Below are positions 1 to 34,117 of a DNA stretch of 34,117 bases, in pieces. The translations under genes and the position numbers were made by a program. Position 1 is the first letter of the stretch. Each line of letters opens with the position of its first letter. The DNA comes from Candidatus Cacconaster equifaecalis (GTDB lineage Bacteria; Bacteroidota; Bacteroidia; Bacteroidales; UBA932): contig JAGHVE010000098.1 of the NCBI GenBank assembly GCA_018064445.1, forward strand, positions 1 to 34,117. Direction: 5' to 3'. Under the pieces are notes generated by a model. The model was not told where the DNA came from. It did not search any database and worked only from the letters and a program-made list of their open reading frames with translations.

Positions 1-138
1 ACCGTTCGCTCCGATAAGTCCAACGTGAATCTTGTCGTTCGCGCCCACCTTGAGGCCGGAAGCCCTTGAAACATAGGGGTTCATAGCAGCTCCTACGCCC
101 AATGAGGCAGCTGCTCCAAGAAATTGTCTTCTGTTCAT
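1..138 (-). CDS. Gfo/Idh/MocA-family oxidoreductase, N-terminal fragment
   Basis: The N-terminal 46 codons of a leftward gene that continues beyond the window edge. It starts at ATG 138 with a Tat-type signal (NRRQFLGAAASLG), a short mature linker (SRASGLKVGANDK), and then IHVGLIGANG, the first beta strand and glycine turn of a Rossmann fold. This is the standard beginning of exported Gfo/Idh/MocA dehydrogenases of Bacteroidetes, which oxidise or rearrange sugars in the periplasm with a tightly bound NAD(P). The substrate cannot be told from this fragment. A -7 box lies 43 bases upstream. Confidence 0.8.
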   Translation of the reverse strand, partial: MNRRQFLGAAASLGVGAAMNPYVSRASGLKVGANDKIHVGLIGANG

Positions 139-180
139 ATAGTTGAGTTATTAATTGATTCGACCTTTCGAGTATCCTAA

Positions 181-188
181 CAAAGTTA
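181..188 (-). promoter_or_regulatory. -7 box of the leftward oxidoreductase
   Basis: Read leftward the bases are TAACTTTG, a full match to the Bacteroidetes -7 consensus TAnnTTTG. Transcription would start near 175 and leave a leader of about 37 bases before ATG 138. It is back-to-back with the promoter of the rightward gene. Confidence 0.6.
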
Positions 189-220
189 TATTTTTATCGA
201 AAAATATCCAAGCAGATTCG

Positions 221-228
221 TATCTTTG
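221..228 (+). promoter_or_regulatory. -7 box of the Rid-domain gene
   Basis: TATCTTTG matches TAnnTTTG and ends six bases before ATG 235. The transcript would therefore begin at or within a few bases of the start codon. A possible upstream TTG start at 226 lies inside this box and is therefore unlikely. Confidence 0.6.
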
Positions 229-234
229 TGTTTG

Positions 235-1107
235 ATGTATGCTTTCACGAGATATTTTACCGATGGAGAATTTTCCGTCACCGGAAGCCGTCCCTCTGAC
301 GGGAGAGGTGCCGTGTCGGTCATAGGGCAGAAACCTCTTGACGGGAGGCGGACCGCCGTTTGGAATGTTCCGTTCGAGGATGATGATTTTCTTTGGACAG
401 CCGGCCTGGTTCCGGATGATACCTCCGCCGATTCCGAGGGGCAGATGCGCCAGATTCTGGAAAAATACGAGGCCATTCTTGCGTCAAAGGGGCTGAGCAT
501 CAAGGACAACTGCCTGAGAACCTGGATATTCGTAAGAGATATCGACAACAACTACTCGGGTGTCGTCAAAGGGAGGAAAGACTATTTCGACGGCATCGGA
601 CTGACGAAGGAGACACACTACATCGCCAGCACCGGCATCGAGGGCAATGCCTCCGACCCTTCAGTGCTCGTCACTATGGATGCCTTCGCGGTCCGCGGCA
701 TCGATAGCCGGAATGTGAAATATCTTCAGGCGCTGGACCGCCTCAACCCGACGCACGAATACGGCGTCACTTTCGAAAGAGGCACGGCATTCACCCATAA
801 CGGGCACAGCCACATCTTCATCAGCGGCACCGCCAGCATAGACTACAAGGGCAACGTACTTTACATAGATGATGTCCGGAAGCAGACGGAAAGGGCTGTC
901 GGGAACATACGGGCCCTGCTGCAGGATGCCCCCGCCCCCACCCGTCTTGAAGATGCAGAGCAGGCCATCGTCTATCTGAGAAACGATGCCGACGCCCCCA
1001 TCGTACGGGAAGCTCTGGCGGAACTCGTTCCGGGACTGAACTGCATAATGGTCCACGGCCCCGTCTGCCGCCCCACCTGGCTCGTGGAAATCGAGTGCTG
1101 GTTCTAA
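235..1107 (+). CDS. Tandem Rid (YjgF/YER057c/UK114) domain protein
   Basis: Predicted cytosolic protein of 290 residues. The C-terminal half (from about residue 160) has the Rid-family pattern: a hydrophobic strand with FISGTASID, a helix with QTERAVGNIRALL, and a closing strand with CRPTWLVEIE. The N-terminal half repeats the pattern (FLWTAGLVPDD, then a helix with QMRQILEKYEAILASKG, then FVRDID), so two Rid-like units are fused. Single-domain RidA proteins are about 125 residues and deaminate reactive enamine/imine intermediates. Double-length members include chorismate-lyase-like and uncharacterised proteins, so the substrate is not assigned. The ATG at 235 is preferred because the TTG nine bases upstream lies in the -7 box. 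The stop TAA (1105-1107) overlaps the stop of the convergent Dabb gene. Confidence 0.8.
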   Translation: MYAFTRYFTDGEFSVTGSRPSDGRGAVSVIGQKPLDGRRTAVWNVPFEDDDFLWTAGLVPDDTSADSEGQMRQILEKYEAILASKGLSIKDNCLRTWIFVRDIDNNYSGVVKGRKDYFDGIGLTKETHYIASTGIEGNASDPSVLVTMDAFAVRGIDSRNVKYLQALDRLNPTHEYGVTFERGTAFTHNGHSHIFISGTASIDYKGNVLYIDDVRKQTERAVGNIRALLQDAPAPTRLEDAEQAIVYLRNDADAPIVREALAELVPGLNCIMVHGPVCRPTWLVEIECWF

Positions 1108-1409
1108 AATTCGTAATCCAGGCAGGTGCGGACAGCCGTATATGGACGGACTTTCCCGTTGGCTACCTCCAGATGCGCGGGATGCGTCGCATATCCCTTC
1201 AGGGCCTCGGGGGATTCGAGAATGCAGTCAAGCATAACGTCCGCATTCGACGAATCCAGACGTCCGTCAACGTTCACGCTGACTTCGACAAGCCCGGGAA
1301 CCTTCCCCACCAGTCCCTCCAGACCTTCCTTTATCTCATTCTTGATTGTTTTCACTTCGGAAGCGGGAATATCTTCCCTGAGTTTCCATAAAATCACGTG
1401 CCTTACCAT
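1104..1409 (-). CDS. Dabb (stress-responsive alpha-beta barrel) domain protein
   Basis: A 101-residue protein starting MVRHVILWKLRED, the usual opening of the Dabb family, followed by a helix (VKTIKNEIKEGLEGL), VPGLVEVSVNVD, and a C-terminal segment with HPAHLEVANGKVRPY that matches the family pattern of a dimeric ferredoxin-like barrel. Members are small cytosolic proteins with varied or unknown activities (some plant relatives are stress-induced, some are polyketide cyclases), so no reaction is assigned. ATG 1409 is chosen over an upstream in-frame TTG at 1418 because the conserved family start is MVRH. The stop TAG (1104-1106) overlaps the TAA of the convergent Rid gene within CTAA. Confidence 0.88.
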   Translation of the reverse strand: MVRHVILWKLREDIPASEVKTIKNEIKEGLEGLVGKVPGLVEVSVNVDGRLDSSNADVMLDCILESPEALKGYATHPAHLEVANGKVRPYTAVRTCLDYEF

Positions 1410-1431
1410 CGGTTTCAAATATTTGCAGCCC

Positions 1432-1439
1432 CAAAGTTA
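1432..1439 (-). promoter_or_regulatory. -7 box of the Dabb gene
   Basis: Read leftward, TAACTTTG matches TAnnTTTG. Predicted start is near 1426, giving a leader of about 17 bases to ATG 1409. Confidence 0.55.
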
Positions 1440-1455
1440 AGAAGAGGCGCAGGTA

Positions 1456-1487
1456 TTTGCAACTTTCAGGGAAAGTTATTATATTTG
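1456..1487 (+). promoter_or_regulatory. Promoter of tRNA-Val and murI
   Basis: A -33 TTTG at 1456-1459 and a -7 TATATTTG at 1480-1487 are separated by 20 bases, a near-ideal Bacteroidetes sigma-ABfr promoter. Transcription should start near 1492, a few bases before the tRNA. No second promoter is visible between the tRNA and murI. Confidence 0.75.
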
Positions 1488-1496
1488 CGATGTAAT

Positions 1497-1571
1497 GAGG
1501 CTTTAGCTCAGCTGGTTTAGAGCGCTTGCTTGACAGGCAAGAGGTCAGCAGTTCAAATCTGCTAAGCCTCA
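1497..1571 (+). tRNA. tRNA-Val (anticodon GAC)
   Basis: All cloverleaf arms can be folded by eye. The acceptor stem pairs GAGGCTT (1497-1503) with AAGCCTC (1564-1570). The D arm is GCTC...GAGC. The anticodon stem CTTGC/GCAAG encloses TTGACAG, giving anticodon GAC at 1532-1534, which reads valine codons GUC/GUU. The T arm is AGCAG-TTCAAAT-CTGCT. The discriminator is A1571 and CCA is not encoded. The murI start codon follows after one base. Confidence 0.97.
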
Positions 1572-1572
1572 C

Positions 1573-2289
1573 ATGATTGGCGTTTATGATTCCGGTCAGG
1601 GCGGCAAATCCGTGTTACAAGAGCTCGTCAAACTCCTGCCTGAAGAGGATTTCACCTATTACGCCGACACCAGATACTGTCCGTACGGCCCGAGGCCCGC
1701 TTCCGAAGTCATCGAAAGAGCCTGTGCCGTTGCGGATTTTCTTATTGAAAAAGGTTGCGAGTTGATTGTTGTGGCCTGCAACACCGCCACAGCCGCAGCC
1801 ATCGACCATCTCAGAAGTCATTACGACATACCCTTCATAGGAATGGAGCCGGCGGTCAAACCGGCAGTACTCCAGAGCAAAACCGGAGTCGTGGGAGTAC
1901 TCGCGACAAAAGGGACGTTCAAAGGGTCGCTGTATCTCCATACCCTCGCCAAATTCAAGGAAGACGTGAAGGTGATTCAACAGGTAGGCGAAGGCCTCGT
2001 CGAGACCGTCGAAAAAGGTGTTCTTGACGGCCCGGAAGTGGAAACCCTTGTCCATAAGTGCATCGACCCGATGCTTGAAGCGGGAGCGGACCACATCGTC
2101 CTCGGATGCACCCACTACCCCTTCCTCCAGCCCGTCATCGAACGCATAGCGGGAGAAAATGTCACAATCATCAATCCCGCCCCGGCAGTCGCCCGCCAGA
2201 CAAAGAAAATCCTCGAATCCATAAAAGGAATCGAGCCCTCCTCCGGAAAGAAAGGCTCGATATCATATTATTCAAGTCTGGAAAACTAG
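1573..2289 (+). CDS. murI: Glutamate racemase
   Basis: Converts L-glutamate to D-glutamate for peptidoglycan, without a cofactor, in the cytosol. The 238-residue protein begins MIGVYDSGQGG, with Asp6-Ser7 of the active site. It carries both catalytic cysteines in their usual contexts: VACNTATA (Cys69) and LGCTHYPF (Cys179). It is slightly shorter than typical members (about 260-280). The start is fixed because the conserved IGVYDSG strand begins at residue 2. This puts ATG 1573 two bases after the tRNA-Val discriminator, so there is no room for a ribosome-binding site outside the tRNA. The two genes share one promoter. The stop TAG lies in CTAG, which also supplies the stop of convergent gdhA. 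Confidence 0.96.
   Translation: MIGVYDSGQGGKSVLQELVKLLPEEDFTYYADTRYCPYGPRPASEVIERACAVADFLIEKGCELIVVACNTATAAAIDHLRSHYDIPFIGMEPAVKPAVLQSKTGVVGVLATKGTFKGSLYLHTLAKFKEDVKVIQQVGEGLVETVEKGVLDGPEVETLVHKCIDPMLEAGADHIVLGCTHYPFLQPVIERIAGENVTIINPAPAVARQTKKILESIKGIEPSSGKKGSISYYSSLEN
2230..2261 (-). terminator. Candidate intragenic terminator for gdhA inside murI
   Basis: Inverted repeat ATCGAGCC (2230-2237) and GGCTCGAT (2254-2261) lies in the last codons of murI. Read leftward, the stem is followed by TTCCTTTT, a plausible U-rich tail, about 25-65 bases after the gdhA stop. There is no other space for a terminator at this convergent junction. Only an 8-bp stem with a 16-base loop supports the call. Confidence 0.3.
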
Positions 2290-3632
2290 ACAATCCCCTG
2301 CTCCAGCATTGCCTGGGCGACCTTCATGAAGCCGGCGATGTTTGCTCCCTTCACATAGTCAATCCTTCCGTCAGGCTGTGTGCCGAACTTGACGCACTGC
2401 CCGTGAATGGAGCTCATAATCGAGTGGAGACGCTGGTCAACCTCTGAAGCATCCCAACTGATATGCTCGGCATTCTGGGTCATCTCAAGACCTGAAGTGG
2501 CAACTCCACCTGCATTGACAGCCTTGCCGGGAGCGAACAGGAATCCGGGCTGATCCTGGAAATAATGTATCGCGCCGGGCTGGCAGCCCATATTCGAAAC
2601 CTCGCAGCAGCACCAGGTGCCGTTGGCGACGAGCTGTTTTGCATCATCCTCGCTCAGTTCATTCTGAAATGCGCAGGGAAGAGCAATGTCGCACTTGACG
2701 CTCCACGCTTTTTTGCCGGGGGTGAATTTCGCCTCGCCGGGGAACTTGTCGGACATATCCTGAACTTTGTTGCGGTTTGAAGCACGCATCACAAGCATAT
2801 AGTCAATCATATCCTTGGTGATGCCGCCCGGAATCTCGCATACACCGTCAGGTCCTGAAACTGCAACCACCTTGGCACCCAGTTCCGTAGCCTTCGTGCA
2901 GGCACCCCAGGCAACGTTTCCGAAACCTGATACGGCAACTGTCTTGCCCTTGATATCCTTGCCGGCAGTCTGAAGCACGTGCTGGGTGAAATAGAGCGCA
3001 CCGAAACCGGTAGCCTCGGGACGAAGGATGGAACCGCCCCAAGTCATGCCCTTGCCGGTAAGCACTCCCGTGTGATATTCACGGGCAAGTTTCTGATACA
3101 TACCGTTCAGGAACCCGATCTCACGTCCGCCGACACCCACGTCACCGGCAGGGATATCCTGATCGGGACCGATGCAGCGCCAGAGTTCGAGCATGAATGC
3201 CTGGCAGAAACGCATAATCTCGTCATTTGACTTTCCGACGGGGTCGAAATCGGAACCTCCCTTCGCGCCTCCCATAGGAAGAGTTGTCAGAGCGTTCTTG
3301 AAAGTCTGCTCGAAGCCGAGGAACTTGAGCATTGAAGGCGTCACCGCCTTATGGAAGCGGAGGCCTCCCTTGTAAGGGCCGATGGCACTGTTGAACTGTA
3401 CACGGTAACCCGTATTTGTCCTGACTTCTCCCTTGTCATCAACCCAGGTGACACGGAAGGTGAAGATACGGTCAGGTTCGACCATACGCTCCACAATTTT
3501 AGCCTTTTCAAATTCGGGATGCCGGTTGTAAACCTCCTCGATTGAATCGAGAACCTCCTTGACAGCCTGCAGGTACTCGCTTTCGCCGGGATACCTGGCT
3601 TCAAGGTTTGACATTATGTCCGCTACTTTCAT
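2286..3632 (-). CDS. gdhA: NADP-type glutamate dehydrogenase
   Basis: Reversible reductive amination of 2-oxoglutarate by ammonia to give glutamate, in the cytosol as a hexamer. The 448-residue length fits the bacterial NADP-dependent class. Visible landmarks are the substrate-binding GPYKGGLRFH, the catalytic-lysine segment LPMGGAKGGSDFDP, the dinucleotide turn SGFGNVAWGA, and C-terminal NAGGVATSGLEM. ATG 3632 (MKVADIMSNLEARYP) is chosen; a TTG at 3656 would add eight residues but directly follows the korB stop. It lies 24 bases after korB, so it is probably the last gene of the korA-korB-gdhA run. KorAB and GdhA share the substrate 2-oxoglutarate, which makes the linkage functionally sensible. 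NADP rather than NAD specificity is inferred from overall family resemblance. Confidence 0.95.
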   Translation of the reverse strand: MKVADIMSNLEARYPGESEYLQAVKEVLDSIEEVYNRHPEFEKAKIVERMVEPDRIFTFRVTWVDDKGEVRTNTGYRVQFNSAIGPYKGGLRFHKAVTPSMLKFLGFEQTFKNALTTLPMGGAKGGSDFDPVGKSNDEIMRFCQAFMLELWRCIGPDQDIPAGDVGVGGREIGFLNGMYQKLAREYHTGVLTGKGMTWGGSILRPEATGFGALYFTQHVLQTAGKDIKGKTVAVSGFGNVAWGACTKATELGAKVVAVSGPDGVCEIPGGITKDMIDYMLVMRASNRNKVQDMSDKFPGEAKFTPGKKAWSVKCDIALPCAFQNELSEDDAKQLVANGTWCCCEVSNMGCQPGAIHYFQDQPGFLFAPGKAVNAGGVATSGLEMTQNAEHISWDASEVDQRLHSIMSSIHGQCVKFGTQPDGRIDYVKGANIAGFMKVAQAMLEQGIV

Positions 3633-3656
3633 ATCATTGATTTTAAAAGTTTTCAA

Positions 3657-4673
3657 TCATTCGACCGTCCAGGTCGCACCACTGTGGAGAAGTTCGTCCA
3701 TACAGGTGATTTTGCTCGCCTTCTTCACATCTTCCAGCTGATCGCGGACACGGTCATCATAGGTCGGTTCGCTGATGTCGCGGATCACCCCTATCGCAAC
3801 CGGGAAATCCGGATACTTCATATTGATGAGCTGGTTATGGATTGCAGGGTCAGCGCTGTGAGCGTCGTGGACGAGGATATCGCTCATAGTGATGCCGTTC
3901 TCCCCTATCTTCACGATTTTCAGTTTGCCGTGAACCAGAATCAGGCCTTTCTCCTTGTCCTTTCCGAAGACCATCGGCTGTCCGTGATGGAGGGTGATGG
4001 TCCTGTCCGCCCTGATTTCTCGGTCGGTTATATCCTTGTGGGCCCCGTCATTGAAGATGACGCAGTTGGTAAGCATCTCACAGACGGAACAGCCGTCGTG
4101 AGCAGCCGCCGCCCTGAATATCTCGGTGTTGAGCCCCATCTCCACGTCAAGGCCGCGTGCGAAGAACGTTCCGCGGGCCCCGAGAACGAGCGAACCGGGA
4201 GTGAAGGGATTCTCCACCGTTCCGTAAGGCGATGTCTTGGTAATCTGCCCCAGTTTGGATGTGGGAGAATACTGTCCCTTGGTCAGACCGTAAATCTGGT
4301 TGTTGAACAGTATGATGTTGATGTCGATGTTCCTCCTGATTGCGTGGATAAAATGGTTGCCGCCGATTGCCAGGGCATCACCGTCTCCACAGGCCTGCCA
4401 TACGCTGATGTTCGGGTTCGCCACCTTGATGCCGGTGGAAATGGCGGTAGCCCTTCCGTGTATGCTGTGGAACCCGTAGGTATTCATATAATAAGGAAGA
4501 CGGGAAGAGCATCCGATGCCGGAAACGAACATAATGTTGTCCTTGTGCCAACCCCTGTCTTCACACACGAGAGGCAGGGCGCGCTGTATTGCGGCAAGCA
4601 CCGCGTGGTCCCCGCATCCGGGACACCAGCGAACTTCCTGATTGCTTTTGAAATCCTGTGCTGTATATGTCAT
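3657..4673 (-). CDS. korB: 2-oxoacid:ferredoxin oxidoreductase beta subunit (likely 2-oxoglutarate)
   Basis: TPP- and FeS-binding subunit that, with KorA, interconverts 2-oxoglutarate and succinyl-CoA using ferredoxin. In 338 residues it shows WCPGCGDHAVL near the N-terminus (Cys17, Cys20 for the 4Fe-4S cluster), a further conserved Cys in GIGCSSRLP, and the TPP/Mg motif GDGDALAIGGNH followed by NNQIYGLTKGQ. ATG 4673 is fixed by a strong Shine-Dalgarno (AAGGAGG) eight bases upstream; the longer open frame from 4712 overlaps korA. The ribosome site itself overlaps the korA stop, implying translational coupling. Preference for 2-oxoglutarate over pyruvate rests on architecture and on gdhA downstream. 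Confidence 0.92.
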   Translation of the reverse strand: MTYTAQDFKSNQEVRWCPGCGDHAVLAAIQRALPLVCEDRGWHKDNIMFVSGIGCSSRLPYYMNTYGFHSIHGRATAISTGIKVANPNISVWQACGDGDALAIGGNHFIHAIRRNIDINIILFNNQIYGLTKGQYSPTSKLGQITKTSPYGTVENPFTPGSLVLGARGTFFARGLDVEMGLNTEIFRAAAAHDGCSVCEMLTNCVIFNDGAHKDITDREIRADRTITLHHGQPMVFGKDKEKGLILVHGKLKIVKIGENGITMSDILVHDAHSADPAIHNQLINMKYPDFPVAIGVIRDISEPTYDDRVRDQLEDVKKASKITCMDELLHSGATWTVE

Positions 4674-4681
4674 TTTCCCTT

Positions 4682-4689
4682 CCTCCTTA
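4682..4689 (-). promoter_or_regulatory. Stop-overlapping Shine-Dalgarno of korB
   Basis: Read leftward the bases are TAAGGAGG: the TAA ends korA and AAGGAGG is a full-strength anti-16S match eight bases before the korB ATG. Most other genes in the window lack such a site. It decides the korB start and suggests termination-reinitiation coupling to keep the two subunits balanced. Confidence 0.8.
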
Positions 4690-6519
4690 CAAAATTTCAT
4701 TGACGGCGTCAACTATCTCCTTGACGATGAAAGGCTGACCCTGTACCTTATTGTACTGCAGATATGTAAACTGGGGCAACCGTGCCCTCAGATAATCGGC
4801 AAACTGGCCGCAGTTGAGCTCGCAGACGATGATTTTCCTGAAGCGGGAGAACACTTCGGCAGTGTTCTTGGGGAGAGGATTGATGAAGTCGAAGTGACAC
4901 AGGCTCACGTCCTTGCCTTCTTCTCTGAGAGACCGGACAGCCGTGTAAAGATGTCCGAAAGTACCTCCCCACCCCACTACGAGGACCTCACCCTCCTGAT
5001 TGCCGTAAACCTGCTGCAGAGGCAGATAATTTGCGAGACGACGCACCTTTTCGGCCCTCTCCCAGACCATCTTGGCGTGGTTCTCGGGATCGGAAGATAT
5101 TACACCGGCCGTGTTCTTCTCCAGACCGCCGACCCTGTGCTCAAGACCGGGCGTACCGGGGAACGCCCATTTGCGTGCGAATGTCTCGGGATCACGCGCA
5201 AAAGGCTGGAAAGCGCCTTCGCACTTCGTAATCACCGGCGGGTTTATCGCAGGATAATCCTTCATTGAGGGTATCTTCCAGGGCTCGCTGCCATTACCGA
5301 GAAAACCTTCGGAGAGAAGAATGACGGGCATCATATGTTCCATCGCATATTTGGCGGCATAGAACGCGGCATCGAAACAATGGCTGGGAGAATGTGCGGC
5401 CACTATGGCTACGGGGCACTCACCGTTCCTGCCATAAAGGGCCTGGGCAAGGTCTGTCTGCTCGGTCTTTGTCGGAATGCCGGTTGAAGGACCGCTTCTC
5501 TGGACATCCACGACGACAAGGGGCAATTCGGTTATCATCGCAAGACCGAGAGCTTCGGACTTGAGGCTCAAGCCGGGGCCGGAAGTGGTCGTCACTGCCA
5601 GGTCACCTGCGTATGCGGCACCGATTGCAGTGCAGATGCCCGCAATTTCGTCCTCCGCCTGCAGAGTCTTGACGTTCAGGTTCTTATGAATCGCCAACTC
5701 TTCGAGAATCGCAGTTGCGGGAGTTATGGGATAAGAACCGCAGAAGAGAGGACGTCCGCTCTTCTCGGATGCGGCGATAAGGCCCCAGGCTGTCGCCTGG
5801 TTGCCGTTGATATTGCGATATACGCCTTTTTCAAGTTTCGCCGGCTTCACCTCGTATGTATTGGCGATGGCCTGAATATTCGCCGCATAGTTGAAACCGT
5901 CGAAAAGAACCTTCCTGTTGGGTTCTATCAGCTGAGGTTTCTTCCTGAATTTCTTCTCGAGATATGCGTATGTGTATTCCAGCGGCCTGTTGAAAAGGTA
6001 GAAACACATTCCCAGAGTGAACATATTCTTGCAGCGGACGATGGACTTGGCATCCATCCCGCTGTCGGAAAGGCTCTCCTTGGTGAGAGTCGTTATCGGG
6101 GAGCAGATGATGTTGCGGTCTTCAAGGCCGAGTTCCGAAATCGGGTCATCGGTCTTGTAGCCGGCCCTTTTTATCAGGGCTTCATCGAAAGAGTCAGTAT
6201 CTATGATGATGCTGGCCGTAGGCTTCGCCCATTTGGCATTGGCGCGGAGAGCGGCCGGATTCATTGCCACAAGTACGTCACAGAAGTCACCGGGAGTGTT
6301 GACTCCGTCGCTTCCTATATGTACCTGAAAACCTGAAACACCGGAGACCGTGCCGTGAGGAGCGCGTATTTCTGCCGGATAATCGGGGAAGGTGGAAATC
6401 TGATTGCCGTACAAGGCCGATGCGTCGGCGAACAAAGTGCCCGTCAACTGCATTCCGTCACCCGAATCCCCACAGAAACGTATTACAACGTCCTTTGTGT
6501 CAACTACAGTATGCGGCAT
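4687..6519 (-). CDS. korA: 2-oxoacid:ferredoxin oxidoreductase alpha subunit with fused gamma domain
   Basis: Partner of KorB. The 610-residue chain is a gamma-alpha fusion: residues about 1-190 form the gamma domain (VIRFCGDSGDGMQLTGTL, then a segment with YPAEIRAPHGTVSG), and from about 225 the alpha domain begins (NGNQATAWGLIAASE, PITPATAILEELA, and TTSGPGLSLKSEALG, the region contacting TPP in trans). A C-terminal domain with GWGGTFGHLYTAV binds CoA in relatives. The fused form is common in Bacteroidetes and many anaerobes. The start ATG 6519 opens MPHTVVDTKDVVIRF, and no better alternative exists. It begins 18 bases after the second skp gene with no promoter visible in the gap, so it may be read from the bamA promoter. 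Gene symbol rests on architecture. Confidence 0.92.
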   Translation of the reverse strand: MPHTVVDTKDVVIRFCGDSGDGMQLTGTLFADASALYGNQISTFPDYPAEIRAPHGTVSGVSGFQVHIGSDGVNTPGDFCDVLVAMNPAALRANAKWAKPTASIIIDTDSFDEALIKRAGYKTDDPISELGLEDRNIICSPITTLTKESLSDSGMDAKSIVRCKNMFTLGMCFYLFNRPLEYTYAYLEKKFRKKPQLIEPNRKVLFDGFNYAANIQAIANTYEVKPAKLEKGVYRNINGNQATAWGLIAASEKSGRPLFCGSYPITPATAILEELAIHKNLNVKTLQAEDEIAGICTAIGAAYAGDLAVTTTSGPGLSLKSEALGLAMITELPLVVVDVQRSGPSTGIPTKTEQTDLAQALYGRNGECPVAIVAAHSPSHCFDAAFYAAKYAMEHMMPVILLSEGFLGNGSEPWKIPSMKDYPAINPPVITKCEGAFQPFARDPETFARKWAFPGTPGLEHRVGGLEKNTAGVISSDPENHAKMVWERAEKVRRLANYLPLQQVYGNQEGEVLVVGWGGTFGHLYTAVRSLREEGKDVSLCHFDFINPLPKNTAEVFSRFRKIIVCELNCGQFADYLRARLPQFTYLQYNKVQGQPFIVKEIVDAVNEIL

Positions 6520-6537
6520 TATCCAATATGTTGAGAG

Positions 6538-7104
6538 CTACTTTTGGGGAGATGCTGCCTGAGGTTCACCAATCTGAGTGGGAGCCACCTTGCTTGCGGG
6601 GATGCCGAGTTCCTTCTTCACGAGAGGAAGGAGATTTGTGCCCTGAGCTTCGTCGAAATAGATGAGAGCGCCTGAAGAGAGGTCGAACACGTATGCCAGG
6701 CCGTTGGCCTTCGCAACCTTCTCAATTGCTTTCTGCGCCTTGTCCACCACGGGAGCCATAAGGGTGTTCTGCATCTGCTGGAGTTCCTGCTGGGCTGACT
6801 GCTGGAACTGCTGGATACGTTGCACAAGCTCCTGAAGGTCACGTTCCTTTGACTCGCGCACTACAGCTGTCCATTCACCTTGCTTGCGGTTATATTCCGT
6901 GTATTTGGTATTGTACTCATCCTCCATACCCTGCATTGTTTCAGTCAGGTCGTTCTGATATGCCTGAAGCTTGACAATGGCTGAGTCTCTTTCGGACATA
7001 AGCGATATGACCTCAGCAGTGTTGATAAAACCGGTTTTTGACTGTGCATCAGCGCAGAAGCTGATTGTAGCCGCGCTGAAAAGAACAAGAAAAATTTTCT
7101 TCAT
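6538..7104 (-). CDS. OmpH/Skp-family periplasmic chaperone (second copy)
   Basis: A 188-residue exported protein with signal peptide MKKIFLVLFSAATISFCADA, then the family opening KTGFINTAEVISLMSERD, a long coiled coil (about residues 45-115, rich in Gln and Glu), and a C-terminal strand-helix (AIEKVAKANGLAYVFDLSSGALIYFDE) typical of Skp. Skp trimers hold unfolded outer-membrane proteins on their way to BamA. A tail rich in Pro/Gln/Ser follows the core. It sits five bases after the first skp copy and downstream of bamA, the usual Bacteroidetes order. Confidence 0.92.
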   Translation of the reverse strand: MKKIFLVLFSAATISFCADAQSKTGFINTAEVISLMSERDSAIVKLQAYQNDLTETMQGMEDEYNTKYTEYNRKQGEWTAVVRESKERDLQELVQRIQQFQQSAQQELQQMQNTLMAPVVDKAQKAIEKVAKANGLAYVFDLSSGALIYFDEAQGTNLLPLVKKELGIPASKVAPTQIGEPQAASPQK

Positions 7105-7109
7105 AGTTA

Positions 7110-7631
7110 TTAATTATAGAGTTTTTTATATGTTTCCATTACTTTTTCGGTGAGGTCACGCGACTTGTTATAATACACCATACCCTGATTGGCGGCCAGG
7201 TCTATGACAAGGTCAACCCCTCCCTGAACGTTTATGATGCTTTCGATAACTGCATCCACCTTCTTTTTGATGGGTGAAAGGAGTTCCTCCGACTTCTTGT
7301 ACATTATTCCGTCCTCGCCGAAATAGATGTTCTGTTTCTCCTTGACAACCTTTTCCTTGGAGATTATCTCCTCTTCGGCAGCGGTCCGCTGTGAAACCGG
7401 CATCGAGGCCTTGTTCTTCTGATAGTTCTGATACAGGACGTCGATTTTTTCGATTTCCTGTTCCAGAGCCGCCTTGTATTTTTCAGAAAGGTTATTGAGA
7501 TACTCCTGAGCTGCGGTATATTCCGGAATTGACTTCAGAATGGTTTCCGTGTTGACAAAAGCTATGTTCTGGGCATTGAGACAAACTGACCAGAAAGCAA
7601 GTGTCACGAGTGAAATCAAGACTTTTTTCAT
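7110..7631 (-). CDS. OmpH/Skp-family periplasmic chaperone (first copy)
   Basis: A 173-residue protein with signal peptide (KKVLISLVTLAFWSVCLNAQ), the family start NIAFVNTETILKSIPEYTAAQ, a coiled coil from about residue 40 to 110, and a C-terminal ending with VDLVIDLAANQGMVYYNKSRD. It is a paralogue of the downstream gene rather than a recent duplicate, as the sequences differ throughout. It starts 12 bases after the bamA stop and is expected to be co-transcribed with it, supplying chaperone for outer-membrane protein insertion. Confidence 0.93.
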   Translation of the reverse strand: MKKVLISLVTLAFWSVCLNAQNIAFVNTETILKSIPEYTAAQEYLNNLSEKYKAALEQEIEKIDVLYQNYQKNKASMPVSQRTAAEEEIISKEKVVKEKQNIYFGEDGIMYKKSEELLSPIKKKVDAVIESIINVQGGVDLVIDLAANQGMVYYNKSRDLTEKVMETYKKLYN

Positions 7632-7643
7632 AATATCTTCGTT

Positions 7644-10181
7644 TTAGAATTGCTGTCCGATGATGAAGTGGAACTGACTCTTCTTGCTGGATGAGCTGGA
7701 ATCGAATCCATATCCCCAGTCTATACCCAGCAGACCCACGACGGGCAGGAAAACACGGACTCCTGCCCCGGCCGAACGTTTGATCTGGAACGGATTGAAT
7801 TCGTGTATGGTCTCCCAGCAATTGCCTCCTTCAAGGAAAATAAGCGCATAGATTGTGGAGGTGGGCTGCATAATCACGGGATATCGAAGTTCCACGGTGA
7901 ACTTGTCATATACGTGACCCGCGTACGCCCCGTTTATATAAGGGGTAAGGGAGTAGTTCTCATAACCGCGAAGTCCTATCACCTCCGAGCCGTAAGTGTT
8001 GTATCCGCTCATTCCGTCTCCTCCGAGAATGAATCCCTCGAAAGGAGAATATCCCCATTTCTTGTTGTAGTAGCCCAGATATCCGAACTGGGCCCTGGTC
8101 ATCAGGACAAGGTCCCCTATCAGCTTGGTGTAGAGGGTACCCTTGAAGGTCCATTTGTGATACTCTATCCAGTTATAGTGGTCCTGCACGGACTGTTTGC
8201 TGTAATCGATGTCACTTCCCCCCTTCCTAAGCAATGAATACGGAGGAGTTATCTGAATGCCGAATGAGAATTCCGAACCCGTTCTCGGATATATTGCCTG
8301 GTCGGTGGAAGTTCTTGTCAGCGTCGTGGACCAGTTGATATTGTGGGACATTCCCGTGTCATATATGAAGTAGTATGCCCAGTCCTGCAACTTGTAGCTC
8401 TGCCATCCGATGGAATTGTAGAGGACGAAATAGTTGTCAGGCCATTTCAGGCGTGTACCGATTCCCACGGATGCACCGAAAATCTCCATATACTGGGAAT
8501 CGTTGAGCACCTGATAGTAATATGTGGAGTAGGAATTGGTCTGACGGGTGAAATAGGCCGAAATGTTCAGGGAGGTAGGCTTTTTTCCGGTGAGCCAGGG
8601 CTCCACGAAATTCGCGGAGAGAGCCGTATAATACTTTCCGTTGGTCTGGAACCGGAACGACAGGGTCTGGGCATCTCCCAGAGGGACGGGGTGCCAGGCC
8701 TTCTTGTCGAAGAAATTGCGTGTGGAGAAGTTGTTGAAGCTGACTCCGACGGAACCCACGAACATACCGTTGCCCCAGCCTCCTGACAGTTCGAACTGGC
8801 TGTTGGATTTCTCCTCGACGTTGTATGCGATGTCGACCGTATTGTTCATTCCGTTGGGCAGAATGTTATAACCTTTGTCAGGATTTGCCGCCGTCTCGGC
8901 GTCGAAGTGCCCCATCGAGGCAATTTCACGGACGGAACGCTCGAAATCGGTCTGACGGAAGAGATATCCGGGACGCGTGAAGACCGCACGTCTGACGATT
9001 TTCTCGTTAGTTATCGTGTTGCCGTTGATTATGATGTTGTTGAAGGTCGCCGGTTTGCCTTCGACGATTCTCATCTCCACATCCACGGAATCACCGTCTA
9101 TCTTCAATTCCACGGGGGTCACGTTGAAGAAGAGAAACCCGTTGTCACGATACAGCTTGGAAATGGATATATCCCCTTCTTTCTCTCCGCTGAACAGTCG
9201 TTTGTCCATCGTGACCACATCGTACACGTCACCTTTGTTGATGCGGAGAATCTCATTCAGTGTCTCCTCGGGATACTCGGAATTTCCGGTCCAGGTCAGG
9301 TCGCGGAAATAATATTTCTTTCCCTTTTCAAATTCAATGTCGATGGCCAGCTTGCCGTCCTCCGCCCTTCTGTAGAGCGAATCCCTCACTATCCTGGCAT
9401 CGCGATATCCGGCCTCATTGAAGACCGTCAGCAGTTTTTCCCTGTCCGCCTTGTATTCCTTCTCCAGGAATTTCTTGGACTTGAAGAAGTTGTAAATCTT
9501 GGCGCTCTTGGTCTTCTCCATCGCCTTGTCAAGTTTGTAGGGCTTGATCTCATCGTTGCCGAAATAATTGATTTCCTTAACTTTCAGCTTGTTTCCCTTC
9601 TTGACGTCAAAAGTGACGCGGATTGCGTTCTTGATGACGGAGTCACGGGCGACCAGGACATCCACCTCCACGTCCGCGAAACCCTTCTCCTTGTAGAAAT
9701 CCTTGATTATCTTGACGGATGATGTCTTGACATACTCCGAGAACTTCGAACCCAGACGTAGATTCAGTTTATCCTTCAAATCATCCTGCTCCCCTTTCTT
9801 GACACCTTTGTACGTCCACTTGGACACCCTCGGCCTTTCCTGAAGAACGAGCTTGAAGAAAGCAGTGTCGCGCGTGGGACAAAGGGAATCCAGATAGAAT
9901 CCGATTTCGGAAGCCGCACCCTGCATCCAGATGCGCTTGACGGCAGATGATATCTCGTCCCCCGGCACGGCAAGTTCCTGACCGACCTGGAGTCCCATCA
10001 CGGAAAGAATCTGATTCTCTCCGAGATACTGAAGCCCTTCCACGGAAATACCTCCCAGAACGTATGTCTTGGGAGTATTGTGGTCAACTTCAATTTCCTG
10101 CCTCAGACTGACATCCTGAGCCCGGACAACGCCCGGAGCCAGAAGGACAGCCAACAAACACCACTTGAGGAACGATCTCAT
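7644..10181 (-). CDS. bamA: Outer-membrane protein assembly factor BamA
   Basis: Essential Omp85 protein that folds beta-barrel proteins into the outer membrane. It has 845 residues: signal peptide ending VVRAQ, a periplasmic POTRA array to about residue 450 (repeated segments such as KVKEINYFGNDEI, YYFRDLTWTGNSEY and TFNNIIINGNTIT), then a C-terminal barrel. The barrel has the loop-6 signature (V/L)RG(F/Y) seen as GLRGYENYSL and ends in an aromatic C-terminal residue (IIGQQF), the sorting signal. It has its own -7 box and heads a run with two skp genes. uppS lies 47 bases upstream, the usual order in Bacteroidetes. Confidence 0.97.
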   Translation of the reverse strand: MRSFLKWCLLAVLLAPGVVRAQDVSLRQEIEVDHNTPKTYVLGGISVEGLQYLGENQILSVMGLQVGQELAVPGDEISSAVKRIWMQGAASEIGFYLDSLCPTRDTAFFKLVLQERPRVSKWTYKGVKKGEQDDLKDKLNLRLGSKFSEYVKTSSVKIIKDFYKEKGFADVEVDVLVARDSVIKNAIRVTFDVKKGNKLKVKEINYFGNDEIKPYKLDKAMEKTKSAKIYNFFKSKKFLEKEYKADREKLLTVFNEAGYRDARIVRDSLYRRAEDGKLAIDIEFEKGKKYYFRDLTWTGNSEYPEETLNEILRINKGDVYDVVTMDKRLFSGEKEGDISISKLYRDNGFLFFNVTPVELKIDGDSVDVEMRIVEGKPATFNNIIINGNTITNEKIVRRAVFTRPGYLFRQTDFERSVREIASMGHFDAETAANPDKGYNILPNGMNNTVDIAYNVEEKSNSQFELSGGWGNGMFVGSVGVSFNNFSTRNFFDKKAWHPVPLGDAQTLSFRFQTNGKYYTALSANFVEPWLTGKKPTSLNISAYFTRQTNSYSTYYYQVLNDSQYMEIFGASVGIGTRLKWPDNYFVLYNSIGWQSYKLQDWAYYFIYDTGMSHNINWSTTLTRTSTDQAIYPRTGSEFSFGIQITPPYSLLRKGGSDIDYSKQSVQDHYNWIEYHKWTFKGTLYTKLIGDLVLMTRAQFGYLGYYNKKWGYSPFEGFILGGDGMSGYNTYGSEVIGLRGYENYSLTPYINGAYAGHVYDKFTVELRYPVIMQPTSTIYALIFLEGGNCWETIHEFNPFQIKRSAGAGVRVFLPVVGLLGIDWGYGFDSSSSSKKSQFHFIIGQQF

Positions 10182-10203
10182 CTAATCAATTTGTATAACC
10201 GAC

Positions 10204-10211
10204 AAATATAG
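10204..10211 (-). promoter_or_regulatory. -7 box of the bamA operon
   Basis: Read leftward, TATATTTG matches TAnnTTTG. Predicted start near 10199 gives a leader of about 18 bases. It lies in the uppS-bamA gap, so bamA-skp-skp and possibly korA-korB-gdhA can be transcribed independently of xseA-xseB-uppS. Confidence 0.6.
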
Positions 10212-10228
10212 ACATTTTTTGTGAACTT

Positions 10229-10924
10229 CTATACTTTGCCGTAGCGTCTCTGCCTCTGATTGAAACTTTGAATCGCGAGGTCGAAGTCCTTTTCGCGAAA
10301 ATCAGGCCAAAGTACATCGGTGAAGTAGAACTCCGTATATGCGCACTGCCAGAGCATATAATTGCTGATACGCTGTTCCCCGCTGGTCCGTATCATCAGG
10401 TCAGGTTCCGGAATGCCGGCGGTACTGAGCAGTCCGGCAAATTCATTCTCCCCGAGGTCAACCAGCCCGCCATTTTCAAGGCACCGCTGCGCATATTTCC
10501 TTGCCGCCTGCACAATGTCCCATCTTCCGCTGTAACTCAGCATCACGACAACTGTCGTACCCGTATTGCCGGAAGTCCTGCGCTGAAGTTCATCCGCCGC
10601 CTCAAGGACATCGGAAGGGAGGTGATTCCTGTTGCCTATCACAAGGAAACGCATATTATGTTTCATAAAGGTATCGGCCTCGCTCTTTACGGCCTTCACC
10701 ATAATTTTCATCAGGCCTGACACCTCGTCTTCCGGACGGGCCCAGTTCTCCTCCGAGAAGGCATAGATACTCAGATATTCAATGCCATGCCTCGCAGCAT
10801 ATTCGCAGCAACTGCGGACACTTTCGACTCCGGCGTTATGGCCAAGCAGACGCTGTTTGCCCTGTTTTCCGGCCCACCTGCCGTTGCCGTCCATTATTAT
10901 TGTAACGTGTCGCGGATATTCCAT
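10229..10924 (-). CDS. uppS: Undecaprenyl diphosphate synthase (di-trans,poly-cis)
   Basis: Adds isopentenyl diphosphate units to farnesyl diphosphate to make the C55 lipid carrier for peptidoglycan and O-antigen. The 231-residue protein opens MEYPRHVTIIMDGNGRWA with catalytic Asp12, and continues with LLGHNAGVESVR and YLSIYAFSEENWARP. The C-terminal family signature PDLMIRTSGEQRISNYMLWQ is followed by FTDVLWPDF. ATG 10924 is preferred over a TTG at 10945 because the conserved strand begins at residue 4. It starts four bases after the xseB stop, so the genes form one operon. Confidence 0.97.
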   Translation of the reverse strand: MEYPRHVTIIMDGNGRWAGKQGKQRLLGHNAGVESVRSCCEYAARHGIEYLSIYAFSEENWARPEDEVSGLMKIMVKAVKSEADTFMKHNMRFLVIGNRNHLPSDVLEAADELQRRTSGNTGTTVVVMLSYSGRWDIVQAARKYAQRCLENGGLVDLGENEFAGLLSTAGIPEPDLMIRTSGEQRISNYMLWQCAYTEFYFTDVLWPDFREKDFDLAIQSFNQRQRRYGKV

Positions 10925-10928
10925 AACC

Positions 10929-11108
10929 TCACTCCATTGATTCAACCTGTTTTTTCAGTCCACGGGTATAACCGTAGCACTCTTCAACCAGTTTTTTGGT
11001 CTCGGCAATCAATTCCTCGATTTTGTCCAGACCCAGTTCCGGCTTGCGGACAAGGGAGTCTATCTCCTTGAGCCTGGCCAGTTTGTCAAGATATTCCTTA
11101 TTTGTCAT
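10929..11108 (-). CDS. xseB: Exodeoxyribonuclease VII small subunit
   Basis: A short gene of 59 codons plus stop. It starts MTNKEYLDKLARLKEID, continues with LDKIEELIAETKKLVEECY, and ends in a Lys/Glu-rich helix (RGLKKQVESME). This two-helix layout and length match XseB, several copies of which bind each XseA. The start overlaps the last 11 bases of xseA and the stop is four bases before uppS. Position next to xseA makes the call firm although the sequence is small. Confidence 0.88.
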   Translation of the reverse strand: MTNKEYLDKLARLKEIDSLVRKPELGLDKIEELIAETKKLVEECYGYTRGLKKQVESME

Positions 11109-12288
11109 CCTGTTGGTTTTTATACAAATTTATACTCTTGATGCCACAGTCCCACACCCCGTCGGAGAACCTCACGGAAACGTTGTCCCCCACGCTGCCG
11201 GATGATGCATTCTTCAGAATCCTTCCGTTGCCGTCCATCGCAAGCACATATCCCTGACTGAGAAGATTCCTCGGGTCGCAACTTCTGATGGATGCATCCA
11301 GTGCGGAAACTCCGGCATCAAGCCTCCCCAATACGGAGAGAATTGCAAAGGCTATCGAAGAGGCACGCTCCCTGACCATCCTGTCGGCATCGTCAAGCCG
11401 GTCCCTTGCAGCATCGAATATCTTCGCGGCAACGTCTGTAACTTCAGCCTCCACATCCAGAAACCACTGGATAAAGAAGTCGGCGACGGCCGTGGGCGTC
11501 TTGAAACTCTCGTATGAGACCATATCAAGCACGTGGTAATCCCTCTGATGGCCGACTGCGGAAAGGACGGGAATCCCGCAGACCGCCACCCTCCTGCAGA
11601 GCATATAGTCATCATACCCGAAAAGGTCGGAATCAGCCCCTCCGCCGCGCAGAATCACCGCCACGTCGAAAGAACCCTCCTCTTCCACGGAATCTATGGC
11701 CGAAATAATGGAAGACGGTGACTTCTCCCCCTGCATCAGGGCCTGGAAAATGGTAAAATCGAACTTGTAGCCGTACGGATTGGTATCGAGATGTTTCTTG
11801 AAATCCCCGAATCCGGCAGCGTCCCCGGATGAGATTACTGCAATCTTCGACGGAAGGAAAGGAAGTCCGAGCCCCTTCTGCATCTCCATCATCCCCTCTC
11901 CGGTCAGTCTTTCAATCGTCCGTAACCTCTCCTGCTCCCGCAGACCGAGTGTGAATGCGGGGTCGATGTCCTCAATGACAAGGGAAAGTCCGTAAACCGG
12001 ATGATACTCCACGGATGCGAGCACTACCACCGACATACCGGCCTCCAAAGTTTTCCCTGTCGCTCTGGCAAATTCGGCCACTATCGCGGCGCGCTGCCTC
12101 CAGATGCGTCCGGAAGCTTTGGCGGAAATCTCGCCGCTTCTGCTTTTCTCTATCAGGTTAAGGTAGTAGTGGCCTCCCGAAACGCGGCAGGATTCAATCT
12201 CCACTCGGACCCACTGTTCAAGAGTTCCTATCCTCTCCCCTATCTGCGCCTGAAGTGCAGAGAGTTCAATGTATTCAGCCATGGCCAT
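11098..12288 (-). CDS. xseA: Exodeoxyribonuclease VII large subunit
   Basis: Catalytic subunit of the nuclease that degrades single-stranded DNA from both ends. The 396-residue chain has an N-terminal OB fold (residues about 3-110, with GTLEQWVRVEIESCRVSGGHYYLNLIE and VYGLSLVIEDIDPAF). The catalytic domain follows, with SKIAVISSGDAAGFGDF, VILRGGGADSDLFGYDD and SAVGHQRDYHVLDMV, then TPTAVADF. It is shorter than the Escherichia coli enzyme (456), mostly in the C-terminal coiled coil, as is usual in Bacteroidetes. ATG 12288 and ATG 12282 are both possible; a -7 box ends seven bases before the first, so the message is near-leaderless. Confidence 0.95.
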   Translation of the reverse strand: MAMAEYIELSALQAQIGERIGTLEQWVRVEIESCRVSGGHYYLNLIEKSRSGEISAKASGRIWRQRAAIVAEFARATGKTLEAGMSVVVLASVEYHPVYGLSLVIEDIDPAFTLGLREQERLRTIERLTGEGMMEMQKGLGLPFLPSKIAVISSGDAAGFGDFKKHLDTNPYGYKFDFTIFQALMQGEKSPSSIISAIDSVEEEGSFDVAVILRGGGADSDLFGYDDYMLCRRVAVCGIPVLSAVGHQRDYHVLDMVSYESFKTPTAVADFFIQWFLDVEAEVTDVAAKIFDAARDRLDDADRMVRERASSIAFAILSVLGRLDAGVSALDASIRSCDPRNLLSQGYVLAMDGNGRILKNASSGSVGDNVSVRFSDGVWDCGIKSINLYKNQQDDK

Positions 12289-12295
12289 ATCTTTA

Positions 12296-12327
12296 CAAAT
12301 TTACGCCAAGAGCGGGATAATTCCAAA
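12296..12327 (-). promoter_or_regulatory. Promoter of xseA-xseB-uppS
   Basis: Read leftward there is TTTG (12327-12324), a 20-base spacer, and TAAATTTG (12303-12296). Both elements and the spacing match the Bacteroidetes consensus. The -7 box ends seven bases upstream of ATG 12288, leaving little or no leader. Confidence 0.72.
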
Positions 12328-12356
12328 CAAGCTGATTGAATAACCCGATTTTTGAA

Positions 12357-12364
12357 TAAATTTG
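12357..12364 (+). promoter_or_regulatory. -7 box of cysS
   Basis: TAAATTTG matches TAnnTTTG. The predicted start near 12369 leaves a leader of about 14 bases to ATG 12383. It is divergent to the xseA promoter, with about 29 bases between the outer elements. Confidence 0.6.
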
Positions 12365-12382
12365 CAGTAAAATTCAAGTTTT

Positions 12383-13861
12383 ATGGTAAACAGGGCATTA
12401 TACATCTACAACACGCTTTCACGGCAGAAAGAATTGTTCAAACCCATCCACGAAGGAGCGGTCGGAATGTACGTCTGCGGCCCAACCGTATATGGCAACG
12501 CACATCTGGGTCACGCCAGGCCGGCAATCACCTACGATGTCCTGTTCCGGTATCTGAAACATCTCGGATACAGGGTGCGTTATGTCAGGAACATCACGGA
12601 CGTGGGACATCTTGAGAATGACGCCGACAGCGGCGAGGACAAGATAGCCAAGAAAGCGCGCATAGAAAAGCTGGAGCCGATGGAGGTTGTCCAGACATAT
12701 ACCCTGCTGTACCACAATGCGATGGACAGACTGGGAGTCCTTCCTCCCTCCATCGAGCCCCACGCATCCGGGCACATCATCGAGCAGATTGAAGTCATCA
12801 GGAAAATCCTTGATGCCGGATTTGCATATATCAGCAACGGGTCGGTCTATTTCGACGTGGTAAAATACAATCAGAGCCATCATTACGGCATCCTGTCCGG
12901 ACGCAATCTCGAAGAGACGAAAGAGGGAACAAGAAACCTTGACGGGCAGGACGACAAACGGTCCCCGTTCGATTTCGCCCTTTGGAAAAAGGCCGCGCCG
13001 GAACATATAATGCACTGGCCGTCACCCTGGAGCGAAGGTTTCCCCGGATGGCACCTTGAATGTTCCGCGATGAGCGAGAAATATCTCGGGGAAGAGTTCG
13101 ACATTCACGGAGGAGGCATCGACCTGATGTTCCCCCATCACGAGTGCGAACTTGCCCAAAACACAGCTTCCCGCGGAAAGGGAGGTGTCCGCTACTGGAT
13201 GCACAACAATATGATTACGATAAAGGGGCAGAAGATGGGCAAGTCGCTGGGCAACTTCATCACCCTCGAGGACCTGTTCAGCGGCACAAACAACGTGCTT
13301 GAACAGGCATACAGCCCTATGACGGTCAGATTCTTCATCCTGCAGGCCCACTACAGAAGCCCTCTGGACTTCAGCAACGAGGCCTTGAAGGCTGCCGAAA
13401 AGGGTTACAGGCGCATTATGCAGGCTGCGAAGGACTTGAAGAACCTCCCTGCAGCCCCGGATGCCGCGCCGAACCCCGATATCCGGGACATCGTTGATAA
13501 AGTGTACGATGCAATGTCCGACGACCTCAACACACCTATCGCACTGTCACACCTGTTCGATGCGGTGAAAATCATCAACAGCGTAAAGGACGGCGGTATG
13601 AAACTCAATCCGTCCGACAAGGAAGCCCTGTGCAGCCTCTACGACGATATCCTGACGAACGTTCTCGGACTCAGGGACGAGGCCGCCGCCGACGGGAACG
13701 GGGATCTTGTCAGCGGGCTGATGGATATGATCATCGACGTGCGCAAAAGCGCAAAGGAAAGCAAGGACTGGGCGACAAGCGACCGCATCAGAGATTCTCT
13801 CAAGAGCCTGGGAATTCAGATAAAGGATACCAAGGACGGCTGCGAATGGACTCTTCTATAG
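12383..13861 (+). CDS. cysS: Cysteinyl-tRNA synthetase
   Basis: Class I synthetase charging tRNA-Cys in the cytosol. The 492-residue protein has the zinc-ligand Cys32 in YVCGPTVYG, the HIGH motif as HLGH (41-44), [10 protein letters not shown] with a second zinc Cys227, [12 protein letters not shown] with zinc His, and the KMSKS loop as KMGKS (284-288). The C-terminal DALR-type helical domain includes [11 protein letters not shown] and ends [12 protein letters not shown]. All catalytic signatures are intact. The stop TAG shares the palindrome CTATAG with the rpoN stop. Confidence 0.98.
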
Positions 13862-15262
13862 TTCCTTCCTCAATCGTGCGATAGGAATGTTCAGCTGATC
13901 GCGGTACTTTGCCACCGTCCGGCGGGCCACCTTGTACCCCTTTTTATCCAAAACTGTGACAAGTTCCTCATCAGTAAGAGGTTTGCGTTTATCCTCCTCC
14001 CCGATGCTGTCAGTGAGGATGGTCTTGATTTCACGGGTGGACACCTCTTCCCCTTCATTGGAGACCAGACCTTCCGAAAAGAAGGACTTCAGTGGGAAGA
14101 TACCGAAATGAGTCTGCACGTACTTGCTGCTGACCACGCGGGAAACAGTCGAGATGTCGAGTCCGGTCTTTTCAGCTATGTTCTTGAGAACCATAGGCTT
14201 GAGCTTGGTATCATCACCTTCGGTAAAAAAATCGTGCTGGAAGTCCAGTATGGCGTTCATCGTGCTCTCCAGAGTATGGTGACGCTGCTTTATCGCCTCG
14301 ATGAACCACTTGGCGGAATCGAGTTTCTGCTTGACGAAAATGGTGGCCTCCCTGCTTTCCCGGGGAGACTTGGCGGCCGCATCCATAAGTATGTCGGCAT
14401 AGCGCTTGTTGATGCGCAGTTCCGGGATGGAATACCTCGGCATACTCATCACCGGTTCCCCGTCCTTCAATTCCACGAGAAAATCAGGGACAACCTGCTG
14501 GGCCTGATCCGAATAGGAATCGTCAATCTGCCCGCCCGGACGCGGATTGAGTTTGAGAATCTCGGCGTTTGCAGCCCTTAGTTCCTCTTCGGACACGCCG
14601 AGCCTGACCGTTATTTTCGGATAATGTTTTTTCTTGAATTCCTCGAAGCACTCCTCAAGAATCCGTGTCGCAAGAAGGATATGCTCCGTCTGCTCCTTTG
14701 CTGCAAGCTGCAGCAGCAGGCATTCCCGCAAATCCCTGGCGCCTACTCCCACGGGCTCGAAATCCTGAATCTTGAAAAGTATATCCTCGACCTCATCCGC
14801 ATCCGTCTCTATGTTGAGCCGGAAAGATATGTCATCGACAAGTGAATCCAGGTCCCTGCGGAGGTATCCGTCGGAATCAAGCATACCGATGATGAAGAGC
14901 GCTATCTCGTGCCGGCGCTCATCCAGATGCAGATACCCGAGCTGGGCCTCAAGACTCTGATGGAAACTCTCCTTGACGGAGAAAGTGTTGTATTCAGGCT
15001 TGGCATCACGCCCCTGATTGTTGACATACAACTTATATGAAGGGGTGGGGTCGTTGTTTGAATATTCGCTCAAAGAGACCACTCTGGACTCCTCCTCACC
15101 CTCGGTGTCATCCACCGTCTCCTCAAGCATAGGATTCTCCTCCACCTCCTTGCTGACCCGCTGTTCCAGCTCCTGCTGGGTAAGTTCGGTCAGTTTTATG
15201 GCAATCAGATGCTGAGGGGAGAGTTTCTGAGTCTGCTTCTGTTGTAACGTCTGTTTGAGCAT
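13856..15262 (-). CDS. rpoN: RNA polymerase sigma-54 factor
   Basis: Directs core polymerase to -24/-12 promoters that need an enhancer-binding ATPase. The 468-residue protein shows the glutamine-rich region I ([25 protein letters not shown]), an acidic region II linker (about residues 45-60), the core-binding domain ([29 protein letters not shown]), a helix-turn-helix segment, and the RpoN box ARRTVAKYR at 446-454. It starts six bases after the SPOR gene stop and is the last gene of a three-gene operon. No sigma-54 activator is encoded nearby. Confidence 0.97.
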
Positions 15263-15268
15263 AGCACA

Positions 15269-15763
15269 CTAAATCTCCGGATACTGGATATTTTCCTTCA
15301 CCAGAAAAACGGAAGGATATTTGTCGCTTATGGTCTTTGCAAATGCCATGGCCTCGATTCGGGATCTGAAATCACCCACCGTCACCTTGAAATAGGGGTT
15401 GATATGACTTCTGTAAACTTTTACGTCAGGATGTTCCGCCGCGAATTCGCGGGCGACAGCCTCGGACCTTACCCTGGCCTCCTGGCTGTTGTCGAAGAAG
15501 ATTCTGACCCTGTAACCGGTTATCTTCCTCTCCCGGTTCCCCTCCTTATAGTTTTCGAATGCGCTTCTGACCGCGTCGGACTGGCGGACCTCAACCACAG
15601 AAAACATATCCTTCCCGACAAGGGACGAATCGACGAGGGGAGCTACGTACGTATATGTGGAGTCGTATATGACCTGCTCCGTCACATTCTGCGCACGCAT
15701 CACGCCCGAGGCCGCCGCCATCAGGAAAACCAGGGAAAAAACATATTTCAATCTGCCTGTCAT
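15269..15763 (-). CDS. SPOR-domain exported protein
   Basis: A 164-residue protein with an N-terminal signal (LKYVFSLVFLMAAASGVMRAQ) and a C-terminal SPOR domain: GYRVRIFFDNSQEARVRSE, a helix with REFAAEHPDVKVYRSH, FKVTVGDFRSRIEAMAF, and a closing SVFLVKENI. SPOR domains bind denuded peptidoglycan glycans, often at the septum. The start ATG overlaps the stop of the upstream lipoprotein as ATGA, and rpoN follows six bases downstream, so the three are translated as a block. Its role beyond wall binding is unknown. Confidence 0.88.
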   Translation of the reverse strand: MTGRLKYVFSLVFLMAAASGVMRAQNVTEQVIYDSTYTYVAPLVDSSLVGKDMFSVVEVRQSDAVRSAFENYKEGNRERKITGYRVRIFFDNSQEARVRSEAVAREFAAEHPDVKVYRSHINPYFKVTVGDFRSRIEAMAFAKTISDKYPSVFLVKENIQYPEI

Positions 15764-16257
15764 CTGTCGGAATTTATCTGGTACTTGCGAATGATATCTT
15801 CAAGAGGTATGCCACATTTTGAAAAATGCTTCTTACGGTTGCCGTAACGGATGTCGGCATCCACGTCCAGAGTCCCGTTCTTCAATGATGAAAGGCCTCC
15901 GGCGACCATCTGAAGCAGGGAACCCTCCATCTTCACGTTGAAGGACTGGGAGAAAGAACCTTCACTTTCAGGTTTGATGACAATCGCGTCTCCGTCAGGG
16001 ATTGAGATTGTAGCAATCAGCCTGCCCTCCTTGGAACGGACCGCCCCCTGAACGTTCATTATCTCTATCTGCTTCGGGGATGGACTGACATAATGCGCTG
16101 TCAGAGTGGCATAGGTGATTGCCTTTCCGTCCTCGGCAAAACCGACACCTCCGAAACGGTCGAGGGTGACGTTCGTGATTACCGGCATCTTGTCAGGATC
16201 GGTACATCCGGCCAGCATCAGAGCAGAAAGAAGAAGTGAATATAGTATTCGTTTCAT
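15760..16257 (-). CDS. Predicted lipoprotein, LEA type 2-like fold
   Basis: A 165-residue protein with a lipobox signal peptide (SALMLAGC, Cys about residue 17). The mature part has the alternating strands of LEA-type-2-like bacterial lipoproteins (VTLDRFGGVGFAE, ATLTAHYVSPSPKQIEIMNV, IVIKPESEGSFSQSFNVKM, NGTLDVDADIRYG). No function is known; the fold assignment is pattern-based and moderate. The frame stays open upstream into the promoter and miaB, but the lipoprotein signal fixes ATG 16257. It is the first gene of the operon with the SPOR protein and rpoN. Confidence 0.75.
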   Translation of the reverse strand: MKRILYSLLLSALMLAGCTDPDKMPVITNVTLDRFGGVGFAEDGKAITYATLTAHYVSPSPKQIEIMNVQGAVRSKEGRLIATISIPDGDAIVIKPESEGSFSQSFNVKMEGSLLQMVAGGLSSLKNGTLDVDADIRYGNRKKHFSKCGIPLEDIIRKYQINSDR

Positions 16258-16280
16258 TATCGTTCGATTGATTTTCCGCA

Positions 16281-16288
16281 CAAATATA
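16281..16288 (-). promoter_or_regulatory. -7 box of the lipoprotein-SPOR-rpoN operon
   Basis: Read leftward, TATATTTG matches TAnnTTTG, with transcription predicted near 16277 and a leader of about 20 bases. Only nine bases separate it from the opposing miaB -7 box, so the two polymerase footprints overlap. Confidence 0.6.
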
Positions 16289-16297
16289 ATAAATTTA

Positions 16298-16305
16298 TAA
16301 CTTTG
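16298..16305 (+). promoter_or_regulatory. -7 box of miaB
   Basis: TAACTTTG matches TAnnTTTG and ends six bases before ATG 16312, implying a leaderless or near-leaderless message. An upstream in-frame TTG at 16303 lies within the box. Confidence 0.6.
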
Positions 16306-16311
16306 CGGGTT

Positions 16312-17640
16312 ATGAGTATGAGAGTGTTTATTGAGACATACGGATGTCAGATGAACGTGAGCGACAGCGAAGTCGTGCTCACGATTCTGGGGAAGGTCGG
16401 ATACAGCCTGTGCGACAGCATATCGCAGGCCGACGTGATTCTGGTCAACACCTGCTCCGTCAGGGACAATGCGGAACAGAGGATTCTCGGAAGGCTCGAC
16501 GTCTTCCGTCTGGAAAAGAAGAAAAGGGACGGCGTGATTGTCGGAGTGCTGGGCTGCATGGCCCAGAGGATGAAGGAGGAACTGCTGAAACATCCCGTGG
16601 TGGATATTGTCGCCGGTCCGGATTCATACAGGAATCTTCCGGCAATGATAGACAACGCGGCACGCTACGGCAAGCAGATGGACACGACCCTTTCCCGAGT
16701 GGAGACATACGCCGACATCCTTCCCACCAGGATGGACAAGGGCGGTGTCAGCGCATACATATCCATTATGAGGGGATGCAACAATGTCTGTTCATATTGC
16801 ATCGTGCCGTTCACCAGAGGTGCGGAGCGCAGCCGCGAGCCGGAATCAATCCTCGAAGAGGCCAAATCCCTCATCAGCAACGGGTACCGCGAAATCAGCC
16901 TTCTCGGGCAGAACGTCGATTCCTACAGATGGACGGATCCGGAGAACGGTGCGGTGACCGTGGATTTCGCCGACCTGCTCGAAAAGGTGGCTCTTCTTGA
17001 CCCGAGGGTCAGGATACGATTCTCCACATCCCATCCGAAGGATATGAGTGACAAGGTCCTCCACACGATGGCACGGTATGACAACATCTGCAAGCACATC
17101 CATCTCCCCGTGCAGAGCGGAAGTTCGGTCCTGCTGGAAAAGATGAACAGGAAATACACCAGAGAGCATTATCTGGAAAGAACCGGAAAAATACGCGAAA
17201 TTCTGCCGGACTGCTCCATCACCACTGACGTGATAGCCGGATTCTGTTCGGAGACGGAGGAGGACCACGCCCTGACAATCTCACTGTTCAAGGAGGTCCG
17301 TTTCGACGGGGCGTTCATGTTCCAGTATTCGGAACGGCCCGGCACAAAGGCTTCACGCAGGTATCCCGACGACGTGCCGCAGCAGGTCAAGACTGCACGA
17401 CTCAACGAAATCATCGCACTACAGAACGCCATATCACTGGAGAGAAACCGGGAATGCATCGGAAAGAGCTTCGAGGTCCTCGTAGAGGGACGGTCGAAAC
17501 GTTCCGACAAAGAACTTGTGGGCAGGACCTCACAAAACAAGACCTGCGTCTTTCCGGACACAGGTCTCAAACCGGGTGACTATGCAACCGTAATGGTCGA
17601 CTCCTGCAGTTCAGCCACGCTCATCTGCAGGGTAATCTGA
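16312..17640 (+). CDS. miaB: tRNA-2-methylthio-N6-dimethylallyladenosine synthase
   Basis: Radical-SAM enzyme that methylthiolates position 37 of tRNAs reading UNN codons. The 442-residue chain has the N-terminal UPF0004 domain with its auxiliary-cluster cysteines (VFIETYGCQMNVSDSE, VNTCSVRDNAEQR, GVLGCMAQRM), the radical-SAM motif CNNVCSYC in MRGCNNVCSYCIVPFTRG, HLPVQSGSS, TTDVIAGFC, and a C-terminal TRAM domain. MiaB rather than RimO or MtaB is favoured by CQMNVSDSE and CIVPFTRGAERSR. ATG 16318 is an alternative start. The stop touches the stop of the convergent M3 peptidase with no gap. Confidence 0.95.
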   Translation: MSMRVFIETYGCQMNVSDSEVVLTILGKVGYSLCDSISQADVILVNTCSVRDNAEQRILGRLDVFRLEKKKRDGVIVGVLGCMAQRMKEELLKHPVVDIVAGPDSYRNLPAMIDNAARYGKQMDTTLSRVETYADILPTRMDKGGVSAYISIMRGCNNVCSYCIVPFTRGAERSREPESILEEAKSLISNGYREISLLGQNVDSYRWTDPENGAVTVDFADLLEKVALLDPRVRIRFSTSHPKDMSDKVLHTMARYDNICKHIHLPVQSGSSVLLEKMNRKYTREHYLERTGKIREILPDCSITTDVIAGFCSETEEDHALTISLFKEVRFDGAFMFQYSERPGTKASRRYPDDVPQQVKTARLNEIIALQNAISLERNRECIGKSFEVLVEGRSKRSDKELVGRTSQNKTCVFPDTGLKPGDYATVMVDSCSSATLICRVI

Positions 17641-19653
17641 TTATTTCAGACCGCGGGCGCGGAGAAGCGCGTCGCCGTCAGGCTCGGCTCCCCTGAAATT
17701 CTTGTATAGGGTCATGGGCTCATCGCTTCCACCCTTTTCGAGAATATTGTGACGAAAACTCATCGCAGTTTCCCTGTCGTACACGCCTTTCTGCTTGAAA
17801 AGTTCGAAAGCATCCTTGTCAAGCACCTCCGCCCACAGATAGCTGTAGTATCCTGCGCTGTAGCCGCTGTTGAAGATGTGGTTGAAATATGTCGTGCGGT
17901 AGCGGGGAATTATCTCGTCGATGAGTCCCATCTCTCTGCATACCTTCCTCTCGAACTCCTCGATGTCGATGCCTTCTACGGAGCTCAGTTCGTGCCATTT
18001 CATATCAAGAATGGATGCGGCGCAAAGTTCCGCAGTGGTGAACCCGGCATTGAATGTCTTGGCGGCGAGAATCTTCTTCACCAGTTCGTCGGGAATCACC
18101 TCACCTGTCTGATAGTGCTTCGCATAGCAGGCGAGAAGTTCGGGCTGATATGCCCAGTTCTCGTCAATCTGTGACGGAAGCTCGACAAAGTCGCGGGCCA
18201 CGGAAGTGCCGCTGACGGTGGAATATGTGCATTTGCTGAGCAAGCCGTGGAGAGCGTGTCCGAATTCGTGGAACATGGTCTCGACGTTGTCAAGGCTAAG
18301 CAGCGAAGGATTCTCCCCGTCAGGCTTGTTGAAATTGCCCACGTTCACGATTATAGGCCTGATGTCTTTGCCGTCGTCACCGATTCTCTGGTCACGGACA
18401 TTGTTCATCCACGCACCTCCCCTCTTGCTCTCGCGGGGGAAATAGTCGGTCAGAAGGATACCTATCAGGGAACCGTCGGAATCGCTGACCTTGAAGGCCT
18501 CAACCTCAGGATGATACTTCGGCGCATCGGCCACTGGCTCAAACTGAAGGCCGTAGAGTTTCGTTGCATTCAGGAAGACTCCTTCACGCACGTTTTCCAT
18601 CTTGAAATAGGGCTTTGTCTGCTCCTCGTCGAGGTCAAACTTCGCCTTACGAACCTTCTCAGTATAATAGAACCAGTCCCAGGGCTGAATCTTCGCACCG
18701 GCCTCCACCTTTCCGGCAGCGATATCCTCATCCATAACCTTCTGCATATCCTTCACCTCTTCTTTTGCCCTTGCAACCGCATATTTCATAATGTTGGCGA
18801 GAAAACCATCGACCGCCTGCGGGGTCTTTGCCATCTTGTTGCTGAGGATATGCGCGGCGGGATTGTCATATCCAAGAAGTTTCGCACGCTCCTGCTTCAA
18901 TGTCAGTATCTTGAGAATCAACTCCTTGTTATCGAACTCATTGCCGTTGTTGCCGCGTGAGGAATATGCGCGGAACATCTTCTCGCGGAGAGCGCGGTCC
19001 TCAGTTGAAGCCATCGCCTCCGGATATTCGGAGATTGCCACGTTGAACTCGGCCTTGAAGGCGTTGTTCTCCTTCAGAAGATTGTTTCCGAAAGTAAGGC
19101 TCAGTGAAGAGAGTTCAGTGTTAATCTCTTTCATACGGGCCTGTCCTTCAGCGTCGAGCGCAATTCCGTTATCCGCGAAGGAACGATAGACCTTGTCAAG
19201 CACCATCTGCTGCTCGCGGGTGAGAGAGAGGGCATCCTTCTGTTTGTATACGGCCTCGACCTTGGCGAAAAGGGCCGCATTGAACGTCACCTCGTTCTCA
19301 AACTCGGAGAGCATCGTGGTCGCCTTGGCGACGATATCCTCCAGGCCGGGAGTTATGTCGGTCTCGGCAAGATTGAAGAGGACGCCTACGACCTTTCCCG
19401 TCAGTTCCGACGATTTGTCGTATGCCGCAATCACGTTGTCGAATGTGGGGGCATCCGGATTGTCGATGATTGCCTGAATATTTTCGCGGCCCTCCTTTAT
19501 GCCGGCTTCGATTGCCGGCAGGTAGTCCGCCTCTGTTATCTGTTCGAACGGAGGAATTCCGTAAGGGGTGTTCCACTCCTCGAGGAAAGGGTTAGTGCGG
19601 CTGCACGATGCAAGGGCTGATACAATAGCCATAACTGCGAATACTCTTTTCAT
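17641..19653 (-). CDS. M3-family zinc metallopeptidase lipoprotein (Dcp-like)
   Basis: A 670-residue exported peptidase with a lipoprotein signal (VSALASCS, Cys17). The zinc site is HEFGH (462-466) within MFHEFGHALHGLL, with the third ligand Glu491 in DFVELPSQ. Substrate-binding segments YFPRESKRGGAWMNNV and the C-terminal YSAGYYSYLWAEVLDKDAF match peptidyl-dipeptidase Dcp and oligopeptidase A relatives. It likely trims peptides in the periplasm. It starts one base after the aldo/keto reductase stop and is probably the last gene of that transcript, though no functional link is obvious. Confidence 0.95.
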   Translation of the reverse strand: MKRVFAVMAIVSALASCSRTNPFLEEWNTPYGIPPFEQITEADYLPAIEAGIKEGRENIQAIIDNPDAPTFDNVIAAYDKSSELTGKVVGVLFNLAETDITPGLEDIVAKATTMLSEFENEVTFNAALFAKVEAVYKQKDALSLTREQQMVLDKVYRSFADNGIALDAEGQARMKEINTELSSLSLTFGNNLLKENNAFKAEFNVAISEYPEAMASTEDRALREKMFRAYSSRGNNGNEFDNKELILKILTLKQERAKLLGYDNPAAHILSNKMAKTPQAVDGFLANIMKYAVARAKEEVKDMQKVMDEDIAAGKVEAGAKIQPWDWFYYTEKVRKAKFDLDEEQTKPYFKMENVREGVFLNATKLYGLQFEPVADAPKYHPEVEAFKVSDSDGSLIGILLTDYFPRESKRGGAWMNNVRDQRIGDDGKDIRPIIVNVGNFNKPDGENPSLLSLDNVETMFHEFGHALHGLLSKCTYSTVSGTSVARDFVELPSQIDENWAYQPELLACYAKHYQTGEVIPDELVKKILAAKTFNAGFTTAELCAASILDMKWHELSSVEGIDIEEFERKVCREMGLIDEIIPRYRTTYFNHIFNSGYSAGYYSYLWAEVLDKDAFELFKQKGVYDRETAMSFRHNILEKGGSDEPMTLYKNFRGAEPDGDALLRARGLK

Positions 19654-19654
19654 A

Positions 19655-20986
19655 TTACTTGTTTCGTTTCAAATTCTCCACATATTCATCTATCTTGACC
19701 ATATTCGCCGGAATCCGGATTCTCTGAGGACAGGCGGAAGTGCATTGTCCGCAGCCGATGCAGTGATTTGCCTGACGGAGCTTCTCTACGTTGCGGTCCA
19801 GACTTACAAGGTATGCCCTGCGTGCCTTCCTGTATCCGGGGTCAGCCTTGTCATTGACCATAAGACCCTCGTTGAGACACTTGTTGTAATGTCTGAAAAC
19901 ACCCGGAATATCCACCCCGTAGGGGCACGGCATACAATATTTGCAGTCCGTGCAGGGAATCAGGGGGAATTTGACATATTCCGCCGCGATATGTTCAAGA
20001 GTCTTGAGATCCTCCTCCGACAGCGGTTCCAGCGGACAGAACGACTTGAGATTATCCTGCAGATGCTCCATATAGGTCATTCCGCTGAGCACGGTCATAA
20101 CGCCGGGGAACGTGCCGCAGAACCGGAATGCCCAGGAGGCGATTGAATCGCCGGGACGGCGTTTCTGCAGTTCCACCGAGCAGTACTGGGGTATCTTTGC
20201 CAGCCGTCCGCCCAGAAGCGGCTCCATTATGACCACAGGTATATTCCTCTTTTCCAGTTCAGTATAAAGATACTCAGCATCCTCTATCCAATCAATGTAG
20301 TTCATCTGTATCTGGACAAAATCCCAATGATATTTTTCGTGCTCGGCCATCAGGAAGTCGAAGGTCCGGCGGTCACAGTGACAGGAGAAACCGAGATTGC
20401 GGATATTCCCCTTCTCCCTCTCCTCAAGCAGATAATCCAGCACCTTCGTGTCAATGAAACGTTTCTGATAGGATTCCACGCTTGATATGCTGTGCAGCAG
20501 GTAGAAATCTATGTAATCCACCTGCAGGTTCCTCAAGGACGCGTGATACATCTCGATGGAGGATTCCCTTGTCGGAGTACCTCTCATATTGGAGAGCTTC
20601 GTGGCAATTTTCCAGGATTCGCGGGGATAGCGTTTGAGCGAGAGGCCGGTGGCAGCCTCTGACTGGCCCTGGAGATAGACCGGAGCCGTATCGAAGTAGT
20701 TCACCCCGTGGGCGATGGCATAGTCCACGAGACGGTCCACGGCCTCCTGATCGACCACCTCCTTGCCCTGGCCATTATCTTTCATCGGCCATCGCATGCA
20801 GCCATACCCCAGGATGGAGATATCCTGACCGTCCTTGTCCTTGCGGTACGTCATCCTGCCGGACCCTTCTGTTCTGCCGGCCACGGCGCTGACTGAACTT
20901 TTTTCCGTGCAGGCAACACCCGCCGTTGCAGCGGCCGCAAGAGTTGCCGTTTTGAAGAATTCCCGTCTGCTGATGTAATTTTTCAT
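19655..20986 (-). CDS. Tat-exported aldo/keto reductase with C-terminal ferredoxin domain
   Basis: 443 residues: a Tat signal (SRREFFKTATLAAAATAGVAC; the Cys may also be lipidated), an AKR barrel from about residue 45 (LGYGCMRWPM, VNYFDTAPVYLQGQSE with catalytic Asp/Tyr, KIATKLS, IDFYLLHSI), and a C-terminal pair of 4Fe-4S motifs: CTDCKYCMPCPYGVDIP and CIGCGQCTSACPQRIRIP. This fusion is widespread in anaerobic Bacteroidetes; the substrate is unknown. ATG 20986 is fixed by the AGGAGG nine bases upstream and by the Tat signal. It follows the membrane polyferredoxin, which could pass electrons to it. Confidence 0.9.
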   Translation of the reverse strand: MKNYISRREFFKTATLAAAATAGVACTEKSSVSAVAGRTEGSGRMTYRKDKDGQDISILGYGCMRWPMKDNGQGKEVVDQEAVDRLVDYAIAHGVNYFDTAPVYLQGQSEAATGLSLKRYPRESWKIATKLSNMRGTPTRESSIEMYHASLRNLQVDYIDFYLLHSISSVESYQKRFIDTKVLDYLLEEREKGNIRNLGFSCHCDRRTFDFLMAEHEKYHWDFVQIQMNYIDWIEDAEYLYTELEKRNIPVVIMEPLLGGRLAKIPQYCSVELQKRRPGDSIASWAFRFCGTFPGVMTVLSGMTYMEHLQDNLKSFCPLEPLSEEDLKTLEHIAAEYVKFPLIPCTDCKYCMPCPYGVDIPGVFRHYNKCLNEGLMVNDKADPGYRKARRAYLVSLDRNVEKLRQANHCIGCGQCTSACPQRIRIPANMVKIDEYVENLKRNK

Positions 20987-20994
20987 AGTGCTGA

Positions 20995-21002
20995 CCCTCC
21001 TA
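20995..21002 (-). promoter_or_regulatory. Stop-overlapping Shine-Dalgarno of the aldo/keto reductase
   Basis: Read leftward the bases are TAGGAGGG: TAG ends the polyferredoxin gene and AGGAGG lies nine bases before ATG 20986. It selects this start and implies translational coupling, the same arrangement as at korA-korB. Confidence 0.78.
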
Positions 21003-22409
21003 AATTTCTTTATGAACAAGATGACCTTCGACATATATGGCACCGAAGGGACGCGCTGGGCAAAGATGCTCGCAGGCTCCGCACCCGATGCATTTCTCCG
21101 CGTCAACAGATGGTATCATACGGCTCCTTTCATCATCAGGATTTGAAGGGACCATCGTGATTGCGCCTGAAGGACAATGCCTTGCGCAGTTCCCGCAATT
21201 GACGTCATCGGTCAGGACAACGCAGTTCGCAGCAATCCATACGGCGTGTCCGATCTGTATGGAGGACTTCTCCTCCTCGGAAATTTGAGTAATCGCCCCT
21301 GCCGGACAGACCTCGCTGCACACGGTACACTCGGGGCGGCAATAGCCGTTCTCGAAAGACATCTCCGGCTGAAGGAAATTTTCAAGGGACGATGAAGGGC
21401 TGAGGACGTGATTGGGGCAGGATTTTACACATAATTGGCAGGAAACGCATCTGTCGGAGAAGTGCTCTACCCCCTTGCTGCCTGCCGGAACGGGCTTCAC
21501 CTCACGGGGAGGAACAGCCCTTTTCTCTATCACTGCCAGACCGCCGTCACCTTTCCGCTCCTGTGCCTTGATTACACTCCCTGCAGTTGCCATACCTATT
21601 ATCGAGAGAGCCGCACGGCGTCCTTTGTCTGCAGGGGCATTGCAACTTGCATCCTTTGAGGCGACGCCGCATCCTGACTTTCCGCGCAAGGTGTATCTGA
21701 TGGCACCGGCGGAGCAGTTGGAGATGCAGTCCATACAGGCTACGCACCTGCTGTAATCGATGCTGTGCTCCTTGTCATTGATGCAGGAAGCCTTGCATTT
21801 CCTCGCGCATTTCGAGCATCCGATGCACTTTTCAGTATCAATCACCGGACGGAAGAGAGAGAACCTCGAGAAGAATCCCAGCACCGTCCCGACAGGGCAG
21901 ACGGTATTGCACCACATACGCCCTTTCCACCAGGCAAGCCCCGCAACAACGAGGAATGTGACCAGGGCGACGGCAATGGAAACAGGGGATCCGGTTGCAA
22001 TCGAAACAATTCTGCCGAAGGCGCTATAAGGAGCTACCAGCACCGCTATAGAGCTCAAACCCAGCACCATAAGAACCACAAACAGAGCGAGGATGCCATA
22101 GCGCAACATCTGTTCCTTCCTGTATCCGAAGCGGAGTGCCTTCCCTTTCCTTCTGCCGCTGAAGAACGATATGATGTCCTGCATCACACCGAGAGGGCAG
22201 ACGACGGAACAGTAAACCCTGCCGAAAAGCAGAGTGACAATTATCAAAGCGGCGACGACCACGAAATTTGCAGCCATCACGGCAGGGAGAAACTGGATGT
22301 CGGCCATCCAGCCGAACCATTCCCGGGCTGCACCGTCAGGAACGGCAAAGAGCAGCAATATGATGGCAAACGATATGGCTGCCAGTGTAATACGTAACTT
22401 CTTCAGCAT
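21000..22409 (-). CDS. NapH-like membrane polyferredoxin
   Basis: 469 residues. The N-terminal half has about four to five membrane segments (LRITLAAISFAIILLLFAV, VVVAALIIVTLLFG, YGILALFVVLMVLGL, AVALVTFLVVAGLAWW) and two cytoplasm-facing CxxxCP motifs, CSVVCPLG and CNTVCPVG, as in NapH/RdxA/CcoG proteins. The rest holds multiple 4Fe-4S motifs: CIGCSKCARKCKASC, CVACMDCISNC, CVSCQLCVKSCP, CTVCSEVCP, CGNCARHCP, CIGCGACEHLCP. A quinol- or ferredoxin-linked electron carrier is inferred, probably feeding the reductase encoded directly downstream. ATG 22409 is chosen; a TTG at 22430 lies in the -7 box. Confidence 0.87.
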   Translation of the reverse strand: MLKKLRITLAAISFAIILLLFAVPDGAAREWFGWMADIQFLPAVMAANFVVVAALIIVTLLFGRVYCSVVCPLGVMQDIISFFSGRRKGKALRFGYRKEQMLRYGILALFVVLMVLGLSSIAVLVAPYSAFGRIVSIATGSPVSIAVALVTFLVVAGLAWWKGRMWCNTVCPVGTVLGFFSRFSLFRPVIDTEKCIGCSKCARKCKASCINDKEHSIDYSRCVACMDCISNCSAGAIRYTLRGKSGCGVASKDASCNAPADKGRRAALSIIGMATAGSVIKAQERKGDGGLAVIEKRAVPPREVKPVPAGSKGVEHFSDRCVSCQLCVKSCPNHVLSPSSSLENFLQPEMSFENGYCRPECTVCSEVCPAGAITQISEEEKSSIQIGHAVWIAANCVVLTDDVNCGNCARHCPSGAITMVPSNPDDERSRMIPSVDAEKCIGCGACEHLCPARPFGAIYVEGHLVHKEI

Positions 22410-22427
22410 AATGGTTTCAAATTTGCA

Positions 22428-22435
22428 CAAAGATA
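22428..22435 (-). promoter_or_regulatory. -7 box of the polyferredoxin-AKR-M3 operon
   Basis: Read leftward, TATCTTTG matches TAnnTTTG. Predicted start near 22424 gives a leader of about 15 bases to ATG 22409. Confidence 0.6.
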
Positions 22436-22509
22436 ATCATAATAGACCTGTTTTAAACCTTATCGAAAACTTTTTTGGAAAATAAAGGTTTTTTTAATGG
22501 AATTTTTCA

Positions 22510-22517
22510 TACCTTTG
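22510..22517 (+). promoter_or_regulatory. -7 box of the OmpA-like gene
   Basis: TACCTTTG matches TAnnTTTG. The start near 22522 gives an AT-rich leader of about 62 bases before ATG 22584. The upstream 22440-22505 stretch is A/T-tract rich with no clear -33 TTTG. Confidence 0.55.
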
Positions 22518-22583
22518 GACGAAGTATACTTTTGAGAAAGTAAGACATTGATTATTAATAATGATAAACTAAAAAGAACAACA

Positions 22584-24038
22584 ATGAGAAAAATGTGTAA
22601 AGTGTTGACAATCATAGCATTTGCTATCGTCTCAACATTCTCTGTCCTTGCTGGTGACACCTACAGCCTGAGCGATGGAAGGGTTACCGTTGACGTCAAG
22701 GAATTCGTAGCCGGCAATAATGAAATTCAGGCCTGCTACACCGTAACTGTCAAGGCTGATGCAATTCCCGAGTGCCAGTCCCTCGTTCTTACTCCCGTAG
22801 TGAAAAATGACAACGAGAATCACATCGTTGAAGTGGTAGTAATCAACGGCTCTGCCGTAAAGGGCATCAACAACTGGCTCGCCTGCCAGATCCAGAAGGT
22901 ATGCAAACCCGACGAAATCCGTGTATTGAATCTCGTAAAGGGCCAGCCACTTACTTTCGAAACCTGCAAGGCTGTCCCTTGCAACGATGTTCACGCTGAC
23001 CATAAATTCTATGTCACCACACAGAAGGTCACTTACAACGGAGGACGCACCTGCATCAAAAATTATCCCGGTGAAGAATACGTTTGCGATGTCATCTGCG
23101 AGCCCTATGAAATCAATCCCGTAACCGCTGACCTCGGTCTGGTGCAAAACAACAGCCTTGCTCCCCGTTCAGTAAAGGCTCAACTTTTCTACCCCGTAAA
23201 CGGTGTTGCAAAAGTCGCTTCATACCTCAAGAATGCCGATGCACTGGCAGTTCTCGACGCTCTTGACGAGCCCAACTACAAGGTATCAAGCGTTGACATC
23301 AACGGATGGGCATCTCCCGAATCAAGCGTTGCCTACAACCAGTCTCTCTCCCAGAGACGTGCCGCCACTGTCAAGAAGATCATCGCCGACAAATACAAAT
23401 ACGATGAGAATCTCTACCACACAAGAGGTAACGGTGAATACTGGGATGCAATCATAGAATTTGTCAATGAAACTGACAACGCAGTGGTTGCAGCATCAAG
23501 GACAGCCATCAAGGATGCCATTGCAGCAAACAGCAACCTCGACAAACGCGAGGCAGCCATCAAGGCTATCGACGGTGGCAAACCCTACAGAGTGATTTTC
23601 AATGAAGTTTACCCCATCAGCCGTTTCGCAGAGTGCGTAGTGACCTACAAGGCAAAGCAGTTCGTTCTTTCTGATGCAAAGGCAATCTATGCCATCGACC
23701 CCAAAGGACTTTCAGCATCTGACTATGCAACTTGGACACTTCAGGAGTATAACGCCACCGTAACCGCGAAGGGTCTCTCACTCTACCCCAACGATGAGAA
23801 CCTGAATGCAGCCGCAGCTTCCAAGGAATACGAAAGAGGCGATTATGACGCCGCTATCAAGTACTACAAGAAAGCCGGTTCAGCACCTGAAATCCTCAAC
23901 AACCTCGGATGCTGCTACCTTGCAATCGGTGATGCCACCGCCGCAGAAGAATGCTTCGCCAAAGCAGGCAAATACGGTGAAGCCAATGCAGAAGAAGTTT
24001 CCAAACTGAAACACAACCTGAAGTACTTCGCGAAGTAA
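22584..24038 (+). CDS. Exported OmpA-like protein with C-terminal TPR
   Basis: 484 residues. A signal peptide (VLTIIAFAIVSTFSVLAGD) is followed by an N-terminal beta-rich domain (about 25-130) resembling the N-terminal region of Bacteroidetes OmpA-associated surface proteins. The central OmpA-like segment (about 210-290) has VDINGWASPESSVAYNQSLS and RRAATVKKII, the peptidoglycan-binding fold. The C-terminus (about 410-480) is a tetratricopeptide-type repeat (YERGDYDAAIKYYKKAG, ILNNLGCCYLAIGDATAAEE). Exact role unknown; an envelope anchor is inferred. ATG 22584 follows an A-rich leader. It has its own promoter and a strong terminator, so it is monocistronic, and its AT-richer codon use suggests strong expression. 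Confidence 0.8.
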   Translation: MRKMCKVLTIIAFAIVSTFSVLAGDTYSLSDGRVTVDVKEFVAGNNEIQACYTVTVKADAIPECQSLVLTPVVKNDNENHIVEVVVINGSAVKGINNWLACQIQKVCKPDEIRVLNLVKGQPLTFETCKAVPCNDVHADHKFYVTTQKVTYNGGRTCIKNYPGEEYVCDVICEPYEINPVTADLGLVQNNSLAPRSVKAQLFYPVNGVAKVASYLKNADALAVLDALDEPNYKVSSVDINGWASPESSVAYNQSLSQRRAATVKKIIADKYKYDENLYHTRGNGEYWDAIIEFVNETDNAVVAASRTAIKDAIAANSNLDKREAAIKAIDGGKPYRVIFNEVYPISRFAECVVTYKAKQFVLSDAKAIYAIDPKGLSASDYATWTLQEYNATVTAKGLSLYPNDENLNAAAASKEYERGDYDAAIKYYKKAGSAPEILNNLGCCYLAIGDATAAEECFAKAGKYGEANAEEVSKLKHNLKYFAK

Positions 24039-24058
24039 CTGACGGTGCGGAATCGCGG

Positions 24059-24090
24059 AAAAGGACTTGGCGGATTGCCAAGTCCTTTTT
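24059..24090 (+). terminator. Rho-independent terminator of the OmpA-like gene
   Basis: An 11-bp perfect stem AAGGACTTGGC (24061-24071) and GCCAAGTCCTT (24077-24087) with loop GGATT, preceded by A bases and followed by a T run. It is 20 bases after the stop codon. It is the only textbook terminator in the window. Confidence 0.93.
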
Positions 24091-24113
24091 CTGTTTGTTT
24101 GCACAAATTTCTT

Positions 24114-24121
24114 TACCTTTG
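24114..24121 (+). promoter_or_regulatory. -7 box of the GNAT gene
   Basis: TACCTTTG matches TAnnTTTG and ends five bases before ATG 24127, so the message has essentially no leader. The frame is open upstream to 24067 but that part overlaps the terminator. Confidence 0.6.
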
Positions 24122-24126
24122 CAGAA

Positions 24127-24612
24127 ATGAGCATCCGCAGAGCAACCTACGACGATATCCCGCGCATAATGGAAATATGCGGGGAGGCCCGGTGCATTAT
24201 GCGCGCTGACGGGAATATGGCCCAGTGGACAGGGGGTTATCCGTCAGAAGAGGTCATAAAGGCCGACATCGACGGATGCGTTGGTTACGTTTTGGAGGAA
24301 TCCGGTCGCCCCGACGGGTATTTTGCCTTTATCCCGGGAATCGAGAAGACCTACCTCTCAATTGAAGGCGGACAGTGGGCCGATGACAGTAAGCCCTACT
24401 GTACAATTCACCGTCTGGCCAGCACAAAAACGTCGCATGGAATTGCCGAAGCCTGCTTCGAGTGGTGCTGGAGCCGGTGCCGCAACATCCGCATCGACAC
24501 TCACGGAGACAACAGGATAATGCGACACTGCATAGAGAAATTCGGCTTCACCTACTGCGGCGTCATATATCTTCAAAACGGAGACCCCCGTCTTGCCTAC
24601 CAGAAACTATGA
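24127..24612 (+). CDS. GNAT-family N-acetyltransferase
   Basis: A 161-residue cytosolic acyltransferase: MSIRRATYDDIPRIMEICG opens the fold; the acyl-CoA core shows YCTIHRLASTKTSHGIAEACFEWC, with a degenerate phosphate-binding turn, then NIRIDTHGDNRIMRHCIEKFGFTYCGVI, the usual strand-helix-strand (xNxxMxxxxxKxGF) of the family. The acceptor substrate is unknown. ATG 24127 is the family start. The stop TGA (24610-24612) is the first three bases of an island palindrome that also supplies the stop of convergent jetD. Confidence 0.9.
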   Translation: MSIRRATYDDIPRIMEICGEARCIMRADGNMAQWTGGYPSEEVIKADIDGCVGYVLEESGRPDGYFAFIPGIEKTYLSIEGGQWADDSKPYCTIHRLASTKTSHGIAEACFEWCWSRCRNIRIDTHGDNRIMRHCIEKFGFTYCGVIYLQNGDPRLAYQKL

Positions 24613-24659
24613 AAGTTTGCGAAATACGCGAGTCACTCGCGTATTGCGCAAACTTTTCA
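24610..24659 (+). repeat. Island palindrome, copy 1 (GNAT/jetD convergent junction)
   Basis: Left arm TTTGCGAAATACGCGAG (24616-24632), centre TCA, right arm CTCGCGTATTGCGCAAA (24636-24652); one mismatch. Flanks TGAAAG and CTTTTCA complete a 50-base element. The outer TGA and TCA are the stop codons of the two convergent genes. It probably folds as a bidirectional terminator, with an A run before and a T run after the stem on each strand. Confidence 0.92.
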
Positions 24660-25451
24660 GATGAAGCCTTCCTGGTCGTAGCCGCGATGGTGCTTGTGGA
24701 TGAGACTGATGAGGAATTCCAGGCGAGGGTCAGGGGCGGACAAGGACTCAAAGCGGGCCAGTTGGGAATCGTAACGGTCCCGGGAGCCACGGCTGAGGCG
24801 TTCATCGGCGTCGCGTGGAATGAAAAAACTCGCCCTGGAGCCCAGATGGCATTGGAATTCGGTCAGAAATATGTTGATGCCGGCAAGATCAAGGTCGCCG
24901 AAGTGGATGTAACGGTTGGGAATGGATTCCAGCCAGGAAACCAAGTCTGTAGACTGGGGATAGCGGGAAACGAAAAGAATCGGGGCACAAAGATGTTCGA
25001 AAAGATACTTCTGCCGCCGGACCATCCGGAAATTCTCCATATTTTCCACACCTATGACAATCACATCTTCAGGTATCCTGAACTCCTGCCAGTCGCTTAT
25101 GAAAAGGAAAGTCCCCGGACAAGGATAGATTATCAGGGATCTGCCGCCAAGCACGGAGCGAACCGGCTCATAGGAGTTTACCGGAAATCCGGGGCAGGAA
25201 CGTGTCCTGTAGATTTTTGAATCGCCGAAAGCCTCAACCTGCCCGGCTCTCGTCATTTCCGGGCCACCCGGCGGAACAATGATTGCGCAGGGATTGACAG
25301 CTTTGTAACTCACCTTGCTGCCGTGCGATGTGGCAATTATCAGATGTTCGTCCCGCAGGTGCTCCAACAGCTTCTCGGGGAAACGGCTGGCCCCGACAGA
25401 TTCTCCCTTTGAAAGCGCTTCCAGAACAGTCCTGTCTCCTCTTTTCATCAT
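24657..25451 (-). CDS. jetD: Wadjet JetD/MksG-like Toprim nuclease
   Basis: 264 residues, predicted DNA-cleaving subunit of the SMC defence complex. Residues 1-50 look like a small winged-helix region. The C-terminal half carries a Toprim pattern: VIVIGVENMENF (Glu136) and YIHFGDLDLAGINIF with the DxD pair Asp186/Asp188 and a following Gly, as in GD(I/L)DxxG of JetD and topoisomerase VI A relatives. It ends GYDQEGFI with a terminal acidic residue. Canonical JetD proteins are about 350-400 residues, so this is a compact form lacking much of the N-terminal arm domain. The start overlaps the jetC stop as ATGA. The stop lies in palindrome copy 1. Function is inferred from motifs and operon position. 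Confidence 0.78.
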   Translation of the reverse strand: MMKRGDRTVLEALSKGESVGASRFPEKLLEHLRDEHLIIATSHGSKVSYKAVNPCAIIVPPGGPEMTRAGQVEAFGDSKIYRTRSCPGFPVNSYEPVRSVLGGRSLIIYPCPGTFLFISDWQEFRIPEDVIVIGVENMENFRMVRRQKYLFEHLCAPILFVSRYPQSTDLVSWLESIPNRYIHFGDLDLAGINIFLTEFQCHLGSRASFFIPRDADERLSRGSRDRYDSQLARFESLSAPDPRLEFLISLIHKHHRGYDQEGFI

Positions 25452-28400
25452 AATCCAAGCTCCGCCTCCTTACGGGTTATCAGGGGAACCACCTTCGTCT
25501 TGGAGGCAGCATCCTTGCTCAAAAGATAGGTATAACGATAGTCGGAAACATTATAGGTGGTCGGCGAGCTGTTGATAAGCAGGATGTTGCGGCTGTTTGC
25601 AAAATTAAGGATACCTTTGACGTTGGAAGGATGCAGCTTGCCTATTTCGTCCATCATACAGTGAATGCGGAACTCCCCGAACTTGCGTGAAACTTTTTCC
25701 TTGAACACATTGATCAGCATAATGTTGACCATCGCCTTCACGAGGATGTCGGTGCCGTCCGAACCCACATTGGCGATTTTTTCCACCCATCCTGTATCGT
25801 TGTCGTTCTCCAGTACCCTGAACTGAAGTTGGAAGGTGTCGGAAAGTGTGAGATAAGGCCGCGCACCGAATTCGTTGAGACAGCTCATAAAACTCTGCAG
25901 GAGTTTCACTGCCTGACGGTTAACGGCAGCGTGCTCATCTGTATCGCTGAAAAGATTGATGCCGGCCAGATGGAACTGGTTCTCATCGCTGAACTCCTTG
26001 ATTTTCAGAAGCAGCTGGACCATCTTGTCGCCTGAGTCGCTCCGGCGCATCTCAATGCTCCTGATGGCCCCGACGAAGTTCTTCTCCTTGAAATCGTAAT
26101 TGATGTCCCTGATTATGCGTTCCACCTCGGAGCCGCCTCGTGTGAGATCGCCCATCTCGCGAGAAACACGCGTCAGAATTTCCAGATACCGGTCACTCGT
26201 GCGCCCACGGTAATCCTCAATCTTGTTCTGTCCCACGAACTCATCCAGCCCGGCGGCATAATCCATATAATCCTCATCCAAAGTGAGATTAGTCCTGAAT
26301 TTAAATGTGTTTCCGGGCCCGAAATTGCCTTTGAAGGCATTGACTGCCAACTTGAAAGAAGTGGAAAGCTCACTTCGGGCGAAAATGTCGGAACGCAGGC
26401 TCTCGAATAGCTGCAGGGCTGAAGAAAACGTTTCCCTCTCCTGAACATTTGAAAGAAATGGCGGGAAAAGTGACACACTCTGCCGGAATTCCTCACACTT
26501 TTCGATGCCTTCCCCGCATTCCTTTTTCTCCTGACGCATCGATTCCAGTCGTTTCTGCTGCAACTCCTTTTGTTCCTGCAGCTTACGTCCTCTTATTTCG
26601 AACCTGCCCTCAAGCTGGGATTTTCTATTCTCAAGACCCTGGCGGTTATCCTTGAACTCATCCTCCCGCTCAAACAGATTTTTCACGTCGATCCTGTATT
26701 CCAGACACTTTTGACGGTTGTCTTCAATAAATTTAAGTTCCCTGCGGGCCACGCTTAACTGAGTCTCGCATTCATTCAGGGCATCCGTATCCACCCCGGC
26801 CCCCTTCATTTCCGCATCCCGCCGGGACCTGAGTTTTTCGAGTGATGAATCAAGTTCCGACTTCTTATTCCTGATTTCAATATTCAACTCACCAAGGCGG
26901 GCATCCCTTTCCTTTTCCAGACGTCCACGGATGCTGTCATACTCCTTGTCAATACCTTCCTTCGCCTTCTTTACTTTTACGGATAAGGCGTCCCGTTCCC
27001 CGTCCAGTCCCTTTTTCTGCGCAACCAAATCAATCTTCGCACGGTCCAGTTCCTCCTTTCTTGCATCGATAAGCAACTTCTGCTGATCCTCGAGTCCCTG
27101 AATTTCGACTTCAAAAGCCTTGATCCGGCCCGGGAAACTCTGCATTTTCGCCTCCGCAATGCTCTTTTGCCGCCGCAGTTCCTTCATTTTCGGGGACATT
27201 TCATCCGAAAGGTCATTCATCCCATCCTCGTACGCCTTGTGGCAGTCAGCTTTTCGCGAAGCAATGTCATCAATAGCAATTTCGTATGTTTCCTTCTCCT
27301 TTCGGAGGAATTCCGGAGTACGGACGGTCGATTCGATACCGTCCAAGTCAATGCTGACGCCGAAAAAGGATACGGCGGTCGGGGCGGAGAGCGCCGGTCG
27401 CAAACCCTTCCTGTAGAGAATCCTCTGCTCGTGGGCCACCTTGCCGATGTTGTTTTCCCAACCCGGCACATTGCCATCCAGCCACTCATAGAACGAGCCC
27501 GACGCATCCGAGAGCATCTTGTCGATGGAGGCAATCTTCTGTTTCAAGTCATCTTCATCGCGATCCCAAGCGGAGAGTGCATCATTCCGCTCGTGGGTGA
27601 GTTTGGAGACTGCCGCTTCATATTCCCCGTTCATCTTGTCGATTTCAAGACCGAGATTGCGGACCAGAGCGTCGATACCCTTCTGCTCGTCCAGCATTTC
27701 GTTCAGGGAAAGGCGCTGCGGGTCTATCTTATCCTTAAGCGGCTGGAAATACTTAAGTTGCACATAGTCCCTGTCCATCTGCCGTTCCTTCTGCCGGTAC
27801 GCTTCAAACTTCTCCTCCAAAGCGGCTGCCGCCTGCTCCCGCTCCGCCTCCGCTTCCGTTCGCTTGCGGTCCCTGGCCGCAGCCACTTTTTCAATGCTGC
27901 GCGTATACTCCTCACGGATTGCTGCCGCCTTGTCCTTGGCTACCATCTCGAAACCGTTGAACTCGGATCTGAGAGTCGACTCCAAAGTCTCGTATTTGGA
28001 AGAAAGTTCGGAATACTCGCGCGTCAGGGTTTCCTTCGTTTTCATCAAGCTCTCCAGATGCTCCCGGATCCGGGGTTCGGCATCGACACGTGCACAGATT
28101 CCGGCAATGCCGATTTCATCATAGTACTTTCGTTTGCGCCTGATCTCCTTCAACTTGTCTTCAACGGCGCCAAGTTCCTTGTTGATTCCTTCCCTTTCCT
28201 TCTCGAACTTTCCCTTTTCCTCCGAAAGCAGACGCTCCAGACGCTTTATTTCCGCCTCTGAATTCTGCACGCTCTGCTCCAGATAAGGTATGCGCTCTCC
28301 AGCCACCCTCACAGCAAAGAGCAGCTGAGCCCAGGTGTCGGTTATCTGTTCCTTGCTGTAAAGCAACTGGCGATATTTGTTTATAGCATCATCTGCCTGT

Positions 28401-29125
28401 TTGCGAACTGGGATTTCCCCTTTCGCATTGGTTCTGAACCATATGGAGATATCATTGTATTCCTGTTCGAACTCCGCCACCTGCCTGCGGTAATAGCCCA
28501 AATCGATTCCCATCTCATCCTCATTCATGGAGCGGATGATGATCTCCTTGATGAAATCAGCATCCACTCTGGAATTCAGAAACACATTCTGCAGGCTCCT
28601 CGGAATATTCTGATACTTGGGACTTTCCATCAGGGAGAACTTATGAAACTCCTTGTCGGTCGCCTGCCGGTTGCCGTAGATTATATTCCGATACTCATCA
28701 TATTTGTCGATGATGCGGCTCAGATGCCTGCCCTCCAGACGCTGGCGGATTACCGTGTATTCGCTGGTCACATCGCCAGTCATTTCATCCACAAACCATT
28801 CGCGCCTGTAGGCGGCATCGATGAAGCGGAAGCACGCGCGCCCCTGGTTTCGGAACACCACCACGCAGAACGGGCCGTGTTCGTGCGTGACCTCATATAT
28901 TATATAGGAATTGGAATGTGGCAGATAAAAGTCATCGAAACCTTTTTTCTCCTTGGGGATGCCGAGATGAAGTTTGTCTCCGTTGTAGAAAAACAGAATC
29001 GCCCTCAGGAGAGTGCTTTTGCCCACGCCCTGCGTGCCGATGAAATGCACGTTTCCGTCCAGACGCATCTCCGCATAGGGAGTGTTCGCGCTGTTGATGA
29101 ATACCACCTTACTCAATGACCTCAT
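25448..29125 (-). CDS. jetC: Wadjet JetC/MksB-like SMC ATPase
   Basis: 1225 residues, the motor of a MukB/MksB-type SMC complex that in Wadjet systems extrudes and detects circular plasmid DNA. The N-terminal head has Walker A GTQGVGKST (30-38). A long heptad-rich coiled coil runs roughly 230-950 with a central hinge region around 520-600. The C-terminal head has the signature-like VGSDGTDILVKAM and Walker B FRIHCMMDE (about 1159-1160), then LLINSSPT. Both ATPase halves are intact. ATG 29125 (MRSLSKVVFIN) is chosen over an in-frame TTG at 29131. It overlaps the end of jetB by 17 bases and jetD by four, so the genes are translated as a unit. Confidence 0.9.
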   Translation of the reverse strand: MRSLSKVVFINSANTPYAEMRLDGNVHFIGTQGVGKSTLLRAILFFYNGDKLHLGIPKEKKGFDDFYLPHSNSYIIYEVTHEHGPFCVVVFRNQGRACFRFIDAAYRREWFVDEMTGDVTSEYTVIRQRLEGRHLSRIIDKYDEYRNIIYGNRQATDKEFHKFSLMESPKYQNIPRSLQNVFLNSRVDADFIKEIIIRSMNEDEMGIDLGYYRRQVAEFEQEYNDISIWFRTNAKGEIPVRKQADDAINKYRQLLYSKEQITDTWAQLLFAVRVAGERIPYLEQSVQNSEAEIKRLERLLSEEKGKFEKEREGINKELGAVEDKLKEIRRKRKYYDEIGIAGICARVDAEPRIREHLESLMKTKETLTREYSELSSKYETLESTLRSEFNGFEMVAKDKAAAIREEYTRSIEKVAAARDRKRTEAEAEREQAAAALEEKFEAYRQKERQMDRDYVQLKYFQPLKDKIDPQRLSLNEMLDEQKGIDALVRNLGLEIDKMNGEYEAAVSKLTHERNDALSAWDRDEDDLKQKIASIDKMLSDASGSFYEWLDGNVPGWENNIGKVAHEQRILYRKGLRPALSAPTAVSFFGVSIDLDGIESTVRTPEFLRKEKETYEIAIDDIASRKADCHKAYEDGMNDLSDEMSPKMKELRRQKSIAEAKMQSFPGRIKAFEVEIQGLEDQQKLLIDARKEELDRAKIDLVAQKKGLDGERDALSVKVKKAKEGIDKEYDSIRGRLEKERDARLGELNIEIRNKKSELDSSLEKLRSRRDAEMKGAGVDTDALNECETQLSVARRELKFIEDNRQKCLEYRIDVKNLFEREDEFKDNRQGLENRKSQLEGRFEIRGRKLQEQKELQQKRLESMRQEKKECGEGIEKCEEFRQSVSLFPPFLSNVQERETFSSALQLFESLRSDIFARSELSTSFKLAVNAFKGNFGPGNTFKFRTNLTLDEDYMDYAAGLDEFVGQNKIEDYRGRTSDRYLEILTRVSREMGDLTRGGSEVERIIRDINYDFKEKNFVGAIRSIEMRRSDSGDKMVQLLLKIKEFSDENQFHLAGINLFSDTDEHAAVNRQAVKLLQSFMSCLNEFGARPYLTLSDTFQLQFRVLENDNDTGWVEKIANVGSDGTDILVKAMVNIMLINVFKEKVSRKFGEFRIHCMMDEIGKLHPSNVKGILNFANSRNILLINSSPTTYNVSDYRYTYLLSKDAASKTKVVPLITRKEAELGL

Positions 29126-29660
29126 TTTCAACCTCCTCTGACACTGTCAGACAATCAACCAGTTCTTCTATGTAATGGAACGCACTCGTTACCTTCCAGA
29201 GGGCGTCAAGTTCGTTCTCCAGTTCAATGAAACCCGCTTTTTCCAAATCGTCAACAAGTTTGTCAACGACCTCTTCCAGAGAGAGTTTCTCCTTATAAAG
29301 TTTTGTAGCCTTCTCCTTGAGCTCGATGTCCGAGGACATCTGTTCGAGAATATTGGACTTCAGAAAGGTAAAACCGGAGCCGAAGGCGGAATTGAATGTC
29401 TTCAGGAAGTCCAGACGGTCTATCCAGCGGGAGAAACGTTCAAGTTTGTCGGCGAGTTCCACCTTTGTCTCGCTACGCGAGAAAAAATAATAGCCGTTGC
29501 CGGCCTCAAGCGTGAAACCTATTCCATCGAAGTACTCCCTATACTGTTCATACTCATCCTCGATAGCCTCATACCAGCGCTTTACATTCTGCCGTACGCT
29601 GTTCGAAGAGATAAACCCTCCCCGGCTCAAAGTGTCGAATATTTCTTTTGTGTGTTTCAT
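29109..29660 (-). CDS. jetB: Wadjet JetB/MksE-like subunit
   Basis: 183 residues, MukE/MksE-type winged-helix protein that binds the kleisin and DNA. Seen: an N-terminal helix (KEIFDTLSRGGFISSN), YYFFSRSETKV strand, a repeat of helices (LADKLERFSRWIDRLDFLKTF, SDIELKEKATKLYKEKLSLEEVVDKLVDDLEK), and GFIELENELDALWKVTSAFHYIEELVDCL, the pattern of MksE. It is acidic at the C-terminus. A palindrome copy separates it from upstream jetA, and its tail overlaps jetC. Assignment relies on the family pattern and operon order. Confidence 0.82.
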   Translation of the reverse strand: MKHTKEIFDTLSRGGFISSNSVRQNVKRWYEAIEDEYEQYREYFDGIGFTLEAGNGYYFFSRSETKVELADKLERFSRWIDRLDFLKTFNSAFGSGFTFLKSNILEQMSSDIELKEKATKLYKEKLSLEEVVDKLVDDLEKAGFIELENELDALWKVTSAFHYIEELVDCLTVSEEVENEVIE

Positions 29661-29674
29661 AGTTTCAGCGGACT

Positions 29675-29709
29675 TTGCGCAAAACGCGAGTGACTCGCGT
29701 TTTGCGCAA
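29675..29709 (+). repeat. Island palindrome, copy 2 (between jetA and jetB)
   Basis: Left arm TTGCGCAAAACGCGAG (29675-29690), centre TGA, right arm CTCGCGTTTTGCGCAA (29694-29709): perfect 16-bp arms. It almost fills the 57-base jetA-jetB gap, so a stable hairpin is expected between these two cistrons of the operon. It could stabilise, process or attenuate the message. Confidence 0.95.
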
Positions 29710-29717
29710 CATTTCGT

Positions 29718-30914
29718 TTATTGCGGAAAAATCAGTGGGTATTCAATGTCCTGATCATTGGCTGTCATTTCTGTAATTTGAAGTTCGGGCAAAAACTGTG
29801 AGGCGACCTGGCAGAAAAGTACCAGACGGTCCTCCCGTTCGAGAGTCTTATGGCAATTGTAATGCTGCACGAAAGCATACAGGTCCTCCCCCGAAGCCGC
29901 AAAGGCATTCTTCAGTTCCAACGTGCTCACCATATCAAGGATTTCCGTGTCCTGATCCAAATAATCCAGACCGATCGGATCAGCCTTGCGGCTGCGGGCC
30001 ATTGTTCCGGTCTTCATTTTAAGAGCGAGTGCCTTGATAGCCGCCAGCCCATCATCGGAGTTGCGAAGCATATCCAGCGAGAGTTTGAGAGTATATTTCG
30101 GTCTGTTCTCCATCCACACGGGATTGATGGAATTAAGCACCGGCAGCACGTCGGTCTGACTTTCCAACACCATCTGATCTTTCAGATACTTGATCTTACG
30201 GAGCTTTTTGAGCAGTCGGTCCTGATACTCGATAAGGTTCAGATACTCAATGATCTGCCGGTCGAGTTCCAAAATGTTGTGATACGCATCCTTCAACTGC
30301 AGGCGGACATCCTGCACTGTAGCGCGCAGGCCCACATCCATAGCCACCGCAAAAAAGCCCTGCTGTCTGTTGTCCAGATAATCCTCCGTCTGCAGGATCA
30401 GCTCGGCAATACTATGGCGCTGAGTGTCGAGCTTCTCCAGTTTAGCTTTCTTTATCAGGTAGTTAGGCTCATTCTTATAGGTATTGTCGATGTTGCGTTT
30501 GAGATCGATGACGTTACGCAGAGTAGTGAGGGCAATATTGCGCAGAATCTTTCTCACCTGCTTCAGATACTCGAACTTCCTCTGTTCCGAATTCTCCATC
30601 ATATAATAATTGATGGCCGCATCCAAAGCCTCGATGCTCTCCCTTACGCTCGCAATGCTGATCTGCTCATTGACCTGCAGCACTTCCTCGAAAAAATGCA
30701 TATAAACATCCTCCAGTTCCAGGAAATCTCCGCTGTCGTGAATCACTCCGCGGTCTATCAGAAACTGCAGCCTCTCCTGCCGGTATTCCACCAGCGCCCG
30801 TGCCACGTCATAGTGCAGATTCCCCTCCCGCCTCCTATGGAACATTTCCTTGAGAAGCGCCTTCTCCCTGCCCATCATCTTCAGCAGTTCGTCTATATTA
30901 TTGAATGCGTTCAT
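29718..30914 (-). CDS. jetA: Wadjet JetA/MksF-like kleisin
   Basis: 398 residues, predicted kleisin linking JetC heads and JetB. The N-terminal about 80 residues fit a winged-helix domain (HYDVARALVEYRQERLQFLIDRG, FLELEDVYMHFFEEVL), the middle is helical (YYMMENSEQRKFEYLKQVRKIL, TTLRNVIDLKRNIDNTYKNE), and the C-terminal part (from about 330) may be a second winged helix (EDLYAFVQHYN, FLPELQITEM). It is first in the operon jetA-jetB-jetC-jetD. The start ATG 30914 follows a leader of about 245 bases holding a structured RNA and a palindrome. The annotation is by context and general shape; similarity to MukF is weak by eye. Confidence 0.72.
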   Translation of the reverse strand: MNAFNNIDELLKMMGREKALLKEMFHRRREGNLHYDVARALVEYRQERLQFLIDRGVIHDSGDFLELEDVYMHFFEEVLQVNEQISIASVRESIEALDAAINYYMMENSEQRKFEYLKQVRKILRNIALTTLRNVIDLKRNIDNTYKNEPNYLIKKAKLEKLDTQRHSIAELILQTEDYLDNRQQGFFAVAMDVGLRATVQDVRLQLKDAYHNILELDRQIIEYLNLIEYQDRLLKKLRKIKYLKDQMVLESQTDVLPVLNSINPVWMENRPKYTLKLSLDMLRNSDDGLAAIKALALKMKTGTMARSRKADPIGLDYLDQDTEILDMVSTLELKNAFAASGEDLYAFVQHYNCHKTLEREDRLVLFCQVASQFLPELQITEMTANDQDIEYPLIFPQ

Positions 30915-30945
30915 ATCATGTGCTGTGAGTGTTTATCCGCCGATG

Positions 30946-30980
30946 TTGCGCAATACGCGAGTCACTCGCGTTTTGCGCAA
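30946..30980 (+). repeat. Island palindrome, copy 3 (jetA leader)
   Basis: Left arm TTGCGCAATACGCGAG (30946-30961), centre TCA, right arm CTCGCGTTTTGCGCAA (30965-30980), with one arm mismatch. It lies in the jetA 5' leader, 13 bases after the last hairpin of leader RNA copy A and 31 bases before ATG 30914. Confidence 0.92.
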
Positions 30981-30993
30981 ACAATGCAACGGC

Positions 30994-31172
30994 CGGGTTC
31001 CATGGAGGAAACCGATGCCTGAGATGAATATTCAGGGGAGTATCTGCGCTGAAAGAAGCCAGGCTCGCAGATACTCCCCCGTCGAATTTGTATGACATGG
31101 TTAATATCTGCAGCCAAGACGTTTTCAGCTCATGACATATGAGACAGAAGTGTCTTGCTGGTTGCAAATATA
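30994..31172 (-). ncRNA. Structured leader RNA, copy A (upstream of jetA), with its -7 box
   Basis: Read leftward: -7 box TATATTTG (31172-31165), a hairpin AGAC-6-GTCT in a CAGCAAGAC context (31159-31141), a 14-bp perfect stem CGCAGATACTCCCC/GGGGAGTATCTGCG with a 17-base loop (31079-31035), a CCTGA...TCAGG hairpin, and a hairpin CGGTTTCC...GGAACCCG (31014-30994). Transcription would begin near 31160. Every element, and the 93-base distance from the -7 box to the long stem, recurs in copy B on the other strand. Whether it is a cis leader of jetA or a separate small RNA is unknown; no Rfam family is recognised by eye. Confidence 0.62.
31165..31172 (-). promoter_or_regulatory. -7 box of the jet operon
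   Basis: Read leftward, TATATTTG matches TAnnTTTG. A TTG at 31195-31193 about 20 bases upstream may be the -33 element. It is the only good promoter in the jetA upstream region and would produce a leader of about 245 bases. Confidence 0.6.
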
Positions 31173-31225
31173 TGATTTCTTTTTCTTAAGAACAATACCG
31201 GAGTTGAGGCAGAACAAAAAGTTTT

Positions 31226-31257
31226 GGCCGACCACAATTCCGGCTATTTGGTCAGCC
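31226..31257. other. Hairpin/dyad between the divergent promoters
   Basis: GGCCGACCA (31226-31234) and TGGTCAGCC (31249-31257) pair at eight of nine positions around a 14-base loop. It sits in the 129-base spacer between the two -7 boxes, where a shared repressor or activator could bind. The rest of the spacer shows no gene and is A/T-tract rich. Confidence 0.4.
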
Positions 31258-31301
31258 CTTCATTTTTCAACAATGGACTTTTATCATATGAAATAAATAC
31301 A

Positions 31302-31309
31302 TATATTTG
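31302..31309 (+). promoter_or_regulatory. -7 box of the RAYT gene
   Basis: TATATTTG matches TAnnTTTG, followed by the same downstream context as the jet promoter. Transcription near 31314 gives a leader of about 190 bases. The -33 region reads TTTT rather than TTTG. Confidence 0.6.
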
Positions 31310-31484
31310 CCTGCAGCAAGACGCATCTGTCTTAAGTCTATTAGGCTTAATGGTATTATGTCTGCGGACAACCGCTTATGAACAAAGAAGTTAGCGGGGA
31401 ATATCTGCAGAAAAGGCCATTAAGCGCAGATATTCCCCTGAAAATATATTTCAGGCCCCCGGTTCGTTTTCATAAACGTACCGG
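31302..31484 (+). ncRNA. Structured leader RNA, copy B (upstream of the RAYT gene), with its -7 box
   Basis: In order: -7 box TATATTTG (31302-31309), hairpin AAGAC-GCATCT-GTCTT (31318-31333), a TTAAG/CTTAA hairpin, a 13-bp stem GGGGAATATCTGC/GCAGATATTCCCC (31396-31408 with 31426-31438), hairpin CCTGAAA-ATATA-TTTCAGG (31437-31455, sharing two bases), and CCGGTTCGTTT-TCAT-AAACGTACCGG (31459-31484, one mismatch). Compared with copy A, one stem position is A-T here and G-C there, so pairing is conserved while sequence changes. The long stem begins 94 bases after the -7 box start (93 in copy A). Function unknown. Confidence 0.62.
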
Positions 31485-31505
31485 ATACTATTATCGTGTT
31501 ATCCC

Positions 31506-32450
31506 ATGAAACAATTCGCTGAAAAAATTCTTGCGCAATACGCGAGTGACTCGCGTCCGCGCAAACATCTGTACCTGAGGGGCAATCACCAGCAGGACAT
31601 GTTCCACGACAAAGTGGACAAGATCAACGCCTGGAACCGCCTATGGCTCAGCGCAAAAGCCACTGGAGTAGAAATCTTTTCCGTTGCCATTCTCGACAAT
31701 CATATGCATTTGGCTATCCAACTCCGGTATGATGGGCAGGAGACTGACTTCATGCACCATTTCAGGCTCAGCATCACGCAGTATTACAATCGGCGTTATG
31801 CGCTAAAAGGAATGCTTGGCACGCGAAAATTCGGGCGCGCGACACTTTACGATGCAGAAGATTTGAAGGATTGCGTCTGCTACCACATTCGCAACGTGCT
31901 GCACCATGGCATTTCCAGCAATTATCTGGATTACCCGTTCAGCACTGCACGATACGCTTTCGGGCTGATTTCCAAAGAACAGCGGGGCCACTATACAAGC
32001 AAGACGCTTCCTGAAAACCTTGCCCACGCCTATTTACCTGTCCGAGAGAAACTTCCTGAAGGATGGACAATAACATCCGAAGGTCTGATCGTTCCCCCGG
32101 AACGTGTCTTCCGATCAGATAGGGTAGAAGAACTGTTTGGCGGTTCACGCGAAAAATATCTCGGAGCGCTCACACATCGCACCTCGCGCGAAACCAACGA
32201 TGAAGATGAACCTTGCGCAAAACGCGAGTCACTCGCGTCTGCGCAAACTCTCGACGAAACGGTGGTGGAATTCGTGAAAAAGAAGTCACCGGTTCCCCTC
32301 CCTGCAATGAGTTTTATGAAGAAAATAGAGATTTTGGGTTATGTACGCAAGGAATTTCCTAAAGTCGGCTATAGATCTCTAGAGAGAATCTTCGGCATCC
32401 CGGCAAGCACAATACGCTATTACATCAAAAAGTTGCACGGACGCGAGTAA
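31506..32450 (+). CDS. REP-associated tyrosine transposase (RAYT), HUH family
   Basis: 314 residues. The IS200-like Y1 core starts at about residue 20: KHLYLRGNHQQDMF (family RGN motif), then DNHMHLAIQ with the metal-binding HUH pair His66/His68, a helix with LSITQYYNRRYALKGMLG, and VCYHIRNVLHHGI, where Tyr126 is the likely nucleophile. The C-terminal (about 265-312) is a helix-turn-helix (FPKVGYRSLERIFGIPASTIRYYIKKL). RAYTs nick and move palindromic REP elements. Three copies of the island palindrome are inside the gene: codons 9-20, the linker 236-247, and the stop, where TAA is the palindrome centre. The ATG at 31506 is forced because the core begins right after the first palindrome. Confidence 0.85.
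   Translation: MKQFAEKILAQYASDSRPRKHLYLRGNHQQDMFHDKVDKINAWNRLWLSAKATGVEIFSVAILDNHMHLAIQLRYDGQETDFMHHFRLSITQYYNRRYALKGMLGTRKFGRATLYDAEDLKDCVCYHIRNVLHHGISSNYLDYPFSTARYAFGLISKEQRGHYTSKTLPENLAHAYLPVREKLPEGWTITSEGLIVPPERVFRSDRVEELFGGSREKYLGALTHRTSRETNDEDEPCAKRESLASAQTLDETVVEFVKKKSPVPLPAMSFMKKIEILGYVRKEFPKVGYRSLERIFGIPASTIRYYIKKLHGRE
31531..31565 (+). repeat. Island palindrome, copy 4 (RAYT N-terminus)
   Basis: Left arm TTGCGCAATACGCGAG (31531-31546), centre TGA, degenerate right arm CTCGCGTCCGCGCAA. It is translated in frame as LAQYASDSRPRK, immediately before the transposase core. Confidence 0.85.
32213..32247 (+). repeat. Island palindrome, copy 5 (RAYT linker)
   Basis: Left arm TTGCGCAAAACGCGAG (32213-32228), centre TCA, right arm CTCGCGTCTGCGCAAA with changes. 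It is read in frame as CAKRESLASAQ, in the linker between the catalytic core and the helix-turn-helix. Confidence 0.85.
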
Positions 32451-32466
32451 CTCGCGTGTGTGCAAA
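32433..32466 (+). repeat. Island palindrome, copy 6 (RAYT stop codon)
   Basis: Left arm TTGCACGGACGCGAG (32433-32447), centre TAA (32448-32450), right arm CTCGCGTGTGTGCAAA. This is the most diverged copy. Its centre TAA, where other copies have TGA or TCA, is the stop codon of the transposase gene. Confidence 0.82.
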
Positions 32467-32475
32467 ACATCCGAT

Positions 32476-33003
32476 ATGTATACAAACACGACCACAATTG
32501 GAAATAAACTGCTATTGGAATACGCCGAAGTCCTACGGGGCGCTATCGACGAGTCAATCTCGCCTGCGGAAAGACTGCTACATGAAAGCGACGAGAAATT
32601 TATAGACTCGCATCTTTTCAATCTGACACAGGCGGAGATAGTTGTCGAACCGCTCAACAATTACCTTCAGGATGAGGTTTCCGTCGGGAGGCTTCTGGGT
32701 TTTCTCAATGCAGAAGCGGAGTGTATTGAGTCTATGAATCTGACTATCAAGGAAAAGAAGCAACGGTACGTAATAATAATCGTAAACGCACTTGCTTCAA
32801 CTCTATGGCGTCATCCTTCTCAGCAGAAACGCTTTCTCAGCAGATGCAGATGGGAAATTGGAATTGATTCAGTCACCTGGGATACCCAAACGAGCCGCAT
32901 AAGGAATGCAAAAGAGTGCAACAGATGCGTCAGCAGTAAAGCCCTCAATCTACGCAATGAACTTTATGAGCAACTGGGCATCCCCATCGAGCATAGATTA
33001 TGA
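32476..33003 (+). CDS. Hypothetical protein between two palindromes
   Basis: 175 residues, not recognised. It is soluble and mostly helical, with LLLEYAEVLRGAIDES, a segment QAEIVVEPLNNYLQDEVSV, KEKKQRYVIIIVNALASTLWRH, and a late Cys pair (AKECNRCVSS), but no catalytic signature, signal or membrane segment. ATG 32476 is preferred to a GTG at 32458, which lies in palindrome copy 6. It begins 25 bases after the RAYT stop with no promoter between, so it is probably co-transcribed. The stop TGA (33001-33003) is the first codon-sized end of palindrome copy 7. Function is unknown. Confidence 0.6.
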   Translation: MYTNTTTIGNKLLLEYAEVLRGAIDESISPAERLLHESDEKFIDSHLFNLTQAEIVVEPLNNYLQDEVSVGRLLGFLNAEAECIESMNLTIKEKKQRYVIIIVNALASTLWRHPSQQKRFLSRCRWEIGIDSVTWDTQTSRIRNAKECNRCVSSKALNLRNELYEQLGIPIEHRL

Positions 33004-33049
33004 AAGTTTGCGCAATACGCGAGTGACTCGCGTATTGCGCAAACTTTCA
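33001..33049 (+). repeat. Island palindrome, copy 7 (hypothetical/recQ junction)
   Basis: The most complete copy: 23-bp perfect arms (33001-33023 and 33027-33049) around the centre TGA. Core TTGCGCAATACGCGAG as elsewhere; outer ends TGAAAG and CTTTCA. The outer TGA ends the hypothetical gene and the outer TCA is the stop of the convergent recQ. A strong bidirectional terminator is likely. Confidence 0.97.
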
Positions 33050-34117
33050 TACAGAACCCTTCTTCTTCAGCCGTGAACGGATAGAACCCGTATTGCGCTG
33101 CAATATTTCCGCCAATTCAGAGATTGACTTACCCTGCCTCCATAAGAAAAGCAGAGTCTTCTCTTCTTCATCAGTCCAAGGAGCATAGGCATTTGGATGC
33201 GCCTGCTTCTGCATCTCCATATAAGAAAATTTCTTACCTGAGCCATCCGGCCCCATAGGCAATTCGGCGGACATTTCGACAACATCTGTAATACCAAGAT
33301 GGCTACATATCAGATTCACGAATTTGTCGCCAAACTGAGACTTCTTGTACTCGCCAATACCGAAAGCGTTTCCGAATTGGGACAGACTGGTCGGTTTCAA
33401 GCTTGCCAGAGAATGTAAAGATTTGTCAGACAGGACAATATAGGCAGGTTTATGCATTTCATTCGCAATGGTCCTGCGCAATTCCCTGAGCTTTTCAAAC
33501 AACACCTGGTCTTCTGACTGCGGTTCCTCTTCCGGAACGGATTGCGGATTTTCCGGTTTGCGCTTGGCTGCGATGAGGCTTTCCTTGACAATCACTGACA
33601 GCTGAGCATCCTTCCTGCCATATAGCACATCTTCACCCAATGGCGTAACTTTCAGATGATTATATTCATCGTACGCAATTTCAATGTACCCCAACTGCAA
33701 CATCTGCAGAAGATACGCGCGCCAGTCGGCATCCGGAATATCACGCCCGACACCGAAAGTCCTCAGTTTATCGAACCCCTTTGCCATAATCAGTGGCGAA
33801 TGGTTTCCCCTGAGAATGTCCGTTGCCAAGGAAAAGCCCGCCTGCTCCCCTGCCCTTCTAATGGCGGATAACGCTTTCTGTACAATCGAAGTACCGTCAA
33901 AATGCTGCGGCGGGTTCTTGCAAACATCACAATTGCCGCAATTGCAAGTACTCGTCTCGCCAAAATAATTCAAGAGTATCCGCCTGCGGCACACCTGTGC
34001 CTCGGCATATTCCTGCATACGCTTGAGTTTCTCGATATTGATATCCTGCTGACCGCTCTCCAGAGCAAACTTTCGAAGCATAATCAAATCCTGCACATTG
34101 TAGAACAGCACGGTTTC
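33047..34117 (-). CDS. recQ: ATP-dependent DNA helicase RecQ, C-terminal part
   Basis: The last 356 residues of a leftward gene whose N-terminal helicase domain lies beyond the window; the frame is open to the edge (ETVLFYNVQDL). Seen in order: the end of the helicase region (LFYNVQDLIMLRKF), the four-Cys zinc module (CRRRILLNYFGETSTCNCGNCDVC), the RQC winged helix (RGNHSPLIMAKGFDKLRTFGVG), an HRDC domain (LFEKLRELRRTIANEMHKPAYIVLSD), and a C-terminal helix-turn-helix extension (PWTDEEEKTLLFLWRQGKSI). RecQ unwinds DNA during repair and recombination. The stop lies in palindrome copy 7. Because the gene is partial, exact length and start cannot be judged. Confidence 0.92.
   Translation of the reverse strand, partial: ETVLFYNVQDLIMLRKFALESGQQDINIEKLKRMQEYAEAQVCRRRILLNYFGETSTCNCGNCDVCKNPPQHFDGTSIVQKALSAIRRAGEQAGFSLATDILRGNHSPLIMAKGFDKLRTFGVGRDIPDADWRAYLLQMLQLGYIEIAYDEYNHLKVTPLGEDVLYGRKDAQLSVIVKESLIAAKRKPENPQSVPEEEPQSEDQVLFEKLRELRRTIANEMHKPAYIVLSDKSLHSLASLKPTSLSQFGNAFGIGEYKKSQFGDKFVNLICSHLGITDVVEMSAELPMGPDGSGKKFSYMEMQKQAHPNAYAPWTDEEEKTLLFLWRQGKSISELAEILQRNTGSIRSRLKKKGSV

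Follow-up and report, generated by a model that had tools for sequence, protein, structure and literature searches.

An inverted pair of structured leaders between a RAYT-like transposase gene and a Wadjet-like operon

The window, by which is meant the whole stretch of 34,117 nucleotides of Candidatus Cacconaster equifaecalis DNA that was analysed, carries a RAYT-like transposase gene (ATG at 31506, plus strand) and, on the other strand, a Wadjet-like operon with a gene in the jetA position (ATG at 30914). Between the two genes lie two leaders arranged as a divergent inverted pair, with leader A (minus strand) preceding jetA and leader B (plus strand) preceding the RAYT-like gene.

29718..30914, minus strand: jetA, assigned by operon position only
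30946..30980, no strand assigned: REP-like palindrome at the outer end of leader A
31506..32450, plus strand: RAYT-like (Y1, HuH) transposase gene
31531..31564, no strand assigned: REP-like palindrome at leader B's outer end, within the RAYT frame

The transposase gene matches NCBIfam NF047646 (REP_Tyr_transpos) with an E-value of 4.6e-8 at 33.1 of 80 bits, which is below the cut-off, and Pfam Y1_Tnp with an E-value of 9.8e-5 at 22.9 bits against a cut-off of 23. The match to TnpArep in the PDB (4er8) is weak (E 0.075), and the AlphaFold model of the protein is too poor to use (pLDDT 44.6). The gene is flanked by palindromes that are repeated in the genome. The gene in the jetA position has no family match in Pfam, NCBIfam or PADLOC and no credible match in the PDB. 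Its operon neighbours match MksE/JetB (E 5e-41), DUF3584/JetC (E 1.1e-70) and, at E 9e-4, a JetD-like protein, and it is these JetB-, JetC- and JetD-like genes behind leader A that liken the operon to Wadjet / MksBEFG (JetABCD).

Seven near-identical REP-like palindromes (core ACGCGAGTNACTCGCG) occur in the window, at 24626, 29684, 30955, 31540, 32222, 32441 and 33017, crowding around the jet genes and the RAYT gene; the one at 33017 is about 55 bases long by eye. Allowing up to three mismatches there are 22 sites genome-wide, and the palindrome is also found around two relatives of the RAYT gene in other genomes, L075 and L076, which are introduced below. Two palindromes (31531-31564 and 32215-32245) lie within the RAYT frame, near its start and in its C-terminal part, and leave it unbroken, and another (32436-32464) overlaps its end. 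The first of these is kept in L075 (3036) and L076 (3036); the last is kept in L075 (3937), and L076 ends before it.

Each leader comprises a promoter box, a 5' hairpin and a perfect long stem of 13 base pairs. The original prediction described two divergent copies with TATATTTG, CAGCAAGAC, a long stem and CCTGA/TCAGG, and all of these are indeed present in inverted orientation, the copies being 62% identical across the leader (112 of 180 aligned columns). Their similarity score of 138 was reached by none of 300 letter shuffles (mean 52.4, maximum 85). The following features were placed on the two leaders with the help of an alignment of four sequences, namely A, B and the leaders of L075 and L076.

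31302..31309, plus strand: leader B promoter -7 box TATATTTG, from the sequence and the alignment of four
31314..31332, plus strand: leader B 5' hairpin CAGCAAGAC...GTCT, 4 pairs, 17 of 19 columns invariant in the four sequences
31345..31354, plus strand: leader B strand a, partner of a'
31361..31368, plus strand: leader B strand c, rival of b' for strand b
31378..31509, plus strand: leader B open frame of 43 amino acids, its TGA overlapping the RAYT ATG
31396..31408, plus strand: leader B strand b, the 5' arm of the long stem and hub strand, 12 of 13 columns invariant
31416..31425, plus strand: leader B strand a', within the long-stem loop
31426..31438, plus strand: leader B strand b', the 3' arm of the long stem, 9 of 13 columns invariant
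31437..31455, plus strand: leader B CCTGAAA/TTTCAGG hairpin, 9 of 17 columns invariant
31459..31484, plus strand: leader B last hairpin (CCGGT.CGTTT....AAACG.ACCGG), 10 of 26 columns invariant
31165..31172, minus strand: leader A promoter -7 box TATATTTG
31142..31160, minus strand: leader A 5' hairpin CAGCAAGAC...GTCT
31123..31129, minus strand: leader A strand a (GCTGAAA)
31106..31112, minus strand: leader A strand c
30916..31098, minus strand: leader A open frame of 60 amino acids, its TGA ending one base before the jetA ATG
31067..31079, minus strand: leader A strand b, the 5' arm of the long stem
31048..31054, minus strand: leader A strand a' (TTTCAGC)
31035..31047, minus strand: leader A strand b', the 3' arm of the long stem
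30994..31036, minus strand: leader A CCTGA/TCAGG complementarity and last hairpin (CGG.TTCC.....GGAA.CCG), the latter in the computed fold

The -7 box TATATTTG is present in both leaders and reads TAYATTTG in all four aligned sequences; we take it to fit the Bacteroidota-type -7 consensus TAnnTTTG, a promoter type that the sigma-70 scan does not cover. From the start of the box, CAGCAAGAC lies at 12 bases in both leaders and the long stem begins at 93 (A) and 94 (B) bases, exactly as predicted, with CCTGA/TCAGG further on. The shared hairpins of the original prediction stood in part. The long stem has its 13 perfect pairs in both copies, but CCTGA/TCAGG shares bases with it and is absent from A's lowest-energy fold; a last hairpin is present in both copies, but the predicted pairing with different bases does not hold pair for pair, since the two do not align in that way. 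The outer five pairs of B's last hairpin are kept in L075 and L076 and are different in A. Competing pairing, an open frame in each leader and REP palindromes at the outer ends had gone unmentioned.

Between the divergent promoters, at 31226-31257, lies an inverted repeat, GGCCGACCA-N14-TGGTCAGCC, a possible operator. The pattern, which was written from this same site, has one match in the window against 0.01 expected.

The distribution of the leader indicates which of the two genes it belongs to. In the whole window Rfam release 15 finds only a tRNA (1497-1571), and a relaxed search (E up to 10) of 30920-31520 returns two microRNA models only, far below cut-off. A known RNA family was rejected because none, 6S RNA included, matches at its gathering score, in agreement with the expectation that no described family would account for the leaders. 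A covariance model of the leader core built from two sequences (R1) matched 14 of 299 family genomes (E ≤ 1), 3 of 40 genus genomes (E ≤ 1) and 11 of 393 order genomes (E ≤ 0.05), the own genome included each time and all others at no more than 26 bits, the only strong matches in these samples being the window's two copies. A four-sequence model (R2) matched 2 of 398 family genomes (E ≤ 0.01), the other one with 30.7 bits, and 1 of 40 genus genomes (E ≤ 0.1). The 299- and 398-genome family samples overlap, and stricter filters were used for the R1 family, R1 order and R2 family searches. The two weak matches outside the window's genome that were viewed as alignments (L077 and L078) have many broken pairs. 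A widespread RNA family was rejected on the lack of a strong match in the family, genus or order samples.

Searches with plain sequence agree with this narrow range. A DNA search of 149 family genomes returned the own genome and 10 others with single matches of 20-35 bases, and the exact stem pattern occurs nowhere in genome contigs (one genome per species) or viral contigs. The 5' pattern with up to two mismatches is found in 103 of 149 genomes, a reversed control being frequent too; without mismatch it hits the window's two sites only, among the matches listed. Neither the leader DNA in phages and plasmids nor the RAYT protein in plasmids and viral contigs was found.

A scan for the RAYT protein with six peptide patterns in one genome per species, which detects close relatives only, gave 13 stretches and 2 relatives. 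These are L075, 84% identical, from a Candidatus Cryptobacteroides fimicaballi MAG, and L076, 80% identical, from a horse-faeces Bacteroidales MAG. In both, the leader stands directly upstream of the RAYT gene (R1 81.8 bits in L075, 69.0 bits in L076). The gene neighbourhoods differ from that of the window, and no jet gene was recognised among open reading frames named by eye, where L075 has a GNAT-like gene upstream and L076 has a gene resembling peroxiredoxin, which lies on the opposite strand. Strong R2 copies number one each in the L075 and L076 genomes and two in the window's genome, both at the locus; other R2 matches in these three genomes reach no more than 28 bits, two of them being the opposite strand of stems at the locus. 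Copies outside the locus were thus found at two RAYT relatives, but nowhere as strong matches in the family, genus and order samples.

More distant RAYT-like proteins of the bacterial family (26-32% identical) occur in 9 of 119 genomes, own included. By eye, the leader was not seen in 13 loci of such proteins, some of which have inverted REP-like pairs upstream. Two of them, L045 and L052, have long inverted REP-like pairs (around GATTGAATCTA) directly upstream of the RAYT-like gene, an arrangement, again judged by eye, that differs from the leader of the window.

Relatives of JetA (40-49% identical) are present in 13 of 249 genomes, own included. The upstream DNA of 11 of the 12 others, inspected by eye and with a scan for the -7 box and stem, shows nothing like the leader; one relative (L064) has no upstream DNA and was left out, and L065 and L066 hold two parts of a single gene. 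A Wadjet-specific leader was rejected because no similar upstream region is found in these 11 relatives, and the attachment to Wadjet operons proposed in the original prediction is not supported. Since the leader stands before both RAYT relatives and was not seen before JetA in those 11, it accompanies the RAYT gene, which makes A the additional copy; the leader seems to belong to the RAYT gene rather than to the defence system. As a separate observation by eye, the JetA upstream regions of L058 and L059 are very similar but seem to differ by an insertion of about 90 bases. It contains an inverted repeat of 13 bp (TACTGCACATTTG) and is perhaps a small palindromic element that can move.

Conservation within the leader is concentrated in its structural segments. 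Among the four sequences, invariant columns make up 7/8 of the -7 box, 17/19 of the 5' hairpin, 12/13 of strand b, 6/9 of c, 6/8 of a', 9/13 of b' and 4/8 of a. The two 3' hairpins are less conserved (9/17 and 10/26), the spacers have 3/12, 7/27 (3 of the 7 being an ATG) and 1/11, and the overall average is 93/186. Pooling the 5' hairpin, a, c, b, a' and b' gives 54/70 invariant columns against 8/47 in the spacers without the ATG (Fisher P 1e-10), a value that is flattering because the segments were partly picked on the same sequences and the 3' hairpins were left out. The claim that elements are kept and the sequence between them has diverged is nonetheless borne out by these counts. The four pairs of the 5' hairpin never vary and therefore speak neither for nor against pairing.

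Stability was compared with shuffled sequences. As single sequences, A and B fold more stably than any of 200 dinucleotide shuffles (z -5.24 and -4.91), L076 is moderate (z -2.28) and L075 is no better than its shuffles (z -0.93). The consensus fold of all four sequences, with the long stem, has z -4.3 against column shuffles, none of 300 being as stable; that of the three RAYT leaders, with a:a' and c:b, has z -3.3, with 1 of 300 as stable.

Covariation is not significant for either fold. The observed value is reached by 236 of 500 shuffles for the long-stem fold and by 103 of 500 for the nested fold (a:a' and c:b), in a test whose power is low because there are only four sequences. Further, double changes are more numerous when the partners are offset by -2 columns (3 or 2) than in the true pairing (1). 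The significant covariation that had been set as a test was not reached with these four sequences. The compensatory pair offered as proof is G-C in A and A-U in B but unpaired in L075 (G.A) and L076 (A.C); broken in half of the sequences, it is unusable for that purpose. Regardless, the contrast between elements and spacers, the consensus stability and the recurrence at two other RAYT genes uphold the view that this is a selected leader and not a chance repeat. The leaders are genuine, conserved, structured and narrowly found, and the leader seems to be that of the RAYT-like gene.

The structure admits two competing folds. Strand b, with its ATCTGC core, is complementary both to the downstream b' and to the upstream c, and with c:b formed an outer helix a:a' encloses it. 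Helix a:a' pairs GCTTAATG with CATTAAGC in B and L076, loses one pair in L075 (ACTTAATG) and in A pairs GCTGAAA with TTTCAGC, with one double change from U-A to G-C. Across the four sequences 93.5% of cells are paired for a:a', 96.4% for c:b and 94.2% for b:b'. The computed energy gap between the folds is 3.1 (B), 4.0 (L075), 3.4 (L076) and 4.7 (A) kcal/mol, below 5 in all four. The preferred fold varies, being nested in B and L076 and the long hairpin in A and L075; the consensus fold is nested for the three RAYT leaders and the long hairpin for all four sequences. The long stem that had been predicted as the fold therefore holds for A but not for B, whose lowest-energy fold is the nested alternative and whose long-stem pairs have a probability of at most 0.15. 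These computed folds suggest that the leader is possibly bistable. The two-fold anatomy would fit a bistable leader and also a loosely constrained one, which four sequences cannot separate.

A conserved ATG lies between c and b, and the frame that it starts is open in all four sequences. It is 43 codons long in B, L075 and L076, where its TGA overlaps the ATG of RAYT, and 60 codons long in leader A (31098-30916), where its TGA ends one base ahead of the ATG of jetA. Under simulated neutral change starting from one of the three RAYT leaders, the other two stay open with a probability of 0.13-0.19.

We lean, with modest confidence, towards a structured 5' leader that restrains expression of the RAYT-like transposase through two folds and of which a second copy stands before the Wadjet-like operon. 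The promoter would start a transcript whose leader may fold in two ways, strand b pairing either with the downstream b' as a long hairpin or with the upstream c, around which a:a' would then close. As the open frame spans the helices up to the RAYT start, a ribosome translating from the ATG between c and b to the RAYT start codon would melt them. The leader would most likely keep transposase expression low, as for IS200 tnpA and ISPpu9 tnp, and open on translation of the upstream frame or on a shift of fold. Leader A may be an older or faster-evolving inverted copy that serves as promoter and leader of the Wadjet-like operon.

Two insertion sequences offer precedents for such restraint. In the sections of PMC12594629 drawn on here, the structured 5' part of IS200 tnpA mRNA is processed to a regulatory RNA, and several mechanisms block tnpA translation. 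The likeness lies in a structured 5' part of a Y1-family transposase mRNA and in a leader put to another host use; it is one of description and not of sequence, as there is no Rfam match. Further, as far as those sections describe IS200, the present case differs: its leaders are two diverging paralogues, of which one precedes a defence operon, and they contain an internal open frame and strands that could fold in competing ways. For ISPpu9, the relevant passages of PMC8450116 describe a folded 5'-UTR that restrains the transposase, Asr9/Ssr9 and the use of an antisense RNA. Here the likeness is a long 5'-UTR whose folding restrains a transposase gene, along with the insertion of ISPpu9 in REP sequences. 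It is nevertheless a different insertion sequence, likened by description, and the antisense RNA is a feature of ISPpu9 in those passages.

The RAYT literature, as represented by passages of PMC3733652 and PMC6006769, describes REPs or terminal inverted repeats around or within the genes, and those passages describe no leader of a RAYT mRNA. The present locus resembles these REPtrons and TIRtrons in that REP palindromes surround a Y1 transposase gene and also occur within it. In contrast to them, the leader pair is no repeat family, since the window's genome has two strong copies, both at this locus, and the genomes of L075 and L076 have one apiece, and the in-frame REPs lie outside the HuH-Y interval (motifs by eye), unlike most that the same passages describe for subclass 2.4. 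A structured leader for RAYT genes was not found in the open-access literature, among the matches listed, nor was any paper there on Wadjet and RAYT together, both of which are weak evidence of absence.

Alternatively, the leaders could be small RNA genes: their structured 5' portion would be released, or would stop short of the gene, and would act in trans in the manner of IS200 5'tnpA. This would suit a 5' portion that is compact and structured, spans about 175 nt and has a promoter box to itself, as would the IS200 5'tnpA precedent in the sections of PMC12594629 drawn on, and the computed pairing of A's strand b with the b' of B is as strong as that of B's own b (-22.6 kcal/mol each). However, in the reverse combination B's strand b pairs less strongly with the b' of A (-18.7 kcal/mol) than A's own b does (-24.9 kcal/mol), a scan of 30900-31600 gave no terminator-like site, the start of the RAYT gene is immediately preceded by the leader both in the window and in the two relatives, and the three genomes have no further strong copies. 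We regard this reading as unlikely.

A second alternative treats the inverted pair mainly as DNA, a relic of an old duplication of the RAYT 5' end (promoter, leader and REP), possibly through RAYT activity, that was kept for its promoters and in which RNA folding is secondary. The stretch 30946-31564 is indeed a single imperfect palindrome, outer REPs included, with inverted-repeat arms of 46 bases (78% complementary) and 42 bases (79%) and REP-like outer-end palindromes at 96%, and the passages of PMC3733652 used here describe RAYT genes with REPs or terminal inverted repeats at their flanks. Further, what follows the REP in A shows a weak resemblance to the beginning of the RAYT gene in the window (P 0.017), L075 (P 0.085) and L076 (P 0.036). 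The stretch from the last hairpin to the REP, however, has no A-B similarity (P 0.57), and REPs are repeated across the genome anyway. The internal elements, beyond the promoter, recur in single-copy leaders elsewhere, which with the stability of the consensus fold speaks against a pair that matters mainly as DNA, and we give that explanation a low probability. As for descent, A is 62-66% identical to B, L075 and L076, which are mutually 76-85% identical; being similarly distant from all three, A split off earlier or evolves faster. Similarity upstream of the promoters is mixed (A-L075 P 0.002, A-B P 0.052, A-L076 P 0.42). The simplest history, though unproven, would be that the 5' end of the RAYT gene was duplicated in inverted orientation and that the second copy ended up in front of jetA.

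A bolder version of the favoured reading, in which a switchable RAYT leader has been domesticated as a Wadjet control and cross-talk between A and B through b:b' ties transposase and defence expression together, strikes us as quite doubtful. Finally, that the conserved stretch is a short protein gene (43-60 amino acids) translationally coupled to the downstream gene is very improbable: its conserved ATG, frame open in all four sequences and end at the next gene's start would suit such a gene, but changes by codon position (11/6/11, 15/10/13 and 11/8/11) lack the third-position excess of RAYT (25/16/62, window against L075) and give no coding signature, the substitution pattern being unlike that of a conserved protein, and the A peptide is mostly unlike the B peptide. 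If translated, the open frame would matter through coupling rather than through its peptide.

As for a leader that restrains the RAYT-like transposase, its retention with the gene in three genomes would point to RNA-level control that a single-copy RAYT brings with it. If such a leader has indeed been reused ahead of a defence operon, that would be a concrete instance of immunity recruiting a transposon regulatory sequence.
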